From contig VXNM01000014.1 of the NCBI GenBank assembly GCA_009840545.1, positions 183,197 through 247,196 on the forward strand: 64,000 nucleotides of DNA, written 5' to 3'. A program made the translations under genes and the position numbers. Every line of letters starts with the position of its first letter. Position 1 is the stretch's first letter. The notes below the pieces were generated by a model that was not told the origin of the DNA, searched no databases, and saw nothing but the letters and a program-made list of their open reading frames with translations. The DNA is from Gammaproteobacteria bacterium (GTDB lineage Bacteria; Pseudomonadota; Gammaproteobacteria; Pseudomonadales; Azotimanducaceae). This document shows positions 1 to 64,000 of this stretch, one piece after another.

Positions 1-367
1 CCCAGCTGTATGCTGCATGTTCACGAACATTCCAGCCAGCACCGATGCAATATTGCGCTCTTCCAAAAGACATTTCATCCATGGTCGCTACCATCTTCGC
101 CATGAGTGCAGGATTGCGGTAGGTGTTACCACAAACAAGGACGCCAAGCTTTAGGCGACAGGTGACAGCAGCGGCACCCGCCATGAGGGTCAATCCCTCG
201 AAAGTTGGAAAAGAATCCGATTCAGTAACGTTAAGATCGTTATGCCAAGGGGGTACAAAGTGATCGTAAAAGTACGCACTCTCCCACTTTCCGTACTCCA
301 TGGTCATTAGGACACTCTTGATCTCGTCCCATGTGGTTTGCTGGTTGTATAACTGAGATGAAAACAT
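1..367 (-). CDS. Luciferase-like monooxygenase, N-terminal part (runs off the window)
   Basis: Reading the minus strand from an ATG at 367 gives an open frame of 122 codons to the window edge. The start is supported by a strong ribosome-binding site, AAAGGAGGGATAA, just before the ATG. The peptide has the beginning of the LLM TIM barrel: an early YDHF strand end, then VTCRLKLGVLVCGNTYRNPA followed by LMAKMVATMDEMSFGR and the motif IGAGWNVREHAAY. These match the region of FMN- or F420-dependent luciferase-family oxidoreductases around the usual GRxxLGxGAGW motif. The C-terminal half with the rest of the barrel lies outside. It is downstream of, and in the same direction as, the TonB-dependent receptor, with about 205 bases between. 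Substrate and cofactor cannot be told from this fragment. Confidence 0.85.
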   Translation of the reverse strand, partial: MFSSQLYNQQTTWDEIKSVLMTMEYGKWESAYFYDHFVPPWHNDLNVTESDSFPTFEGLTLMAGAAAVTCRLKLGVLVCGNTYRNPALMAKMVATMDEMSFGRAQYCIGAGWNVREHAAYSW

Positions 368-572
368 TTATCCCTCCTTTATCAGTGTTTGAAGTTTACT
401 CAATGAAAGTGTCAGGTATTCCTTCGTGCGGAATCGATGTCTCGATCTCAATCCAGTTTTGCTTGTGTCAGCAGTTTGCAGCACTCCATCGATGGAGTTG
501 TAGTCGCACTCTAGCTGTAGGAGAAGTCCGTCATCGATACGAAAGCAATTGAATATCGTGCACCAATCGTGA

Positions 573-3500
573 CTAGTCTGTCGATACTCGGACATCGAAG
601 TAGTAGTAACGTCCGTAGTCGCGATGTGCATCCGAGAAGAATCCAAAGTAGCGATCAGCAAGCGGTGCGCGTTCTCCTGTCACATTGCGGACGCCCAAGC
701 GGAATCTTGTAGAGTTGAAGAAATACTTTGTTGTGAAGTCAAACGAGAGATTCCAAGTGTGAAAGTCTGGAATGACGTACTGAATACCTGTAGGAGTTCC
801 GTCATCCAATGTGAGCGAATCCTGAAAAAACTCACCTAGACGAGTGCCCGATAACGAAGCAGCGTAAGGAAAGTGCTTCCAACGAACCAATAGAGTTTCC
901 TTGTACTGCTGGTTGCCATCTTGTCCAATCAGATCCGCGAAGCCAGCAACCGGAATGTCGGCGGGCAGTACGCCTTGCGCCTTCGCATCGACCAATCTTG
1001 CCGATGGTCCTCCTGGCTCTTGATTGAAGTCAAGCAGTTGCGACCGAAGGTACTTTACGCTAAATTCTCCAAACTTGAACTCGAAGTCGCCGTACAGTGC
1101 AACATCAAAACCCTCAAGCGAGCGAGTATCCAAATTTGCGTAGTTATCTACGATGTTGTGGATCGCCCCTGCGGGACAAATACCTGCGGCCCGATAAACA
1201 TCAGCTTCGTCTTCCGCAATCTCCTCCAAGCGGTTGACCGCCGGATTTGTTTGTAGGTCCTGGCAGTTATCACCGCCATGCTCAAGCCTTAACAGCAAGT
1301 CGTAGACTGTGTGATTTTCTTCACCAAGCAAGCCGATAGTGTCTTCTTTGACAATGGACCAATAATCCAAAGTCAAAGTGATCCCATCCAAAGGATCGAC
1401 GGCCATTCCTACGGTCCAATTCTCGCTCTGCTCGGAAACTAGGTCTTTGCTTCCCTGAGCTACTCGTTGAGTGGAATTGACGCAATCCAAAATGTTCTGT
1501 TCTGGATCTCCTCCGTTTTCGGCGGCGTATGTGCATGCCCAATCCGTACGAGTGTTCTGTCTTGCAACGATCTCTTCGTTGATCGTCACCAAGTTCGGAG
1601 CGCGAAAAGCTTGTGACCATGATGCTCTGAGTTGAACTTCATCTATAGGACGCCAGCCAAACGCAACTCGACCAACAATTGTGTCGTCCACATCGGAGAA
1701 GTTTTCGTAACGCAATGCAACCAATGAGTCAATCCTGTTAGCGATTGGAATCTGGAGTTCACCAAACAGGGAATACACGGTACGGTCACCACTGTTGTCT
1801 GGAGTCGGGCTCGAATTAACGACGTCGGAGACAAACGGGTAGGTATCTCCTTGAAAATCGGTAAAGACGATCGTGCCATCCAGTCGGGGGTCCCGATCGT
1901 CTTCAAAGGACTCATTGCGGATCTCGGTGCCGACCAATGCCCCAACGGGACCAGCCGGCAGCTGGTAAACATCTGGACTTGATACTTTGAAGTCAATAAG
2001 AAAGAGCTCCATTTCGTTGTCGCGCGAGACATCGACCAGAGCACGTTCGATATTGCTGTTTTTTCCGCCGCTAAAAGGGTTATAGGCCGCTGGAGTGGGA
2101 TCAAAAAGCGCCTCTGTGATGAGATTGTTTGAAACACGATTGCGAGTAAGATCTTCCCGAGTCGCCACGGAATACACAACAGCTGCTTCCCAGTCATAGT
2201 CGTAATTGGTACCTGCCAGTCCACCCAATAACCTGAACACATTCCCATCGTTCTCAACAATTCGCGGGTATTCCGCGTAGCGATAGTTATCGATCCAAAG
2301 TTCGAGACCTTCACATGGAACGTCGGGAATCATGCTGTCTGGCAATCGATTGGGTGATCCGCAAGGTCCGAAGGGGTTGTAGTAGTTCTCAGGCCCGACT
2401 CTTAGTTTCACTGACGAAAAGGCATAAGAGGGATGTCTTGACAACACTGATTCGGAAGAATAGTAGAGAAACTCGGAAAAACCGTCGATGCCGTTCTGAA
2501 ACGTGTGATTGGCGAACACAAACAGACCAAGCCTGTCCAGATCAGAGGAGAGATCCCTAAATTCGTTGAGGTTGTAGCGGTAGACACCCTGTCCGTCTAC
2601 GGCACCACATGTTGTGTCATTCAACTGCCATTGGCATCTTTCGTCACCCAATGGATAAGTCTCAAACTCTCCGCTGCCATCGGTGATGCCTCTCAATCCA
2701 AACCGTCTTACACTTCGAACGATGTCAAATTGCCCATAGGGAGAGTGCGCGCTTAGATTGCGAAATTCTGTCCTTGTACGCCAAGGAGAGTCCTCCGGCA
2801 AGAATGGTCTCAGGTCTCCTTCCGCCCATTTTGGATCTTCAGAAGAATGAATGTTGTCTCGGGTAAGAAAGTCAAACATCACTCCAATGTGGGTCGCTCC
2901 ATCGTTGAAATAGTCTCCCCACTCGCCGTTGAATTCATAGGTCTGACGTCCTACAAGGTGATAGGTGTAGGTTCTAAGTCGACCCGTGAACCCTTCAATA
3001 TCCTTCTCTAGTACTGTGTTTACGACTCCTGCAACGGCATCGGCACCGTATACCGCAGCCGCTCCGTCTCTCAGAACTTCAACTCGATCTACACCAAACA
3101 GCGGAATCGTATTGGAATTTACAGTATTCACTGGTACGAAGCTCCCGCCGACTTCCTCGGTTTGGTAGCTCGCCGCGTTTACCATTCTTCGGCCATTTAG
3201 CAGAACCAGAGTGTTTCCTGTGCCTAGGTTCCGAAGATTGAATGCACCGACATCCCCGCGTGCGGCATTTACACCGCCACTAATGTTCTCTTCTTCGTTG
3301 AAGAAATTTTGTCCTTGTTCGGGGAGCATTTCCAGCAGTTCGTCCCCTGAAGAAATCCCCAAGACGTCGATATCATCGCTCTCGAAGACGGAAACTGGAA
3401 GTATTCCGGTGACATCGGCTCCTTTCATTTGGCTACCGACAACAACCATCTCTTCGATGGTCTCCGCTTCTTCGTCTTCGGCGTCTTCCGAGGTTGTCTG

Positions 3501-3593
3501 TTGCTGACCGTGGAGCGTCAGACAGCCGAACACCAGCCCAACGGCAAGCACGGACGCCCAGATTCGCAGGTGCACATTTCGATAAGTGTTCAA
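573..3593 (-). CDS. TonB-dependent outer-membrane receptor
   Basis: Outer-membrane beta-barrel transporter that takes up a large or scarce substrate with energy from TonB. From the chosen TTG start (GGAGCTAAGAAA just upstream) the protein is about 1006 residues. A signal peptide around residues 7-30 (WASVLAVGLVFGCLTLHGQ) is followed by a TonB-box-like EEMVVVGSQ. The plug domain follows, with FNLRNLGTGNTLVLLNGRR and VDRVEVLRDGAAAVYGADAV, then the long barrel, which ends in aromatic-rich strands (GRYYYFDVRVSTD). The frame stays open up to an ATG at 3734, but that would put 47 extra residues before the signal peptide and overlap the upstream gene. The plug motifs resemble the RagA/Oar and 'iron complex' receptors of Gammaproteobacteria that often serve organic substrates. 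Its place after the peptidase/lyase fusion and GMC oxidoreductase suggests uptake of the same compound. Substrate unknown. Confidence 0.93.
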   Translation of the reverse strand: MNTYRNVHLRIWASVLAVGLVFGCLTLHGQQQTTSEDAEDEEAETIEEMVVVGSQMKGADVTGILPVSVFESDDIDVLGISSGDELLEMLPEQGQNFFNEEENISGGVNAARGDVGAFNLRNLGTGNTLVLLNGRRMVNAASYQTEEVGGSFVPVNTVNSNTIPLFGVDRVEVLRDGAAAVYGADAVAGVVNTVLEKDIEGFTGRLRTYTYHLVGRQTYEFNGEWGDYFNDGATHIGVMFDFLTRDNIHSSEDPKWAEGDLRPFLPEDSPWRTRTEFRNLSAHSPYGQFDIVRSVRRFGLRGITDGSGEFETYPLGDERCQWQLNDTTCGAVDGQGVYRYNLNEFRDLSSDLDRLGLFVFANHTFQNGIDGFSEFLYYSSESVLSRHPSYAFSSVKLRVGPENYYNPFGPCGSPNRLPDSMIPDVPCEGLELWIDNYRYAEYPRIVENDGNVFRLLGGLAGTNYDYDWEAAVVYSVATREDLTRNRVSNNLITEALFDPTPAAYNPFSGGKNSNIERALVDVSRDNEMELFLIDFKVSSPDVYQLPAGPVGALVGTEIRNESFEDDRDPRLDGTIVFTDFQGDTYPFVSDVVNSSPTPDNSGDRTVYSLFGELQIPIANRIDSLVALRYENFSDVDDTIVGRVAFGWRPIDEVQLRASWSQAFRAPNLVTINEEIVARQNTRTDWACTYAAENGGDPEQNILDCVNSTQRVAQGSKDLVSEQSENWTVGMAVDPLDGITLTLDYWSIVKEDTIGLLGEENHTVYDLLLRLEHGGDNCQDLQTNPAVNRLEEIAEDEADVYRAAGICPAGAIHNIVDNYANLDTRSLEGFDVALYGDFEFKFGEFSVKYLRSQLLDFNQEPGGPSARLVDAKAQGVLPADIPVAGFADLIGQDGNQQYKETLLVRWKHFPYAASLSGTRLGEFFQDSLTLDDGTPTGIQYVIPDFHTWNLSFDFTTKYFFNSTRFRLGVRNVTGERAPLADRYFGFFSDAHRDYGRYYYFDVRVSTD

Positions 3594-3672
3594 TTTCTTA
3601 GCTCCGTAGCAAGAGGAAGGTGCCAATGGGTTGAGGAGTTGCTTGACGGTTTTGCGCTCGTACGAGTTGACC

Positions 3673-6378
3673 TCAATCTGGATCCACTCCAGAGGAAGAC
3701 GCACAGACCTCGTAGAATTCGTCCTGCAAAGCAATGTCTGCGCTAATTATCGCAGACTGTCGCGTCTTGTACCACCAAAGATCGTCCGCAAGTCGTTCGT
3801 ATCCCGCGTCTACCATTCGTTTGGTCTCTTCTAGCTGCGGCCCACCAAGACCTTTGCGGCTAAAGACCATGTTTGTGCTATCTATTGCGTCTCGGATTTT
3901 TGCGATTTCAACGGGTAACTCTTCATCAAAAATTGACCTGTAAGAATCTTCTATGTCTGTGTCTGTAAGAGATGCCAATCGAAGGTTTCTAGATCTAGCA
4001 TGCTCCACTAATGCAGCCGCAAAGTCCTGCGCCTCTCGAAACGACAGTTCGGAGTTCTTCACAAGTAATTCCGCCACTTGCGACGAAGTTGCGAAACTCC
4101 GTTCAATTGCAGACGATGCACGTTCTGGGTCAACGACCAAGCTCTCTAGCAATCCGAGAAATCGATCAAACATCAAGTCGGCCGCATCCGCAAGTCTAGA
4201 TACGTTGGAGGCCATCCGGTAGTCGTGCATTCCTGCGTCGACATTGTGACTGTTCATAGTTAATTGGTATGTCAATGCGAGAACTTGGTTGGCGGCAGTC
4301 CGCAAGCGATCCAAGTCTCGTGGATTTCGCTTTTGGGGCATTGAACTACTTGAGCTAACGCTTGACTCACCAAGGTAAATCCATGGTTGCGGGTCTCGTT
4401 GTTGACTGTGGATATTCGCCACTATTTGGTTGATGGTGAGAGCTGCATCGCCAAGAATGCTTGCGTATTCGTTCTTGTAATCCAACGTATCTACGAAATT
4501 CGCATCAAAACTGTTTTCCACCGGTTCATCGAAACCGAGGAGTTCAGCCAAACGCTTTCGATCAAGAAAAATTCCACTTGTGGTACCTGGACCGACACCA
4601 TAAGGACTTCTGTTGAGGCGGTCAAATCCTTCACGCAATCGAGCCGATGTTCGTGCCAAAGAAGCGGCATAGGCGAGTAGTTGATGTCCGAACGTTGTGG
4701 GTTGAGAGGGAACGCCGTGCGTATATGCAGGTACAACCGTCTGTAGATGAGACTCAGCCAAACCGAGCAGTTCTTTTCGATTCCGGTTTACTCGCATGTG
4801 AGTACTGATCCATCGGTCACGAGCCAGCATGCGTCGAACCGTTCCATGTAGGTCTTGCCGCGATCGACCGATATGAATATTGGAAATCTCCGATCCCGTA
4901 GCCAGAATGAGTCTTTGCTCCAGTTTCAAGTAGTCAGAGACTCTGAGAGACTCGTCTTGGTCCGAGCCAGCTAGGTCATTTAGAAGGGCATCAGCAAATG
5001 ACTCCCCTGACTCAGCGCTAATTAAGCTGTTTTCGACCGACGACACGAGAGTCGCCTTGTTTGCTTCAATTAGGAAGCAATAGAAATCCAAGCAGGGCAC
5101 ATCACGGAAAAAAGTGTAGCCGCAACTAGACTGCGGATCAGCTTTTGATTCGCTTGAATCCAGCTGAACAAACGTATCGACAAGTGCCTGAGCGAATACG
5201 ACCATTCGACTTGGAAGTACGTCTCTATCCGTGTTGTCGCCAGTTTCGAATGTAATTGCTGGCACTCCATATGCAGAATAGAAATAGTTCTTCGAAGTTC
5301 CGTTTTCACTCGTGGGTCGAGGTGCGATTTCATAACCAGCGGCAGTTCGATCGACCTGAGTAACGTGATTCTGCGCCACCACATTCTTGATCCATACCTC
5401 TGTGAAATTCGGCGGGTTTGTCGAATCGTCGGACTCTTGAATGTACAAGACATCACGATTGGTTGAATGGAAATCCAACATTAGCCTTAAACGGGATTGA
5501 GCTTCGGTAGAGTCCAATTTTCGGTGGACTGCCGCGGTTTCCGGTTGTGTGAAGATTCCCCAGTCCCGGTTCAGATCGGTGGACCCCAAGTTGTGTCTCC
5601 AGTGACCCAATACAACGCCATCCGGGTTAAGCAATGGCACGATCAGAAAGTTGTAGCGTTGAAAGAAACGGCACTTTGAAGTGAGCCCGTTCAAACATGC
5701 TTCGACTCGAATGGATGCCAATGCACGCATAAATTCTCGCATGGCGATGGTTCCCGGTACCTCCGGAGGATGCGCCCTACCCATAAGCAATACGGTTTTG
5801 GATGCCCGGGGATTGGTCTCTATGACAACAATGGGATGGCGAGCAATTGAATAGCCAATAGTCTCGGTTTCCCGCTGAGGCCACTCTCGTTCTAGTTCCT
5901 CATTCCATTGGTGATACCAGTCCAAATTGAGGTTTTCCTGAGCCGAGACATACAGCGAATCAGAGTCGATAGTCAGCGAGATATGGGCGGAACCTTTAGT
6001 ATCGACACTAATGTTTTGATTCGAGATTGGAGTCCAATTCACTCCGTCACTGCTCAGTTTCGGTAAGTACCGGTGTTGATAGCCGGATGGGTAGTTCAAG
6101 ACTACATCAAGCTCTAGAGGTGTGTCGCTCACGTGGCGTTCAATCTTGAACGCATACCAGGGACTAGGATTGATTGGCGGTCTGTCCTCTGGGGCTACTT
6201 CGCCGACCAAAGAGTTGTCGGTAGCTTTGCACGAGTTCAAACTTCCGCCCTGAAAGTCTATTTTGACCTCATAAAGACTCGATTCACAAAGAACGGAATT
6301 TCCATCTGCCGCGGCAGCTACAACGTATGCCACAGCAAAGACAAGCAGTAACACAAAACGACGGCAGTTCCCTTTCAC
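3673..6378 (-). CDS. Exported fusion: M14 zinc carboxypeptidase + argininosuccinate-lyase-like domain
   Basis: A single uninterrupted frame joins two enzymes. Numbering is from the GTG at 6378. Residues 6-25 form a signal peptide (FVLLLVFAVAYVVAAAA). Residues about 30-160 resemble the beta-rich N-domain of M14 peptidases. The M14 catalytic domain (about 175-405) has zinc ligands H203-x-x-E206 (HPPE) and H304 (LDFHST), substrate-binding N270-R271 (DLNRDW) and the catalytic Glu at E378 (ITFETGD). From about 450 to the end is a fumarase/aspartase-superfamily lyase closest to argininosuccinate lyase: GRSRQDLHGT, PAYTHGVPSQP with the conserved Thr-His, and the mobile serine loop SSSSSMPQKRNP (675-685), then SFREAQDFA. 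All key residues seem present in both halves. A longer start (ATG 6459) would overlap the GMC gene by 29 bases. It is upstream of the TonB receptor. Function is inferred: peptide trimming plus C-N bond elimination, probably periplasmic. Fusion is unusual to my knowledge. Confidence 0.85.
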   Translation of the reverse strand: MKGNCRRFVLLLVFAVAYVVAAAADGNSVLCESSLYEVKIDFQGGSLNSCKATDNSLVGEVAPEDRPPINPSPWYAFKIERHVSDTPLELDVVLNYPSGYQHRYLPKLSSDGVNWTPISNQNISVDTKGSAHISLTIDSDSLYVSAQENLNLDWYHQWNEELEREWPQRETETIGYSIARHPIVVIETNPRASKTVLLMGRAHPPEVPGTIAMREFMRALASIRVEACLNGLTSKCRFFQRYNFLIVPLLNPDGVVLGHWRHNLGSTDLNRDWGIFTQPETAAVHRKLDSTEAQSRLRLMLDFHSTNRDVLYIQESDDSTNPPNFTEVWIKNVVAQNHVTQVDRTAAGYEIAPRPTSENGTSKNYFYSAYGVPAITFETGDNTDRDVLPSRMVVFAQALVDTFVQLDSSESKADPQSSCGYTFFRDVPCLDFYCFLIEANKATLVSSVENSLISAESGESFADALLNDLAGSDQDESLRVSDYLKLEQRLILATGSEISNIHIGRSRQDLHGTVRRMLARDRWISTHMRVNRNRKELLGLAESHLQTVVPAYTHGVPSQPTTFGHQLLAYAASLARTSARLREGFDRLNRSPYGVGPGTTSGIFLDRKRLAELLGFDEPVENSFDANFVDTLDYKNEYASILGDAALTINQIVANIHSQQRDPQPWIYLGESSVSSSSSMPQKRNPRDLDRLRTAANQVLALTYQLTMNSHNVDAGMHDYRMASNVSRLADAADLMFDRFLGLLESLVVDPERASSAIERSFATSSQVAELLVKNSELSFREAQDFAAALVEHARSRNLRLASLTDTDIEDSYRSIFDEELPVEIAKIRDAIDSTNMVFSRKGLGGPQLEETKRMVDAGYERLADDLWWYKTRQSAIISADIALQDEFYEVCASSSGVDPD

Positions 6379-6430
6379 TAAGTTAGCTCGGCAAATCAGA
6401 GAAAAATTCCCAGAGTAGTCCGAAGAGGAG

Positions 6431-8038
6431 CTAGACGCTTGCAATACGGTTATCTTCAAGAATCATATTTGCGCCCTTCTGTCCAATCATGATGGCTGGA
6501 GCATTTGTGTTTCCTGAGACCAAGGTCGGCATGATGGATGCATCCACAACTCGCAGTCCATGCAGTCCTCGGACTCGTAGGCGCTCATCAACGACTGCTT
6601 GTTCATCGATCCCCATCTTGCACGTGCCCACGGGATGAAAGACGGTTGCGCCTGTCCTTCTACACCACTCGAGTATCTCCTCGTCCGAATTCACGTTTGG
6701 CCCTGGAAATATCTCGTGGTCGACATAGTTGGATAGAGGTTCGGCGGATCCCACTTGCCGCGCAATCTTCATCCCTCCAATCAAGGCATCACGATCGGTT
6801 GTCTCGCTCAGAAAGTTTGGGCGAATGGCTGGTGGGTCACTTGGATTTCGACTCTTGATGTGTACGCTTCCAGTACTTTCCGGTCGCAATTGACACACAG
6901 AAATGGTCATTCCAGGTTCTTGTTCCAATGCTCCCCTCTTCCCTCGAGCGTAGCTCGCGTGAGCCATATGAAACTGTACGTCTGGGTTTTCCATGTCGTC
7001 TCGAGTTTTCACGAAACCATGTGCGATTCCGGCGGTGTAGGTTAGTGCTCCCCGACGGAGCAATCCCCACTTGATCGATTCCAAAACAAGCCTCCATCCT
7101 CGAGTTTGTTCATTTAGCGAACCGACTCCTTTCAGTCTCCACGCTACCGAGCTTGAGTAGTGATCTCGTAAATTCTCACCCACACCGGAAAGTTCTTTGA
7201 CAACGGGAATGCCGTGCTCCTCCAAGATTTCGCGTTTTCCTATTCCTGACAGTTCCAAGATTTGTGGGCTTTGTATGGCGCCCGCACAGAGTATGATTTC
7301 GCGTCGACAAGTTGCTTCTTGCTCTTGTCCGTTTCGGACCCCATACCTTACGGCTACTGCTCTATCCTTATTTACCAAAACGGAATTCACCATGGCTCGT
7401 GTGGTGATTGTCAAGTTGCTTCGGCCCCTTATGGGGTCAATAAAGGCGCAAGTTGCACTATGTCTACGACCGTTTTTCTGAGTGACTTGGTAAATTCCAA
7501 ATCCTTCCTGCGATTCTCCGTTGTAGTCCACTGGTGTTGGATAGCCAAGATTTCCTCCCGCCTCTACATATGCCTCGAGGACCGGATGGGTTTCTGCCAT
7601 ATCTGCGACATTGAGTTCACCTCCACCGCCACGAAGCTCGTTCTCCCCACGTTCAAAGGATTCGCAAGCCTTGAAATCTGGCAACACCTCATCATAGGAC
7701 CAACCTCGATTGCCCAGTTGGGACCACAGGTCATAGTCCGCTGCTTGTCCTCGAACGTACAGCATTCCATTAATCGAGCTGGATCCGCCCATGACTTTTC
7801 CTCGAGGAATGGGAATTTCTCTATCTTTAGTTCCCGCTTCCGGCTCAGTCTTGAAGCACCAATTCAGGCTTGGCCGGTCAATCATGCGCCAGAATCCGAC
7901 TGGAATGTGAATGAGGAAGTTTGAGTCGCGACCTCCAGCCTCTAACAAGAGCACCGAGTTTGACTTATCTGCACTCAATCGGTTTGCAACGACGCAACCC
8001 GCCGACCCTGCCCCAATGACGATATAGTCGTACTTCAT
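6431..8038 (-). CDS. GMC-family FAD oxidoreductase (choline/alcohol dehydrogenase-like)
   Basis: Flavoenzyme of the glucose-methanol-choline family, which oxidises alcohols to aldehydes. At 535 residues it has normal length. The N-terminal Rossmann motif is YIVIGAGSAGCVVANRLS. The GMC signature 1 region contains PRGKVMGGSSSINGMLYVRG, and signature 2 is GAIQSPQILELSGIG. The C-terminal active-site block HPVGTCKMG followed by LRVVDASIMPTLVSGNTNAP contains the usual catalytic His and Asn. The start has a good ribosome-binding site (CAGGAGC). There is no signal peptide, so it should be cytoplasmic. It is the first gene of the minus-strand series that continues into the peptidase-lyase fusion and the TonB receptor. 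The natural alcohol is unknown; a choline dehydrogenase role is not supported by context. Confidence 0.93.
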   Translation of the reverse strand: MKYDYIVIGAGSAGCVVANRLSADKSNSVLLLEAGGRDSNFLIHIPVGFWRMIDRPSLNWCFKTEPEAGTKDREIPIPRGKVMGGSSSINGMLYVRGQAADYDLWSQLGNRGWSYDEVLPDFKACESFERGENELRGGGGELNVADMAETHPVLEAYVEAGGNLGYPTPVDYNGESQEGFGIYQVTQKNGRRHSATCAFIDPIRGRSNLTITTRAMVNSVLVNKDRAVAVRYGVRNGQEQEATCRREIILCAGAIQSPQILELSGIGKREILEEHGIPVVKELSGVGENLRDHYSSSVAWRLKGVGSLNEQTRGWRLVLESIKWGLLRRGALTYTAGIAHGFVKTRDDMENPDVQFHMAHASYARGKRGALEQEPGMTISVCQLRPESTGSVHIKSRNPSDPPAIRPNFLSETTDRDALIGGMKIARQVGSAEPLSNYVDHEIFPGPNVNSDEEILEWCRRTGATVFHPVGTCKMGIDEQAVVDERLRVRGLHGLRVVDASIMPTLVSGNTNAPAIMIGQKGANMILEDNRIASV

Positions 8039-8203
8039 GTGGAATGCTCCTGGCTTTAGACTCGCATCGCCAAACCAAATCCTCTCGAATTGTACGAATC
8101 GATTCTGGATCTCTCAGCCGTTCTCTAATTCCCAAATTCCCTCTTCTTATGCATCCAAATTTGCTCGTTAGCTAACATTAGCACGGAGTTTTCGGAGGCT
8201 TGT

Positions 8204-9001
8204 ATGTCTGATTGGTTTTCTATTGAAGGAAAAGTTGCACTTGTAACGGGAGGCTCGAGAGGCATCGGAGAAATGATCGCTGCCGGTTTCCTGATGCACG
8301 GAGCGAAGGTCTATATAAGCTCGCGCAAAACGGATGTGTGCGATGCGACAGCTGCGCGACTTCAAGAAGAGTACGGTGGCGAGTGCATTTCTATTCCCGG
8401 CGACTTGAGCCAATTGCCAGGCATCGAAACGGTGGTCGGCCAGATAGCCGAACGCGAGTTGCAATTGGACATCTTGGTAAACAATGCAGGTGCGACCTGG
8501 GGTGCTCCGCTGGAGGAGTTTCCCGAAGTCGGCTGGGACAAAGTCATGGACACCAATGTCAAGGGAATATTCTTTCTTACTCAGAAGTGTTTGCCGCTGA
8601 TGCGGGTTGGTGCAACATCCGAAGATCCCGCTCGGGTCATCAACATTGGTTCCATCGACGGTATTCACACTCCGCGATTTGACAACTTCTCTTATGGGCC
8701 GTCGAAAGCGGCTGTCCACCATCTAACGCGCCAAATGGCTTCTCATCTCGTAAGCGAAAACATCATCGTTAACGCAATCGCACCGGGACCCTTCCCCAGC
8801 TGGATGCTGAGTGCTGGAGTGGGTTTCGGAGGTCAAGTCGAAGGAGCCGACTGGGAAAGCGTTGGAAAGGGAAATCCAAGGGGACGAGTAGGAACAATGG
8901 AAGACATCGCTGGTCTTGCGATCTTCCTCAGTTCAAGAGCCGGAGCGTTCACCGTAGGAGAAACGATTAGTTGCGATGGAGGTTCGGTAGCCTCAAGTTG
9001 A
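8204..9001 (+). CDS. Short-chain dehydrogenase/reductase
   Basis: NAD(P)-dependent classical SDR of 265 residues. The cofactor motif TGGSRGIG is near the N-terminus, with the structural NNAG motif about residue 94, catalytic Ser in NIGSIDG, the Tyr-x-x-x-Lys pair as YGPSK, and the C-terminal CDGGS loop typical of fabG-like enzymes. An Arg after the Gly-rich loop region (SSRKT) suggests NADP preference, which is inference. The start is fixed by GGAGGCTTGT directly before ATG. It is divergent from the GMC gene and convergent with the flotillin operon, so it is probably transcribed alone. Related proteins are often annotated as gluconate 5-dehydrogenase or rhamnolipid reductase homologues; I would not go beyond the family. 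Confidence 0.92.
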   Translation: MSDWFSIEGKVALVTGGSRGIGEMIAAGFLMHGAKVYISSRKTDVCDATAARLQEEYGGECISIPGDLSQLPGIETVVGQIAERELQLDILVNNAGATWGAPLEEFPEVGWDKVMDTNVKGIFFLTQKCLPLMRVGATSEDPARVINIGSIDGIHTPRFDNFSYGPSKAAVHHLTRQMASHLVSENIIVNAIAPGPFPSWMLSAGVGFGGQVEGADWESVGKGNPRGRVGTMEDIAGLAIFLSSRAGAFTVGETISCDGGSVASS

Positions 9002-9183
9002 AACGAAGATCATCTAGAGGTCACACTAGCAGAGAGACTAGATCCGCCAGCTTCTTCAGACTCACATCATGTGCTCTTTCTTTGCCGTGAAAATACAGCA
9101 AGTTAGTCTTGTCACCGTGTGCTAACGCACTCGCACCACAAACGAGTAATGTACGGCTAGTTCCAACTACTTCGCCTCAAGTG

Positions 9184-10962
9184 CTACTTCGCATCCGTGT
9201 CGTTTTCGTTGCCTTCTTCGCTCCCATCGTTGCCTGGCTGTATGGCTGCACGTGTGAGTCCAGACAGATCATCCGCGTTCAAACCAATTTCCTTAAGCAG
9301 TGCATCTACCAAAGGAGCTTGGCTTCGATATTGCAAAGCGCTCGAAACAACTTGATCCGCAAGGCTGGACTTTCCACCTGAATCTTCACTTCCAGATGCG
9401 GGATTGCCGCCAAATCCCTTCATGCCATCAAAGTGAATGATCTTAATTCCGTCAATGTTCTCAACAGGCTTAACAGACTCTCGAACAATTTCGGACATGT
9501 GCTCGATGATCTTCAACCGCACTCTCATGTCCACAATCTCATTGCTAAGCAGATTCTCTGCTTCATTCAATGCACGCGAGCCTTCCGCATCGACTTCGTA
9601 GCGACGTTCCGCAACCTCGACTTTCATTCTTTCGGCATCTGCGGCGCCTTGAGCTTCAATGCGCACCTTCTCGGAACTCGCGTTTGCCAACGTGCGAATA
9701 GCTTCTGCCTCGTCGACTGCAGCATTTTTCTCAGCTTCTGCCGCGATCGTAACCTGAATGGCTTCGCGCTCCGCAGCTCTACGGGCATTTACCAGATCGA
9801 CCTCTTTCTCTCGTTCTACAACCTCGATTTCTCGCGCAGTTACCACCATCTCTTCAGATTTAGCGGCTTCGGCACGAGCGTGGTTGGCTTGAGTCTCAGC
9901 TTCGGATTGAGCTTTTGATTTCTCAGATACAGCAATGTCGCGATCTTGATTGGCAAGTTCTACTGTTTTTTGACGGTCGACTTCCGTAGTTTCGATAGCT
10001 CGTTGACGTTCAATATCACGTTGCTTGACAACGCGCTCGTTTTCGATTCGCTCTTCTTCGACCTGGCGGTGGGTCAGAATTTGGGTTAACTCGACCTTTT
10101 GATTTGCTTCGATTTCAGCTTCTCTTGCGTCTCGGTCACGGTCCGCCTGCTCACGCTTTATCTCGGCGACTTGCGAAGCTCGCCTAATCTCAATCTCACG
10201 TTCTTGTTGAAGACGGGCGTATTCCGCGTCCCGCGCAATCTCCAAAGTCTGACGCTCAGTTTCCAAGTTTTTCTGATCGATTGAGACTTGGGTGTCTCTT
10301 TCAATTTCGTTTCGTCGCTTGCGTTTCTCTTCGATCTCAGAAGTTAACCGAGTCAAACCTGCTGCGTCAAACGCGTTATCCGGATTAAAGAACTCGCGAT
10401 TTGTTTGGTCCAACCCGGTCAGAGAAACGGATTCCAGTTCCAAACCGTTCTTGAGTAGATCTTCGGAAACTGCAACCTGGACCTTTTGAACAAACGACAC
10501 ACGTTGCTCATGCAAGTCTTCCATAGCCATTTCAGCGGCAACCGAACGTAACGCGTCGACCAGTTTTCCCTCCACCAGTTCTCGTAACGCATCCGGCATC
10601 ATTGTGCGCTGCCCGAGTGTTTGTGCTGCATTGGCGATTGACTCTGACGTAGGTTGTACTCGCGTGTAGAACTCAGCGAGTACATCAACTCGCATCCGAT
10701 CATGTGTAATCAGTGCTTGTGCGTCTTTTCGTTGTACCTCGAGACGCATGGTGTTCATGTTTACTCGAATAACTTCGTGAAGAACTGGAAACACCAATGC
10801 GCCTCCATTCATGACCACCTTTTGTCCACCGAGACCAGTACGGACAAAAGCCACTTCCTTTGAGGCACGACGGTACAAACGTGCCAATATGAGGCCAATT
10901 GCCAGCAACGCGACGAGAATCACGCCGACCATCATTAGAGTTTCCATGAAGTTACCGAACAT
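9184..10962 (-). CDS. yqiK: Flotillin family membrane scaffold (YqiK-like)
   Basis: Bacterial flotillin, a membrane-anchored scaffold linked to membrane microdomains and stress resistance. A single N-terminal membrane segment (about residues 8-28, MVGVILVALLAIGLILARLY) is followed by the SPFH/band-7 domain (about 35-220; AFVRTGLGGQKVVMNGG at its beginning). A very long charged coiled coil follows (about 225-480), rich in Glu, Arg and Ala heptads. A C-terminal oligomerisation tail ends in a Gly/Asp-rich segment. Length of 592 fits YqiK/FloA-long proteins. The start has AGGAGAAACAG before ATG. It is the last gene of a minus-strand operon with a YqiJ-like protein (40 bases upstream) and PspA, the same yqiJ-yqiK pairing known from Escherichia coli. 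Confidence 0.94.
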   Translation of the reverse strand: MFGNFMETLMMVGVILVALLAIGLILARLYRRASKEVAFVRTGLGGQKVVMNGGALVFPVLHEVIRVNMNTMRLEVQRKDAQALITHDRMRVDVLAEFYTRVQPTSESIANAAQTLGQRTMMPDALRELVEGKLVDALRSVAAEMAMEDLHEQRVSFVQKVQVAVSEDLLKNGLELESVSLTGLDQTNREFFNPDNAFDAAGLTRLTSEIEEKRKRRNEIERDTQVSIDQKNLETERQTLEIARDAEYARLQQEREIEIRRASQVAEIKREQADRDRDAREAEIEANQKVELTQILTHRQVEEERIENERVVKQRDIERQRAIETTEVDRQKTVELANQDRDIAVSEKSKAQSEAETQANHARAEAAKSEEMVVTAREIEVVEREKEVDLVNARRAAEREAIQVTIAAEAEKNAAVDEAEAIRTLANASSEKVRIEAQGAADAERMKVEVAERRYEVDAEGSRALNEAENLLSNEIVDMRVRLKIIEHMSEIVRESVKPVENIDGIKIIHFDGMKGFGGNPASGSEDSGGKSSLADQVVSSALQYRSQAPLVDALLKEIGLNADDLSGLTRAAIQPGNDGSEEGNENDTDAK

Positions 10963-11002
10963 CTGTTTCTCCTAGTCTTGTTTCTTTAGTTGTAAGGTTG
11001 AG

Positions 11003-11722
11003 TTAGTCATCTGTAAGCGCTGAGGATGTATTGGGCACACCAATAAAGTTCGATCCTGATTGTTCTATAAGCAGGATGCTTGTTCCTTGCCCAAATTCTT
11101 CCGACTCTGATTCGGGTTCCACCATTACGTAATGAACCAACCCGTGCTGATCCGTCAGCTTTGCCTGCGCCGGCATACCTCTCTTGGCAGTTCCGAGAGT
11201 TATGGTTGCTACTCGACCCACGAATGTTGATGACTCGACAGCCGAAGTTTGATCTTTGGGAATGATTTTTGCAAATCCTTCGCCACAAACACGAACGATG
11301 GGGATCGCTACGACCAATGCAGGTAGCCAGGCGATGCTACCTGGCATCATTGTCCCAAATACAGCACTGACAATGCCTTGAATGATGTAGCCTGCGACCC
11401 CGAACACTAACAGGAAAATGACCAGCAAAATCAGGATGGGTACTTTGCCGATGCAAAGCCATCCCAAGATTCTGGACGGCAGGTTTGTGCTACTTGGTGC
11501 AGTCTGACCTATTATCGAATCACCTACATCCGGGCCACTTCCTTGAATGTCCGACTGCGGCGCATCTAGATCCACGTCGGGGTCCGGAACGAGGGAGTCA
11601 AAGAAGCCGGACACACCCATGCCAATAAGAGCCAGCACTCCTTCGAGTATGGCGATCGCAAGCATCAAGCCGATTGCGACTGCAAAAGGCCGGTTTGCCG
11701 CTTCAAGTGCAAATTCAAGCAC
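11003..11722 (-). CDS. yqiJ: YqiJ-like membrane protein with OB-fold/NfeD-type C-terminal domain
   Basis: A 239-residue integral membrane protein of the YqiJ family, which partners flotillins. The N-terminus has a hydrophobic segment around 12-40 (VAIGLMLAIAILEGVLALIGMGVSGFF). An acidic stretch with several Asp-Pro repeats follows, then two more membrane segments around 93-160 (VPILILLVIFLLVFGVAGYII and MMPGSIAWLPALVVAIPIV). The C-terminal soluble domain (about 180-230: FVGRVATITLGTAKRGMPAQ through TSILLIEQSGSNFIGV) looks like the OB-fold seen in NfeD/YqiJ proteins. The start is a GTG. It sits 16 bases after PspA and 40 bases before flotillin, so the three are almost certainly cotranscribed. 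NfeD-type partners are thought to help flotillin assembly. Confidence 0.88.
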   Translation of the reverse strand: MLEFALEAANRPFAVAIGLMLAIAILEGVLALIGMGVSGFFDSLVPDPDVDLDAPQSDIQGSGPDVGDSIIGQTAPSSTNLPSRILGWLCIGKVPILILLVIFLLVFGVAGYIIQGIVSAVFGTMMPGSIAWLPALVVAIPIVRVCGEGFAKIIPKDQTSAVESSTFVGRVATITLGTAKRGMPAQAKLTDQHGLVHYVMVEPESESEEFGQGTSILLIEQSGSNFIGVPNTSSALTDD

Positions 11723-11738
11723 TGTTTATGGAATCTCC

Positions 11739-12425
11739 CTACTCGGATTTGGAACGGAAAGCTTGCAGTCGTTCTTTAATCCTGTTCTCTCGTGCAAGTT
11801 GTTCAAGTTCAGCTCGTTTCGCAGCTGTGTACTGATCTGGTGTTCCACTGGAACTCGAGACTCCACCAGCTCCGCGCAATGCTCGATCGAACGCTTGCTC
11901 TGCATCACGAACATTGTCGCTAACATTTGATCCAGTTCCGGTCCCGGAACCGTCGGTCGCGCCATGTTCGGCTTCGACTGCTTGTTTGGCTTCGCGGAAT
12001 GAATTGAGTTCATCTTCCATTTCGCGTTTGCGTGCTTGCAAAGCCGCAACATAGCCTTCAAGTTCTGTGACCGACTCCTTTGCTTCAGCAATTGTATTTT
12101 CGAGAATGGGTATCTGTGTCTCGATGTCGAGAAGCAGTGCTATGGCAGTTTCAGCCAAGTCTTCGCGATCGCTTTCGAGAGCGAGTTGCACCTTCTCCGA
12201 CGTTTCTGTGTGCTTTTGACTCTCGTCAACGAGACGACGAGATGCCATGTGTTGTTTAGACAAAGTCTTTCCAAGTTCATGCCTGACATCGTCGATGGCT
12301 CCATCGACTTCTCGGATAGCTTGTTGCATTACAACTTCGGGGGCCAGATTTTCGACCTTCTCGACTAGCATGTTTGTTGTACCGCTAATCAGTCGTCCGA
12401 CTCTTGCAGAAATGCTCTCAGTCAT
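11739..12425 (-). CDS. pspA: PspA/IM30 family protein
   Basis: Phage-shock protein A/Vipp1 homologue, a peripheral membrane protein of the ESCRT-III superfamily that stabilises damaged inner membrane. It has about 228 residues from ATG 12425. An amphipathic N-terminal helix region (SARVGRLISGTTNMLVEKVE) precedes long coiled coils (about 25-160), then a Gly/Thr/Ser-rich linker (DGSGTGTGSNVSDN) and a short helical end. The start has AAAGGAGACAACAA upstream and overlaps the stop of the preceding RHH-like gene by eight bases (ATGACTGA), so translation is probably coupled. The following gene is YqiJ-like. The linkage PspA-YqiJ-flotillin supports a joint role in membrane maintenance. The linker is longer than in E. 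coli PspA and there is no PspF-type activator nearby. Confidence 0.92.
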   Translation of the reverse strand: MTESISARVGRLISGTTNMLVEKVENLAPEVVMQQAIREVDGAIDDVRHELGKTLSKQHMASRRLVDESQKHTETSEKVQLALESDREDLAETAIALLLDIETQIPILENTIAEAKESVTELEGYVAALQARKREMEDELNSFREAKQAVEAEHGATDGSGTGTGSNVSDNVRDAEQAFDRALRGAGGVSSSSGTPDQYTAAKRAELEQLARENRIKERLQAFRSKSE

Positions 12426-12945
12426 TTGTTGTCTCCTTTGTATCGGTTGAGGGTTGAGCAATGATGTCGTTTAGTTCGAGAATGGGTGCCATGTGTTTGG
12501 CAACAATCTCCGGTCGGTAGCATCGACTGGTGGGAAGCACTCCAAGCCGGAGCACAGATTCAATTAGATTGAAGATTCTATTGGCTATGGCTGCTTCTAG
12601 TTCGATTAAGTTGTCAACGGCTTCGGGACTGTCTTCCTTTGGGACCCCAGCCATCCAGTAAGCGATGATATCGGGAATCCAGTGTGCAAAGTGTGCCAAG
12701 AGAGCTGAGTGCACATCATTCTTGGATTCCAAGTTTCGCAATCTCGCAAATGAAGGTGCCAAAGTTTCCTGAATGAACTCCAGAGATTGAGCATAGTCTT
12801 CTTCACCGAGGTGTCGTTGTTTCGCTTCAGATATAAGACTTCGCACCTTGTCAGACAGAGTCGCCGCACCATTGGCGTTGAAACTCGCGAGAAATGTTGC
12901 GTCGTCAGCGGAAATCCGCACACTCAGCGGAATTGATCGTCCTGC
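12418..12945 (-). CDS. Hypothetical protein with ribbon-helix-helix-like N-terminus, leader gene of the pspA-flotillin operon
   Basis: I do not recognise a named family. The first 45 residues look like a ribbon-helix-helix DNA-binding fold: a beta strand RSIPLSVRISADD, a helix ATFLASFNANG and a second helix LSDKVRSLISEAKQRH. The remaining 130 residues are helical, with LLAHFAHWIPDIIAYWMAGVP and a Glu/Ile-rich helix, and could be an effector or oligomerisation domain. No clear ribosome-binding site precedes any start; ATGs at 12999 and 12963 are also in frame, but the ATG at 12945 best fits the RHH strand. It overlaps pspA by eight bases. Three TGTATR repeats at exact 10-bp steps lie just upstream, the kind of tandem site RHH repressors bind. 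An autoregulatory role for the whole operon is inference. Confidence 0.75.
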   Translation of the reverse strand, partial: AGRSIPLSVRISADDATFLASFNANGAATLSDKVRSLISEAKQRHLGEEDYAQSLEFIQETLAPSFARLRNLESKNDVHSALLAHFAHWIPDIIAYWMAGVPKEDSPEAVDNLIELEAAIANRIFNLIESVLRLGVLPTSRCYRPEIVAKHMAPILELNDIIAQPSTDTKETTND

Positions 12946-12961
12946 CATGAAATACGTTTTC

Positions 12962-12986
12962 ATACAAATGTATACATATTTATACA
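12962..12986 (-). promoter_or_regulatory. Putative operator: three TGTATR repeats spaced 10 bp
   Basis: On the minus strand the units TGTATA, TGTATA and TGTATG begin at 12986, 12976 and 12966, one helical turn apart, directly before the RHH-like leader gene. Equal helical phasing on one face of DNA is typical of cooperative RHH-protein operators. The A+T-rich surroundings could also hold a promoter -10 element. Regulatory use is inferred. Confidence 0.45.
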
Positions 12987-12999
12987 CTAATGTTTCCAT

Positions 13000-13688
13000 G
13001 AATGCAAGGTGTATTTCACATTTTTTTCAAGAATCTCCACATGGGTAGCAGAGTAAGGATTCAAGAACAGGCAATAGCGTATGCCAATCCTTGAGATCTT
13101 CTTGTGGTGGATTCGCTGGTGAGTTCGGGCAGACAATACGTAAGAATCGCCATTGCGTAATGGTTCATGAGTGGCTGAAATTTTCTGCTGCGGTCCATTC
13201 TCATGTATCGCGAGCGACTGCAAAACAATACGGTCTGAACTCGAGACTGTATTTCAGAATGGAACGTCTCAGTGAACGCGAACATTGCGACTCATTTGTG
13301 CAAGTCGCTATTTTCCAATTGGAGAGCTTTGATTTTTTCGCATTTCTACTCAGACTATAAGTACCGAACGATGAGTGGGAGTGCTAGTAGTTCGAGCAAA
13401 TTGCGGTCGATTTCAACCACGAAAACATTGACGGCTACGTCCGATTTTGAACTGTGCTAGTTTGAAACACACCCCTGTTTTGTACACAAATGTAAGAACA
13501 CACCTTTGATTGGTGCACCAAATGTATGAAACACAGGAAGTTTTTTGAACAACTACGTGATAAGTGCGTCTCTTGATAAGTCACAATGACATCTAGTCTG
13601 GACCACAACTACAATGCTATGGATTTTTGTTTGGGCTCCCAATCGTCATCTTGCACAGGAAAGCAATAGCCCGATAAACTCATAGAAA
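13000..13688. other. Long intergenic region between divergent operons
   Basis: About 690 bases lie between the leader of the minus-strand PspA operon and the plus-strand TPP enzyme. Short frames on both strands have no ribosome-binding sites and no protein-like composition. The right half contains the direct repeats listed at 13461-13536. Promoters for both flanking operons must lie here, but I could not assign -35/-10 boxes with confidence. No RNA gene is recognisable. Confidence 0.6.
13461..13536 (+). repeat. Degenerate direct repeats upstream of the TPP enzyme gene
   Basis: Related units occur three times: TTTGAAACACAC (13461), AAATGTAAGAACACACC (13488) and AAATGTATGAAACACAG (13520). The last two are 32 bases apart. 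The third is next to the perfect palindrome TTGGTGCACCAA. They end about 150 bases before the start of the acetolactate-synthase-like gene and may be transcription-factor sites. This is seen by eye only. Confidence 0.4.
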
Positions 13689-15284
13689 ATGAATGTTTGT
13701 ACAGATATTGTCGAGATTCTTAAGAGTCACGGAGTAACCGTCGCGTTCGGTATTCCAGGTATACACAACATGCCAATTTACCGAGCGTTGCACGAGTGTG
13801 GAATTGAGATCTACACAGTCAGACACGAGCAGTGTGCATCCTTCATGGCAGATGGCTATGCACGCGTGTCAGGAATTCCAGCCCTTTGTGCCGTAATTGA
13901 CGGACCTGGATTCCTCAATGCTTCCACGGGAATAGTCCAAGCTAGATCGGACTCCGTCCCGATGGTCGTCTTGACCCCCTGTGGAAGTGAGGAATCACAA
14001 GGCAATCCTCACGAGCTTTGCGGTCAAGCCAACGTGTCACAACAGATTTGTAAAGCTAGTTTCAGAGTAAATCCAGCAACCAGCAGAAGCGATGTGGAAT
14101 CGTTTGTAGATCGAAATTTGCGTTTCGGCCGACCAGGACCCCTTCATATCGAAATCCCATTGTCGTTGTCGGAAGATCCGCTGAGGACACCAGAAAAGAG
14201 AAATCCTTTCAAAACCGATGACGAGATTGCGAGTCTGAGCAAAATAGATGGGGCTCGACAACTGTTAAACGCCTCGAAACAACCAATCATTGTTGCTGGT
14301 GGAGGCACGGTTGACGCTCAACCTGAAGTTCAGAAATTTGCGGAATGCATCGATGCTCCGGTTCTCAATACAGTCAATGGCAAAGGAATATTGCCACTAA
14401 TCCATCCTCTGAGAGTGGGCTTCAGTCCGTCAATACCGGAGATTGGTACCGAACTCAGTGAGTCAGACTTGACGATCGCAATTGGTACGGAGTTAAGCGA
14501 AATTGACTTCGACTTCTTCATGCAAGGCAATTCGCGGAAGTTCCGAAAACTGATTCGTCTAGACATTGACCCCAAACAGGTTTCCTGCAATGCAATCCCG
14601 GACGTGGCACTCGTAGGAGACTGCAAAGACTTGCTACCGCTCCTCACTTCAAGTCCGACAGCTCGGAATGGATCGGTGCGAGCAAGAGAAATGCAAAGAA
14701 AAGCTCGAGAATCACCCTATGTCTCAAATGAAATGCACGAGTTTCTCGCCACTCTTCGTCAGCATTCTGATGTTTTGGTAGGAGACTCCACTCAGCCCAC
14801 GTACTACGCAACCTGGCTATACGAACCGCGTAGCGTAAGACAGTACTTTCACAGCGTTACTGGATTTGGTACGCTCGGATACAGCATTCCGGCAGCAATC
14901 GGAGCGAAAATCGCCAACGGAACCAACCGTGTAACCGCACTCACTGGAGATGGTGGTTCACACTTCACAATTCCTGAGATCCAATCCGCTACGCAATTTG
15001 GTCTAGGCATACCGTTCGTGATTTGGAACAACTTGTGCTACGGTGAAATCAACAAGGCCATGTGTGCCCAAACTTCCGACACGTGGTACGAATCTCCTAT
15101 TCCACCCGACTTTCGTGCTTTGGCCAAAGCTTATGGTGCCCACTACTGTAGGCCAACCAGGTTTTCTCAATTGTCGGATTGCTTGGAGGAATCGCATTCG
15201 AGGAATTACCCAACGGTAATCGAAGTGAGCGAGGAAGAGTTTCCAGAGGTTCATCTGACCATGAACTGGTTCGTTCAAGAGTAA
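13689..15284 (+). CDS. Thiamine-diphosphate enzyme of the acetolactate synthase / 2-oxoacid decarboxylase family
   Basis: ThDP-dependent enzyme of 531 residues with the three classical domains. The N-terminal PYR domain starts with GVTVAFGIPGIHNMPIYRAL and has the catalytic Glu in YTVRHEQCASFMADGYARVS. The central domain (about 190-325) is followed by the C-terminal PP domain, with the ThDP/Mg motif beginning TGDGGSHFTIPEIQSATQ and NNLCYGEIN. The start region 'FGIPG' and 'RHEQ' resemble 5-guanidino-2-oxopentanoate decarboxylase (AruI) and sulfoacetaldehyde- or acetolactate-type enzymes, more than anabolic IlvB. There is no small regulatory subunit next to it, which also argues against branched-chain synthesis. 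It is followed after 30 bases by a sulfatase, probably in one operon. The substrate is unknown. Confidence 0.9.
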   Translation: MNVCTDIVEILKSHGVTVAFGIPGIHNMPIYRALHECGIEIYTVRHEQCASFMADGYARVSGIPALCAVIDGPGFLNASTGIVQARSDSVPMVVLTPCGSEESQGNPHELCGQANVSQQICKASFRVNPATSRSDVESFVDRNLRFGRPGPLHIEIPLSLSEDPLRTPEKRNPFKTDDEIASLSKIDGARQLLNASKQPIIVAGGGTVDAQPEVQKFAECIDAPVLNTVNGKGILPLIHPLRVGFSPSIPEIGTELSESDLTIAIGTELSEIDFDFFMQGNSRKFRKLIRLDIDPKQVSCNAIPDVALVGDCKDLLPLLTSSPTARNGSVRAREMQRKARESPYVSNEMHEFLATLRQHSDVLVGDSTQPTYYATWLYEPRSVRQYFHSVTGFGTLGYSIPAAIGAKIANGTNRVTALTGDGGSHFTIPEIQSATQFGLGIPFVIWNNLCYGEINKAMCAQTSDTWYESPIPPDFRALAKAYGAHYCRPTRFSQLSDCLEESHSRNYPTVIEVSEEEFPEVHLTMNWFVQE

Positions 15285-15314
15285 TAAACAACATGAAGAT
15301 ATAGGAATAAAGTA

Positions 15315-16805
15315 ATGATTAATAATAATAGTAGATCGAAACCAAACATTCTATTCATTTTCACGGATCAGCTTCGCGGTGACTCGATTGGTATAGAACC
15401 AAACTCTCAAGTCATAACACCGAACTTGAACAAACTGGCAAACGAAGGATTCTCCTTCTCTAGGTGTATGGGCAATGCGCCACTTTGTGTTCCGGCCCGT
15501 ACAGCGTTAATGACCGGACAACTCATACGCGAGAATGCAATATGGAGCAATCGTATAGGAGCCGACCCAAATGGTCCAAGCCACGTGAGAAATATTCGTG
15601 ATGTCGGCTATCACACTGCGGTAATCGGAAAGACCCACCTCTGGCGGCACAGTGCAGCCGGCAAACCCGGGCAACACGTGAAGGAAATGGAGCATAACCT
15701 GCACGACTGGGGGTTTGAATACACACATGAACTAAACGATCCCATCGAGACTGCTTGGATGGGATGCCACTACACCGACTACTTGGAAGAAAAAGGCTGG
15801 CTAGAGGACCACCGCAATTACATTCAAGCGTGGGTTGACGAGATGCGTACCGGAAACATAACCCCTTGGGGTCAAGAACCTGCACCAGTACCCGAAGGAG
15901 AAGACATCGACTCGTACATAGGCAGAAACGCCTGTGATTGGATACGCGATTACACAGATGAACGTCCTTTCTACCTGCAGGTTCAGTTCACCGGCCCTCA
16001 TGATCCATTCGACGGACCACAGCCCTACCGAAATCGATACGATCCAAACCAATTGGATATAGGTATTCACGAGCCTCACGACCCACCCACCGGGGCTATT
16101 GCAGCTATGTGGCGTAGAGCTCCCTCAGTACACAAGGCAACCACCTATCAAAGACAGAGATGGCGTGCTTGGTACTACGCCAACATTACGTTAATAGACG
16201 ATTGGATCGGCAAAATACTTAAGCAGTTGGAAGAAAAAGGACAGTTGGATAACACTTGGGTTATGTTCAATTCTGATCACGGAGAAATGCTGGGTGATCA
16301 TGGACTATCGAGCAAAGCAGTTTTCTATGAACAAGCTGTCCGAGTTCCGTGCATCATTCGGCCGCCTACTGGGAATAGGAAGGGAAGAACGACCGATGCC
16401 CTTGTTGAACACATTGACTTACCGATCACAATGCTCGACATTGCCCAGGCCAAGCCACTCCCGAACTCGTTAGGAAGATCGTTGCTCACTTATCTTCAAC
16501 CAACTGAAGCTGAAACCGCAAACAACAATGAAAAGGAAGCAGTGATCTCCGAGTTGTTTGGGCAATCGACAGTGATTACCAATCAGTACAAGCTCACTGT
16601 ACGAGTCGACGACCATCGTGTTGCTCAGCTGTTCGACTTGACAAATGACCCTAATGAACTACAAAATGTACGAGATGATCCGCACTATCAAGACACGATT
16701 GCAAGCTTAGTAGAACAGTTTGTGTTGCCTCTTGATGATCGGATTGATCGATCCGGTCTAGAAGACTATCGGGGGTACGTCAGACGGACTGGCAGTGTGA
16801 ATTAG
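15315..16805 (+). CDS. Type I sulfatase (alkaline-phosphatase superfamily)
   Basis: Arylsulfatase/choline-sulfatase-like hydrolase of 496 residues that removes sulfate esters. Metal-binding Asp is in NILFIFTDQLRGDS. The sulfatase signature C-x-P-x-R is present as LCVPARTALMTGQ, with the Cys that a maturase converts to formylglycine. Further motifs are IGKTHLW, a metal site FTGPHDPFDGP and the downstream FNSDHGEMLGDHGL block. There is no signal peptide, so it should be cytoplasmic, as for choline sulfatase, and the formylglycine-generating enzyme is not in this window. The start has AGGAATAAAGTA before ATG. It follows the ThDP enzyme by 30 bases, so the two may act on a sulfated carbon source. 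Confidence 0.92.
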   Translation: MINNNSRSKPNILFIFTDQLRGDSIGIEPNSQVITPNLNKLANEGFSFSRCMGNAPLCVPARTALMTGQLIRENAIWSNRIGADPNGPSHVRNIRDVGYHTAVIGKTHLWRHSAAGKPGQHVKEMEHNLHDWGFEYTHELNDPIETAWMGCHYTDYLEEKGWLEDHRNYIQAWVDEMRTGNITPWGQEPAPVPEGEDIDSYIGRNACDWIRDYTDERPFYLQVQFTGPHDPFDGPQPYRNRYDPNQLDIGIHEPHDPPTGAIAAMWRRAPSVHKATTYQRQRWRAWYYANITLIDDWIGKILKQLEEKGQLDNTWVMFNSDHGEMLGDHGLSSKAVFYEQAVRVPCIIRPPTGNRKGRTTDALVEHIDLPITMLDIAQAKPLPNSLGRSLLTYLQPTEAETANNNEKEAVISELFGQSTVITNQYKLTVRVDDHRVAQLFDLTNDPNELQNVRDDPHYQDTIASLVEQFVLPLDDRIDRSGLEDYRGYVRRTGSVN

Positions 16806-16885
16806 CTGGTTCAACAATCGAATCTCACACTGCTCTAAATCGCATTCACCTGTACCTATAGTGCTTTAAAGTCTTGCTCTTAGTA

Positions 16886-17773
16886 CTACGAAGCAGATGC
16901 GGACGAAATACCTTCGATCGCACGATCCAATGCGCTTGAGAAATCTGTTTCTGCCATGTCTCTCCGCAGTTCTTCTGTCAAAGCCCGCGAAAAACTCGCA
17001 ATCATCGATTGATTCTCGCTGAGACGGCGTATGGACTCCTCCTGAGTGTAACCTCCCGACAAGGCAGCAACCCTTAAGACTCTCGGATGTCGCGACAATT
17101 CACTGTAGAAACCTGCTTGCTCCGGCAAAGTTAGTTTGAACACTACATGCTCATTGTCGGTTAGCGATGCCAATCGACGTTCTAAGTTCAGTCTGAGGAC
17201 CCCTTCGCAGTCGGCTTTATCGGGCGCGTTAATGTCGATTTCAGGTTCCACTATAGGGACCAATCCGTGTTCGAGAATGGTTCTTGCATAGTCAAACTGC
17301 TGTTCGACGATATCTTCAATAGCTTGACGATTGCATCGCTTTATCACGGATCTCATTTTGGTACCGAATACATCAAGACTCTTCGCTTCGTTGAGTCGAT
17401 TTGATAGATCAGTGAAGGGTTTCATCATTTGTACACCGGACGATTCATCTGCCAATCCAACGTCGATTTTGAGGAAAGGAAGAATTGACTTTCGCTGCCA
17501 CAAGTATTGGCTAGCCCTTAGTCCATCAACCGTATCGCGCATAGTCTTTTCGAAAAGAATGGCACCGAGTACACGAGGTCGTCCAAAAGCGCTGTTTGTC
17601 ATGATCCTCACCCGCATGGCGTGAACAAGATCAAACATCAGATCTTCGTTATTCTCGAATTCGGATTGGGGGACGCCATAGCGTTCCAAGGTTTTGGGAG
17701 TGCTACCACCGCTCTGATCCAATGCTGCAATAAATCCTGCACCCACGCGCATGAGCATTTGTTGTTCTGGCAT
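16886..17773 (-). CDS. fda: Class I fructose-bisphosphate aldolase
   Basis: Schiff-base aldolase of 295 residues, cleaving fructose 1,6-bisphosphate into dihydroxyacetone phosphate and glyceraldehyde 3-phosphate. It is the short bacterial class I type known from Staphylococcus Fda: GFIAALDQSGGSTPKTLERY near the N-terminus, LGAILFEKTM, LPFLKIDVGLADE, VFGTKMRSVI, LVPIVEPEIDINAPDK, a Schiff-base Lys in VFKLTLPEQ, and LSGGYTQEESIRRL. No metal-binding His residues of class II are expected or seen. The gene stands alone on the minus strand between the sulfatase (convergent) and an LLM gene 118 bases upstream. Role in gluconeogenesis or glycolysis is standard. Confidence 0.94.
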   Translation of the reverse strand: MPEQQMLMRVGAGFIAALDQSGGSTPKTLERYGVPQSEFENNEDLMFDLVHAMRVRIMTNSAFGRPRVLGAILFEKTMRDTVDGLRASQYLWQRKSILPFLKIDVGLADESSGVQMMKPFTDLSNRLNEAKSLDVFGTKMRSVIKRCNRQAIEDIVEQQFDYARTILEHGLVPIVEPEIDINAPDKADCEGVLRLNLERRLASLTDNEHVVFKLTLPEQAGFYSELSRHPRVLRVAALSGGYTQEESIRRLSENQSMIASFSRALTEELRRDMAETDFSSALDRAIEGISSASAS

Positions 17774-17891
17774 TACCCTATTCCTCCCGTCTCTACGAAT
17801 CCTCCAATGTTATCCAACCTGCAATTGCCATGCGGATTCTCTTTGGCTTCTACTCATTCGAATGAGTTAGACATTCCTCTTGATTGACTCG

Positions 17892-18923
17892 TTACGACTC
17901 AGTCTCCGCCGGCACGTTCACGCCTCTTGCAGCTTCCGCCGCTAATTCAAACGAGCGCATCCTCTTTTGGTGATCGTAAATCGACGAAACGAGTATGAGT
18001 TCATCCGCTCCTGTCTCGATTACGAACTTCTGCATCGAAGCTCGAACATCTTCGACTGTTCCCACAGCAGAAGCTGCTCGTGATGACTTGACCACGTGTA
18101 GTTGTCCACGGTCAAGAGTTGACTCAAAATCTTCAACTGGAGGTGGAAGCCTTCCCGGTGTTCCAGTTCTCATTTTCAGCAGCGACTGTAACCCTGACGT
18201 CCGCAGAAAACTGGCTTCTTCCGCAGTATCAGCGACACACACATTGAAACCCAGCATCAAGTATGGTTCCTTTAATTGAGCGGATGGCTCAAATCTTTTT
18301 TTATATTCAGCAATTGCTTCATGAAGCATCTGAGGCGCAAAGTGTGAGGCAAACGAATACGGCAATCCCAGCATGGCAGCCAGTTGTGCTCCGTACAAAC
18401 TCGAACCCAAAATCCATATCGGAACTCGCGTATTGTTACCTGGATATGCCCGCACCTTTTGTCCGGGCTTTAGTGGTCCTAGGTAGTGTTGAAGTTCGAG
18501 AACGTCACGCGGAAAACCATCAATATCTCCCTGCAGGTTTCTACGAATTGCAAACGATGTTTGCTGATCCGTTCCGGGTGCCCTACCGATTCCGAGATCA
18601 ATCCTCCCTGGAAACAAAGTCTCCAACGTACCAAATTGTTCAGCGATGAGAAGAGGTGCATGATTCGGCAACATCACACCACCGGATCCAACTCGTATGG
18701 ACTCGGTTTGTTGTGCTACATGACCGATGACGACTGCAGTTGCCGAACTCGCAATTCCCGGCATATTGTGGTGTTCGGCAACCCAGTACCTGTAGAAGCC
18801 AAGACGTTCGGCTAGTTGGGCTAGATCGACAACATTACGTAACGCGGCAGACTCGTTGCTTCCCTCGACTACGGGAGCCAAATCAAGGACGGAGTACCGA
18901 ATATTTCTAGTCATTAAACGCAC
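17892..18923 (-). CDS. LLM class flavin-dependent oxidoreductase (YhbW/MsnO8 type)
   Basis: Luciferase-like monooxygenase of 343 residues. It shows the subgroup hallmarks [62 protein letters not shown]-type (here [20 protein letters not shown]) and [10 protein letters not shown]. These match the E. coli YhbW group, which binds FMN. ATG codons occur at residues 1 and 4; either start is possible. It is divergent from arsC, with about 58 bases between the two starts. It is one of five LLM genes in this window and is not closely similar to the others. Substrate unknown. Confidence 0.9.
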
Positions 18924-18981
18924 TCAGTGGTACGAGTAGAGGGAGTTTATACTTTGGCGAAATTCAAGACTCTGTAACTCA

Positions 18982-19338
18982 ATGAGCGACTTTCAAATCT
19001 ACTTCAATCCGAACTGCAGCAAGTGTCGAACCGCATTGAACGCAATACAGAACAAAGGTTTGGACCCTAATGTTGTGCGTTATCTTGAAGATCCTCTTAC
19101 AGAGGAAACACTTAGAGGGATTATCACTATCTTGTCGGATCCTATCGACGACTTAGTTCGGAAGGACCGCAACTTTGAAGCCCTAGGTCTCAATCCGGAT
19201 AACTATCGTGAAGAAGACTCGGTCGTAAGTCTGCTCTTGAAACACCCAGAACTAATGCAACGACCCGTTGTGGTTCAAAATGGACAAGCGAGAATTGTCC
19301 GCTCACAAGAGAGAATCGACGAAGTTGTAAGTGGTTAA
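18982..19338 (+). CDS. arsC: Arsenate reductase, glutaredoxin-dependent (ArsC family)
   Basis: Small thioredoxin-fold reductase of 118 residues converting arsenate to arsenite with glutathione and glutaredoxin. The N-terminal active-site motif IYFNPNCSKCRTAL contains the catalytic Cys with a second Cys two residues later. Conserved downstream features are LEDPLTEETL, the region around LVRKDRNFEALGL and the C-terminal LLKHPELMQRPVVV with arsenate-binding Arg. There are no arsB, arsR or ACR3 genes nearby, so this may be the housekeeping ArsC/YfgD-type rather than part of an ars operon. Its stop codon abuts the stop of the convergent amidohydrolase with no bases between. Confidence 0.93.
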   Translation: MSDFQIYFNPNCSKCRTALNAIQNKGLDPNVVRYLEDPLTEETLRGIITILSDPIDDLVRKDRNFEALGLNPDNYREEDSVVSLLLKHPELMQRPVVVQNGQARIVRSQERIDEVVSG

Positions 19339-21054
19339 CTAGGCAGAACCTCTCGAAGCGAGCGGTCCTCTTAACAACCGCCCGGATTGGGAGCCAGTGT
19401 GTTCGTTGGAGCTCAGGAAGACTTCGCCATTGACAATGGTTGTCTTTATTCCATGTGCGGTTTGCTTAAGGCGTTTTGCACCCGAAGGTAGATCACGTTC
19501 GACGGTCGGCATATCCGGTCCAATCGTATCCGGATCAAAAATAACAACATCTGCCGCGTAGCCTGGTTTTAGCATTCCTCGATCACGCAATCCCCAGCGC
19601 CTTGCAGTTTCTGAGGTAACCATGGAAACAGCTTGTTCAATGGTTAGTTCCTCGCGTTCCCGAACCCAATGGCTGAAGATGTGAGTCTGCAGGGAACTGT
19701 CCATGATCTGGGACACGTGTGCACCCGAATCCGAAAAAGTAACGACAGACTTAGGATGTTTCATCATTTCGATGACATCGTCCTCGTTCTCGTTGGCAAT
19801 AGGCTGTCGAAACATACACTTGAAGTCGCTTTCCAATGCCATGTCTATCATTAGTTCAACTGGACTTACACCTCGCTCTGCCGCGAGTTCGTCCATCCGT
19901 TTGGTGCCCCCGGAAGGTTCATCCATCACAAAGACCCAGTGCCAATTTGGCGGTCGCACAATGACTGACCTTTCCTTGTGTCTCTCACTTTCACTACTCG
20001 CTGACTCAACGAGTTTGGCTCGAACATCTGCACGCCTTAGTCTTGCCTTTTGTTCCTCTAGAGGCAATTGACGAATATCTCTCCACACGTTCCAGCTATC
20101 GAAGGGAGTATTGAATTCAAACGAATAGATGACATTGAGAGCTCTAGAATGCACTTGAGCAAACATTGTCCCGCCAGCCTCTTCGACTTCCTCCAGCAAA
20201 TTGAAGAAGCTTCGCCAACGATCAGGAATATGCCGGGAACTGAACATTCCCCAAGTCACCGGGCACTTCAAGTCCACAGCCAGCTCTTTGATTCGATCCT
20301 GATAATCCAATAATCGATCAAGATCGCGTCCCGTGTCTTCGGCTGCTATCTCGAAAATTCCTGCACCCGTCGCTCTCATTTGGCCGACTAAGTACTTGAC
20401 CTCGTCCCAATTCGCAATGCGACTGGATACGGGCTTGTGGTCCGACGTCTGATGATTTCGGCTCCGAGAAGTCGAGAATCCAATTGCTCCGGCCGTCATA
20501 GCTTCCTGAACTAACTCACCCATTCGTTTGAGCTCGCCCTCGGAGGGTGAATCGGTGAATGCACGATCTCCCATCACATATGTTCTTAATGCAGAATGGC
20601 CTAGGTAACCTGCGTAGTTGATTCCCTTCGGTGTTGAATCGACTGCGTTGAGGTACTCGGGAAAGCTCTCCCAATTCCAATCGATTCCTTCCAACATAGC
20701 TCCCCGAGAAATGTCTTCGGCACGTTCGAGATTGCGAAAGACATGGTCTGCTTCGGATTCCTTGCAAGGAGCTAACGTGAAACCGCAGTTTCCCATCACA
20801 ACACTGGTGACACCGTGGTAGCACGAACATGATCCGAGATCGTCCCAGAACACCTGAGCATCCATGTGCGTGTGCCCATCGACAAATCCTGGAGCTACGA
20901 TGTGCCCTTCGGCATCTATGATTTGCCTTGCTCGTCCGCAGCTGTCTCCGACTTCAACAATTCGCCCATTAGAGATCGAAACATTGGCGTGTATACGTTC
21001 ATTACCCGAGCCGTCAATTACGGTTCCGTTTTGAATCACAATGTCACAGGGCAT
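19339..21054 (-). CDS. D-aminoacylase / N-acyl-D-amino-acid deacylase family amidohydrolase
   Basis: Metal-dependent amidohydrolase of 571 residues. The N-terminal beta domain starts with CDIVIQNGTVIDGSGN. The metal motif is APGFVDGHTHMDAQVFWD, and the Cys ligand typical of D-aminoacylases is in TSVVMGNCGFTLAP. A later metal or catalytic Asp is in VTFSDSGAHVSQ. The C-terminal beta domain carries GMLKPGYAADVVIFDPDTIG. The family removes acyl groups from N-acyl-D-amino acids, though many long members like this one have unknown substrates. No signal peptide. It is convergent with arsC and begins a 620-base intergenic region. The long insertion between the barrel strands (about 270-370) is normal for the larger members. 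Confidence 0.88.
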   Translation of the reverse strand: MPCDIVIQNGTVIDGSGNERIHANVSISNGRIVEVGDSCGRARQIIDAEGHIVAPGFVDGHTHMDAQVFWDDLGSCSCYHGVTSVVMGNCGFTLAPCKESEADHVFRNLERAEDISRGAMLEGIDWNWESFPEYLNAVDSTPKGINYAGYLGHSALRTYVMGDRAFTDSPSEGELKRMGELVQEAMTAGAIGFSTSRSRNHQTSDHKPVSSRIANWDEVKYLVGQMRATGAGIFEIAAEDTGRDLDRLLDYQDRIKELAVDLKCPVTWGMFSSRHIPDRWRSFFNLLEEVEEAGGTMFAQVHSRALNVIYSFEFNTPFDSWNVWRDIRQLPLEEQKARLRRADVRAKLVESASSESERHKERSVIVRPPNWHWVFVMDEPSGGTKRMDELAAERGVSPVELMIDMALESDFKCMFRQPIANENEDDVIEMMKHPKSVVTFSDSGAHVSQIMDSSLQTHIFSHWVREREELTIEQAVSMVTSETARRWGLRDRGMLKPGYAADVVIFDPDTIGPDMPTVERDLPSGAKRLKQTAHGIKTTIVNGEVFLSSNEHTGSQSGRLLRGPLASRGSA

Positions 21055-21676
21055 ATAAATTTCTCGTCTGACGTGACGGGACGTGTCTATTGGACGAAAG
21101 CTTGTTCTTGTAAAAGTGGCGAGTCAGAATAAGGCCATTGGCACGTCGCCTGACTCCTTAGCACTCCCCTCGCTTATCCGCTCAAGAACTCCCGAATAGT
21201 GCAATTGCATTGTAAGTCGAACATTTCTTGGATTGACTACGATCACAACTGTTGTTAGTTCGAACCTTGGTCGATCGCAATAATTCGTGTGCAAAGCAAA
21301 TCGAATGACCCAACCACATATCTTGGTTGAAGTCACTGTGTATCGAAGTTCTGCATGCCTGAGCTTACACCGGAATCCCATTGAGCAATGACGCAATAGA
21401 AGTCTAGAAAAGACGACTCTTCACGACTCTGTAAGCGTTAGAGCAATGTCTCGCTTCTCAGTAAGACGGTACACTCGAGAAGTGCTGGTTTCTCACGGAT
21501 ACCGACGCTGAAATGCTCGAGAGACTATAAGCATCTCGGACTCGCACAGTCGCAACGGAAGGTCTTCAATAGAGGCCGCGAGTGTGTCAGACTCACAATC
21601 CACCTGTACTGACGACTCAAGCCAACGATCATAGGGCAACGAGTAGACTATTGACAGTGGGTTACTGGGCAGAGCT
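21055..21676. other. Intergenic region without recognisable gene
   Basis: About 620 bases between the divergent amidohydrolase and enoyl-CoA hydratase genes. Open frames are short, lack ribosome-binding sites and have Cys/His/Arg-rich random-looking products. A TTGACA box occurs at about 21651, very near the hydratase start. I see no tRNA, hairpin terminator or repeat. Confidence 0.55.
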
Positions 21677-22609
21677 ATGGACTACAACAACATCGAATAT
21701 TCAACTGACGACCGCATTGCTTTCGTCACCCTGAATCGACCTGAGAAACTCAATCCTTTGAGTCATGCGCTTCGCGGAGAGGTCTACGACGCAATGAGGC
21801 GCGCAGAAGCAGATCGGAGCGTCGGCGTGATTATCTTGCGTGCAAACGGAAGAGCTTTTTCTGCTGGCTACGATCTCGCACCAAATCTCGACGAACAAAG
21901 TGATTATGTGAGTGATCGTTCGGGCATGCCAGATACGGGTTCAACGCATCCCCAACACTATGATTGGTCAAGACATGCGTTGATGGGACATTGGCTTATT
22001 TGGGAACTGGCAAAACCGGTCATCGCTCAAATCCAAGGTTGGTGTCTCGCGGGAGGAACCGAACTTACATCAATGTGCGACATGCGTATCGTTGCCGAGG
22101 ATGCTCGAATTGGATATCCGCCAGTTCGTGCAATGGGAACAATGGACATGATGTGGGCACCGTGGTTTTTACCGCCTGTAAAAGCGCGTGAGTTTGCTTA
22201 TACCGGTGACTGGTTCACAGGTGCCGAAATGGCACAGTACGGCTGGGCCAACTACGCAATTCCAAAAGAAGACCTCGCGGAATTCACTGAGAAGTTTGCC
22301 CGCCGTCTCGGGCACATTGACAACGACCAATTGAATTACAACAAGCGGGCGGTGAATCGGCAGTACGAAATCATGGGTATCCGAACGGGGCTTATGTCTG
22401 GCACAGACGTCGAAGCGATGTCGAAACATCGACCCGCAGCCGGAGAATTTGGAAAGCGCGTCCGAGAGGAAGGTCTAAAGGCCGCGTTGGAATGGAGAGA
22501 CGGCCCGTTCGGCGATTTTCGTGCTGAGTATCAGGACAAGTATCGTGATCGCGAACTGGCTGGATCGAGCAAATCAGCGAAGCCTGGAGACAGCGACTAC
22601 AGTCGATAG
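21677..22609 (+). CDS. Enoyl-CoA hydratase/isomerase family protein (paralogue A)
   Basis: Crotonase-superfamily protein of 310 residues. Oxyanion-hole motifs are FSAGYDLAP (first backbone NH) and CLAGGTELTSMCD (second). Conserved features typical of this subgroup follow: RIVAEDARIGYPPVRAMGTM and MMWAPWFLPPVKAREFAYTG. The usual catalytic Glu pair of mitochondrial-type crotonase is not obvious, so hydratase, isomerase or hydrolase activity cannot be chosen. A second, clearly paralogous gene lies at 37692-38606; over the 68 residues around these motifs about four in five are identical by eye. It is followed 87 bases downstream by an LLM gene with its own strong ribosome-binding site. Likely part of acyl-CoA catabolism. 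Confidence 0.9.
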   Translation: MDYNNIEYSTDDRIAFVTLNRPEKLNPLSHALRGEVYDAMRRAEADRSVGVIILRANGRAFSAGYDLAPNLDEQSDYVSDRSGMPDTGSTHPQHYDWSRHALMGHWLIWELAKPVIAQIQGWCLAGGTELTSMCDMRIVAEDARIGYPPVRAMGTMDMMWAPWFLPPVKAREFAYTGDWFTGAEMAQYGWANYAIPKEDLAEFTEKFARRLGHIDNDQLNYNKRAVNRQYEIMGIRTGLMSGTDVEAMSKHRPAAGEFGKRVREEGLKAALEWRDGPFGDFRAEYQDKYRDRELAGSSKSAKPGDSDYSR

Positions 22610-22696
22610 TACTCGTGGCGGTGCTTGAGATTTGTCCACAGGCGAGAACTGTAGAGACACAGTTCACAATCAACCTTAACTAGGAGGGAGCTTGCT

Positions 22697-23515
22697 GTGA
22701 AAATTGGGCTATTTGGAATCAATTCCGGCATTTGTGCCAATCCTGAAGTCGCCAGTAGAGTCGCCCGTCACGCAGAAGCGGCAGGAATCGAGTCTGTATG
22801 GACCGGAGAACATGTGGTCCTTCCCGATCCGAGACAACCTCCCTCGCCTGCTGCCCCAGACTACGCAATGCTGCATCCGTCAACAAGCCTCGCCTTTCTA
22901 GCAGCGGTCACGGAAAGAATGAAACTGGGCACCGGAATCACTCTGATTGCTCAGAGAAATCCTCTGGTTCTGGCGAAAGAGATGGCTAGTCTGGATTACG
23001 TATCGCACGGTCGCTTGATTCTGGGAATCGGCGCAGGTTACCTGTACCAAGAGTTCGATGCCCTAGGAGTTCCGTTTCGACAACGAGGAGCTCGTACTGA
23101 CGAAGCCATACAAGTACTCAGAACTCTGTGGAATGATCCAAACCCCTCTTTCAGTGGTCGATTTTGGGATTTTCGGAATATCCAGGCAATGCCTCGACCG
23201 GTTCAAGACGGAGGACCTCCAATTGTTGTAGGAGGTACAAGTGAGGCGGCGCTCAAGAGAACCGCGGAATCTTGCCAAGGCTGGTACGGATTTGCAATGA
23301 ATGTCGAACAGACTCGAGAAGTATTGCATCGGCTCCACCAGTATCCCGGTGGATCAGATCTGGAGGTCAGCGTCACTCCATCGATGCGTCTGAATCCACA
23401 ACTCGTTCAGGAATTCGCGTCAATAGGAGTGCATCGCCTAGTGTCTTTGATTCCGAATGAAGAAATGCGCATTCTTCAACTCATTGACGACTTGGCTCCG
23501 TTGGCAGGCGAGTAG
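22697..23515 (+). CDS. LLM class oxidoreductase, TIGR03619-like (F420-dependent type)
   Basis: Luciferase-like protein of 272 residues. Starts at GTG behind AGGAGGGAGCTTGCT. It shows the group pattern EAAGIESVWTGEHVVLPD, MKLGTGITLIAQRNPLVLAK, LDYVSHGRLILGIGAGYLYQ and RPVQDGGPPIVVGGTSEAAL. This fits the TIGR03619 subfamily, whose mycobacterial members are often predicted to use coenzyme F420. Whether this organism makes F420 is not shown here, so FMN is also possible. It is convergent with the alpha/beta hydrolase only three bases away. It probably belongs with the upstream crotonase homologue. Confidence 0.9.
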   Translation: MKIGLFGINSGICANPEVASRVARHAEAAGIESVWTGEHVVLPDPRQPPSPAAPDYAMLHPSTSLAFLAAVTERMKLGTGITLIAQRNPLVLAKEMASLDYVSHGRLILGIGAGYLYQEFDALGVPFRQRGARTDEAIQVLRTLWNDPNPSFSGRFWDFRNIQAMPRPVQDGGPPIVVGGTSEAALKRTAESCQGWYGFAMNVEQTREVLHRLHQYPGGSDLEVSVTPSMRLNPQLVQEFASIGVHRLVSLIPNEEMRILQLIDDLAPLAGE

Positions 23516-23518
23516 GAT

Positions 23519-24562
23519 CTAGGGACGAGTAGTCCCTTTACAGAAGTCGGCGACGCTTCTAGCTCCCTCGTCGGCTACCATCCTGCAATCCGGAACGATG
23601 AGTTCGGTCGCATGTATAGTCCCCTTAACGACTTTGCAGTAGGCGTGAACTCCCGCCCGAAGTAGCAGGCGGAAGAAGTCAACGCCTTCGTCGCGGAGGG
23701 GATCGAACTCATTGACGCTGATGAATGTTGGGGGAAAGTCTTTCACATCTTCCTCAGTTGCGAAACTTGGCCACGCAAGTGGATTCTCATTTTCTAGCTC
23801 TTTGATTCCATATCCCATCGCGCCTCTATTGTTCGCTAGCTCAAGCAAGTAACCATTGCACTCTCTGCTGGACGGAAAGCGTTCTTGAGGCCAGCGACCC
23901 GCAATATAGGGGCAAAAGGCATATAGTCCCTGAATTAGATCTAGCGCCCCTTCTTTGGCCAGCCTCAATCCAGTTGCAAGAGTTAGATTTCCGCCACCAC
24001 TTTCACCCGAAACAATTACGTTTGAAGAGTCGATTCCTAGAATTTCGCTTGATTCGACAACCCATTTGACGCCAGAGACGCAATCATTCAATCCCGCTGG
24101 AAACGGTGCGACTTCATCGGATGAAGACGGAACCATACAGTTTCTGAAATCCACCATGGCAACCGCGACTCCGTTTCTAACCAAACGACGAGCCCATGTT
24201 CGAAACGGTGCATCGAAACACGATCCTGAACTCATTCCACCACCATGCAGATAGACGATGCATGGAATGGCTTCGTCCAACTTTGGGCGCAGGAAGAGAA
24301 TCTTTACTTCGTTGCTGTCGGGAGAAGACTTGAACTCTAATGTGGTGCTAGTTAGACCAGCTGGTACCTCAAAGTCTTCCCTATATACATTCTTCCATTG
24401 GCCTTCCATTTGCTTTCGAAATGCAATGGCTGCGGGAGAGTTGGTTTCTTCTAATAATTTCTCTCGGTTTTCAATGTCTCCTTGGTTTACAGGATCCGGC
24501 ACAGAACCAAAGAACTTTCTAATACTTGGATCGATGCGCAAGTCGTCAGTGATCTTAGACAT
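23519..24562 (-). CDS. Alpha/beta hydrolase, hormone-sensitive-lipase family
   Basis: Esterase of 347 residues. The HSL-family oxyanion motif is YLHGGGMSSGS (HGGG), the nucleophile elbow is SGESGGGNLTLATGLRL (G-x-S-x-G), a catalytic Asp is likely in NEFDPLRDEG, and the His is in VKGTIHATEL. The domain of about 80 residues before the HGGG motif is the cap. No signal peptide. It is convergent with the LLM gene and divergent from the sodC region. HSL esterases cleave short-chain esters; the substrate is not evident. The Gly after the nucleophile makes GESGGG rather than the more usual GDSAGG of this family. Confidence 0.9.
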   Translation of the reverse strand: MSKITDDLRIDPSIRKFFGSVPDPVNQGDIENREKLLEETNSPAAIAFRKQMEGQWKNVYREDFEVPAGLTSTTLEFKSSPDSNEVKILFLRPKLDEAIPCIVYLHGGGMSSGSCFDAPFRTWARRLVRNGVAVAMVDFRNCMVPSSSDEVAPFPAGLNDCVSGVKWVVESSEILGIDSSNVIVSGESGGGNLTLATGLRLAKEGALDLIQGLYAFCPYIAGRWPQERFPSSRECNGYLLELANNRGAMGYGIKELENENPLAWPSFATEEDVKDFPPTFISVNEFDPLRDEGVDFFRLLLRAGVHAYCKVVKGTIHATELIVPDCRMVADEGARSVADFCKGTTRP

Positions 24563-24816
24563 GCAAAACTGCTCCTCTCAAAGCTTCACAAATTCGAACG
24601 CGGTGTGCTTGAGGCATTGACAATTCCGCCAAAAGACTGCTCTGGTGCATCGAATGGTTCGAGATGAACCGGACTACCGTAGCGATGCACAATCGTCTTC
24701 TTCCGTTAGACCCAACTCCTAACGCTCACATTCAATTTACTAGGTTACCAATGCAGGCTAATGTATATTTTGGCTATCATTCGAATTGGATCTATCTAAT
24801 GAAGAGGGAGGTCAAT

Positions 24817-25467
24817 ATGTCAGGGCAATTGGCTACCAAGGATCAGAAGAAAACCTCACGGAGGAGGCTTGCCAATGCTAAGCGAGTACTCTCGTTCTTC
24901 TTGATTGTGGCGTTTGTTTCGATTGGTTCGTCTGTTTCAACCGAGGACACCTCTGAGCAGAAAGTGGAAATTGCGATGGCTGCACGGGCGACCTTGGCGT
25001 TCTGTGAAGACTTATCCATTGAAGTGGGTGCAGTCGAACTCGTAGAACGAGCGTCCGACGAAGGTGTGAAAATTGTAGATGTATATGTGCGCGTGGAAGG
25101 CCTTGCAGATGAAGCAGGCAAGCACGCTGTACATATTCACGAAACAGGTTCATGCGATCCTTGTGGCTCTGCAGGAGGTCACTTTGACCCAGGTCCGCAT
25201 GGTCACACAAACCCAGACGGAAATCACCCATTCCATGCGGGGGATCTTGTGAATATTGAGGTCGATGAATCGGGAAATGGCGACCTTAAGACCGTTACAA
25301 CCCGAATTACACTTTCGGAGGGCCCCTTATCCATATTTGATGATGACGGCGCGTCGCTGATCATTCACGTGGATCCCGACAGCTACTGCGAGGGTGGAGA
25401 GGAAGCAGGTTGTGCTGGCGGAGCGCGGCTTGCTTGCGGAATATTCGAAGTCCTGGAAGAGGATTAG
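24817..25467 (+). CDS. sodC: Superoxide dismutase [Cu-Zn], exported
   Basis: Periplasmic Cu/Zn superoxide dismutase of 216 residues from the ATG behind GAGGGAGGTCAAT. The frame is open for 51 codons further upstream, but that part lacks a ribosome-binding site. Residues 18-45 form a signal peptide or anchor (VLSFFLIVAFVSIGSSVS). Copper and zinc ligands appear in AVHIHETGSC, SAGGHFDPGPHGH and NHPFHAGDL, with the last Cu His in LIIHVDPDS. The C-terminal GGARLACGIFEVL is canonical. The metal loop has an extra Cys pair (CDPCGS) and the active-site region ends with a Glu/Cys-rich insert (CEGGEEAGC). It overlaps nothing, and the TauD-type gene starts 55 bases later. Confidence 0.93.
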   Translation: MSGQLATKDQKKTSRRRLANAKRVLSFFLIVAFVSIGSSVSTEDTSEQKVEIAMAARATLAFCEDLSIEVGAVELVERASDEGVKIVDVYVRVEGLADEAGKHAVHIHETGSCDPCGSAGGHFDPGPHGHTNPDGNHPFHAGDLVNIEVDESGNGDLKTVTTRITLSEGPLSIFDDDGASLIIHVDPDSYCEGGEEAGCAGGARLACGIFEVLEED

Positions 25468-25522
25468 GAATCGTTGTAGACCTCGAAGGAGTCTGGGTGG
25501 AACCCTTTTTGTCAATTCAGCG

Positions 25523-26338
25523 ATGACTGACTCTTTCCGTACAGAAAGACTCGCTCCTTCAATGGGTGTCCGCATAACCGGACTTGATCTGAATCAGGCA
25601 AACGCCGACTTGGTTGGCGAGCTGCGGGAACTCTTGAACGAACACTCGGTTGTCGCTGTGAGCAATCAAGATCTTGAAGAAGAGCCACTTCATGAATTTG
25701 GATTGCTGTGGGGAGAGACACTTTCTCATCCATCGTCTGTCGCACGCACCAACCCGCACGTTCAAGTCTTGGCAAGCAAAGATGGAGCGAAAGGACGAGG
25801 TCTCGGGGCTTGGCACTCGGACATGAGCTGGCATCCTACACCTCCTTGGATAACTATGCTTCATGCCCGGACAATACCAAGTTTTGGCGGAGACACGGGA
25901 TACTCAAACCAGAGACTTGCATTGGAAATGCTTGACTTGGCAACGAGAGATAAGCGTCGTTCGCACCGACGAGAACTACCCAGTCAAGACGATATTGAGA
26001 ATCTTCGGGCAAACCATACGGGTAAGGGATTTGGTGAGCACGTTCCTGACTCCGTACATCCTGTGATTCGGACTCACAATGAAACTGACAAACAAGCTTT
26101 GTACGTTAATCCTGAATTTACCACGCACATCGTTGACGTCAAAAACGACGAGAGCAACAGGATTTTGTGGCCGTTGTGGATTCACAGCATTTCCGAGGAG
26201 TTCGTCTATCGGCATCAATGGCTCGCTGGCGACCTGGTTATTTGGGACAACCGATCGGTTATGCACACTGCGATCCTTGATTACGAGGAACCCCGCTGGA
26301 TGACCCGAGTCGTCATTAAAGGCGATACTCCCCATTAG
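25523..26338 (+). CDS. TauD/TfdA family Fe(II)/2-oxoglutarate dioxygenase
   Basis: Non-heme iron dioxygenase of about 271 residues from ATG 25523; the frame is open further upstream inside sodC, but homologous sequence begins at this ATG (MTDSFRTERLAPSMGVRITG). The iron-binding facial triad is seen as H-x-D in GAWHSDMSWHPTPPW and the distal His in NRSVMHTAILDY, with the 2-oxoglutarate-binding Arg in RWMTRVVIKG. The N-terminal GVRITGLDLNQA and HSVVAVSNQDL are typical of taurine dioxygenase relatives. Substrates in this family range from taurine to phenoxyacetates and carnitine-like compounds. It is followed seven bases later by a small lipoprotein gene, so it may be in an operon with the two acyl-CoA dehydrogenases. 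Confidence 0.9.
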   Translation: MTDSFRTERLAPSMGVRITGLDLNQANADLVGELRELLNEHSVVAVSNQDLEEEPLHEFGLLWGETLSHPSSVARTNPHVQVLASKDGAKGRGLGAWHSDMSWHPTPPWITMLHARTIPSFGGDTGYSNQRLALEMLDLATRDKRRSHRRELPSQDDIENLRANHTGKGFGEHVPDSVHPVIRTHNETDKQALYVNPEFTTHIVDVKNDESNRILWPLWIHSISEEFVYRHQWLAGDLVIWDNRSVMHTAILDYEEPRWMTRVVIKGDTPH

Positions 26339-26345
26339 TTCTCGC

Positions 26346-26738
26346 ATGCGCTTGCCTGGGGCTTGGGTCACGGTGATCCCCATTCTGTTCGCTTGTTCAC
26401 CGAAGGAGAGTGCAGAACAAGCCGAAACTTCGTTTGCACGTAACGTCGAAAGTTGCATTTGTCGCTATCTCGACGTGGAGGAAGACAATTATTCGGGTTT
26501 AACCTATGAATTCTTTATTGACGATTGCAACGAGATCGTCCTCGAGTCAAATCCCGACCGTTATCTCGAAACGTTACGTTCTGAACCGGAGATTTCTGAA
26601 CTTCGTTGTCAGGAATACGTCCAGCCTTGGCTCGACGAAGTCGCAGAGTCACAAAACCTTCAAGACAACAATCGAAAATTGTTTGATGAACTAACAGAAG
26701 TGGAACCAGCCGAAGTGAAGGAGGCTGTAGAAGAGTAG
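26346..26738 (+). CDS. Small predicted lipoprotein of unknown function
   Basis: I do not recognise this 130-residue protein. The N-terminus MRLPGAWVTVIPILFACSPK has a hydrophobic core and a lipobox-like LFAC before a Cys, which suggests a type II signal peptide and membrane anchoring. The mature part is strongly acidic, with three more Cys (CICRYL, DDCNE, RCQEY) and helical Glu-rich ends (ELTEVEPAEVKEAVEE). Its TAG stop overlaps the GTG start of the following acyl-CoA dehydrogenase by one base, implying translational coupling. It could be a dedicated envelope protein of this catabolic operon, but no function can be assigned. Confidence 0.7.
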   Translation: MRLPGAWVTVIPILFACSPKESAEQAETSFARNVESCICRYLDVEEDNYSGLTYEFFIDDCNEIVLESNPDRYLETLRSEPEISELRCQEYVQPWLDEVAESQNLQDNNRKLFDELTEVEPAEVKEAVEE

Positions 26739-27835
26739 TGGACTTTGCTTGGACTTCGGAGCAAGAGCAATTGAGAGATACGGTAGCACAGTTTCTTGAA
26801 GCCCGTTGCCCTACCACACACACTCGAGAATTTATGGACTCGGAGCTCGGTTACGACCGGTCTTTATGGGTCGCACTCGGAAGGGACATGGGATTGGGCG
26901 GTATCCATGCTCCCGAGGAATTCGGCGGTGCTGGACTTTCGTACGCTGAGACCTGCGCTGTCTTGGAGCAAATGGGGCGTGCTCTCTACTCCGGGCCATA
27001 CTTTTCATCCAACGTGTTGGCAGTCAATGCATTGCTTGTCGGAGACAGTTCACAGTCACAAGAACTCTCACACGATGTAGTGACGTGTGTCCACAGCTCC
27101 ACTGTAGCGTTCATTGAGAAAAGTGTTCGTTGGGACTTGAAAGAGCTTGAATGCTCCGAACACGATGGCCGGATCAATGGTCAAAAGTCTTTTGTCCTCA
27201 ACGGATCTGGTACTGACATAGTTCTCGTCATTGCAAGGTGTCGGTCAGGCTCAGGATTTGGACTCTATGCAGTCCAAGAAGATTCGGTGGGACTAAGTAA
27301 TGAAACAATTCGGAGTCTCGATCTAACTCGCCGGTTGACTCGGATAACCCTCGAAAACGTCGAAGCAAGCAAACTTGCTGAATGGAACGAATCGAAACAT
27401 CAGGAGTTTTTGGACTTGGCCCTGATCGCGCTTGCCAACGAGATGGCAGGAGGAGCACAGAGAATGCTCGACTCCGCGCTTGAATACGCATCCACTCGGG
27501 TTCAATTCGGTCGAACGATCGGTTCGCTCCAGGCAATAAAGCACAAGTGCTCGGAAATGTTGCTCAACATCGAGCTCGCTAGATCCGCCGCGTTTTGTGC
27601 GGCACGATCTGTTAGCGATGCATCGGAGAGAACCAAAATGGCTTCTATGGCGAAAGCTATGGCAAGCGATGCGTATATGAAAGTTGCAGCAGAATGCATC
27701 CAAATACACGGAGGCATTGGCTTTACCTGGGAAAACGACACCCATCTTTGGTATCGAAGAGCCAAGAGTTCTGAGGTCTATTTGGGCGATGCACCCTACC
27801 ATCGTGAGTTGTATCTTCAAGCCTCAGGCGTGTAA
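26738..27835 (+). CDS. Acyl-CoA dehydrogenase family protein (subunit-like, 365 aa)
   Basis: FAD-dependent acyl-CoA dehydrogenase of 365 residues that introduces an alpha-beta double bond. N-terminal helical domain (DFAWTSEQEQLRDTVAQFLE), a short beta domain and a C-terminal helical domain with RTIGSLQAIKHKCSEMLLNI, then ECIQIHGGIGFTWENDTH. The FAD/substrate region is poorly conserved in the middle, as in the partner subunits of heterotetrameric enzymes used in steroid side-chain degradation. It starts at GTG overlapping the lipoprotein stop and is followed three bases later by a second acyl-CoA dehydrogenase, so the two are coexpressed and may form an alpha2beta2 enzyme. That oligomer is inference. 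Confidence 0.9.
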   Translation: MDFAWTSEQEQLRDTVAQFLEARCPTTHTREFMDSELGYDRSLWVALGRDMGLGGIHAPEEFGGAGLSYAETCAVLEQMGRALYSGPYFSSNVLAVNALLVGDSSQSQELSHDVVTCVHSSTVAFIEKSVRWDLKELECSEHDGRINGQKSFVLNGSGTDIVLVIARCRSGSGFGLYAVQEDSVGLSNETIRSLDLTRRLTRITLENVEASKLAEWNESKHQEFLDLALIALANEMAGGAQRMLDSALEYASTRVQFGRTIGSLQAIKHKCSEMLLNIELARSAAFCAARSVSDASERTKMASMAKAMASDAYMKVAAECIQIHGGIGFTWENDTHLWYRRAKSSEVYLGDAPYHRELYLQASGV

Positions 27836-27838
27836 GAC

Positions 27839-29080
27839 ATGGACTGGTCTGAGCAACGAGTAAGACAGGAAGTTCGCACCTGGTTGGATTCGAATTGGGA
27901 TCCGAACGCACTACTGATCGATTGGCGCAATAAATTGGTGGATTCCGGTTGGGGAATGCCCGCTTGGCCCGAGCGATGGTTCGGTAAGGACATTCCCGCT
28001 GCGATGATTCCCATCGTTCAAGAAGAATTTGCCCGTGTAAACGCAGTCGGGGTTGCTCGAACGGGAATTCGTCTATTGGCAGCGGAAACTTTACTAGCCC
28101 ACGGCACCGACGAACAGCGAGAACGATTCTTAAGAAGGACTCTCACCGGCGAGGAAATCTGGTGCCAGCTGTTCAGCGAACCGGGGAGCGGTTCCGACTT
28201 GGCTGGTGTGACGACACGAGCGATTCGGACTGAAAACGAATGGGTTGTGAACGGTCAGAAGGTTTGGACAACGAGTGCGCACCACGCAGACTACGGGCTG
28301 TTGCTCGCTCGGTCGGACTGGGATGTTCCCAAACACCTAGGAATGACTTACTTTGTAGTGGATATGCGCCAACAAGGTGTCGAAGTGCGTCCTCTGAAAC
28401 AGATGAACGGTCACGCGTCGTTTAATCAAGTGTTCTTTACAGATGCACGAATTCCTTTGAACAACCGCATCGATGAGGAAGGAAACGGCTGGAGTGTTGC
28501 GATGACGACTCTAGCGCACGAGCGGAAGGCTGCCAATGCATTAGCGGGCAATACAGCAGAGACATCACGGGACGGCACAATTTATCAGGAGGAGCAACGC
28601 GAGAATGCCGTACTCACCGAACCCTATACGTGGTATCCCCAACGTGCTGGACGAGTCGACTTGGCAATTGAACGAGCTTCCGCTACGAACAACCTAGGAA
28701 ATGACGTGGTCCGGCAGGAACTAGCGCGACTCCTGATGATGGCACAGTGTTCAGAGTGGACAGCAATGCGTGCTCGTGCAGCACAAGAAAAGGGCCAACC
28801 TCAAGGACCTGAAGGTTCGTTGGGAAAGCTAGCTAACAGCTACATTGCAAGACAAGCGCTAAAGCTTCACACGATGACAACTGGGTTGGACTCCATGCTG
28901 GATGGAGACGACGCTCCCTTGAATGGATTGATCGCGGAAATACTGCTTTCAGTGCCTGCGATATCGATTGCTGGTGGAACCGACGAGATTCAGAAAAACA
29001 TCATTGCGGAACGCGTCTTGGGTATGGAAAAGGAACCCCGTTTGGATGGTGGACCATTCCGCGACGTTCGAAAGAACTAA
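27839..29080 (+). CDS. Acyl-CoA dehydrogenase family protein (partner, 413 aa)
   Basis: Second acyl-CoA dehydrogenase of 413 residues. The FAD-binding segment CQLFSEPGSGSDLAG and WVVNGQKVWTTSAHHADYG are well conserved, more so than in its upstream neighbour. The C-terminal part has SLGKLANSYIARQALKLH and the motif SIAGGTDEIQKNIIAERVLG, which normally binds the adenine part of FAD. Pairing of one member with a strong GTDEIQ motif and one with a divergent core is what heterodimeric (FadE-type) acyl-CoA dehydrogenases show. The stop overlaps the stop of the convergent prolyl oligopeptidase by four bases. Substrate probably a bulky CoA thioester; not provable here. Confidence 0.92.
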   Translation: MDWSEQRVRQEVRTWLDSNWDPNALLIDWRNKLVDSGWGMPAWPERWFGKDIPAAMIPIVQEEFARVNAVGVARTGIRLLAAETLLAHGTDEQRERFLRRTLTGEEIWCQLFSEPGSGSDLAGVTTRAIRTENEWVVNGQKVWTTSAHHADYGLLLARSDWDVPKHLGMTYFVVDMRQQGVEVRPLKQMNGHASFNQVFFTDARIPLNNRIDEEGNGWSVAMTTLAHERKAANALAGNTAETSRDGTIYQEEQRENAVLTEPYTWYPQRAGRVDLAIERASATNNLGNDVVRQELARLLMMAQCSEWTAMRARAAQEKGQPQGPEGSLGKLANSYIARQALKLHTMTTGLDSMLDGDDAPLNGLIAEILLSVPAISIAGGTDEIQKNIIAERVLGMEKEPRLDGGPFRDVRKN

Positions 29081-31107
29081 TGAGCGTCTTGCTTATATGA
29101 ACCAAGTGTTCTCCACAGAAACTCGTACACCAACGAAATCATGAATGCCAACTGGGAATTGTCGGCAGATCCAGCGTGTCCACCAGCCGTGTTTTCGTAG
29201 TAGCTCACGGGATGTCCCAATTCCTCGAGCAGTGCAACCATCTTCCGAGCATGGCCGGGATGAACTCGGTCGTCGCGTGTTGAGGTGGTTATGAGGATCG
29301 GCGGATATGATCGATCACGTTTCACATTGTGGTACGGAGAGTAATTCTGTAGAAAATCCCACTCCTCAGGTTTGTCAGGATCGCCATACTCGGCCATCCA
29401 ACTAGCTCCCGCCAGCAGAAGGTGGTAGCGGCTCATGTCTAATAAGGGCACCTGACACACAATTGCTCCAAATAAATCGGGTCGTTTTGTGTACATGTTT
29501 CCCATCAGCAATCCACCGTTGCTTCCACCCTGAATTCCGAGCTGGCTGCTCGTCGTGACTCCACGTTCAATCAGATCTTCCGCCACAGCGATGAAGTCGT
29601 CGTATGCACGGTGTCGGTTTTCTTTTAAGGCGGATCGATGCCAATCCGGTCCAAATTCTCCCCCGCCCCTGATGTTTGCAACTACATACGTCCCTCCTCG
29701 CTCGAGCCAGCCTAGACCCACGCTCGCCGAATACTGCGGAAGCATCGAAATTTCGAATCCACCATATCCGTAGAGGAGAGTGGGACCGGCATTGTTTGCA
29801 CTTGTCTTTCTTAGCTCGAAATACGGAATTTTCGTTCCATCTCTTGAGGTAGTCCAAAATTGGTCTGTGTTGAATTCCGCTGCATCGAAAAATGCTGGTG
29901 CTTGCTTTAATGTTTCTATCTGTTTTTCTGCACCACCAATTGACAGAGTGGAAGGGACCAAATAGCTTTCGTTACTCAACAGAAACCTGTCGTCGAAATT
30001 AGGATTGAACGATTGAATGGATTCGGTCGAGATTTCAGAGGTATCTCTCACTCGTCGTGTCTTCCACCCATTCTCGGACTTTGTAGACGCATACGCTTGT
30101 GTACGTACTTCCTCCGAGACACTAAGAAGAATCGAATTCTTGGTTGCATCCCAACTTTCCAGAACCGACGTGTCAGATGGCTCGAATACAACATCCAGTC
30201 CTTCTCCGGACTCAATGTATTCATCTAGGTCTGCTACTAGTAGGCTTCCCCCTTTGTAGCTCCTGTCTCGGAATGTCCAATCGGTCTTGAGTCGCAAGAA
30301 AAGTCTCTTTTGGTTTATCCAGGCATTGGCATCCTCTGGTTTTTCGACCTGTGTTAAGGACTCTGATTGATACACATAGGTCTCGGAGCTAAAGAAACCT
30401 GGAGATCGATTTATGTAGTACTCGGAAAAACCGTTAGTCGAATCTGTCCATGCGCCAACCGAAACATCAGGTTTTTCTCCTCGAAAGATCTCAACGGATT
30501 CGGAAAGCGGTGTGTTTCTGTCCCAAATCCTGAGCGTCATTGGATAACCTGATTCCGTTAGTGATTCGGGACCGAAATCGGTACCCACAATTAACCGATC
30601 GCGTCCGGCCCAACAAACATCTGACTTTGCTTCCGGAAGATAGAATCCTCCTTCTACAAACTCTCTTCGCTCGATGTCGAATTCCCTGACCACGACTGCG
30701 TCTCCACCACCTTTCGATAGATGGATCAATGCACGGTCGTGCTCAGGTCGGAGAATTGAATGACCCTTCCAAACCCACTCTTCTCCTTCACGTTCAGCAA
30801 GTTCATCCAAACTTAGCAAGGGGAACCAGTTCGGCCGTTGCTGCTTGTACTCCTCTAAAGTCGTCCTGCGCCAAATCCCCTTTATGTGCTCTGCGTCTTG
30901 CCAGAAGTTGTACAGGTAGTCTCCGTGAACTACGAATCCCGGAATCCGATCATCCGAATCGAGCATGGCGCGGATCTTGTCACTGAGAGAATCGAACTCG
31001 CTCGAGGATGCGATTTGATCGATCGTCGATGAATTGCGCTTTTCTACCCATGAAAGCGCTTTTTCATCATCGATATTTTCCAGCCATAAATGTGGGTCTT
31101 TGTTCAT
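29077..31107 (-). CDS. Prolyl oligopeptidase family serine peptidase (S9A)
   Basis: Serine peptidase of 676 residues cleaving short peptides after proline. The N-terminal DPHLWLENIDDEKALSWVEK is typical of S9A. A seven-bladed propeller (about 60-410) is followed by the alpha/beta-hydrolase domain. It contains PTLLYGYGGFEISMLPQYS, the nucleophile elbow GIQGGSNGGLLMG, Asp in ITTSTRDDRVHPGHARKM and the catalytic His in ENTAGGHAGSA. There is no clear signal peptide, so it is cytoplasmic. Good ribosome-binding site TTCAGGAGAAAAA before ATG. It stands alone on the minus strand. Related enzymes are often annotated as prolyl endopeptidase; whether it acts on peptides imported by the TonB receptor is unknown. 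Confidence 0.94.
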   Translation of the reverse strand: MNKDPHLWLENIDDEKALSWVEKRNSSTIDQIASSSEFDSLSDKIRAMLDSDDRIPGFVVHGDYLYNFWQDAEHIKGIWRRTTLEEYKQQRPNWFPLLSLDELAEREGEEWVWKGHSILRPEHDRALIHLSKGGGDAVVVREFDIERREFVEGGFYLPEAKSDVCWAGRDRLIVGTDFGPESLTESGYPMTLRIWDRNTPLSESVEIFRGEKPDVSVGAWTDSTNGFSEYYINRSPGFFSSETYVYQSESLTQVEKPEDANAWINQKRLFLRLKTDWTFRDRSYKGGSLLVADLDEYIESGEGLDVVFEPSDTSVLESWDATKNSILLSVSEEVRTQAYASTKSENGWKTRRVRDTSEISTESIQSFNPNFDDRFLLSNESYLVPSTLSIGGAEKQIETLKQAPAFFDAAEFNTDQFWTTSRDGTKIPYFELRKTSANNAGPTLLYGYGGFEISMLPQYSASVGLGWLERGGTYVVANIRGGGEFGPDWHRSALKENRHRAYDDFIAVAEDLIERGVTTSSQLGIQGGSNGGLLMGNMYTKRPDLFGAIVCQVPLLDMSRYHLLLAGASWMAEYGDPDKPEEWDFLQNYSPYHNVKRDRSYPPILITTSTRDDRVHPGHARKMVALLEELGHPVSYYENTAGGHAGSADNSQLAFMISLVYEFLWRTLGSYKQDAH

Positions 31108-31335
31108 TTTTTCTCCTGAACCTGACGCAGCAAAGAGCTTTTTCAGCTTAGCTCAGTTGTTTATAGTCCCCGGGAGTCGAAAGCTTAAACCGAAGGAATT
31201 GTTAGCCAGCCACTACACAGCAGGGTGCTAAAGAAAAGGCTTGAGTAGTGAGATTGAAACGTTTTCTGTCATAAGCTGCTCAGATGTATACTAAATATCA
31301 ATTCTGCTCGTCCTATTGTGTTTCAGGAGTGATAA

Positions 31336-31596
31336 ATGATGGAAGATGCGAGTACCACTCAACCCAAGACGTTCAAAGAGAATTGGAAAACTCTTAATAG
31401 GGCGATCAAAAAATTTGAACGACGATTTGTTCCTCCTGTCAGCATGTTTGCGTCTTGCATGGCGCTTTTGGGCGCACTTCTCTGTTTTGTAACAGACCGA
31501 ATCGATATGGCAATATTCATGGTTCTTGTTGCAGGCTTCGCGCTCGCGTTGGCAGTTTCCATTCCAGTGCTCACACGGGAAAGAAACACCGAGTAA
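31336..31596 (+). CDS. Small two-helix membrane protein, unknown
   Basis: An 86-residue protein with a clear ribosome-binding site (TTCAGGAGTGATAA) before ATGATG. The first 35 residues are charged and helical (KENWKTLNRAIKKFERRF). Two membrane segments follow: about 37-55 (VSMFASCMALLGALLCFVT) and 58-80 (MAIFMVLVAGFALALAVSIPVL), with a short basic tail. I do not recognise a family. It stands alone between the prolyl oligopeptidase and an SDR, both on the other strand. Function unknown. Confidence 0.65.
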   Translation: MMEDASTTQPKTFKENWKTLNRAIKKFERRFVPPVSMFASCMALLGALLCFVTDRIDMAIFMVLVAGFALALAVSIPVLTRERNTE

Positions 31597-31703
31597 AAGA
31601 CGCTGTACTTCACTAGTAGGTCGGAGATTTGTAGGGTTTCGAGTTTGTCACCCAATGACACGAGGGCAACTACCACAGGTTTTGAGTAGTCGCAAAAAGA
31701 CGG

Positions 31704-32504
31704 TTAACTGGGTTCATAGAACATAGACGTACGTCCACCATCCACGACTAGATCATGGCAATTGACGTAACTTCCCGCGTCGCTTGCCAGATACAGAGCT
31801 CCTTCCGCTATGTCCATTGCCAATCCGCTTCGAGGAGTCGGTGTTGCTTTGGCTAGGTTTCGTTGCAACTTGGCCATTTTGCGCTGATTTTCTTCCTCAG
31901 GCAGTGTATTTGCTCGTTCTGATCCACCCCAAAATATCGGTGTCGCTATCGCACCTGGAGAAATAGTGTTGACTCGAATCCCCATTGGGCCTAGTTCGAT
32001 TCCCGCGATTCTGGAGTAATGTGTAACAGCGGCTTTGATCACGGAATAAACCACGTTGCCTTGTCGATAACGAAGCCCTGCAATACTTGAATTGTTTATG
32101 ACTGAACCACCGTTCTTCCGCAGATGAGGAATTGCGTAACGCGTTGTAACCATGACGCTTGTCAGGAGCAGCTTCACGGCATAGTCGAGCTGTTCAGGAG
32201 TCACGTCGAACACTCCGCCGCCAGTAGGTCCGCCTGCATTGTTAAAGAGAATGTCTAAGCCACCGAATCGCTCAACAGTCGAGTCGATGGAATGCTTGAT
32301 ATCACCCTCGTCCGTGACATCGCATTGCAAGTACAAAGCTTTTTCCGATCCGAGTCTGTCGGCGATAGCCCTGCCCTTTTCTACTGATCGCCCTGTCAGT
32401 ACGACCTTTGCACCTTCCGCAACAAACAAGTCGCTCGTGGCTTCGCCGATTCCGCTCGTCCCTCCAGAGATAAGCGCTATCTTTCCTGAGAGTCTGCCTG
32501 CCAT
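31704..32504 (-). CDS. Short-chain dehydrogenase/reductase
   Basis: Classical SDR of 266 residues. Cofactor motif SGGTSGIG, NNAG motif in ILFNNAGGPTGG, catalytic Ser in NNSSIAGL, YxxxK as YSVIK and the C-terminal DLVVDGGRTSMFY. The substrate loop between 190 and 225 (FWGGSERANTLPEEENQRKM) is long. It is the third gene of a minus-strand set after the two MaoC-like genes at 32939 and 32521, with only 16 bases to the nearer one, so it probably takes the next step, oxidation of a 3-hydroxyacyl-CoA formed by the hydratase pair. That role is inference from order. Confidence 0.91.
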   Translation of the reverse strand: MAGRLSGKIALISGGTSGIGEATSDLFVAEGAKVVLTGRSVEKGRAIADRLGSEKALYLQCDVTDEGDIKHSIDSTVERFGGLDILFNNAGGPTGGGVFDVTPEQLDYAVKLLLTSVMVTTRYAIPHLRKNGGSVINNSSIAGLRYRQGNVVYSVIKAAVTHYSRIAGIELGPMGIRVNTISPGAIATPIFWGGSERANTLPEEENQRKMAKLQRNLAKATPTPRSGLAMDIAEGALYLASDAGSYVNCHDLVVDGGRTSMFYEPS

Positions 32505-32520
32505 ACGAACTAATCAGCTA

Positions 32521-32937
32521 TCAAGGTAACTTGATGGTAGCTGTACCAAAAACTCGAGTCTCGTTGGCCTCATTAACAATTGTGATATCGATTTCAACCA
32601 TGTTTTCTTCTTCGTCAATGTTGGTCACCACACCTGTGATCTTGTGAGGTTGATCGACCAAAACTGGGGCTCGAAATACTGTATCTATCACTACTATCTG
32701 TGCTGTTGGAGCCCATCGATGAATCATGGCTCCAAGAAATCCTTGGCTTAGCACTCCAGGCACAATAGCCCCGGGAAATCCTTCTTTTCTGGCTATTTCA
32801 TGACTGGTAAATCGTCCAGTCCCCCACCCCACGTGCTGGCCGAATCTCTTGATGTTGTCTAGGCTTGTGTCCGGGTCAAATGCTGGAAGCGTCTCCCCAA
32901 ACTCTATATCGGAAATTGATTGGACCAGGTCTGCCAC
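32521..32937 (-). CDS. MaoC-like hotdog dehydratase subunit
   Basis: A 138-residue hotdog-fold protein like MaoC. The central helix region SHEIARKEGFPGAIVPGVLSQ corresponds to the hydratase-2 motif that normally reads with Asp and His in the active site; here the IVxG segment has Pro where His is common, so catalytic residues may be partly missing in this subunit. It lies one base after the second MaoC-type gene (32939-33403) on the same strand. Two short MaoC genes side by side, one N-type and one C-type, make a heteromeric enoyl-CoA hydratase in steroid side-chain degradation (ChsH-like arrangement). This pair may be similar. Confidence 0.82.
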   Translation of the reverse strand: MADLVQSISDIEFGETLPAFDPDTSLDNIKRFGQHVGWGTGRFTSHEIARKEGFPGAIVPGVLSQGFLGAMIHRWAPTAQIVVIDTVFRAPVLVDQPHKITGVVTNIDEEENMVEIDITIVNEANETRVFGTATIKLP

Positions 32938-32938
32938 G

Positions 32939-33403
32939 CTATCGCTCCCTTATTACAGTACGGGTATCAGCATTGGCCACGTGAGTTCCTTCTTTGTCGT
33001 ACAGTTCCATGCGGGTCACAAGAAACACCATACGACCTGACCTTCCGGTCTTGGTATAGATGTCGTGTAGGTGAGATCGTCCGACAAGTTTCATTCCATC
33101 TCGAACTGGTGCCTTCCACTCAACTTGCTTGCCGGCGTCCATGCTTACTCCATTTAATGCTGGGAAATCGGAAGGAAAGGTCCTTCGTCCCACGAGAGTG
33201 GAAACGAATGTTGGAGGCGCTTGGAAGTCGGGATTTGAAATATCTGTAAATTTGGGGTCAGTTTCGCCAGCTGCTATCGCGTACTCACGAAATCTCGTAC
33301 CGTCTATTTCAAACTCAACCTCATCGAATTCTATGTTTAGAAATCGTTCTCTCAGGTCTTCAATGTCGGTAGCCAACACGGCCTCCAGCTTACGTGAACA
33401 CAC
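32939..33403 (-). CDS. MaoC dehydratase N-domain (FAS1-like) hotdog protein
   Basis: A 154-residue hotdog protein of the MaoC_dehydrat_N type. It starts with a helix (DIEDLRERFLNIEFDEVEFE), then FREYAIAAGETDPKFTDIS and PDFQAPPTFVSTLVGRRTFP, which carry the usual AGExDP and PPTF signatures, and WKAPVRDGMKLVGRSHLHDI. Initiation is probably at the GTG at 33403, but a TTG nine codons later behind GGAGG is also possible. Together with the one-base-distant MaoC gene downstream it should form a two-subunit hydratase acting on an enoyl-CoA. It is part of the three-gene set ending in the SDR at 31704. Confidence 0.83.
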   Translation of the reverse strand: MCSRKLEAVLATDIEDLRERFLNIEFDEVEFEIDGTRFREYAIAAGETDPKFTDISNPDFQAPPTFVSTLVGRRTFPSDFPALNGVSMDAGKQVEWKAPVRDGMKLVGRSHLHDIYTKTGRSGRMVFLVTRMELYDKEGTHVANADTRTVIRER

Positions 33404-33501
33404 GAAGGTCGCATTTTAGCCATTCAATGACTTCAATCTGTTACTGGGCAGCCAACGAGATAATGCTAAGTACTGTGGCGAACGACGCGATTAATCCCTG
33501 A

Positions 33502-33900
33502 CTATTCGTAATACTGAGGAATGCTACGATCTTTGGATCGATCATTGGAAAACTGGTCGATCCACAGGACAGGCATCCAATGATCAATTCCACAATGGTG
33601 GAACAGCCTTGCCAGTTCATATATAGAACCCCCGCAACATTGTCGCAACCTGACAAGATAAGCTCCTGGCAATCCTTCAAAGAGTTCTTTCACCGCGGAC
33701 CTGTTCGCTTTGTCGGGGTTCTTCAGCCACTCTCTCAATTCAACGGGTGTCGGACGACCTGCGTGGCCAGCCAACTTCACAGAAATCGGAAGCTCCAGCG
33801 CATTAGCGTCGAATGGCATTTGTGTATGAGCCGCGGGATGGTCAAAGCTTTCTATTGGCTTCGGTGGACGTCGTTGCGGCCAAGGAGATCCCAGTGTCAT
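33502..33900 (-). CDS. Hypothetical protein downstream of AbiEii-type gene
   Basis: A 132-residue open frame 52 bases after the AbiEii-like gene on the same strand. The product has a proline-rich start and then plausible protein-like sequence (ISVKLAGHAGRPTPVELREW and KANRSAVKELFEGLPGAY). I do not recognise a family and the ribosome-binding site is weak. Overlapping plus-strand frames look less protein-like. It could be the antitoxin or partner of the nucleotidyltransferase, since the usual AbiEi partner is missing upstream, but nothing in the sequence proves this. Confidence 0.4.
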   Translation of the reverse strand: MTLGSPWPQRRPPKPIESFDHPAAHTQMPFDANALELPISVKLAGHAGRPTPVELREWLKNPDKANRSAVKELFEGLPGAYLVRLRQCCGGSIYELARLFHHCGIDHWMPVLWIDQFSNDRSKDRSIPQYYE

Positions 33901-33952
33901 TTCAAAAATGCTCTTGCTTCTTTCTCTAAACCCAAGAATTCTTACGAAATAG

Positions 33953-34681
33953 CTACGACAGTACCCGTTTCATGACCGAACTATCCAAGTATTTCTCTTC
34001 GAGCGCTTCGTGTGCATAGTGCATGCATCTAGACGCTACTGTCGGAAATACTGGATCAAGAATACTCTGTGAATCACCACTCCCAAGCCTTGCCAAGGAA
34101 TGAAATTCATCCGAAATCGACTTCAACTCTCTGGAAGAAAGCACACTCTTAGCCTTCTCTAGCGCAGCCGGTTCATAAATTCCTGCAATGGCAATGTCAT
34201 AGGCATCTCTTTCGTAGAAAACACCCTTTCCCCAAATTCGCCCCGATAGTTTTTTCGCAAGTATTTCCGATGTGGGTTCTAAAGGTACTTTTGTGCAAAT
34301 CTCTCGATCTATTCCAATACCAGCGTCCATTTCAAGGACACGTGCAATTGTCATTAGGGACACGGCTCCGTGAGAGGTCGTAAAGTCAAGAAAACCTCGA
34401 TTTAACTCAAACCCCTGGATAATCCCGCTTTCCTGAAATTTTAGAAATTGTTCTGCAAGAATTTCCGATTGTGTCGTCTCGACATTTCGATAGACACTGG
34501 ATTGAATGAAAAGGTCAACGTCTGTACTGTGTCGATGCATCCATCTTGCAGCGAGTGCCGTTCCACCTCCTAGTTCCATCTGATTGGGACTCCACCACTG
34601 TTCTAACACCGAAACTGCTACTCGAATAGCTTCAGCAGGCCCACATGGCAGGCTCAATTCGCCTTGCAGAGGAAAGTTCAT
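33953..34681 (-). CDS. AbiEii/AbiGii-type nucleotidyltransferase
   Basis: A 242-residue protein of the AbiEii toxin family, nucleotidyltransferases that modify tRNA or other targets in type IV-like toxin-antitoxin and abortive-infection systems. The polymerase-beta-like signature is MELGGGTALAARWMHRHS followed by TDVDLFI, giving the G-G-G-T and D-x-D metal residues. Downstream are VPLEPTSEILAKKLSGRIWG and ERDAYDIAIA, both typical of the family. A classical AbiEi winged-helix antitoxin is not upstream: the next gene there is a divergent GMC oxidoreductase. The only close neighbour on the strand is the 132-residue protein downstream. So this is an orphan or atypical pair among metabolic genes. 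Confidence 0.82.
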   Translation of the reverse strand: MNFPLQGELSLPCGPAEAIRVAVSVLEQWWSPNQMELGGGTALAARWMHRHSTDVDLFIQSSVYRNVETTQSEILAEQFLKFQESGIIQGFELNRGFLDFTTSHGAVSLMTIARVLEMDAGIGIDREICTKVPLEPTSEILAKKLSGRIWGKGVFYERDAYDIAIAGIYEPAALEKAKSVLSSRELKSISDEFHSLARLGSGDSQSILDPVFPTVASRCMHYAHEALEEKYLDSSVMKRVLS

Positions 34682-34829
34682 GATCTTAATATGTGGTGCA
34701 AAATTTCCAGTTCAAGTTGTTTGATTTCTCGATTGATCATCCTAGTCCGGCTACAAATAATTAGACTATCTCATATCGTTCAAGGATATCGGCAAATAAC
34801 AGACATGTCTGTTAATTGGTCACAACCAC

Positions 34830-36431
34830 ATGAAATCTGAAAAGGTCGACGTTTTGGTAGTAGGAGCTGGAGCATCCGGTGCTGCGGCCGCATGGAGTCT
34901 CGCAGATACTCGAATGCGCATTGTGTGCCTTGAGCAAGGGGAATGGATGAATCCCTCCGAGTACCCAACTTCACGAGTCGATTGGGAAAGTCGAAACTTC
35001 GGGTCCATGGGAATAAACCCCAATCATCGAGGTCGTGATACAGACTATGCCATCAATGACACCGACTCTCCCATATCCGTGGCCAACTTCAACGCCGTGG
35101 GTGGAAGCACGATCCTCTACGCCGGCCACTTTCCGCGATTTCATCCCTCGGATTTTCGTGTCAGAAGTCTTGACGGAGTGGCAGACGACTGGCCCATTGA
35201 CTACCAGACATTGGAACCTTATTACGACGAGAACGATCGCATGATGGGAGTTTCGGGATTGGCTGGCGATCCAGCATATCCGCCTAAGCCGCAAATCATG
35301 CCGCCGGTCCCTATGGGCAAGTCGGGACAAACTCTAGCCAAAGGGTTCAACAAACTTGGTTGGCATTGGTGGCCCTCCGACACCGCAATTGCAACTGAAG
35401 ACTACGACGGTAGAGCACAGTGCATCAATCTTGGCGGTTGCTACACAGGCTGTACTCAAGGCGCAAAAGCTTCATCAGACATTACCTATTGGCCGAAAGC
35501 GATTCGAAATGGCGTCGAACTACGAACCCGGTGCAGAGTTCGAGAAATCACAATCAACGGCAATGGCTTTGCAACGGGAGTGGTTTACTACGACGAGAAA
35601 GGACTTGAGCATCATCAAGAAGCAGAAGTTGTCATTCTCGCATGCAATGGTGTGGGAACTCCTCGTCTCTTGCTCAATTCGACGTCATCGAGATTTCCCA
35701 ATGGGCTGGCAAATAGCAGTGGGCTCATCGGCAAGAACCTCATGTTCCATCCTTATGCGCTGATCACCGGTGTCTTCCCAGATGAACTGGATGGATACAT
35801 GGGTCCAGGAGTATGTATTTGGAGTCAAGAGTTCTATGAGACTGACGCGAGTCGAGATTTTGTTCGCGGCTTCACGTACGAATGCAGTAGAGGGCGGGGA
35901 ATAGTTGGATCGGCCATGATCGGATTGGGATATGGACGGATACCTTGGGGTAGTGAACATCACTCAGCCTATCGAAAGTTTCATAAGCGACTTACGGGGA
36001 TGTCAGCAATTTGCGAAGATCTGCCAGAAGAACACAACACCGTTACGCTAGATCCCGATCTGACAGATTCCAACGGAATTCCTTGTCCGAAGATCAGCTA
36101 CACGCTAAGCGAGAACTCCAAGAAAATGCTCGACTTCGCAATTGCTCGGTCCACGGAGGTGCTTGAAGCGTCTGGAGCAGAAGACATTCTCACTGAGTGT
36201 CCCATTGCGCATGGCGGCTGGCATCTGATGGGCACGGCTAGGATGGGTACGGATCCAGAACGATCTGTTGTGAACGAATGGGGACGATCTCATGATGTGC
36301 GCAACCTGTTCATTGTTGATGGCAGCATCTTTGTTACAAGTGCGGGAGTAAACCCGACTCGAACTATTCAGGCATTGGCACTCTACATCGCGGACTCGAT
36401 GAAAAAGCGAATTGCAAACTTATTTGATTGA
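34830..36431 (+). CDS. GMC-type oxidoreductase (gluconate dehydrogenase large-subunit-like)
   Basis: Flavoprotein of 533 residues. FAD motif VLVVGAGASGAAAAWSLAD, the GMC-like region NFNAVGGSTILYAGHFPRFH, cysteine-containing CINLGGCYTGCTQGAKAS, ACNGVGTPRLLLNSTS and the C-terminal GGWHLMGTARMGTDPERSVV with FIVDGSIFVTSAGVNP. This pattern and the small partner directly downstream match membrane-linked gluconate 2-dehydrogenase and fructose or sugar dehydrogenases. Neither subunit has a Tat or Sec signal, and no cytochrome subunit is present, so the enzyme is probably cytoplasmic with another acceptor. The stop overlaps nothing; the partner starts six bases later. Alcohol or sugar substrate unknown. 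Confidence 0.9.
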   Translation: MKSEKVDVLVVGAGASGAAAAWSLADTRMRIVCLEQGEWMNPSEYPTSRVDWESRNFGSMGINPNHRGRDTDYAINDTDSPISVANFNAVGGSTILYAGHFPRFHPSDFRVRSLDGVADDWPIDYQTLEPYYDENDRMMGVSGLAGDPAYPPKPQIMPPVPMGKSGQTLAKGFNKLGWHWWPSDTAIATEDYDGRAQCINLGGCYTGCTQGAKASSDITYWPKAIRNGVELRTRCRVREITINGNGFATGVVYYDEKGLEHHQEAEVVILACNGVGTPRLLLNSTSSRFPNGLANSSGLIGKNLMFHPYALITGVFPDELDGYMGPGVCIWSQEFYETDASRDFVRGFTYECSRGRGIVGSAMIGLGYGRIPWGSEHHSAYRKFHKRLTGMSAICEDLPEEHNTVTLDPDLTDSNGIPCPKISYTLSENSKKMLDFAIARSTEVLEASGAEDILTECPIAHGGWHLMGTARMGTDPERSVVNEWGRSHDVRNLFIVDGSIFVTSAGVNPTRTIQALALYIADSMKKRIANLFD

Positions 36432-36436
36432 AAGCC

Positions 36437-36919
36437 ATGACTAACGCTCGGGACCTAATTACCATCGAAACGATAGACGAAGATCTACGGAAAAAACTGA
36501 GTGCGCTTCTCAATACGATGATTCCGCCGAATGAGGATTTGGGAGTACCGGGAGCTGGAGACGACGAAATCGTCAAGCAAGTCGTGCGGTCCATGCGTGC
36601 TGCATCTCTGCAACGAATGGTAGACGGGATAGAAGCAATCGAAAAGTCAACAATCGCCGATTTGAATCGCCCTTTCAGTCAGTTAGCCCAAGAAGAACGA
36701 GAACATTGGTTTCACATGCACGATCTAGCCAGACACGACTTTGTCAGAACTATGGGCTCACTCACTTTGCAGTGCTACTACTGTGATCCACGAGTGCTTG
36801 ATTCGCTTGGCGTTGAACCAAGACCCCCTTTTCCCAAAGGCTTCGAAGTCGAAACGGGCGATTTGTCTCTATTGGATCCCGTCCGCAATCGCGGCAAGAT
36901 ATATCGAGACACCGGTTAA
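36437..36919 (+). CDS. Gluconate 2-dehydrogenase subunit 3-like protein
   Basis: Small partner of the preceding GMC flavoprotein, about 160 residues. Features of the gluconate 2-dehydrogenase gamma family are the N-terminal KLSALLNTMIPPNEDLGVPG and the C-terminal LQCYYCDPRVLDSLG followed by PPFPKGFEVETGD. Family members usually carry a Tat signal and escort the flavoprotein to the periplasm; here there is none, and the protein starts straight with its helical part. The start is the ATG at 36437, five bases after the flavoprotein stop; a TTG three codons upstream overlaps that stop. Role as structural or chaperone subunit is inferred from the family. Confidence 0.85.
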   Translation: MTNARDLITIETIDEDLRKKLSALLNTMIPPNEDLGVPGAGDDEIVKQVVRSMRAASLQRMVDGIEAIEKSTIADLNRPFSQLAQEEREHWFHMHDLARHDFVRTMGSLTLQCYYCDPRVLDSLGVEPRPPFPKGFEVETGDLSLLDPVRNRGKIYRDTG

Positions 36920-36924
36920 AAACT

Positions 36925-37695
36925 TCAACGAGCTGAATATCCGCCATCCACCGGAATCACTGCTCCGTTGATGAAACTGGCGTCTGCACTAGCCAGAAAA
37001 GCCGCAACACCAGCAATCTCTTCGGCGGTGCCGAGTCGTCCCATGGGATGCAGTTTCTCGTGGAATTCCCGAAGTTCTTGGTTGTCTTGAATCATCTGGG
37101 TCATGGGAGTTTCGATGTAGCCCGGCGCAACCGCATTCACTCGGACGCCTTGGTGTGCATACATGACAGCGAATTGTCTCGTCAATCCAGCGACTCCATG
37201 CTTTGCGGCAACGTAGCTACTAATTCCTTCATTTGCCTCAGGAGTGCGTGGCGAGGTATGTGTCTCTACAGGCAACAGCGCCAAAAGACCTGCGATTGAA
37301 GCAGTGTTGACAATCACGCCACCTCCGTTCTTCGCCATGTAATACGCTCCATGAGTCAGCCCGTAGAACACACCTGACAAATTCACAGAGATTGTCAAAT
37401 CCCAACTTCGTCCGCCAATTCCCGCATTGTTGAACAGTGCATCTACCGTTCCAAACTCACGTTCAGTGATCAATAACGAATTCTTTACGGCCTGTTCATC
37501 GGTGACATCCAACCTCAGTGGATACGCCTTACGTTCACGGCCCGAAATCTCTTCCGCAACGTTTTTCGCGCCATCTTCGTCCAAATCTGCACACACGACC
37601 GCTGCTCCTTCATGAGCGAGTCGAATTGCCAATGCTCGACCGATGCCACTCGCCGCTCCGGTGACCAAGGCGACGCGGTCCGTGAAGCGTCTCAT
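36925..37695 (-). CDS. Short-chain dehydrogenase/reductase
   Basis: Classical SDR of 256 residues. TGAASGIG cofactor motif, acidic residues after the second strand (VCADLDEDG) that suggest NAD preference, NNAGIGG, catalytic Ser in NTASIAG, YVAAK and the C-terminal VIPVDGGYS. It starts four bases inside the end of the enoyl-CoA hydratase paralogue at 37692, so the two are translationally coupled. Hydratase followed by a 3-hydroxyacyl-CoA-type dehydrogenase is the usual order in beta-oxidation; that is the likely role. It is convergent with the gluconate-dehydrogenase-like pair. Confidence 0.92.
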   Translation of the reverse strand: MRRFTDRVALVTGAASGIGRALAIRLAHEGAAVVCADLDEDGAKNVAEEISGRERKAYPLRLDVTDEQAVKNSLLITEREFGTVDALFNNAGIGGRSWDLTISVNLSGVFYGLTHGAYYMAKNGGGVIVNTASIAGLLALLPVETHTSPRTPEANEGISSYVAAKHGVAGLTRQFAVMYAHQGVRVNAVAPGYIETPMTQMIQDNQELREFHEKLHPMGRLGTAEEIAGVAAFLASADASFINGAVIPVDGGYSAR

Positions 37696-38606
37696 TCGGT
37701 GGACTTCTTCTCCATTCCGGCAACAGCGCGTTCTTTCGGTGCACTGTCATAAGCGCCGCGAAAATCACGGAAGGGTCCATCGCGCCATTCAAGAGCAGCC
37801 TTCAGTCCCTCATCGCGAACCCGACGACCCCATTCTGCGGAGGCGGCTCGTTGTGCGCTCAGAGCTTGAATTTCAGTTCCGGAATGCAAAGCTTCGCGAA
37901 TGCCTTGAGTTTCGTACTGTCTATTGACTGCCCTCTTGGAGTACATGAGCATTTCATTGTCAATGTGGGACATTCGCTGCGCAAAATTAACAGAGAATTC
38001 ATCGAGTTCGTCTAACGGAACTGCATAGTTTGCCCAACCCAATCTCCACATCTCTCGACCCGAGAATGAGTCACCAACATAGGCAAATTCTCGAGCTTTG
38101 GCGGGAGGAAGAAACCAGGGTGCCCACATCATGTCCATTGTGGTCATTGCTCTTACGGGAGGATAGCCAATTGACGCATCCTCAGCGACAATCCTGAAAT
38201 CACAGACTGAAGCTAGTTCTGTTCCTCCTGCCAAACAGTGTCCATGGACTTGGCAGACTACGGGTTTTCCGAGCTCCCAGATCGTCCAATTAGTCATGAC
38301 TACATGCCGAGCCCATTGTGTAGCTCCGGGATGAGTGCTTCCCGTGTACGGAAGTTTTGAACGCTTATCAACGTATTCGTCCCCTGAAGCTGCTCTTGAT
38401 GGAGACAAGTCATACCCTGCGGAAAACGATCTTCCAGCACCTTTAAGGATGATGACGCCCACTTCGCTGTCGGCTTCCGCGTCCCTCATCGCTTCCATCA
38501 GCTCTCCGCGAAGGTTGTTGCTGAGAGCGTTGAGCTTCTCGGGCCGGTTCAACGTGATAGTCGCCAGGCGTCCTTCGCTTTCATAGATTACGTCTGAATA
38601 AGACAT
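37692..38606 (-). CDS. Enoyl-CoA hydratase/isomerase family protein (paralogue B)
   Basis: Crotonase-superfamily protein of about 304 residues from the ATG behind ACAAGGGAATCACC; the frame is open 20 codons further upstream. It has FSAGYDLSPSR and CLAGGTELASVCDFRI as oxyanion-hole motifs and GYPPVRAMTTMDMMWAPWF like its paralogue at 21677-22609, including the tail GLKAALEWRDGPF. The two genes plainly descend from one duplication but sit 15 kb apart in different contexts: this one is coupled to an SDR, the other to an LLM. Catalytic Glu residues are not evident, so the reaction is uncertain. Confidence 0.91.
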   Translation of the reverse strand: MSYSDVIYESEGRLATITLNRPEKLNALSNNLRGELMEAMRDAEADSEVGVIILKGAGRSFSAGYDLSPSRAASGDEYVDKRSKLPYTGSTHPGATQWARHVVMTNWTIWELGKPVVCQVHGHCLAGGTELASVCDFRIVAEDASIGYPPVRAMTTMDMMWAPWFLPPAKAREFAYVGDSFSGREMWRLGWANYAVPLDELDEFSVNFAQRMSHIDNEMLMYSKRAVNRQYETQGIREALHSGTEIQALSAQRAASAEWGRRVRDEGLKAALEWRDGPFRDFRGAYDSAPKERAVAGMEKKSTE

Positions 38607-38706
38607 CGGTGATTCCCTTGTAAAACCGCTTCCATGATAGCCAGCGCAAATGCACGTCTTTCTCAACCAACCGTAAAATCGTAGGGTCTGGTGGATTGCT
38701 TGATCA

Positions 38707-39462
38707 ATGTTGAGTCCATCTCAAATCGAGTCCTATCGTTCACAGGGATATCTGGTCCTGGAAGGCTTAGTCGATCGCGAGTGTTTGAGTAGGTGCGATG
38801 AACGCTTTCTCGAGTATGCCAATGAATCCCGTGAGCCTGTTGATGGGATGAAACTCATGAAAGACGTAATGGTGGCGAAAGGAGTGGTGAAGCCCCAATC
38901 GTCGGTACACGCTATTAACAAGCTATTGAGCTTTGAGAACGACGAGGTGCTGATGTCGTATGTTCACAATTCTGCGATGCTAGATGCGGCACGTAGCTTG
39001 ATTGGGAAAGACCTCTACTCGATTGTGACAAATGTCTTCAACAAGCCTCCGGAAGTCGACGGACGGCATCCACTTCACCAGGACTTGCGCTATTTCAGGA
39101 TCCGTCCCCCTGAAGGAATCGTAGCTGTGTGGACGGCGATTTCCTCTACCAGCAGAGCAAACGGCTGTCTAGCTGTGATTCCGGAATCGCACAGACTTGG
39201 TCTGCTGGAACATGAGATTCCAGACTGGGAATACGTCAATTTCAAGTTCTACGGTATCAGCAAGACTCTCAGTTCCCAACCTGTCCACATAGAAATGAAT
39301 CCTGGGGACACGATCTTTTTTCATCCCCTGTTAGTTCATGGCTCTGGCCGAAATCGTACAAGCGACTTTCGTAGGACAATATCGGCGCACTACGCAAGTG
39401 CCGCTTGTGAGTCTCCGCCTCCTGATTGGCGGGACAATGAGTTCGTAGTTCAAATATCTTGA
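38707..39462 (+). CDS. Phytanoyl-CoA dioxygenase (PhyH) family protein
   Basis: Fe(II)/2-oxoglutarate dioxygenase of 251 residues. The facial triad is HQDLRYFR (H-x-D) in the middle and the distal His in FHPLLVHGSGRNRT, with the 2-oxoglutarate Arg in DFRRTISAHY. The first 30 residues (QIESYRSQGYLVLEGLVD) are the normal N-terminal helix and strand of PhyH proteins. Family members hydroxylate lipids, ectoine precursors or natural products. The last 13 codons and the stop, with about 60 bases after it, are present again in diverged form at 47043-47146, so this gene lies at the edge of an old duplication or insertion. Confidence 0.9.
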   Translation: MLSPSQIESYRSQGYLVLEGLVDRECLSRCDERFLEYANESREPVDGMKLMKDVMVAKGVVKPQSSVHAINKLLSFENDEVLMSYVHNSAMLDAARSLIGKDLYSIVTNVFNKPPEVDGRHPLHQDLRYFRIRPPEGIVAVWTAISSTSRANGCLAVIPESHRLGLLEHEIPDWEYVNFKFYGISKTLSSQPVHIEMNPGDTIFFHPLLVHGSGRNRTSDFRRTISAHYASAACESPPPDWRDNEFVVQIS

Positions 39463-39529
39463 ACATACATTGACTGTTCTTTCTTGAATAACCGTTGCGC
39501 GATTCTGTTGAGTCTTGCTGTTTGTCTCA
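39426..39529 (+). repeat. Long direct repeat, copy 1 (phyH 3' end)
   Basis: 104 bases covering the last codons of the PhyH gene, its stop and about 64 bases beyond. They align without gaps to 47043-47146, with about 18 mismatches by eye (some 83% identity). The interval between the copies is 7.5 kb and contains the composite transposon and two unknown genes. No other part of the PhyH gene recurs. Confidence 0.85.
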
Positions 39530-39600
39530 CCACGCTCCTATTCGTGTTTCGACCAAGTGAAGTTCCAAGCTGAATTACCTGTGTTATGAAAATGCTGGAT

Positions 39601-39608
39601 ACTCGGTT
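39601..39608 (+). repeat. 8-bp target-site duplication, left (ACTCGGTT)
   Basis: ACTCGGTT directly precedes the outer terminus of the left IS remnant and recurs at 43965-43972 directly after the outer terminus of the intact IS. IS1595-family elements make 8-bp duplications, so this marks insertion of the whole 39609-43964 segment as one unit. Confidence 0.8.
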
Positions 39609-39740
39609 GGCTCATTTGTAGTTAAGTGTTGAAATCCTCTCGATTTGTGGGGTTCAAGACCTCGCATTTGCTGAATGAGGGCTTCCAAGCGGCCTGAATC
39701 CAGGCAAGATATCCCTGTAGATTGCGGCTTGAGACGGCTA
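39609..39740 (-). mobile_element. IS1595-type element remnant (transposase 3' end plus terminal repeat)
   Basis: The first 130 bases match the left end of the intact element at 42829 (terminal repeat, then the transposase C-terminal codons). In the minus-strand translation, VSSRNLQGYLAWIQAAWKP and EVLNPTNREDFNT parallel VSSRYLQGYLSWIQAVRKP and EVLSPSKTEDFNT of the intact transposase. Similarity stops near GGCTTGAGACGG; the rest of this copy is lost. Confidence 0.85.
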
Positions 39741-39919
39741 GCCCTGAAGTTAACACAAGTGGGACATTTTTTCTTGACATTGACAAAAGGAGACGTGAGG
39801 AATTTTTGATGAATGTAAGTGCCTGAATCTCTCGTCGGTGCGAAGCAAGAAATGGCTGGCGGCAACAATTCGGGCTGCGGTATCCTGAATCAAAGCGGAA
39901 TTGATGAGAGCCAGCCCAA

Positions 39920-41317
39920 ATGACCAGCCACAGAGTTTTGTTTCCTGAAGCAGATGAGATGCTCGCAATTGAGGATCGGTTGACGAGAGTTCTTTCGCAA
40001 AAAAAATCCGGTCGCAGCGAAAGTTCGGTCTCCGCGAGGGAGCCCTTATCACAATGGCGATCCGAACTCGCCAAATATCAATTTGAAGCCTCTGAAGATT
40101 TAGAGCACCTCATGGACTGGGTGATGTCATCACTCGACGACGGGGTCGTTCACATGACTCATCCAGGATACATGGGGCTGTTTAATCCTGCGCCGACGTT
40201 TCCCTCAGAGTGCGCGGATAGGATTGCTTCCGCTTACAACCCACAAATTTGTGTTTGGTCACATGCCCCCAAAGCTGTCGAGATAGAGCAGCATGTCTTA
40301 AAACACGTCGCGATACGCGCGGGTTTGCCCGAAGGAGCGTCTGGTCACTTTACCAGTGGCGGTGCAGAGGCGAACAACACCGCCGTACTGTGTGCATTAA
40401 CGGCTAACAACCCGGAATTCGGTGATCTCGGCGCGAGTGCGTTTCTTGGCCAGCCGGTGATCTATGCCTCAAAGGAAAGCCACTTGGCATGGTTGAAGAT
40501 CGCCCACGCGACCGGAATAGGCCGCAAATCGGTGCGTCTGATCGATACAGATGGCGGCGGTCGAATGAGCGCGGCTGCGCTATCGAAGGCGATAGAAGCC
40601 GATATAGTCGCCGGCAACACACCTGTCATGATTGCCGCAACCGCAGGGACCACAAACGCGGGTATGGTGGACCCGCTAGAAGCTTGTGCACAGCTTGCCA
40701 CGGAACACCGCCTTTGGTTTCACGTTGATGCCGCTTGGGGCGGTGCGCTGATCGCATGCCCCAAAAACCGTTCTGTACTCGGGGGCATTGAGAGCGCTGA
40801 CTCCATCACAATTGACGCTCATAAATGGTTTGCCACGACGATGGGCGCAGGTATGTTCCTATCATCGAAGCCCCATGTCGCGGCCGATGCCTTTCGCGTT
40901 TCAGCGAGCTACATGCCGGACAGCAACGCTGAGAACGATTTCTACCTGAATTCCGCACAATGGTCTCGGCGGTTTTTAGGCCTCCGACTATTCCTCTCAT
41001 TGGGTGCCGCAGGATGGGACGGTTATGCAGACCATGTCAGTCATGCCCGATCTTTGGCGGACCAATTTACGCATAAGATGCTGAAGCATGGATGGTCGAA
41101 AGCCAATGCGTCGGAAATGGCTGTAGTATGTGTCGTGCCGCCTGAAGGAAGCGAAGCGGTAGAGGCTATCGTGGAGCGCGTGCAGTCAGTTGGATTGAGT
41201 TGGGTCTCGAAAGCAATCTTTGAAGGCAATCCCGTTCTTCGAATGTGCATCACGAATGGACGGACATCGGAACGTGAAATAGACTGCTTGGTCAATCAGT
41301 TGATCTCGTGTGGATGA
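39920..41317 (+). CDS. Group II PLP-dependent amino-acid decarboxylase-like protein
   Basis: PLP enzyme of 465 residues in the aromatic-amino-acid / glutamate / diaminobutyrate decarboxylase family. Motifs are HMTHPGYMGLFNP, FTSGGAEANNTAVL, AATAGTTNAGMVDP, HVDAAWGGALIACP and the Schiff-base lysine in TIDAHKWFATTMGAGMF. Compared with DOPA decarboxylases the C-terminal part is short. It is transposon cargo, 175 bases inside the left IS remnant, and its codon use looks richer in G+C than the neighbouring chromosome, which supports transfer. There is no obvious ribosome-binding site (AGCCAGCCCAA before ATG). Substrate (aromatic amino acid, cysteine sulfinate or diaminobutyrate) cannot be told. 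Confidence 0.88.
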   Translation: MTSHRVLFPEADEMLAIEDRLTRVLSQKKSGRSESSVSAREPLSQWRSELAKYQFEASEDLEHLMDWVMSSLDDGVVHMTHPGYMGLFNPAPTFPSECADRIASAYNPQICVWSHAPKAVEIEQHVLKHVAIRAGLPEGASGHFTSGGAEANNTAVLCALTANNPEFGDLGASAFLGQPVIYASKESHLAWLKIAHATGIGRKSVRLIDTDGGGRMSAAALSKAIEADIVAGNTPVMIAATAGTTNAGMVDPLEACAQLATEHRLWFHVDAAWGGALIACPKNRSVLGGIESADSITIDAHKWFATTMGAGMFLSSKPHVAADAFRVSASYMPDSNAENDFYLNSAQWSRRFLGLRLFLSLGAAGWDGYADHVSHARSLADQFTHKMLKHGWSKANASEMAVVCVVPPEGSEAVEAIVERVQSVGLSWVSKAIFEGNPVLRMCITNGRTSEREIDCLVNQLISCG

Positions 41318-41538
41318 CTCCCGTTGAGCGAGTGAAAGAAGACATGATCTCGGCGGCTTAAGTCGCCCTAAGAAGGACACTCGTTATTTCGATTTGAATG
41401 GGGAAGGCGCACATATCTCGACTTTCACAATGTCATGACACGAAAGTCTACGTGCAATTGAAGATTTCTCTTGGCGAAGAATAGTAAGAAGCTGGATAGT
41501 AGAGATCTGATTGGGAGATCTCATTGCCGTCTAACTAG

Positions 41539-42032
41539 TGGTCCAAAAAGACTGAAAAAATCGAATTGCGTTTAGCGCTCGAAACCAAGTCTGACTTTCT
41601 GGCAACATGCGAACAAAGGGACGAATCCGCGTCTTCTGTGATCCGTGTATTCGTCGAAAACTATATCCAACAGTTCTATGTCGAGAAATGGCCCGCGCCA
41701 ACGGAACTCGTTCGAAACATGCCCTGGTGGTCCAAGGTCGGCTCGATGGGAGCGGTCCAGCAGCGGTTTTAGTCGCTGTTGTCCTGCCCATGCACGCAAC
41801 GAGTGAAATACCTTGGAAGAAAAGGTTCGAATCCAAGGATCGAGACAAAAATGGTGAAATCGAACGGGCGGATCTCCTCGTCACACTGAGCCCCGGTCTC
41901 GCAAAACGGTTTTCTGCTCGTGAAGTGAGAATGCGTGAGCGAGGAATGACTTCAGCGAATTATCGGGAATTCTTAGAAAGGGATGGTAACGGCGATTCAA
42001 AGTTTCGAAATCGGAATTTCGAACTCATCTGA
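41539..42032 (+). pseudogene. Broken gene: RHH domain, membrane segment and EF-hand, frameshifted
   Basis: The frame from 41539 reads KKTEKIELRLALETKSDFL then ATCEQRDESASSVIRVFVEN, a clear ribbon-helix-helix antitoxin-type domain, and stops at 41770-41772. The next frame (-1) then continues with a hydrophobic segment AAVLVAVVLPMHA and an EF-hand loop DRDKNGEIERAD (Asp-x-Asp-x-Asn-Gly, Ile8), plus a second partial loop ERDGNGDSKF, ending at 42032. The codon before the RHH part is TGG after a TAG, with no good start. Most likely one RHH-TM-EF-hand gene damaged by a frameshift between about 41690 and 41770; two separate genes or programmed shifting are less likely. Confidence 0.6.
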
Positions 42033-42245
42033 TAGACAAAGAGCGACGTTGGGCGCTTTGCATCCACGAAACTCTTAGCCAGGTCATCTCTCGGAGTTTG
42101 GTAGTGCGTCACTTTGAAATTTAAGCGTAATTTCTGTAAATCTTAGCTACAATTCACAGCTTCACAAACGGAGCAATCATTATGGTCAAAGGACCTAATG
42201 GGGAAGTCCGTCCTAATAACCCCAACCTTAGTAAAGAAGTCTATC

Positions 42246-42770
42246 ATGACAATAGAAGTAAAAGTAGTTGACCCAAACGGCGATATGAAATCCAGAATCC
42301 TCCAAACTGAAATTGGGACACTTACTCTAGTGGCATCTCCTCAAGGTTTGTAACAAATCATTCTTGGTGCAGCTGACGATTCGCTCGACGATTCCAACAA
42401 TCATGAAAGTGCAAAAATCTTGGATCAGGCAGAGGAAGAATTAACTGCCTATTTGCGAGGGGATCTGCGAGATTGGTCGATAAGTATTGATCTCAACGAC
42501 AGCGGTACTGCCTTCCAAAAGCAGGTTTGGCAAGCGCTACGAAGCATCCCGTATGGTGAAACTAGGACTTACAAAGATATAGCAGTGCGAATAAAACGTC
42601 CCAATGCGGTTCGAGCGATCGGTCAAGCCAACCATCATAATCCCTTGCCAGGCGTCATTCCCTGTCATCGAGTCATCGGACAGAGTGGCAAACTCGTCGG
42701 ATACGGCGGTGGCTTACCTCTGAAACAGCAGTTGCTGGAGCTGGAAGCCAGAGTGTTGTATTCTCCATGA
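42246..42770 (+). pseudogene. ogt: Methylated-DNA--protein-cysteine methyltransferase with in-frame nonsense codon
   Basis: DNA-repair enzyme that removes alkyl groups from O6-methylguanine. One frame from ATG 42246 gives an N-terminal domain with TEIGTLTLVASPQGL, then TAA at 42351-42353, then continues as QIILGAADDSLD through the conserved C-terminal domain: TAFQKQVWQALRSIPYGETR, RPNAVRAIGQANHHNP and the active-site VIPCHRVIGQSGKLVGYGGG. The methyl-accepting Cys is intact. The upstream segment is needed for a full-length protein (174 residues), so the nonsense codon should inactivate it, unless a shorter protein from about 42420 works. It lies inside the composite transposon. Confidence 0.85.
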
Positions 42771-42826
42771 TCGAGGATCCAGAAGGAAACTTGGTCCAGC
42801 TGATGCAAAAGTCAACTCCATCCTGA
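42767..42826 (+). pseudogene. Glyoxalase/VOC-domain C-terminal fragment
   Basis: Twenty codons starting at ATG 42767, one frame off the ogt end, read MIEDPEGNLVQLMQKSTPS. The DPEGNLVQLMQ signature is the typical last strand of VOC/glyoxalase-fold proteins. No upstream part of such a gene is present, so it is a relic cut off by earlier rearrangement. The intact IS begins two bases after its stop. Confidence 0.6.
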
Positions 42827-42828
42827 AT

Positions 42829-43964
42829 CGCTCATTTGTATTTAAGTGTTGAAATCCTCTGTCTTGGAGGGACTCAAGACCTCACATTCGCTGAGCGAGG
42901 GCTTCCGAACGGCTTGAATCCAGCTTAGATATCCCTGCAGATAGCGGCTTGAAACGCCTCTCGCCTGTCGGTTGACGAAGGACTTCATGCCGGTGTGCAT
43001 GGCGTTGACTCGTGAAAGGCTGAAATGACCTTCCAGCGACTGGTTGAGCATGATGTTGTCAGAGATGAGATTCCTTGGTTCCGAGCTAGGAACGACGACG
43101 TGGGTGGCGGCCTCCGCATCTCGAGCCACGCTGCGGTAGGTGGCAAGACCGTCGGTGCGCAGCACCGATCCCTTCTCGATGCGATTCTGAAGGGCTTCCC
43201 TGATTTCGTCCTGATATCCAAGCATCTGCTTCAGTCGCGTTCCGTGCCGGTCAATGGCGGTCAGCACAGGCAGATATTCCAGGGACAAGCCGGGTCCCGA
43301 CGCTTCTCCGCGACGACGCGGGTCGCGCGCAACGGGAGGATTGCCACGCTTCCATCCCCGGCTACCCTTGAAGCTCTCCCGAAAGTAGGTCTCGTCGATC
43401 TCGACGATGCCCTTCAGCGGCTCCGGCTTCTTGCTGCCAAGCGCTTCGAACACCACGTTGCGCCAACGCCACAGCGTTCGCGGGGAGACGTCGACTTTTC
43501 CATACTTGTGCAAGTCGTCCAGCGATCGATATCCCTCCGCAAGTGCCTCGAGAAAAATGGACCACTTCTCCGGCTTGCGCATACGTGCGAACGGCGTGCC
43601 CGTCCTTCCGTTGAAGGTGCGTCCGCAGCCTCCCTGCGACGGAGGGCGGAATCGAAAGCGCTGCGCTCCTCGGCTGTCGAAGCCGTGCCGATACGCCTTG
43701 TCCTTCCCACAGTGCGGGCACTGTCTGACTTCGGTCATCGACTGGTCAAAATTCTTGAGGGCTTCCAATCCCTTCCGACTGCCACGCAACGAACGAGCGT
43801 GGTTCTCCAGCTCTTTCAACTCTCCCGAGGACATATCGCCCAGAAGATCCAGCATAAAGGAAAATGTCTGTCTGTCCATAGACAACTTGGCCTTGCAAAT
43901 CAATCGCTTGCAGCATATATGGGGTCGATTTGCCCCGTTTGCAACACTTAACTACAAATGAGCG
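42829..43964 (-). mobile_element. IS1595-family insertion sequence (intact copy)
   Basis: An element of about 1136 bases. Its ends are CGCTCATTTGTATTTAAGTG on the left and, as reverse complement, CGCTCATTTGTAGTTAAGTG on the right. It encodes one transposase on the minus strand with no interruption. The right end is flanked by ACTCGGTT but the left end is not, which supports use of the other IS end at 39609 as the outer terminus. Confidence 0.88.
42842..43879 (-). CDS. IS1595-family transposase (DDE type)
   Basis: Transposase of about 345 residues from ATG 43879; a TTG eight codons earlier is also in frame. The N-terminal zinc ribbon is RQCPHCGKDKAYRHG with a second Cys in SQGGCGRTFNGRTGTPF. 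The DDE catalytic core (ISXO2-like) begins with GIVEIDETYFRESFKGSRGW, the next Asp is in VLRTDGLATYRSVA, and the C-terminal part has RVNAMHTGMKSFVNRQARG. The C-terminal tail (SSRYLQGYLSWIQ, ECEVLSPSKTEDFNT) recurs in the left remnant and in the deleted element at 60348-60671. The frame is complete and probably active. Confidence 0.92.
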   Translation of the reverse strand: MDRQTFSFMLDLLGDMSSGELKELENHARSLRGSRKGLEALKNFDQSMTEVRQCPHCGKDKAYRHGFDSRGAQRFRFRPPSQGGCGRTFNGRTGTPFARMRKPEKWSIFLEALAEGYRSLDDLHKYGKVDVSPRTLWRWRNVVFEALGSKKPEPLKGIVEIDETYFRESFKGSRGWKRGNPPVARDPRRRGEASGPGLSLEYLPVLTAIDRHGTRLKQMLGYQDEIREALQNRIEKGSVLRTDGLATYRSVARDAEAATHVVVPSSEPRNLISDNIMLNQSLEGHFSLSRVNAMHTGMKSFVNRQARGVSSRYLQGYLSWIQAVRKPSLSECEVLSPSKTEDFNT

Positions 43965-44272
43965 ACTCGGTTACAGCTCAAGGATGCTGGAATCTGGTCC
44001 AGGCTGCCAAAGTATCAAAATATTTCGTAGAATTGGAAGGCTACCGGCATGTGGAATGCGAAATACGCACAAAAATCTTCATAGAGCCGAACACTTCGGT
44101 GCCATTGACAGTTTTCCGGTCTAGGCACGAAATCACGAGCTGTCATCTAGATTCATGAAGCTAATCAACGTGAGAATTTCTTGACAGACTCGGAACTTGA
44201 ACACACGATGTCATTTCTGTTTAAAGTGGTTCAACATTCCATTCCAAATTGGATCAAACAGGAATTGTTCCA

Positions 44273-46156
44273 GTGATTACAAGTCTCGAAAACCGCAAAA
44301 TCTCTTTTTCTTATGTAATCGTAATTCTATTTCTATTAATAATTTCATCAGGGATTTGCTTGGTATTATTTCAGGCTTCGAACTCTACGACGCTTAGCAA
44401 GACTTCTTGTCGGGATGCGCCGGAGCATAAATCGGAACATGAGCTGTTGAATTCATCAACAACATTGCAAAGATCAAGCGTAGGTATGAATTCCGTAAGT
44501 GATGTGAGCGATCGCCTGATGGAGCTGGCCACGAACACGCGCGGCTTTGCCTATCTACAGCTTTTGGACAGTTTTCTCCTCCAGGCCGATGTCGGACAAC
44601 TGGAGACAATAATCGATAAATCGAACCAAATTCAAAGTCCTCATGCCCTACATTTGACCCAAGACGAGGTCTTTCGTCGATTCGCATTGGTCAGCCCAAT
44701 TCAAGCAATTGCCAACTTGGACAAGATTCCTCAGATTCGCCGCGATCATTCGTTACGAATAATACTTGCAGAATGGTCACACTACGATCTAGACGAATGT
44801 GTCAAACATGTTAATACCATGGAAGAGTCTGATCGAGTCCTTGCATTTATCACAATTATGAACACACTCTCGGACACCTCACCCAATCGATTGAGAGAGA
44901 TTAAAGAGAATCTCAACATTAGTTCTGGTTTGAACGACTTGGTAGCTATGAATAAAGAATATGAGTCTCAAGACCATCCAGCAACAGATTGGAACAGAAT
45001 GCTAAACGATAGTACAGACGATTCGTCTCAGTTCCTAGAAATGCTACCGGTAGTCATGAAATGGATAGAACACGAAGGATTAGACGCACTTACTCAAGTG
45101 AGAAACTCCCTTGGAGATGACACCCTTCGGCTTCAATTGGTACATCGTGCATTGGAACTCCATTCCCGCTTTAGTCCTCATGAAGCATTCTCCTATGCTA
45201 TACAAACGTATCAAGCAGATATGTATGCGTCAGTACATAGGCTTGCCATGAATTGGGTCATTAGGGATCCTGATGCTGTTTTTGTTGCATTGGCTGAAAT
45301 TGAGTCGATTGAATTGCGAAAGTCGCTTGAAGAAGCCGCACTCGACGCATGGGCAGGTCTAAATCCGCACGAATTTCTCGACCAACTGGATAACCTACCA
45401 CATTGGTTGCAGGAAGTAGCTCAAGAGATCGCTATTCGGACAATGTTACTCGTCGATCCAAAGGAAGCGGCGAATCGACTGTTCGTGGACTCCAACGAGG
45501 GAACTCTTGGTCAAGCACAAACGATCGTAAGTTCCTGGTCCAGCATCAATGCGCTCGAAGCGTTTCAGTGGGTAGCAACAAACCCTCACGTCAGAAAGTA
45601 TCAACTGTCGTTAGTTCAAAATGCACTTTCGAACCTCTCAGTGGAAGAGTCCGAGCAAGCAATGCAAACCGCAACCGCGCAACCATTGAATTCGCTTGGA
45701 TTAGGAATGGAAGCATATGTTGTTACATGGCTTGCTAAGCAAGACCTTCAGGCAGCGAAATCAATGTTGCCAAGAACCCGCGAAGGCATCACACGACTTA
45801 TGGCCTATTTAGCCGTGGGAGAGCGATTGGCAAAGAACGAAGACTATCAGGAAGCAATCAGCCTAGTACACGATTTACCCGAGGACTACCATGCGAATTA
45901 TTTTGATGGTCTTTTTCGTCGTTTTGCCTCAGCGAGACCAGCTTTAGTTTACTCAGAGATAGAGCAACTTCCGTCAACAGAGGCCCGTTCAAGTGCCGCA
46001 AAGTGGTTGGTCTTATACAACCGATTTCTCGGCGAAGAATCACTGAGTGAATTACAGTTGGAGAAACTACGATCTCATATAACCAAGGAGGATCTTGAAG
46101 ATTTGAATGAACAGGACAGACTCTACGACATATTCGAACATCTATTGCAAGACTAA
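44273..46156 (+). CDS. Membrane-anchored helical-repeat protein of unknown function
   Basis: I recognise no named family. From the GTG at 44273 (AGGA nine bases before; a TTG at 44249 is also in frame) the protein is 627 residues. A single membrane segment (about residues 14-34, VIVILFLLIISSGICLVLF) anchors it, with the rest presumably in the periplasm. The body is all helical with a repeating pattern of about 30-35 residues, e.g. LAMNWVIRDPDAVFVALAEI, LDAWAGLNPHEFLDQLDNLP, IVSSWSSINALEAFQWVATN and YVVTWLAKQDLQAAKSMLP: a Trp, then Asp-Pro or Asn-Pro, then Ala. This resembles HEAT/TPR-like solenoids common in large unknown proteins of Verrucomicrobia and Gammaproteobacteria. It may be a protein-interaction scaffold. 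Followed by a small secreted protein. Confidence 0.75.
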   Translation: MITSLENRKISFSYVIVILFLLIISSGICLVLFQASNSTTLSKTSCRDAPEHKSEHELLNSSTTLQRSSVGMNSVSDVSDRLMELATNTRGFAYLQLLDSFLLQADVGQLETIIDKSNQIQSPHALHLTQDEVFRRFALVSPIQAIANLDKIPQIRRDHSLRIILAEWSHYDLDECVKHVNTMEESDRVLAFITIMNTLSDTSPNRLREIKENLNISSGLNDLVAMNKEYESQDHPATDWNRMLNDSTDDSSQFLEMLPVVMKWIEHEGLDALTQVRNSLGDDTLRLQLVHRALELHSRFSPHEAFSYAIQTYQADMYASVHRLAMNWVIRDPDAVFVALAEIESIELRKSLEEAALDAWAGLNPHEFLDQLDNLPHWLQEVAQEIAIRTMLLVDPKEAANRLFVDSNEGTLGQAQTIVSSWSSINALEAFQWVATNPHVRKYQLSLVQNALSNLSVEESEQAMQTATAQPLNSLGLGMEAYVVTWLAKQDLQAAKSMLPRTREGITRLMAYLAVGERLAKNEDYQEAISLVHDLPEDYHANYFDGLFRRFASARPALVYSEIEQLPSTEARSSAAKWLVLYNRFLGEESLSELQLEKLRSHITKEDLEDLNEQDRLYDIFEHLLQD

Positions 46157-46220
46157 AAATCAGTATTCCTTACTTTTAAAGTCACTTTGACACGAATCTT
46201 CACGGGGAAATGACCATCTT

Positions 46221-46682
46221 ATGAATTATGTGAAGTTTTCGATTAGCGCTCTGATACTGCTCATGACACTTCCAATTGATGCGGATTTAGACGGTGAATA
46301 TGTCATCGAGTCTCCAGATTATCCATCTGAGTTCGACATTGGAGAAACCGTTGTTTCTATTGGAAAGACCGAGGACGGAGAGTACGAGATCAGTATTTCT
46401 TTTGTAATTGGTTCATCAGTTCAATCTTGGGTGGGAGACGACGTCAAAATTGATGGAAACGAGTTTTCGTTCCAAGTCGACTACGAGGGATTTGATGCAC
46501 CTATCATGGTGTACTCTGGGACCGTTGAAGACGGCGAAATGTCCGGAATAGTGAACGAATTGGGAAGTCAATCCACCGATGCCAAAGACCGTAAATTCAT
46601 CGGTAGGCTGAAAGAGCAAGCAAAAGATCCGGAACACGATGCCCCATCAGAAAAATCAGGCGACGACTTAACCGATAGTTAG
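46221..46682 (+). CDS. Small secreted beta-rich protein, unknown
   Basis: A 153-residue protein with a Sec signal peptide (NYVKFSISALILLMTLPIDA). The mature part is acidic and alternates hydrophobic and polar residues as in a beta barrel: GEYVIESPDYPSEFDIGETV, VSIGKTEDGEYEISISFVIG, NEFSFQVDYEGFDAPIMVYS, GTVEDGEMSGIVNEL and DRKFIGRL. This pattern recalls lipocalin-like or YceI-like barrels but I cannot assign one. A charged C-terminal tail follows. The start has CACGGGGAAATGACCATCTT upstream, a weak ribosome-binding site. It follows the helical-repeat protein by 64 bases, perhaps in one transcript. Confidence 0.7.
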   Translation: MNYVKFSISALILLMTLPIDADLDGEYVIESPDYPSEFDIGETVVSIGKTEDGEYEISISFVIGSSVQSWVGDDVKIDGNEFSFQVDYEGFDAPIMVYSGTVEDGEMSGIVNELGSQSTDAKDRKFIGRLKEQAKDPEHDAPSEKSGDDLTDS

Positions 46683-47266
46683 TCAATTTGAGCGGTAGCC
46701 TTACGATGGGAGGAATTCGCAGGACTGCATGCTTTTCTGCGGACGAATGCCAAGGTAGATCTCTTTCGTCAATCTACTCTGTCGTCTCGATGTCAAAAGC
46801 TGTGACTTGTGTGTGTTTGCATCGATCAAAGACTTCGGCAATTTTTGAGAATAGCCAGCAGTTCTCTCGACGGCTCATTCTCATCATAAAATCGTTGAAT
46901 GTGCATGTGTTGGGGAAGCTCACAGCGGAAGCAATACTGGGTACGGAGCGGAACTTGCACTGGTGCAACCTGATGAGCGTAGCGCTGTCAACGTGCCCTA
47001 CGGCCTCAACCCCACCATGGTGCAGTGATCATCGAGTTCAGGTTGGCGGGACAATGAGCTCGTAGTTCGAATATCTTGAACATTCATTGACATTGCTTTC
47101 TCTAATAACAGTTGTTTCGTTCCTTTAAGTCTTGCTGTTTGCCTCAACTCGTCGCAAATGAGAGAGTGTGTATTTGAGCGTCGTGTAAACCCTGTTGTAA
47201 CATCCCTTTGAGTCAGATCTCAAATACATACATAAGACAATGGGCAACAAGCCTTCGGAGATTGGA
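46683..47266. other. Gene-poor region with relic sequence
   Basis: About 580 bases without a convincing gene. The longest plus-strand frame (46688-47065) is rich in Cys and Ser, has no ribosome-binding site and runs into the repeat below. Part of it (about 46930-47030) is richer in G+C than its surroundings and may be a relic I cannot identify. It contains the second copy of the phyH 3' end (47043-47146). Confidence 0.55.
47043..47146 (+). pseudogene. Long direct repeat, copy 2: relic of a phyH-like 3' end
   Basis: Aligns without gaps to 39426-39529. In the same frame as the PhyH gene it reads WRDNELVVRIS and stop, against WRDNEFVVQIS in the gene, and the similarity continues through about 60 bases after the stop. 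The sequence before 47043 is unrelated to phyH. Either the end of a decayed paralogue or an attachment-site-like duplication. Confidence 0.7.
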
Positions 47267-48184
47267 ATGGTGAGAGCAAGAAATACGTTATTCGCATGCC
47301 TCGTGACGATGTTCGTGTCCGTCTTTGCCGCTCAAGATCCAGCATACGCTGACAACTCTGAGTTCGCCTATGATCTAGCCGACGCAATAATCGAAGTCCT
47401 TGAAGACACCGAATGGTTTCAAGAACTGTCCGATTCAGACACTTCAAATTTTCGCGACCATTTCGCTGAAAGGTTCGACACGTTTCGTGAAGAATTCAAG
47501 GAATCAAGTGCTAACGACGACCGTTCGCTGCTTCAACGACAGCTTGACAGCCTCGCAGAGAGTGCTCCAGACCTACATGAGGTTCTCGATTCGTCCGGAT
47601 ACGAAAAAATGGAGCATCTTGAAAAGTATCGAACCCTTGTACCACTCTTACGAGAAAACAGATGGGGAATGGATGATTCTTCTACCTTAGTCAACACGCT
47701 AGACCGAATAGAAGAACTGCTAGATTCTGTATCGAGTACAGCGGTAAGAGGCTTTTTGCTGCGAATAGTGGGACAAGGGGCAGATCGATTGATGTATCAC
47801 TACTCATCGGCCCTGAACAGAGTCGCCTCACACGATGCAAGAAGGGAGAGAATAAGTGTCGTCGCCGATCAATTGCCAATCATAACCGGCGACTACTTTA
47901 GCTGTTCAGACAAGGCACATTCATCGTTGAATGGATGTTTTGCAGGGAGTGCGCAAGAGTATTTTGAGAATGAAATTGTCTTGATTGTGAATGTACTGGA
48001 GAACTATGAGAAGGATAAGAACGCAATTAAAGAATGGAGAAGACGCTTTTCCTTTGACCCTTACGACGAAAAATTAGAAAAGTGTACGGGGACGTACTCG
48101 GATGAAATAGTTTTGTGCGCCGATGCGATGGGGAAAGCCGCGGAGGATACCTTGACAAAGGTTCACCAGAACACTGACGACTAG
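47267..48184 (+). CDS. Secreted alpha-helical protein, unknown
   Basis: A protein of 305 residues from ATG 47267, preceded by CTTCGGAGATTGGA (an ATG nine codons upstream is also in frame, without such a site). A signal peptide covers residues 1-28 (TLFACLVTMFVSVFAAQDPAYA). The mature protein is helical and charged (AIIEVLEDTEWFQELSD, RLDS-type helices around EEFKESSANDDRSLLQRQLD) with four Cys, two near GDYFSCSDKAH/LNGCFAG and two in EKCTGTYSDEIVLCAD, suggesting disulfides. I recognise no family. It is the last gene of the unusual stretch and is convergent with the LLM gene downstream. Confidence 0.65.
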   Translation: MVRARNTLFACLVTMFVSVFAAQDPAYADNSEFAYDLADAIIEVLEDTEWFQELSDSDTSNFRDHFAERFDTFREEFKESSANDDRSLLQRQLDSLAESAPDLHEVLDSSGYEKMEHLEKYRTLVPLLRENRWGMDDSSTLVNTLDRIEELLDSVSSTAVRGFLLRIVGQGADRLMYHYSSALNRVASHDARRERISVVADQLPIITGDYFSCSDKAHSSLNGCFAGSAQEYFENEIVLIVNVLENYEKDKNAIKEWRRRFSFDPYDEKLEKCTGTYSDEIVLCADAMGKAAEDTLTKVHQNTDD

Positions 48185-48240
48185 CAGCGTGTCTGTACGC
48201 CTGTCAGGACTGTGAAACTGAAATTCGGTTCGGCGAATCA

Positions 48241-49185
48241 CTAGGCAAACTCTGAAGCAACCTCCTCCATGAATAGTTGGGCAGGTTCTTTAGTGTCCTT
48301 GCCGAAGAACTCGATCATGAACATGGTGCAACCCAAGTCAATGTGACGCTGAATTCTCTCTATACACTGATCCGGAGTACCAGTAATCGCCATGGGTCCC
48401 AAAGGGTCCCCGAGATGACCTCCAAATATTGCTGCCGCTCGTTGTGCGGCTAGTTCTGCTTCTTCTTTCGTCCGCGCGACTGTAACCAAGCATTGTTGAC
48501 TGATGGTTATTTCAGAAAAGTCTCGTCCAACCTCATCACAATGGGTCTTAAGTACATCAACTTTTGTGGCAAGGTTTGTCTGGTGCCCCGCCAGATTGTT
48601 CCATATATCGGCATGTTCAGCGACAATTCGAAGAGTCACCTTTTCACCAGAACCGCCAATGAGTATGGGAATCTGGCGGGGAGGCTTCGGTTGACACACG
48701 ACATTGTCGGCTTGAACGAATGTGCCCTCGAACTTCGTCTCGGACTCTTCACCCCACATTCGTCGTAGCAGTTGTACTGTTTCGGCAAGTTGGTTCAACC
48801 TATTCTTGGTGGAGAGAAACTCCATTCCAAAATCAGTAAATTCTCGGGGCATCCAACCACCGCCCAGTCCGGCGATCAATCTACCACCGGCGATGTTGTC
48901 AATGGATGCAACCATCTTTCCTAGCTGAGCAGGATTGCGCATCCCGGCAGGAGTAACTAGCGTTCCCAACTCCACTCTCTCAGTGATTGCTGCAAGTGCG
49001 GAAATTGTTGACCATGCTTCCAATATTGGAAGTTGAGGTGACTGGGGACCGTACAAATGATCGCAGACCCATAGGGAATCGAATCCCATAGACTCAAAAC
49101 TGGCTGCCGCGTTAGCGGTTGCGACCCAAGGCCGTTTTATTTGAGGTACCGTAGCTCCAAAGTGAACTCTTTTTGACATAAACAT
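48241..49185 (-). CDS. LLM class F420-type oxidoreductase, TIGR03560-like
   Basis: Luciferase-like oxidoreductase of about 314 residues. Group motifs are HFGATVPQIKRPWVATANAA, MGFDSLWVCDHLYGP, RVELGTLVTPAGMRNPAQLG, IAGGRLIAGLGGGWMPREFT and IPILIGGSGEKVTLRIVAE, which fit TIGR03560, predicted F420-dependent enzymes. Start is uncertain: the frame is open to 49275 but none of the candidate starts has a good ribosome-binding site; the ATG at 49185 fits homologous length best. It is divergent from the other LLM gene at 49397, so two LLM families share one control region. Substrate unknown. Confidence 0.87.
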   Translation of the reverse strand: MFMSKRVHFGATVPQIKRPWVATANAAASFESMGFDSLWVCDHLYGPQSPQLPILEAWSTISALAAITERVELGTLVTPAGMRNPAQLGKMVASIDNIAGGRLIAGLGGGWMPREFTDFGMEFLSTKNRLNQLAETVQLLRRMWGEESETKFEGTFVQADNVVCQPKPPRQIPILIGGSGEKVTLRIVAEHADIWNNLAGHQTNLATKVDVLKTHCDEVGRDFSEITISQQCLVTVARTKEEAELAAQRAAAIFGGHLGDPLGPMAITGTPDQCIERIQRHIDLGCTMFMIEFFGKDTKEPAQLFMEEVASEFA

Positions 49186-49396
49186 GTGGCAAAGCAACGA
49201 CGCTTCCGATTGTAACGACATGTGATTGGACACAGGTATCGAAACGAAGTCTTGGGAAGAATCGAAAGAACTCACGAATGATTAAGATATGCGCCTATTG
49301 GGAGGGAGGCTTGCATCGCATCAAGCACTCACCTCCATGTGGGTGAACCTGATTGGCTGCACTGCAAATCGAGAACTAATCTGTCGGGGTGACTAT

Positions 49397-50314
49397 ATGA
49401 AGATTGGCATATATGGCGGTAACGTGCGTAGAGGTGCGCCATTGACGAGTGTTGTGGATGATGCCGCAGCTATGGAAGATCGGGGATTTACCAGTTACTG
49501 GATGCCTCAAGCAGGGTCGTTCGACGTTCTCACCATGATTGGTGTCGTCGGACAAAACACATCTCGCATCGAACTGGGAACAGCGGTTATTCCAAGCTAT
49601 CCACGACATCCGAATGCTCTCGCGGAACAGGCTGCTACAGCTAACGCACTCTGCGGTGGACGATTGGTTCTTGGCGTCGGCCCGTCTCATGCACCTGCAA
49701 TTGAAAGACTTGGTCTATCCTATGATCGACCCGCGCATCATATGCGCGAGTATGTCTCGATTCTTCGCTCCTTGACTGAAACTGGACGAGTAGATTTCGC
49801 TGGCGACATGTATCAGATGCAAACAGGATTCGCGTGTCCAGATGCCCAACCCTTTCCAATAGTGATTTCTGCGTTGGCTCCGCTTATGCTCAAGGTAGCC
49901 GGCGAGGTAGCAGATGGAACGGTGACATGGATGGTGGGACGGAAGACCATTGGTGACCATACAGCGCCACGAATCAATCGAGCGGCACGTGATGCAAACC
50001 GTGAAAGCCCAAGAGTTGTGGTAGGAGTTCCCGTCTGCTGTCACGATGACAAGGACGAAGCGATTGCCCGCTCGATTCAGATTTTCCAGCACTACACGCA
50101 ACTACCCAACTATCGAAGGCAACTCGACTCCGAAGGACTTGATCAAGCCGGAGAAATCGCTGTTGTTGGCAATGAGCAAGAAATTGAAGCAGGACTTCAA
50201 GCGTTTTTCGATGCCGGCGCGACCGAAATAATCGCAAGCGTCTATCCCGCAGGACCGAGCGGTAGAGCTTCGTTTGAAAGAACACTAGATTGTCTTGCCG
50301 CTCTCGCGAACTAA
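49397..50314 (+). CDS. LLM class F420-type oxidoreductase, TIGR03564-like
   Basis: Luciferase-like oxidoreductase of 306 residues. ATG 49397 follows GTCGGGGTGACTAT; open frame upstream is not used. The pattern MKIGIYGGNVRRGAPLTSVV, MEDRGFTSYWMPQAGSFDVL, RIELGTAVIPSYPRHPNALA, LCGGRLVLGVGPSHAPAIER and VAGEVADGTVTWMVGRKTI is typical of TIGR03564, a family mostly seen in Actinobacteria and other F420-using organisms. It is the fifth LLM member here. Its divergent neighbour belongs to a different LLM subfamily. Downstream, after 156 bases, is the PiT-like membrane protein. Confidence 0.9.
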   Translation: MKIGIYGGNVRRGAPLTSVVDDAAAMEDRGFTSYWMPQAGSFDVLTMIGVVGQNTSRIELGTAVIPSYPRHPNALAEQAATANALCGGRLVLGVGPSHAPAIERLGLSYDRPAHHMREYVSILRSLTETGRVDFAGDMYQMQTGFACPDAQPFPIVISALAPLMLKVAGEVADGTVTWMVGRKTIGDHTAPRINRAARDANRESPRVVVGVPVCCHDDKDEAIARSIQIFQHYTQLPNYRRQLDSEGLDQAGEIAVVGNEQEIEAGLQAFFDAGATEIIASVYPAGPSGRASFERTLDCLAALAN

Positions 50315-50470
50315 GCAAACTCCTTCAAAACCCACAGCTAGTCACGGTTCATTCTGACTCCGAGTGAGTTTCGTGCAAGCTCGGGGTTCATATTTGTGTA
50401 ACACGCGGCTGTTATTCATACAGGTGTGCACTTACAGCACACCTGATGTTCGATCCAAGAGGTAGTTGAG

Positions 50471-51451
50471 TTGGACTGGCTGACAATCTACATGGTTGTT
50501 GGTTTTCTGCTTGCCGCGTACTCGGTAGTCGCCAATGATTCAATCCAGACGTTGGGGACGTTCCTCGCGTCCAACTCACATCGTCCGTGGTGGCTGCTTT
50601 GGATGTTTGCCAGCCTCATACTGCTAGGCGTCATCGCTTACAGTTGGTTCACGCTTGGCGGAGACCCAGCCTATGGACGATTGGAGAAATTCCCCGTTCC
50701 AGAAGGCGGCGTAACCTGGCTTCACGCGGTACCTCCATTGGCGCTTCTTGTTCTGACTCGCATGGGAGTACCAGTCAGCACGACATTTCTCATTCTCACT
50801 GTCTTTGCTGTTACCGGCGGCCAGACCAGCAATTTAGTGGCGATGCTTGTAAAGTCGGGTTCTGGCTACTTAGTCGCATTTGTTGCGACCATCGTACTGT
50901 TCTCGTTCGTGTTCCACCGACTGACTCGTTACTTTCACGATACCCGCGGTAAGAAAAACGGAGCGCTTTGGGTGGTCGGCCAGTGGGCGTCTACGGGATT
51001 TCTATGGAGTCAATGGCTCATTCAAGATCTAGCGAACATTTTCGTCTACCTTCCGCGTCAACTCTCCACACAATGGTTTGCGTTCGGAGTGATTTCACTG
51101 ATACTGATGCAGGGCTATATCTTCTACCGCTTCGGCGGAAAAATTCAGGAGATCGTTACAAGCAAGACAGACACAACCGACATTCGAGCCGCGACGATCA
51201 TCGATCTCATCTACGGAATCATTCTGCTCATCTTCAAGGAGTGGAGCAGCATGCCAATGAGTACTACTTGGGTGTTCTTGGGTGTACTTGCGGGTCGTGA
51301 AATTGCACTTTCTCGTTATCTCGTTGACGTACCAATCCGTGAAACACTGAAGAAGATCTTCTCCGACGCCATCAAGGCACTAAGCGGATTAGCAGTCAGT
51401 ATCGTCCTGGCCTTTGGCCTGCCATGGGTGTTTCATGCGTTCTTTGCGTGA
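50471..51451 (+). CDS. PiT-like integral membrane transporter
   Basis: Membrane protein of 326 residues with about eight hydrophobic segments. Start is TTG behind AAGAGGTAGTTGAG. Both halves carry a PiT-like signature: ANDSIQTLGTFLAS near the N-terminus and RMGVPVSTTFLIL in the first half, then SSMPMSTTWVFLGVLAGREI in the second, as in inorganic phosphate transporters where the inverted repeats hold GANDVANA and PxSTTH. The usual Asn-Asp-(Ala)-Asn and STTH residues are changed (ANDSIQ, STTW), and the protein is shorter than PitA (about 500). It may transport phosphate or sulfate with different specificity. Monocistronic; convergent with the phosphotriesterase gene. Confidence 0.78.
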   Translation: MDWLTIYMVVGFLLAAYSVVANDSIQTLGTFLASNSHRPWWLLWMFASLILLGVIAYSWFTLGGDPAYGRLEKFPVPEGGVTWLHAVPPLALLVLTRMGVPVSTTFLILTVFAVTGGQTSNLVAMLVKSGSGYLVAFVATIVLFSFVFHRLTRYFHDTRGKKNGALWVVGQWASTGFLWSQWLIQDLANIFVYLPRQLSTQWFAFGVISLILMQGYIFYRFGGKIQEIVTSKTDTTDIRAATIIDLIYGIILLIFKEWSSMPMSTTWVFLGVLAGREIALSRYLVDVPIRETLKKIFSDAIKALSGLAVSIVLAFGLPWVFHAFFA

Positions 51452-51513
51452 GGGATATAAGGCCAATACATTTCCCTTCCAACTCCGAACTTACACAACC
51501 AATAACCCGGACT

Positions 51514-52467
51514 CTATCCTTTGAAAAAGTGTCGGGGATTGTCCACGAAAAGTTTCTGAATCTGCCGGTCGGTGACACCCATCTCTTGAAGGTCGGGAAT
51601 TACGTGCCGGTGGATGTAGAGAAATTGATCCATGTTGGAACGCGTGAATTCATGCTCTTCTGGAATGGTTCCATCAGGCTGTTCTTTATGAAGATGCAAA
51701 CAAATGCAGTCATGTGATGGACACAACCGATCCACATATCCCATCTCGATGAGGCGATTGAGAGTCACCGTTCGCATGTAAGGGCTTACATACCGACCCG
51801 GATACCGATCCAGTCCCAAATAGCATCCTTGATCCAAAATCCATTGGAGGTATTCCGTATCGGTTGTGTCGTTTGAATGATCGATCTTGACGCGTGTCAA
51901 ATCGACACCTTCTTCCTTAAAAATCGCAATTTGTCGTCTAGCAACCTGATTGGTAGGATGTGAATGCACCATGATTGGCAGTCCGGTTTGGTTGTGTGCT
52001 CTTGAGACAGCTCGAGCCATCACCTCGAGTTCAGGAGTCACACCCTCGTAATCTGCCGCGCACTTCAAGATTCCGGCTTTGACATCGGTTCCTCTAAATC
52101 CCTCTTCTACATCACGAACAAATTCTCTAGCCATTTGATTCGCCGACACACCACGTAGGAATCCAGGGACACTCAACCACCATCCTGTTGTGTTGATGAT
52201 GTTGACCCCCGACCCCTCCGACACATCTCGTAGAAATTCCGGTTCCTTGCCAAGATCGTGCGTGGTGGCGTCCACCATGGTGTCTATGCCTATGTTCTTA
52301 GCCCTCTTGAGTGCCTCAATGGCTCGTTGAGTCCTGTTCTCAGGACCAAATAGATCCGGAAATGACTTAAAGATTCCTGGTCCACCCACCAGTACGTGCT
52401 CGTGCATGAGAGTGAATCCTAAGTCCTCTACTCCGACGGGTCCCGTTACGGAATTTACTGTTTCCAT
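51514..52467 (-). CDS. Phosphotriesterase-family metal hydrolase
   Basis: Amidohydrolase-superfamily enzyme of about 317 residues from ATG 52467 (CAGGTATATAC upstream). The binuclear metal site is seen as H-x-H in GFTLMHEHVLVGG, the bridging carboxylated Lys in KAGILKCAADYEG, His in IMVHSHPTNQ and KIDHSNDT, and the last Asp in RLCPSHDCICLH. These match phosphotriesterases and related lactonases. Whether it hydrolyses organophosphates, lactones or amides is unknown. It is the last gene of a minus-strand series behind the ankyrin gene (about 100 bases), and convergent with the PiT-like gene. A link to organophosphate use through that transporter is speculation. Confidence 0.9.
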   Translation of the reverse strand: METVNSVTGPVGVEDLGFTLMHEHVLVGGPGIFKSFPDLFGPENRTQRAIEALKRAKNIGIDTMVDATTHDLGKEPEFLRDVSEGSGVNIINTTGWWLSVPGFLRGVSANQMAREFVRDVEEGFRGTDVKAGILKCAADYEGVTPELEVMARAVSRAHNQTGLPIMVHSHPTNQVARRQIAIFKEEGVDLTRVKIDHSNDTTDTEYLQWILDQGCYLGLDRYPGRYVSPYMRTVTLNRLIEMGYVDRLCPSHDCICLHLHKEQPDGTIPEEHEFTRSNMDQFLYIHRHVIPDLQEMGVTDRQIQKLFVDNPRHFFKG

Positions 52468-52568
52468 GTATATACCTGCCAATCTTCAACCAATTTCAAA
52501 GGAATTCCAGCCGCGGGCTCGACAATTCATCGACGGACTGGATTCTCTTCCACCAAAACATACAGTGC

Positions 52569-53687
52569 TCATACTTGATCCTTGAAGTGTCGAGCTTCCT
52601 TACGGGCAATTTCAAACGCAGTCTTTCCCTTCTTGTTAGTCAATGAAACATTAGCCCCGCACTCGATTAACGCTTCCGCAGCATCGACCTTGCCTTCATA
52701 GGTAGCTCGATGCAGTGGCGATCGACCCTTGCCATCCTGTGTGTTCAAATCTGCTCCAGCCCGCGCCAATAGTCGAATCGACTCGGCCGAGTCTCTTTCT
52801 GCACCCCACTGAATAGCAGTTCGTTTTGAGCGATTCATGACATCCAAGGGAACATCGTTCCGAAGCAGTTCTTTGACACATTCCTCTGAATTGGCCCGAA
52901 CAGCCCAATGAAGAGGTGTCGATCCGAACGAATCGGCACGAGAAGCAGCCTCCGAATCAGTACTCAGAATTGAGTTCAGACGATCAACGTCGTTGCGCGC
53001 ACAAGCCGAGAAAATGTCGTACTCTGCTCCAGCTTCGAGGAATATATGCGTCGTTTTTCGTTTACCAGCAGTGCGATAGTTATCCTCAGACCAGTGACTT
53101 GGAGCAACGGATTCCTGAAGTACGGTCGATCCGCGTTCTCCATTACCTTCAATCTGCAATTCCAAATATTCCGCAGCACCATATTGAAGACATAATGAAG
53201 CAAATTCTGGATATCCTCCCCAAGCAGCCCAGTAGAGCAACGACAAATTGCTTGGCCATCCAGTATGCGGTTTCTGCACGCTGACTGTTCTTGCATCGCA
53301 CATTCCAGATTCGAAAAGCACCCGGACGGAATCGACAGCACCTCCATGAGCTGCGTCGTGCAACTCATTGAATTCCCAAGGGTCAAAATTCAACACCATT
53401 CCTTTGTCGATTAGTAGCTTCACGGCAGGTCCTCCACCTGGAAAACCGAGTACTAGTCCAAGCAATCTTGACCCAATTCGGTCAAGTACCTTGGGGTTCG
53501 AGTCGAGAACGCGCTGCATGGCGTCGATATCAGTCTGGCAATTTCCGTCCCATTTCTTGGGACGATGTCCCAACGTCGCAACTATGAAATCAACTTCGTC
53601 CAAAGTGAGTTGAATCCGCTCTTTATTGCGAGCGAACCAGTGACCTTGAAACAGGTGCGCCGCGAAAGGGAGCTGGTTCGGGTGCAC
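52569..53687 (-). CDS. Ankyrin-repeat protein
   Basis: A 372-residue protein with a unique N-terminal part of about 110 residues (LDEVDFIVATLGHRPKKW and LDSNPKVLDRIGSRLLG) followed by at least five ankyrin repeats. Units are NELHDAAHGGAVDSVRVLFE, LLYWAAWGGYPEFASLCLQ, TPLHWAVRANSEECVKELL, TAIQWGAERDSAESIRLLA and SPLHRATYEGKVDAAEALIE. No signal peptide. Start is GTG, overlapping the stop of the EthD-domain gene by one base, so it is translationally coupled to it. Ankyrin proteins bind other proteins; here it may bind an enzyme of this operon. Expansion of ankyrin genes is common in host-associated bacteria, but one gene proves little. Confidence 0.88.
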   Translation of the reverse strand: MHPNQLPFAAHLFQGHWFARNKERIQLTLDEVDFIVATLGHRPKKWDGNCQTDIDAMQRVLDSNPKVLDRIGSRLLGLVLGFPGGGPAVKLLIDKGMVLNFDPWEFNELHDAAHGGAVDSVRVLFESGMCDARTVSVQKPHTGWPSNLSLLYWAAWGGYPEFASLCLQYGAAEYLELQIEGNGERGSTVLQESVAPSHWSEDNYRTAGKRKTTHIFLEAGAEYDIFSACARNDVDRLNSILSTDSEAASRADSFGSTPLHWAVRANSEECVKELLRNDVPLDVMNRSKRTAIQWGAERDSAESIRLLARAGADLNTQDGKGRSPLHRATYEGKVDAAEALIECGANVSLTNKKGKTAFEIARKEARHFKDQV

Positions 53688-54412
53688 TAAGGAATTCCAA
53701 CCATTTCTGTGTCGCCTTGCATTACATGCATGGCAGAGCCGTCAATCCATCGTTCCATACCGTCAGGTTTGATGTTCGTTTGAAAGTCTCGCGCCCCTTC
53801 TTCATTTTCAAAATACAGTTCCGCCATACCACAGTACGGAGATTCGGTGGGATAGAAACTGTGGTTGACAATGTAGCGAAATCCTCCTGCACGGTCCAAG
53901 TGTGAGTCTACGTTTGGAACATGTACATTGAGCCAGTGTGCAAAGAACTCGTCGAAGTCCGTGCCGGGTTTTGCAGCAACAAGATAGTTCAACCTGAAGA
54001 AACCTGAGCGTGTTGTGGGAAATGGTTCGTTTAAAGTCAGTGGATCCACGGATAGATTGTCTTTGCCTTCCCTGACGATGTATTCCTTAAGTGCCCAATT
54101 CCGGTACGGTTCAGCTTTTTCTTGAAAGGTGTCCGATGGGGGATCTCCGGCGGGGTGTTTCATGGGAGGATGCGGATCGCTAAACCACAATTGCGCGAGT
54201 CCATCCCATACTGGCCTTTCCGTGGGTTCCGAGGCAAAAAGCTGAGCAATATACCGATTTGCGCCGGTACGTCCCTCGCGTGAAGCCTTCGTATTTGACT
54301 CGATCACCGCCGGCATGTGATTCTTGAACCAGTGCATGATGAGTTCGTCGCGGGAAACGTTTGCGCGGCGACGAATGAGGTAGATCATCTTGGCAAACTT
54401 CGATTCTTGCAT
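53687..54412 (-). CDS. EthD-domain protein (two dimeric alpha-beta barrel halves)
   Basis: About 241 residues from ATG 54412 behind CGGGAGAAGACCA; the frame is open 21 codons further. Two ferredoxin-like EthD halves are visible: FAKMIYLIRRRANVSRDEL with MHWFKNHMPAVIE, and FFRLNYLVAAKPGTDFDEFF with HWLNVHVPNVDS. The conserved HWxxxHxP-type motif thus occurs twice. EthD proteins accompany cytochrome P450 ethers or ring-degradation enzymes, and some are reductases; the biochemical role is unclear. It is coupled to the ankyrin gene and preceded by a Gfo/Idh/MocA gene 143 bases upstream on the same strand. Confidence 0.85.
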   Translation of the reverse strand: MQESKFAKMIYLIRRRANVSRDELIMHWFKNHMPAVIESNTKASREGRTGANRYIAQLFASEPTERPVWDGLAQLWFSDPHPPMKHPAGDPPSDTFQEKAEPYRNWALKEYIVREGKDNLSVDPLTLNEPFPTTRSGFFRLNYLVAAKPGTDFDEFFAHWLNVHVPNVDSHLDRAGGFRYIVNHSFYPTESPYCGMAELYFENEEGARDFQTNIKPDGMERWIDGSAMHVMQGDTEMVGIP

Positions 54413-54555
54413 TGGTCTTCTCCCGAATTTACCCTGCCAAGTTTTTAGGCATTGTCGAATAACGGCACGTTTCACCTAGTTCTATTGGGCAGATCATAAT
54501 CTGAAAGCTACAGCTGCCCTGTTTAACAGTGTGAATTGCTTCTGGCTCACAGAGA

Positions 54556-55512
54556 TCAAGACTCGAGAGATCGATATGCTGCAGTGCTCAATCGTGCGAC
54601 TTCGACAGCAAAATCTGGATATTCCTTCTTTCTCTTCGGAGCTCGAACTGTGGAGAAAAATGCCGCGTCAGGGGTTGAGTGTTGAATTCTTTCGGGAATA
54701 TTGACAGGCTCTCCATCCAAAGTGAAAGAACGTACACGCCAGCCGCGCAACTGAAGATTCAAGATTCCCTTCTCACCCACAATTGTCAGCTGTTCGTCAT
54801 GCGATGCTGCGTTGCCGATGGTTGTGAATGTGCCGATTGCACCGTTCTTGAATTTCACTTGTACACCCATGTTTAGATCGACTCTTTGCTTGGCCGTGTC
54901 CGCTGAGGCGGATGCGCTTCGAACCATGAGATTTGTCACCCAAAGCGTTGAAGCCACTAGGTGGCTCCCGGTATCCATGAACATGCCACCACCCGATTGC
55001 ACTGGGTCCATTCGCCAGCCACCCAGGCCCGTCCAATCCTGAGTTACGTAACCAACTACGCCTCGTATGGCTCCCAATTTACCTTTTGAGATGAGTTCGC
55101 GAGCGTAGACGTACTCGCGCATCCAATGACGCTGATAAGCGACAAACAGCGCCAATCCCTTCTCCTTAGCAAGCTTTATCAACGTATTTGCATGTGCCAC
55201 CGTCGTAACCATGGGTTTCTCGATGAGTACATGACGCCCGTCTTGAAGAAATGTCTTCACCTGTGCGAAGTGTTGATCGTGCGGAGTACTGACAATCACT
55301 ATGTCAGAAGGAGTTTCTTGTATTGCCTTTCGCCAATCTTTGAGACTTACTGCCTCGTACCCCAGTCTCTCCTGTGCCGCAGACATCGCTTGCTCATTGG
55401 GATCGACAATCGAGACCACGTCAACGAACCTGTCGCGAAGAATTCGAGGAATGTGAGCACCCCTCATGTTTCCGCCGGCTCCGACCAAAACTGCTGTTAG
55501 TCGTTTCTTTCC
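54556..55512 (-). CDS. Gfo/Idh/MocA family NAD(P) oxidoreductase
   Basis: Oxidoreductase of about 318 residues from ATG 55512. Rossmann motif VLVGAGGNMRGAHIPRILRD, then IVIVSTPHDQHFAQVKTFL and the family signature VLIEKPMVTTVAHANTLI with the conserved Lys in EKP. The C-terminal alpha-beta domain has WRMDPVQSGGGMFMDTGSHL, which carries the usual catalytic Asp-x-x-x-His. Such enzymes oxidise or reduce sugars, inositols or related compounds. It heads the minus-strand series to the EthD, ankyrin and phosphotriesterase genes and is divergent from selO. There is no close sugar transporter to suggest a substrate. Confidence 0.92.
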   Translation of the reverse strand, partial: GKKRLTAVLVGAGGNMRGAHIPRILRDRFVDVVSIVDPNEQAMSAAQERLGYEAVSLKDWRKAIQETPSDIVIVSTPHDQHFAQVKTFLQDGRHVLIEKPMVTTVAHANTLIKLAKEKGLALFVAYQRHWMREYVYARELISKGKLGAIRGVVGYVTQDWTGLGGWRMDPVQSGGGMFMDTGSHLVASTLWVTNLMVRSASASADTAKQRVDLNMGVQVKFKNGAIGTFTTIGNAASHDEQLTIVGEKGILNLQLRGWRVRSFTLDGEPVNIPERIQHSTPDAAFFSTVRAPKRKKEYPDFAVEVARLSTAAYRSLES

Positions 55513-55635
55513 CATTTCAACCACCAAATTGAGAGAGTCAGGTTTCAACAGTCTATTCAAACCGTGCACAAATTAGTTCTTTGTGGAAAATAGTTCCATC
55601 TAAAAATGGAATTTCCCTAGAGCGGAATAGCGCTG

Positions 55636-57219
55636 GTGCTCGCAAACTTGCAGTTTGACAATCGCTTTGTGGAAGGTCTTCCAGGGGACCCGGAACATCG
55701 CAACTACGTCCGAAACGTCGCCAATTCTTGCTATTCGATTGTCGAACCTCGAACCGTCTCAAATCCCACGCTCGTCGCATACTCAGAGCCGCTAGCCGAA
55801 GTCCTTGGATTCTCTCCGAGTGACTGTGATAGTTCAGAGTTCACTCAGATCTTCGCAGGCAACAAGAAAGTAAGTGGCATGGCACCTTTTGCGATGTGCT
55901 ATGGCGGGCATCAATTCGGCAATTGGGCAGGACAACTAGGCGACGGAAGAGCCATAACACTAGGTGAAATCGTTGGCGTGGACGGCCAACACTACTCCCT
56001 TCAACTCAAGGGAGCTGGATTAACTCCTTACTCGAGAACTGCCGACGGATTGGCGGTATTGCGATCATCGCTGCGCGAATTTGTCTGTAGCGAAGCGATG
56101 CATCATCTAGGCGTCCCTACCACGCGGGCATTGTCACTCGTACTGACAGGCGACTCCGTCATTCGAGACATTCTCTACGACGGCCACCCAGCACCTGAAC
56201 TCGGCGCAATTGTGTGTCGTATAGCACCAACATTTGTACGATTCGGAAATTTCGAGATTTTCGCAGCTCAACGTAATTTCGAAGTAATGAGGCAGTTGAT
56301 CGATCATACGATCAAGTTCGATTTCCCCAATCTTGAGATGGATGGAGTGCCAGAATCGTACATTCGCTGGTTTGACTGCATCGTAAATCGAACAGCATTC
56401 CTGATGGCTGAATGGACTCGTGTGGGATTCGTCCATGGAGTCATGAACACCGACAACATGTCGATCACTGGACTTACCATCGACTATGGACCATACGGTT
56501 GGCTCGAAGGCTTTGATCCGAATTGGACTCCCAATACAACTGATGCTGGGACTCGTCGCTATCGATTCGGACAACAACCAGCGATTGCACAGTGGAATCT
56601 ACTTCAGCTTGCAAACGCTATTGCCCCCGTTTTGGGCGAAGTCAAACCTCTTGAAGAAGCCTTGAATCGGTACACTGGATTGTTCGACAAGTACTACATG
56701 GAAGGCATGGCCCGAAAACTGGGCGTGCGTGAACTTACGCCAAGAGACTCGGACTTGCTTCGAGAAATGAACAATGTTCTCACTTGCACTGAGACTGATA
56801 TGACTCTCTTCTTCCGTTACCTTGCAGACGTCGACATCGAGTCTGCAGCGAAAGGATCTGAAACGCTCAGTTCAATTAGGAATGCTTTTTATTCGCCTAC
56901 CGAGGTAGTTGGAGAGACCGCAAACCGAATTGAAAATTGGCTGTGCGAATACTCGAAGCGAGTTCGTTCGGAGTCGTCCGACCCGAAATGGAGAATCGAT
57001 CGGATGAACCAGGCCAATCCTTTATACGTTCCGAGAAACTACCTTGCACAACTCGCCATCGATGCTTCAGATAAAGGCGACTACTCTTTCCTTCGCGAAT
57101 GGATGGATGTATTGAAGAATCCTTACACCTACCAAGCTGGCAAAGACCGTTTTCTCGAAAAACGACCCGAATGGGCAAGAACACGAGTAGGCTGTTCCAT
57201 GCTTTCCTGCAGCTCCTAA
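55636..57219 (+). CDS. selO: SelO family protein adenylyltransferase (YdiU)
   Basis: Pseudokinase-fold enzyme that transfers AMP to Ser, Thr or Tyr of proteins, involved in redox homeostasis. At 527 residues it is slightly long. It shows FAMCYGGHQFGNWAGQLGDG, LQLKGAGLTPYSRTADGLAV, LREFVCSEAMHHLGVPTTRA, FVHGVMNTDNMSITGLTIDY with the metal-binding Asn and Asp, and the C-terminal WARTRVGCSMLSCSS. Eukaryotic members have selenocysteine in the last motif; here it is Cys followed by SS, as in E. coli. Start is GTG 55636, matching the normal N-terminus. It is followed by the Rieske gene after 13 bases, probably in one operon. Confidence 0.95.
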   Translation: MLANLQFDNRFVEGLPGDPEHRNYVRNVANSCYSIVEPRTVSNPTLVAYSEPLAEVLGFSPSDCDSSEFTQIFAGNKKVSGMAPFAMCYGGHQFGNWAGQLGDGRAITLGEIVGVDGQHYSLQLKGAGLTPYSRTADGLAVLRSSLREFVCSEAMHHLGVPTTRALSLVLTGDSVIRDILYDGHPAPELGAIVCRIAPTFVRFGNFEIFAAQRNFEVMRQLIDHTIKFDFPNLEMDGVPESYIRWFDCIVNRTAFLMAEWTRVGFVHGVMNTDNMSITGLTIDYGPYGWLEGFDPNWTPNTTDAGTRRYRFGQQPAIAQWNLLQLANAIAPVLGEVKPLEEALNRYTGLFDKYYMEGMARKLGVRELTPRDSDLLREMNNVLTCTETDMTLFFRYLADVDIESAAKGSETLSSIRNAFYSPTEVVGETANRIENWLCEYSKRVRSESSDPKWRIDRMNQANPLYVPRNYLAQLAIDASDKGDYSFLREWMDVLKNPYTYQAGKDRFLEKRPEWARTRVGCSMLSCSS

Positions 57220-57232
57220 TAATTTCAGGACG

Positions 57233-58870
57233 ATGAAGACACTAAATCCAGCAGTAACCGAAGCCAAAGAACAATCGTCCAAGGCTCGACCTGCACAGTG
57301 GGTCAACGTCTGCTCAACGAAAGACGTGCCTGAAGGGACGACCAAGGTGTGCCGTCGCGAGGGCAAGCAACTTGCGATCTTCGCACTTTCAGATGGCTAC
57401 CTTGCGTGCAATAACCGATGTCCGCACCAAGGCTACCCCTTAAGTGAGGGTTGCATGACTGAGGACGGCATCCTGACATGCAACTGGCACAACTGGAAGT
57501 TCGATCTGAAATCCAATGGGAAAAACCTCAAAGGAAGCGAATCCGTTCGGACCTATCCATTAGAAGTACGAGGCGGCGATATCTGGATTGATGTTCAAGA
57601 TCCGCCGTTCGAAGAGCAATACTCAAGCCTCGTAGGCTGTCTAGAAAAGTCAGTTCGCGACAACAGCTACGACCACATCGCCAGAGAACTTAGTCGTCTG
57701 CAATTACTAGGAGCGGATTTGACCGATCTTGTGGCCAAAGCAATCGAATGGACGTTTGACCGTCTCGAGTACGGTTGGACTCACGCATACGCAGGTGCAG
57801 CAGATTGGCTGACTTTGTTTGATGCACACATGGGAGACCCAGAAAAGCAACTCATATGCATCTTGGAAGCTGTAGGCCACATGGCAGACGACACGCTCCG
57901 CAGACCACGCTATCCCTACACGACAAATTTTCGACCGTACTCATCCGTTGAGTTCTTAGACGCAATTGAACAAGAAGACGAAGACAAGGCAGTTTCACTT
58001 CTGCCGGGTGCCCTGGATCAAGGTCTGCACTACCCTGATCTTGAAGAGGATCTGTCCTCAGCTGCTCTTGCCCATTACAACGACTTTGGACATGCTCTCA
58101 TCTATGTTGCGAAAGCCGGACAACTAATTGCTCGACTCGGCGAACAAAGCGAGATGCCCATATTGCTTGCATTGACGCGAAGCCTGGTCTATACGACTCG
58201 CGAAGACCAAATCCCTCAATTCCGGCACTACTCTATAGTGCTCAATAAATGGGAAGCTTGTGGGAACGAAACAACGGCTCGCTGGCAGGACTTCAGAGAT
58301 CTTTCCATAAATCAATCTTTAGAAAAAACTGAGTCGAGTCGCTCAAACGATCCGACAGTCATCTATGAAGCGTTACTTGCAGCAAACGCTAACAACATGC
58401 TTCACTTTGACCTGGGCTTTCAAGATTCCACTACGAACAACATCGATGACAACGTTGGTTGGCTGAGTTTCACTCACACATTGACGTTTGCCAATGCCGT
58501 GCGTTCTCAATGCGAGAAGTTTCCTCAGCTGTGGCCGTCAGCATTACTTCAAATGGCTTGTTTCTTGGGACGAAACAAGCCTTACGTCGATCTCAATTCT
58601 CCACAGGAGAACTGGAGTGTTTCTAGTCCGCAAGCCTTTTATCAGGACGCACTAGAGATTCTCTTCGACCATGGAAAAGAGGAGTTCATAGTTTCCGTAC
58701 ATTTGCTTAAGACTCTTCTGGCCGCACGAACCGAGTCGTTGCACGCAGATGTAGAGACTAGGCATTTAGTAACTGCTGCTATGAATCGATTTCTGGGTTC
58801 ACCCATGAAGCGCAAACATGTGCTCCGAACCGTCAGACAAGCACGACAAACAGCAAAGCTGGACCTTTAA
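57233..58870 (+). CDS. Rieske [2Fe-2S] protein with large C-terminal domain of unknown function
   Basis: A 545-residue protein. The Rieske ferredoxin domain spans about residues 20-125: Cys63-x-His65 in NNRCPHQGYPLSEG and Cys83-x-x-His86 in CNWHNWKFDL give all four cluster ligands at the standard spacing. Residues 126-545 form a helical domain that I do not recognise: LGADLTDLVAKAIEWTFDRL, KQLICILEAVGHMADDTLRR, AHYNDFGHALIYVAKAGQLI and HTLTFANAVRSQCEKFP. It lacks the iron-binding motif of ring-hydroxylating oxygenases. Some His-rich helical positions recall questin-oxidase-like enzymes, but that is weak. It follows selO by 13 bases (TTTCAGGACG before ATG), suggesting a shared redox role. Confidence 0.85.
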   Translation: MKTLNPAVTEAKEQSSKARPAQWVNVCSTKDVPEGTTKVCRREGKQLAIFALSDGYLACNNRCPHQGYPLSEGCMTEDGILTCNWHNWKFDLKSNGKNLKGSESVRTYPLEVRGGDIWIDVQDPPFEEQYSSLVGCLEKSVRDNSYDHIARELSRLQLLGADLTDLVAKAIEWTFDRLEYGWTHAYAGAADWLTLFDAHMGDPEKQLICILEAVGHMADDTLRRPRYPYTTNFRPYSSVEFLDAIEQEDEDKAVSLLPGALDQGLHYPDLEEDLSSAALAHYNDFGHALIYVAKAGQLIARLGEQSEMPILLALTRSLVYTTREDQIPQFRHYSIVLNKWEACGNETTARWQDFRDLSINQSLEKTESSRSNDPTVIYEALLAANANNMLHFDLGFQDSTTNNIDDNVGWLSFTHTLTFANAVRSQCEKFPQLWPSALLQMACFLGRNKPYVDLNSPQENWSVSSPQAFYQDALEILFDHGKEEFIVSVHLLKTLLAARTESLHADVETRHLVTAAMNRFLGSPMKRKHVLRTVRQARQTAKLDL

Positions 58871-59028
58871 CTAGAAATCTCGGATGTTCCCGACACCTGT
58901 TCAGCGACGAAAGTGTTCATGGGTGCAAGTATCGAACTTCATTCACCGTTCATAGTTCGACTCATTCGTTGAAGAAAGCCTTTGATTTATCATTGTTAGG
59001 TGTCGCTAACAAGTGGTGAGATAGCACA

Positions 59029-60192
59029 ATGCAACTGGCTAACAAGATGCATCGTCTCGGAACGGAAACTGCGTTCGAAGTGCTCCAACGAGCGGAATCT
59101 CTGCGATCTCAAGGAAGAGACATCATTAACTTAGGCATTGGTCAACCGGATTTCAAGTCCCCTCCACATGTTGTTGAAGCAGCGGTCCAAGCACTCCGCG
59201 ATGGCCATCATGGCTATACACCCGCGCCCGGAATTCCTGCGTTAAGGGAAGCCGTCGCAGCCGATATTCTGAAATACAGAGGAGCCCAAGTAGATCCTGG
59301 ACATGTGCTGATTGTGCCCGGGGGAAAAGTAACGATGTTTTTCGCCATTCTGATGTTTGGCGAACCCGGAGCAGAGATTCTCTACCCGAATCCGGGGTTT
59401 CCAATTTACGAGTCTGTCATCAACTTTACCGGCGCTCAAGCCGTTCCTATACCTCTTGTTGAAGAGTTTGATTTCTCTTTCAATGCCCAATCAGTGCTTG
59501 ATCTATTAACTGCGAACACTCGCTTAGTAATCCTCAATTCGCCTGCGAATCCAACAGGGGGTGCAGTTCCAAAGTCGGAGATCGATACGTTAGTCAAGGG
59601 GCTCGAGCAGTTTCCCAACGCTGTGGTCATGAGCGATGAAATTTACTCGCGGATTTGCTATGCCGACGAAGGCCATGTCTCTCTACTGAACTACCCAGAA
59701 ATTCGAGACCGTCTGATCTTGCTCGATGGATGGAGCAAAACCTACGCCATGACGGGATGGCGAATGGGCTATTCCGTATGGCCCGACACTTTGATTGAAC
59801 ACGCAACTCGATTGGCAATAAATTGCCATTCATGCGTCAATGCATCAGCTCAATACGCAGCAATTGCGGCACTAGAAGGTCCTCAGGATTCTGTCGACAA
59901 CATGGTCGAAACGTTCGAAACAAGACGAGAGATCATCGTCGATGGGCTGAACAGTATTCCAAGAATATCTTGTAGAAATCCGAGAGGGGCGTTCTACGTG
60001 TTTCCCAATGTAACCCAGCTTCCTGGACAAGCACGAGATATCCAGAATTCGTGGTTAGAGGATCTGGGAGTAGCCACCGTCGCTGGAACTAGCTTCGGAT
60101 CTTATGGCGAAGGCTATGTTCGCTTTTCCTATGCTGCGTCCACGGAGGAAATCCTAGAAGCATTGGAGCGTATTGGCAACTCGCTGGCGTAA
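59029..60192 (+). CDS. Class I/II aminotransferase (aspartate/aromatic type)
   Basis: PLP-dependent aminotransferase of 387 residues, fold type I. Key features are IINLGIGQPDFKSPPHVVEA, GYTPAPGIPALREAV, the PLP-binding Asn-Pro-Thr-Gly in LNSPANPTGGAVPKSEI, Asp/Tyr in VMSDEIYSRICYADE, the Schiff-base Lys in LLDGWSKTYAMTGWRMGY and the carboxylate Arg near YVRFSYAASTEE. It fits the aspartate aminotransferase Ibeta/Igamma group. It stands alone with upstream bases 58871-59028 free. Substrate range (Asp, aromatic, branched) cannot be fixed. Downstream is the deleted IS element. Confidence 0.93.
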   Translation: MQLANKMHRLGTETAFEVLQRAESLRSQGRDIINLGIGQPDFKSPPHVVEAAVQALRDGHHGYTPAPGIPALREAVAADILKYRGAQVDPGHVLIVPGGKVTMFFAILMFGEPGAEILYPNPGFPIYESVINFTGAQAVPIPLVEEFDFSFNAQSVLDLLTANTRLVILNSPANPTGGAVPKSEIDTLVKGLEQFPNAVVMSDEIYSRICYADEGHVSLLNYPEIRDRLILLDGWSKTYAMTGWRMGYSVWPDTLIEHATRLAINCHSCVNASAQYAAIAALEGPQDSVDNMVETFETRREIIVDGLNSIPRISCRNPRGAFYVFPNVTQLPGQARDIQNSWLEDLGVATVAGTSFGSYGEGYVRFSYAASTEEILEALERIGNSLA

Positions 60193-60347
60193 CTGCGCCT
60201 ATTCGGTGACCATCGTCGCTTTGATGCTGTGCGGACATTAGGACACCGCTTTATCACACGGCGTTGTTTGGCACGAAGCAGGCGACTAGCTATGTTGTTC
60301 GCTTTGCCCATCATTCCTGTTCTCGAACATATTACAATTTCTAGTGA

Positions 60348-60671
60348 GGCTCGCTTGTAGTCAAGTGTTGAAGAGTAGAAAGACCGATTGAACTAATACT
60401 TTAAATGGTTGATTTTCAAGGGATACTTTACTGTAGACGAGCTGGTTTTCTAGTCCATGCTAGCCCTTGATGAAGGGCTGTCCTCGCAGGAGCTGGCTGA
60501 AGTTGAGGACTGGGCCTGTTCGTTGTGCGCGAGTCTGGAAGGGCCTGCAGACCAAGTGCCTCTAAGGCTATCTAAGGCGGATCCGGATCGTGTGCAGACC
60601 GATCCTTAGCGAATGCAAAGCGCTGCTGCCTCAAAGTACCGAGAAATTCAACACTCAACTACAATTGAGCC
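60348..60671 (+). mobile_element. Internally deleted IS1595 relative (MITE-like, 324 bp)
   Basis: Ends are GGCTCGCTTGTAGTCAAGTG and, as reverse complement, GGCTCAATTGTAGTTGAGTG, each followed by TTGAA, inverted repeats close to those of the intact IS. Inside, LALDEGLSSQELAEVEDWAC resembles the transposase N-terminal LDLLGDMSSGELKELENHAR, and near the right end RPILSECKALLPQSTEKFNT resembles KPSLSECEVLSPSKTEDFNT at its C-terminus. Only the two ends of the transposase gene remain. No 8-bp duplication can be seen, so it is old. Lies just upstream of the restriction locus. Confidence 0.78.
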
Positions 60672-60883
60672 AAAGCGTATGCTTTAGATCGTTGGTATCT
60701 GTCGTTGGAATGGCTTTCCAAGTTCCATTCTTAGTCGAAGGTCACAACATACCAGTACGCAGATAGATCAAATGCTACAATCGGTAATGTTAGAGGAAAT
60801 GGGCACTAGCACCCGAGTAGAGGAGCCTTTAGATCCATGTGCCCCTTTCTTCCTAGTATTCTATTGTTCCCGAAAGTGTTTCT

Positions 60884-62071
60884 ATGGCAACCGAAGTTGA
60901 CGCATACATCTTCATCAAGCGAAAACTGAACGAGCTCGGTTGGGACACTCGAAATCCCCAAAGGAATCCAGATGGCCAGGTCTACACTCAAAACGAGTGC
61001 CTAGCCAATCCATACATCAAAGCAGCGCTGGGAAGGGAAAGACCGGAAAACATAGTCAAAATCACTGAAGGTGAAATATGGGTAATTGAAGCAAAAAGCA
61101 CGCACGGAAACATTGACAAAGCAAGTAACGAGGCGAAAGAATATGCTTCGAAAATTAATTCTCGAAGCATATACAGTACACGAATTGTCTCCGGGGTTGC
61201 TGGCAATGACGATGATGGATTTGTTGTCAAGACAAAGTACCTCAAGAATCAAAAATGGCTTCCTGTCGAGATTAATGGGATTGAAGCAACAGGATTGCTG
61301 TCTCCGAATGAGTGTGATACGTTACTTTCAACCAACCAATCTAATATCGAAGACCCTGAAATCGATGACCGTCGATTCATAGCTACCGCAGAGAAAATTA
61401 ATAGTATCCTCCACGAAGGAGCGGTTAATCCTCACCAACGTGCCACCGTAGTCTCGGCACTCTTGCTTTCAATGTTGACTCAACACGGACCAAATATCGA
61501 GGAGCGCGAAACTTCCATCCTAATTGACGACATCAATGCGCGCGTGCGCAATGTGCTTCGAGCTCAGGGCAAGTCTGGATTTAGGGAGCAGATCAATATA
61601 CCGCTCCCCTCAGCGGCCGAGAATCATGTGAAATTCAGAAGAGCATTGGTCGAATCTCTGCAAGAGCTACGCGGACTAAACATTCATTCAGCAATGCAGT
61701 CTGGTGCTGACTGGCTTGGTACCTTTTACGAAGTGTTTCTCAAATATGCACGTTGGTCTCGGGACCTTGGCATTGTTCTCACACCACGGCACATCACCCA
61801 GTTTGCAGCCCGTGTGATGAATATAACCTCTCGCGATATAGTTTACGACCCAACATGTGGAACGGGCGGTTTCCTTGTATCTGCCTTCGAGGTGGTCAAG
61901 AAGAATGCTACGAAATCACAATTAGAGAAATTCAAGCAGAATTCTGTTTTCGGATTGGAACAGGATGACGGGATTGCCGCGTTGGCAATTGTCAACATGA
62001 TTTTTCGCGGTGACGGCAAGAATAACATTGAACAGGCGAACTGTTTCGCTAAATCACTTACGCGCAAGTGA
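60884..62071 (+). CDS. Restriction-modification subunit, N-terminal half: PD-(D/E)XK-like nuclease + methylase motif I (cut by TGA)
   Basis: First 395 residues of a combined nuclease and N6-adenine methylase. The N-terminal region has RERPENIVKI and IWVIEAKSTHGNID, a PD-(D/E)XK-like site with P54-E55, E69 and K71. The helical part (about 180-300) precedes methylase motif X/I: LTPRHITQFAARVM and DPTCGTGGFLVSAF. The frame stops at TGA 62069-62071 after NCFAKSLTRK and continues in the same frame without a gap to the second half, in which motif IV (NPPF) lies. So a single gene of 619 codons (60884-62743) is interrupted by one nonsense codon. Size and order resemble the BcgI A subunit. Probably inactive as it stands. 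Confidence 0.83.
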   Translation: MATEVDAYIFIKRKLNELGWDTRNPQRNPDGQVYTQNECLANPYIKAALGRERPENIVKITEGEIWVIEAKSTHGNIDKASNEAKEYASKINSRSIYSTRIVSGVAGNDDDGFVVKTKYLKNQKWLPVEINGIEATGLLSPNECDTLLSTNQSNIEDPEIDDRRFIATAEKINSILHEGAVNPHQRATVVSALLLSMLTQHGPNIEERETSILIDDINARVRNVLRAQGKSGFREQINIPLPSAAENHVKFRRALVESLQELRGLNIHSAMQSGADWLGTFYEVFLKYARWSRDLGIVLTPRHITQFAARVMNITSRDIVYDPTCGTGGFLVSAFEVVKKNATKSQLEKFKQNSVFGLEQDDGIAALAIVNMIFRGDGKNNIEQANCFAKSLTRK

Positions 62072-62119
62072 AATTCGAATGGCGACACAGCACATTTCAC
62101 TCGAGCATCTAGAGCAACA

Positions 62120-62743
62120 GTGCCCCCGGTCACACGTGTCCTTATGAATCCCCCGTTCGGATTGAAGACAGATAAAGAATATAGATTCGTGAACCACGCA
62201 CTCGAACAGATGGAGGATCATGGACTTCTTTTCTGTATCCTTCCTTATTCGGTAATGGTCAAACCCGGAGAGTACCGAGACTGGCGACGGAATCTACTCG
62301 CAGCAAATTCTTTGCTTGCTGTTGTTACATTTCCGATTGATATCTTCTATCCCGTAAGTGCACCACCAGTTGGAATATTCATTCGACGTGGAACTCCACA
62401 CACGTCGGCACAAAACACTCTGTGGATACGCGCAGAAACGGACGGACATCTGAAGTCCAAGGGAAAACGTTTGCGCTCGTCTAGAACAACAAACGATTTA
62501 TCCGACTGTGAGCCAATCTTAAAGGCATTCCTCAACGATCCTGTCAGATGTGTGGAAAACGTACCCAAATACCTAAAGGCATGTCCAATAGATTTTGAGG
62601 ACAAGTTGTTTGAACTCGTCCCGGAGGTATACCTTGATCAAGAAGACCTTTCTGATGAGGACATTCTTAGTGGGGTCGACTCTACTCTTCGCGAGTGTGC
62701 GGCTTTCTTGATTCGAAACAGGATTTCTTCTACCTGGGACTAA
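62120..62743 (+). CDS. Restriction-modification subunit, C-terminal half: methylase motif IV onwards
   Basis: Continuation, in the same frame as the preceding feature, of the combined nuclease-methylase. It begins VPPVTRVLMNPPFGLK, the N-P-P-F motif of N6-adenine methylases, then EQMEDHGLLFCILPYSVMVK and SPVGIFIRRG-like segments (here VSAPPVGIFIRRGTPH). The codons between the TGA and this start are open. If only this part were made, from the GTG at 62120, it would lack S-adenosylmethionine motif I and be inactive. It is followed four bases later by the specificity subunit. Annotated separately because of the stop; biologically one gene. Confidence 0.8.
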   Translation: MPPVTRVLMNPPFGLKTDKEYRFVNHALEQMEDHGLLFCILPYSVMVKPGEYRDWRRNLLAANSLLAVVTFPIDIFYPVSAPPVGIFIRRGTPHTSAQNTLWIRAETDGHLKSKGKRLRSSRTTNDLSDCEPILKAFLNDPVRCVENVPKYLKACPIDFEDKLFELVPEVYLDQEDLSDEDILSGVDSTLRECAAFLIRNRISSTWD

Positions 62744-62747
62744 GCCT

Positions 62748-63725
62748 GTGGCGGTTCGTCTTGACCAACTGTTTGAAATAAAGTCGGGGGACTATCACGC
62801 AGTAAGCGAGTTAGGCAGCGGCGACATACCCGTTGTATCGTGCGGGGACATTAATCACGGCTATGTGGGTCGTTTTGACGTCCCTCGGGACAAGCGATAC
62901 TCCGATGCCTTGACGGTAGCATACAACGGACCAGTCCTGACGGTCAAATTCCGGCCGTATGTGTTTGGAGCTAAGGATGACATAGGGATTCTTATTCCTA
63001 AATCAAAAATGGACAGCGTAGACCTAGTCTATGTGGCGACCATCATTAACTCGATGCGTTGGCGATTTTCGTATGGCAGGAAGTGTTTTCGGGAAAAACT
63101 GCAGTTGCTTGTGTTGAACTTACCGGTAAAGAAACAAGATGATTTGACAATCTTGGACAAAGACTACATCGATGAATTGATAGGTAACCGCAGAATCGAT
63201 ATGCGCCCTAGAGTAACGGCCCGAAAGCTTAAGGACAAGCTTTGTGCAAATTGGAAGACGGTTCGGTTGAACGACATCTTTGACTTAAAGAGGGGCGATT
63301 TCCACTCAATCAGCGCACTGGGACTAGGGAACAATACCACGGTGTCCCGGACCGAAAAGGAAAATGGTGTTGTCGGGCGATTCGAGCGACCGGACGCAGC
63401 TCAACTCTACCCTCCAGGAAGAATCACTGTGAGCACGGTCACTGGGGATGCCTTCGTCCAAGTTAATGAGTTTATGGCTACCGATAATGTAGTGATTTTA
63501 GTTCCGCGGTCAGCGCAAGTATTGACGACTAGCTACTTCATCGCATCTCTTATCAATCAACAGAAATGGCGCTACGGATACGGTCGGCAATGCTATAAGG
63601 AAAAACTCTCCAATCTAGAGATTAGCATTCCGTGGAAAAACTATCGGCTTGACGAAAAAGCAATCCAGCAAGTTGTACACAGCATGAAATTTTGGCATTT
63701 CGTTGAATCAAACATTGAGCGTTAG
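62748..63725 (+). CDS. DNA specificity subunit with two target-recognition half domains (BcgI B-like)
   Basis: A 325-residue HsdS-like protein that would guide the nuclease-methylase to its DNA site. Two related halves are clear: LFEIKSGDYHAVSELGSGDI with RWRFSYGRKCFREKLQLLVL, and IFDLKRGDFHSISALGLGNN with KWRYGYGRQCYKEKLSNLEI. Each half should read one part of a split recognition sequence. Start is GTG 62748, four bases after the methylase stop. Total size (619 + 325) matches the A and B subunits of type IIB enzymes such as BcgI, which cut on both sides of the site. No separate HsdR gene is present in the window. Confidence 0.85.
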   Translation: MAVRLDQLFEIKSGDYHAVSELGSGDIPVVSCGDINHGYVGRFDVPRDKRYSDALTVAYNGPVLTVKFRPYVFGAKDDIGILIPKSKMDSVDLVYVATIINSMRWRFSYGRKCFREKLQLLVLNLPVKKQDDLTILDKDYIDELIGNRRIDMRPRVTARKLKDKLCANWKTVRLNDIFDLKRGDFHSISALGLGNNTTVSRTEKENGVVGRFERPDAAQLYPPGRITVSTVTGDAFVQVNEFMATDNVVILVPRSAQVLTTSYFIASLINQQKWRYGYGRQCYKEKLSNLEISIPWKNYRLDEKAIQQVVHSMKFWHFVESNIER

Positions 63726-63896
63726 TGTTACGTTTGAGTTTCAACACTAGTCACTAGTTGCAATACAGGCTTAAGATCAATGGCAGCGTTCTTGAAGTGC
63801 GACTCGCTCAAATTTACTAAATAGTGACGAAATCATTTGGCCCTATGTCCGCTTTACGCCGAATTGCGCCAGAATCCTTCAACTCAACCAACCAAG

Positions 63897-64000
63897 CTAC
63901 ATGTTTTCGGTGCGAAACAATTTTCTTGATTCAGAAGGATTTTCATCCTCGACATCCAGATATTCAGTATCTCCCAATAACGCTTGTTTATTAAGCCAAA
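63897..64000 (-). CDS. C-terminal end of an unknown gene (runs off the window)
   Basis: On the minus strand an open frame enters from the right edge and ends at TAG 63897-63899. The visible 34 residues are hydrophilic and acidic (LGDTEYLDVEDENPSESRKL, ending FRTENM). The composition looks more like a protein tail than the Ser-rich plus-strand frame over the same bases. No family can be named. The 170 bases between it and the specificity gene hold nothing I can identify. Confidence 0.35.
   Translation of the reverse strand, partial: WLNKQALLGDTEYLDVEDENPSESRKLFRTENM

What the first reader, a model, noticed from the sequence alone, without database searches (positions are those of the whole stretch)
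3673..6378. Exported fusion of an M14 carboxypeptidase with an argininosuccinate-lyase-like enzyme
One uninterrupted frame carries a signal peptide, a complete M14 zinc site (HPPE, LDFHST, NRD, FETG) and a complete fumarase-superfamily lyase with Thr-His and the SSSSSMPQKRNP loop. Lyases of this superfamily are normally cytoplasmic and not fused to peptidases. The set TonB receptor + fusion + GMC oxidoreductase could take up and dismantle an unusual peptide or N-(dicarboxyalkyl) amino acid: the peptidase frees a C-terminal residue and the lyase eliminates across its C-N bond to release fumarate-like acid.
Basis: partly seen in the sequence, partly recalled or inferred. Interest (0 to 1): 0.8.

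Follow-up and report, generated by a model that had tools for sequence, protein, structure and literature searches.

The report
Exported peptidase fused to fumarate-type lyase
A bacterium and its close relatives appear to export one protein made of two enzymes, a zinc peptidase that probably removes acidic end residues and a lyase that probably splits off fumarate, encoded beside one particular outer-membrane uptake receptor; what it digests is not known.

Summary
The fusion is real. It lies on the minus strand: one open frame of 901 residues with a signal-peptide-like start, a CCP-like M14 carboxypeptidase and a fumarase-superfamily lyase. It is no assembly join: copies spanning both halves occur in 18 of 18 genomes of the genus and 20 of 206 of the family, and both halves show purifying selection. 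The constant partner is a TonB-dependent receptor, within 2.5 kb in 17 of 17 fusion loci checked and 37 of 44 related loci. The GMC oxidoreductase is not constant. The peptidase keeps its catalytic residues, plus a lysine at the specificity position, in 47 of 47 distinct copies, suggesting acidic C-terminal residues. The lyase fails the tests for ArgH and EDDS lyase; it groups with stand-alone exported lyases that share its substrate-site motifs. In relatives the same slot holds a separate exported lyase or an Amidohydro_3-family amidohydrolase, fused or adjacent. Best reading: a two-headed periplasmic enzyme that trims, then deblocks, an acidic N-substituted oligomer brought in by the receptor. 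Substrate, location and activity are untested; the AlphaFold model is only moderate.

The parts
3673..6378 (-). Fusion gene, 901 codons from GTG 6378 (longest ORF from TTG 6459)
   Evidence: homologues spanning both halves
6307..6378 (-). Signal-peptide-like N-terminus (residues 1-24)
   Evidence: sequence and hydropathy; no SignalP run
5929..6303 (-). N-terminal domain as in cytosolic-carboxypeptidase-like M14 enzymes (about residues 26-150); Cys31 and Cys50 in 46 of 47 copies, a gap in the other
   Evidence: profile match of A2 from position 30 to bacterial CCP structures; Pepdidase_M14_N hits only in relatives
5227..5913 (-). M14 catalytic domain (Pfam stretch, residues 156-384); zinc ligands H203, E206, H304; R261, N270, R271; general base E378
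   Evidence: all seven kept in 47 of 47 distinct copies; roles by established M14 knowledge
5290..5292 (-). [quoted passage not shown]
   Evidence: 47 of 47; role of residue 255 from PMC9925722, passages; the alignment to CPA itself is by motif and spacing, from recall of the CPA sequence
5089..5178 (-). Junction between the two enzymes (residues 401-430)
   Evidence: domain limits and alignment A1
3694..5088 (-). Lyase, residues 431-895, exported ASL-like clade
4717..4722 (-). Thr553-His554 of the lyase
   Evidence: T in 26 of 26 copies, H in 21 and N in 5
4318..4356 (-). Signature loop SSSSSMPQKRNPR (residues 675-687)
4216..4233 (-). GMHDYR (716-721), the clade motif; at this place the E. 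coli enzyme has YNKDMQEDKE and EDDS lyase YQYSAAR
573..3734 (-). TonB-dependent receptor, next gene downstream, same strand; constant partner (start codon uncertain)
6431..8038 (-). GMC oxidoreductase (choline-dehydrogenase-like), next gene upstream; a local, not a conserved, neighbour

Best explanation
The protein is a two-headed periplasmic degradation enzyme that works with a particular TonB-dependent receptor. The receptor brings in an acidic, N-substituted oligopeptide-like compound. The CCP-like M14 head removes acidic C-terminal residues, its S1' pocket lined by Lys363. The lyase head then removes the N-substituent by beta-elimination, releasing fumarate (or a close analogue) and the free amine or amide. 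In relatives the same job of deblocking would be done by a hydrolase, an Amidohydro_3-family enzyme (by recall the family of N-acyl-D-amino-acid deacylases; no call names it so), fused or adjacent in the same slot. Shown: architecture, conservation, pairing with the receptor, intact catalytic residues, shared clade motifs. Inferred: periplasmic location, acidic specificity, fumarate release, order of steps. Unknown: the substrate.
For: Both halves in 18 of 18 genus genomes. Receptor within 2.5 kb in 17 of 17 fusion loci and 37 of 44 loci in all, although the window genome shows no other long match to that receptor (three further matches at E <= 1e-20, each over about 200 residues). Catalytic residues and K363 in 47 of 47 M14 copies; Arg255 is given as the cause of acidic specificity in carboxypeptidase O (PMC9925722, passages). 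Lyase closest to EDDS lyase in sequence (3e-40) and fold (6.5e-20). Arg687 in 21 of 26 copies where EDDS lyase has Asp290 fits an anionic leaving part (residue list from PMC12363623, passage). The slot is swapped: M14 + exported PurB-type lyase + receptor in L054; M14-amidohydrolase fusions in L058 and L063, whose second halves match the adjacent amidohydrolases of L062 and L078 at 43-54%; stand-alone signal-bearing lyase 2.8 kb from the same receptor in L059. GGT, GltS, PGA_cap and D-amino-acid-dehydrogenase-like neighbours in outer relatives point to acidic and perhaps D-amino-acid oligomers.
Against: No substrate or activity is shown. GltS, seen beside two outer relatives, is absent from 18 of 18 genomes of the genus, so the glutamate theme may not carry over. 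Position 678, aligned with EDDS-lyase Ser281 (catalytic base by recall), is Thr in 8 of 26 copies. The AlphaFold model is weak (mean pLDDT 63.6, pTM 0.41; active-site loops under 50). K363 aligns with Cys or Ser, not a basic residue, in the four bacterial CCP structures. Four of 44 loci (L060, L061, L063, L080) show no such receptor at all; two of these, G406 and G409, have M14 genes that branch inside the fusion clade but no lyase beside them. The amidohydrolases of the swapped slot score below their NCBIfam cut-off (PRK09061), so 'deblocking' rests on recall.
Confidence: 0.45

Rival explanations
1. Metallophore handling: the receptor imports an EDDS- or aspergillomarasmine-like aminopolycarboxylate chelator, and the lyase breaks its C-N bond so that the metal is released in the periplasm; the peptidase trims attached residues.
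For: Nearest solved relative of the lyase is EDDS lyase, an enzyme used to make N-substituted aspartates including toxin A, a precursor of aspergillomarasmine A (PMC10792612, start of abstract in the listing). Weak receptor matches are to siderophore and vitamin receptors.
Against: Of six contact residues listed for EDDS lyase four are changed in the window protein (N113 to Q508, Q159 to H554, D290 to R687, Y320 to M717). The lyase tree puts EDDS lyase with ArgH, outside the exported clade (long branches warned). No metal-transport or siderophore genes were recognised beside the fusion loci, judged by eye from the ORF lists. The receptor scores are all below the family cut-offs.
Confidence: 0.18
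2. Scavenging of poly-gamma-glutamate or gamma-glutamyl / D-glutamyl oligomers, with the lyase acting on some aspartyl or modified unit of the same polymer.
For: Neighbours in outer relatives: GltS (L057, L082, above cut-off), gamma-glutamyltransferase (L057; L082 and L083), PGA_cap proteins (L057, L062; L080), a D-amino-acid-dehydrogenase-like gene (L078, 344.9 bits against a cut-off of 383). A gamma-glutamyltransferase is somewhere in 16 of 18 genus genomes, but also in 8 of 14 control genomes.
Against: GltS in 0 of 18 genus genomes. None of these genes was recognised by eye beside a fusion locus in the stretches listed. Elimination needs an activated C-H that glutamate itself lacks (established chemistry).
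Confidence: 0.17
3. The lyase half has lost or changed its chemistry and serves as a binding or oligomerisation module; only the peptidase is active.
For: Ser to Thr at the aligned base position in 8 of 26 copies; low-confidence active-site loops in the model.
Against: R505, S506, Q508, D509, T553, S677, M680, K683, N685, G716, M717 and D719 are invariant in 26 of 26 copies. pN of the lyase half is lower than or within 0.002 of that of the peptidase half in 5 of 5 comparisons.
Confidence: 0.12
4. A mis-targeted or duplicated argininosuccinate lyase of arginine synthesis.
For: argH is the top NCBIfam model (4.1e-49).
Against: Score 167.8 against a cut-off of 279.5. The genome has its own argH of 460 aa on another contig. 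The ArgH motifs RSRND, NPD and YNxDxQEDKE are replaced. Signal-peptide-like start.
Confidence: 0.03

Closest known systems
EDDS lyase of Chelativorans sp. BNC1 (PDB 6g3d-6g3i, 6rx8)
   Same: Same superfamily, aligned from 439 to 891 of the window protein; signature loop, Arg112 and Asn288 kept
   Different: Window protein has Q for N113, H for Q159, R for D290, M for Y320, a two-residue insert after NSFDA, a signal-peptide-like start and an M14 partner
Argininosuccinate lyase (ArgH, TIGR00838)
   Same: Fold, Thr-His, MPQK loop
   Different: Scores below the ArgH cut-off; ArgH's RSRND, NPD and YNxDxQEDKE segments replaced; exported by its start
Stand-alone exported lyases on plasmids of Agrobacterium, Paracoccus, Comamonadaceae, Cupriavidus, Caballeronia, Pseudoroseomonas (L096-L101), annotated as argininosuccinate lyase or lyase family protein, or not at all
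   Same: Signal-peptide-like start (weakest in L097), RSxQD, GMxD motif, same side of the lyase tree
   Different: No peptidase; Thr-Asn instead of Thr-His, NPG instead of NPR; about 32% identity; no TonB receptor annotated in the five annotated regions read; L101 carries an in-frame stop near its end
Bacterial cytosolic-carboxypeptidase-like M14 enzymes (3l2n, 4a37, 4b6z, 3k2k)
   Same: N-terminal domain plus catalytic domain, same zinc-site motifs
   Different: HPPE instead of HPGE, invariant Lys at the 255 position, signal-peptide-like start, fused lyase
Amidohydro_3-family amidohydrolases (PF07969) fused to the same M14 in L058 and L063
   Same: Occupy the same C-terminal slot behind the same peptidase
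   Different: Amidohydrolase instead of lyase; the label N-acyl-D-amino-acid deacylase is recalled

Membership tests
Peptidase family M14 | Pfam PF00246 above gathering score; HxxE...H zinc ligands, Arg127, Asn144-Arg145, Glu270 | tested here: met
   65.5 bits vs 21.6; all seven residues in 47 of 47 distinct copies
CCP-like M14 (M14D) | N-terminal beta domain in front of the catalytic domain | tested here: inconclusive
   Profile A2 matches bacterial CCP structures over both domains; among the M14 proteins scanned the Pfam N-domain model passes its cut-off only in L017, and it is not listed for the window protein
Fumarase/aspartase superfamily | PF00206 and the SSxMPxKxN loop | tested here: met
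   78.5 bits vs 27; S677, M680, K683, N685 in 26 of 26; S or T at 678
Argininosuccinate lyase (ArgH) | TIGR00838 equivalog cut-off | tested here: not met
   167.8 vs 279.5 bits
Argininosuccinate lyase (ArgH) | ArgH substrate segments RSRND, NPD, YNxDxQEDKE (role of the last recalled) | tested here: not met
   RSRQD, NPR, GMHDYR instead
EDDS lyase | Substrate-contact residues R112, N113, Q159, N288, D290, Y320 | tested here: not met
   Only R112 and N288 are kept in the window protein
EDDS lyase | Activity on (S,S)-EDDS | not testable with these tools
   needs purified protein
Exported ASL-like lyase clade (this report) | Own signal-peptide-like start or fusion to an exported partner; RSxQD and GMxD; groups together against cytoplasmic ASL/EDDS lyases | tested here: met
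   Motifs 26 of 26; split 87/92, not fully supported
Periplasmic protein | Cleavable signal peptide | tested here: inconclusive
   Hydropathy and make-up only; conserved cysteines in A1; no SignalP, no fractionation

The most novel reading that the evidence does not exclude
A first periplasmic enzyme that dismantles peptides by alternating hydrolysis and beta-elimination: the peptidase exposes a terminal aspartyl unit and the lyase removes it as fumarate, leaving an amide or amine, as adenylosuccinate lyase does to the amide-linked aspartate of SAICAR (established chemistry). It would be one of several interchangeable 'deblocking' modules attached to a receptor-peptidase core.
Probability: 0.12. 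Interest if true: 0.85.

Novelty: new variant of a known kind. Interest (0 to 1): 0.6.

Why it matters
Two known enzyme kinds are joined in a way that no title or abstract start listed by my paper searches describes (several lists were capped, e.g. 10 of 790), and by their start they work outside the cytoplasm. It makes three things testable: the substrate of an exported lyase clade that annotations take for argininosuccinate lyase (and one paper, PMC11533796, passages seen, discusses periplasmic proteins so named as arginine-synthesis enzymes); a receptor-peptidase uptake core with swappable second enzymes; and a possible route by which these bacteria, some of whose MAG names point to sponges and corals (recalled, names), draw carbon and nitrogen from modified peptides or aminopolycarboxylates.

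Tried and rejected
Assembly join or chance ORF: rejected. ArgH of arginine synthesis: rejected. GMC oxidoreductase as part of the system: rejected as a general partner. Glutamate import by GltS in this genus: tested and not found, 0 of 18. Structure prediction of the whole protein gave only a moderate model, which supports the lyase fold by Foldseek (50 of 741 matches shown, no M14 structure among them) but says nothing reliable about the active sites; I did not use the second job because the permitted alignment would be no deeper. Plasmid search with the peptidase half: no match. Class-wide search with the lyase half: besides the window genome 4 of 369 genomes matched, at E 4e-39 to 5e-37, and all four proteins have the ArgH motifs. 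S-(2-succino)cysteine as substrate was considered (2-succinocysteine lyases are recalled); the 15 of 463 papers listed held no such enzyme paper that I recognised, so it stays an untested candidate.

Limits and dropped rows. Genome searches score only a few candidates per genome (2, 4), so their counts are lower bounds. The M14 count (47) is what remained of 88 tblastn rows spanning at least 300 query residues after removing contained duplicates. The lyase count (26: 20 fusions, the G430 lyase, 5 plasmid lyases) is what remained of 49 rows at E <= 1e-60 after the same step; L098 is not in it. The 44 loci are one per genome, chosen by me from those fetched; the window itself is not among them, and L004-L007 and L009 stand for genomes whose G handles I did not add. 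The odds of the best explanation were lowered from 0.48 to 0.45 on re-reading, because the deacylase label of the alternative second enzyme comes from recall and not from a call.
Full report
Observation. Pfam finds Peptidase_M14, Lyase_1 and ASL_C2 in that order, each above its curated score. The start of the protein reads as a signal peptide (hydropathy). The next gene downstream on the same strand is a TonB-dependent receptor, the one upstream a GMC oxidoreductase.

Not an artefact. A scan of one genome per species found 8 loci with the fusion at 51-71% identity in Gammaproteobacteria MAGs. The whole-genome searches found both halves in 18 of 18 genomes of the genus (one copy is cut short near a contig end). 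Of 206 family genomes, 36 matched at E <= 1e-60: 20 with both halves, 15 with the peptidase half only, 1 with the lyase half only. In the order 13 of 390 matched, 5 of them with both halves. In the class sample (369 genomes, the window's own included) the peptidase half was found in 5 other genomes; the lyase half matched 4 others, all with ArgH motifs. These searches score few candidates per genome, so the counts are lower bounds. Nonsynonymous change is low and synonymous change near or beyond saturation in both halves, in 5 comparisons.

The peptidase. A profile of 15 M14 members matches bacterial cytosolic-carboxypeptidase-like structures over both their domains (3l2n, 4a37, 4b6z, 3k2k; 1e-26 to 2e-23). 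In 47 of 47 distinct copies the equivalents of the zinc ligands, Arg127, Asn144-Arg145 and Glu270 are present, and the residue fifteen before the catalytic Glu, which matches bovine CPA residue 255 by spacing, is Lys (the CPA sequence is recalled). A basic residue there is given as the cause of carboxypeptidase O's preference for acidic C-terminal residues (PMC9925722, passages seen). The bacterial CCP structures have Cys or Ser at this place, so this is a mark of the present family and the specificity is an inference.

The lyase. Sequence search of the PDB puts EDDS lyase first (3e-40), before E. coli ArgH (4e-29). Foldseek on the AlphaFold model gives the same order, though the model is moderate (mean pLDDT 63.6, pTM 0.41). 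The ArgH model scores 167.8 against a cut-off of 279.5, and the genome has a separate ArgH. Of the EDDS-lyase contact residues named in PMC12363623 (passage seen), R112 and N288 are kept; N113, Q159, D290 and Y320 are Q508, H554, R687 and M717 here. Q508 and M717 are in 26 of 26 copies, H554 and R687 in 21 of 26. An Arg where EDDS lyase has Asp suggests an anionic leaving part (inference).

An exported clade. Of 269 plasmid records with a match, the first 13 listed hold relatives 31-34% identical over nearly the whole half, annotated as argininosuccinate lyase or lyase family protein where annotated at all. The six of these that I translated (L096-L101) have signal-peptide-like starts before the match, weakest in L097. 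They share RSxQD and GMxD with the fusions. In a tree of 30 rows the fusions, the stand-alone lyase of G430 and these plasmid lyases lie on one side, and ArgH, EDDS lyase and the A. vitis protein on the other (87/92 for the first, 96/91 for the second; long branches are warned of). A proteomics paper lists three 'argininosuccinate lyases' as expressed, periplasmic, putative Tat substrates of Achromobacter xylosoxidans and discusses them as arginine-synthesis enzymes (PMC11533796, passages seen); I could not compare sequences.

The partner and the slot. In 44 loci, one per genome, the same receptor family lies within 2.5 kb in 37, on the same strand in 35 of these; for fusions 17 of 17. Of the other seven, three have it at 2.6-2.8 kb (L059, L078, L079) and four show none (L060, L061, L063, L080). 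The window genome has no second long match to that receptor, so the pairing is not explained by its abundance there. The GMC gene was seen in 1 of those 17 fusion loci besides the window (L003 starts at the fusion and cannot tell). Behind the peptidase the second enzyme varies: a lyase fused (20 family genomes); a separate exported PurB-type lyase in L054 followed by the receptor; an Amidohydro_3-family amidohydrolase fused in L058 (scanned as L022) and L063, or adjacent in L062 and L078 and, by eye, in L079 and L083. The fused and adjacent amidohydrolases compared (4) are one family, 43-54% identical. That they are N-acyl-D-amino-acid deacylases is my recall of the family; the NCBIfam model they match is only 'amidohydrolase family protein' and below cut-off. 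The M14 tree needs two changes for the lyase fusion and two for the amidohydrolase fusion. G430 has a signal-bearing lyase, no M14 match at E <= 1e-60, and the same receptor 2.8 kb away.

Theme of the neighbours. Outer relatives carry GltS (L057, L082, above cut-off), gamma-glutamyltransferase (L057, L082, L083), PGA_cap proteins (L057, L062, L080), D-amino-acid-dehydrogenase-like genes (L078, below its NCBIfam cut-off; L059 a DAO-family oxidoreductase by Pfam; L079 and L080 by eye) and LysR regulators. This points to acidic or D-amino-acid oligomers. Against it, GltS is in 0 of 18 genomes of the genus, and I recognised none of these genes beside a fusion.

Mechanism. The best-supported reading is trimming plus deblocking in the periplasm: acid-specific carboxypeptidase, then beta-elimination of an N-substituent as fumarate, on a compound imported by the receptor. 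Architecture, conservation, receptor pairing and catalytic residues are shown. Location, specificity, reaction and order are inferred; the substrate is unknown. Rivals are metallophore handling, poly-gamma-glutamate scavenging, an inactive lyase half (Thr in 8 of 26 copies at the aligned base position), and a stray ArgH.

Verdict. Real, conserved, and more general than the finding says; a new variant of known kinds rather than a new kind. Interest 0.6, limited by the unknown substrate.

Noticed in passing
L058:615-3302 (G368) and L063:7948-10587 (G576): The same M14 peptidase is fused at its C-terminus to an Amidohydro_3-family amidohydrolase instead of a lyase.
   Followed up: partly
L054:303-6216 (G262): M14 peptidase, separate signal-bearing PurB/XcbD-like lyase and TonB receptor in a row on one strand: a split version of the set with a lyase from another branch of the superfamily.
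   Followed up: partly
L096:6920-8419 and L097-L101: Stand-alone lyases on plasmids, annotated as argininosuccinate lyase or lyase family protein or not at all, with signal-peptide-like starts and Thr-Asn in place of Thr-His.
   Followed up: partly
L078:235-1056, L052:5452-6225, L053:10375-11181, L055:10431-11276, L081:7802-8608: Similar-looking proteins with signal-like starts (FVGNS motif, by eye) recur beside the M14/receptor pair in five loci; the one tested (L078) hits DUF4886.
   Followed up: no
L004:6533-7813 and L008:6481-7779: Protein of about 430 residues with a signal-like start just upstream of the fusion in some relatives; the L008 copy has no Pfam match.
   Followed up: no
window 19342-21054 (-): Amidohydrolase without an evident signal peptide, 24-33% identical in pieces to the amidohydrolases that take the lyase's place in relatives.
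   Followed up: partly
window 8204-9001 (+) and 13689-15284 (+): SDR gene and a thiamine-diphosphate enzyme near the 5-guanidino-2-oxopentanoate decarboxylase model (467 bits, cut-off 500); an SDR (91% identical) and a similar-looking thiamine-type enzyme (by eye) lie near the fusion in G315 too (L047).
   Followed up: no
L060:3246-4460 (G409) and L061:8841-10256 (G406): M14 genes that branch inside the fusion clade but have no lyase and no receptor of this family nearby, perhaps losses.
   Followed up: no
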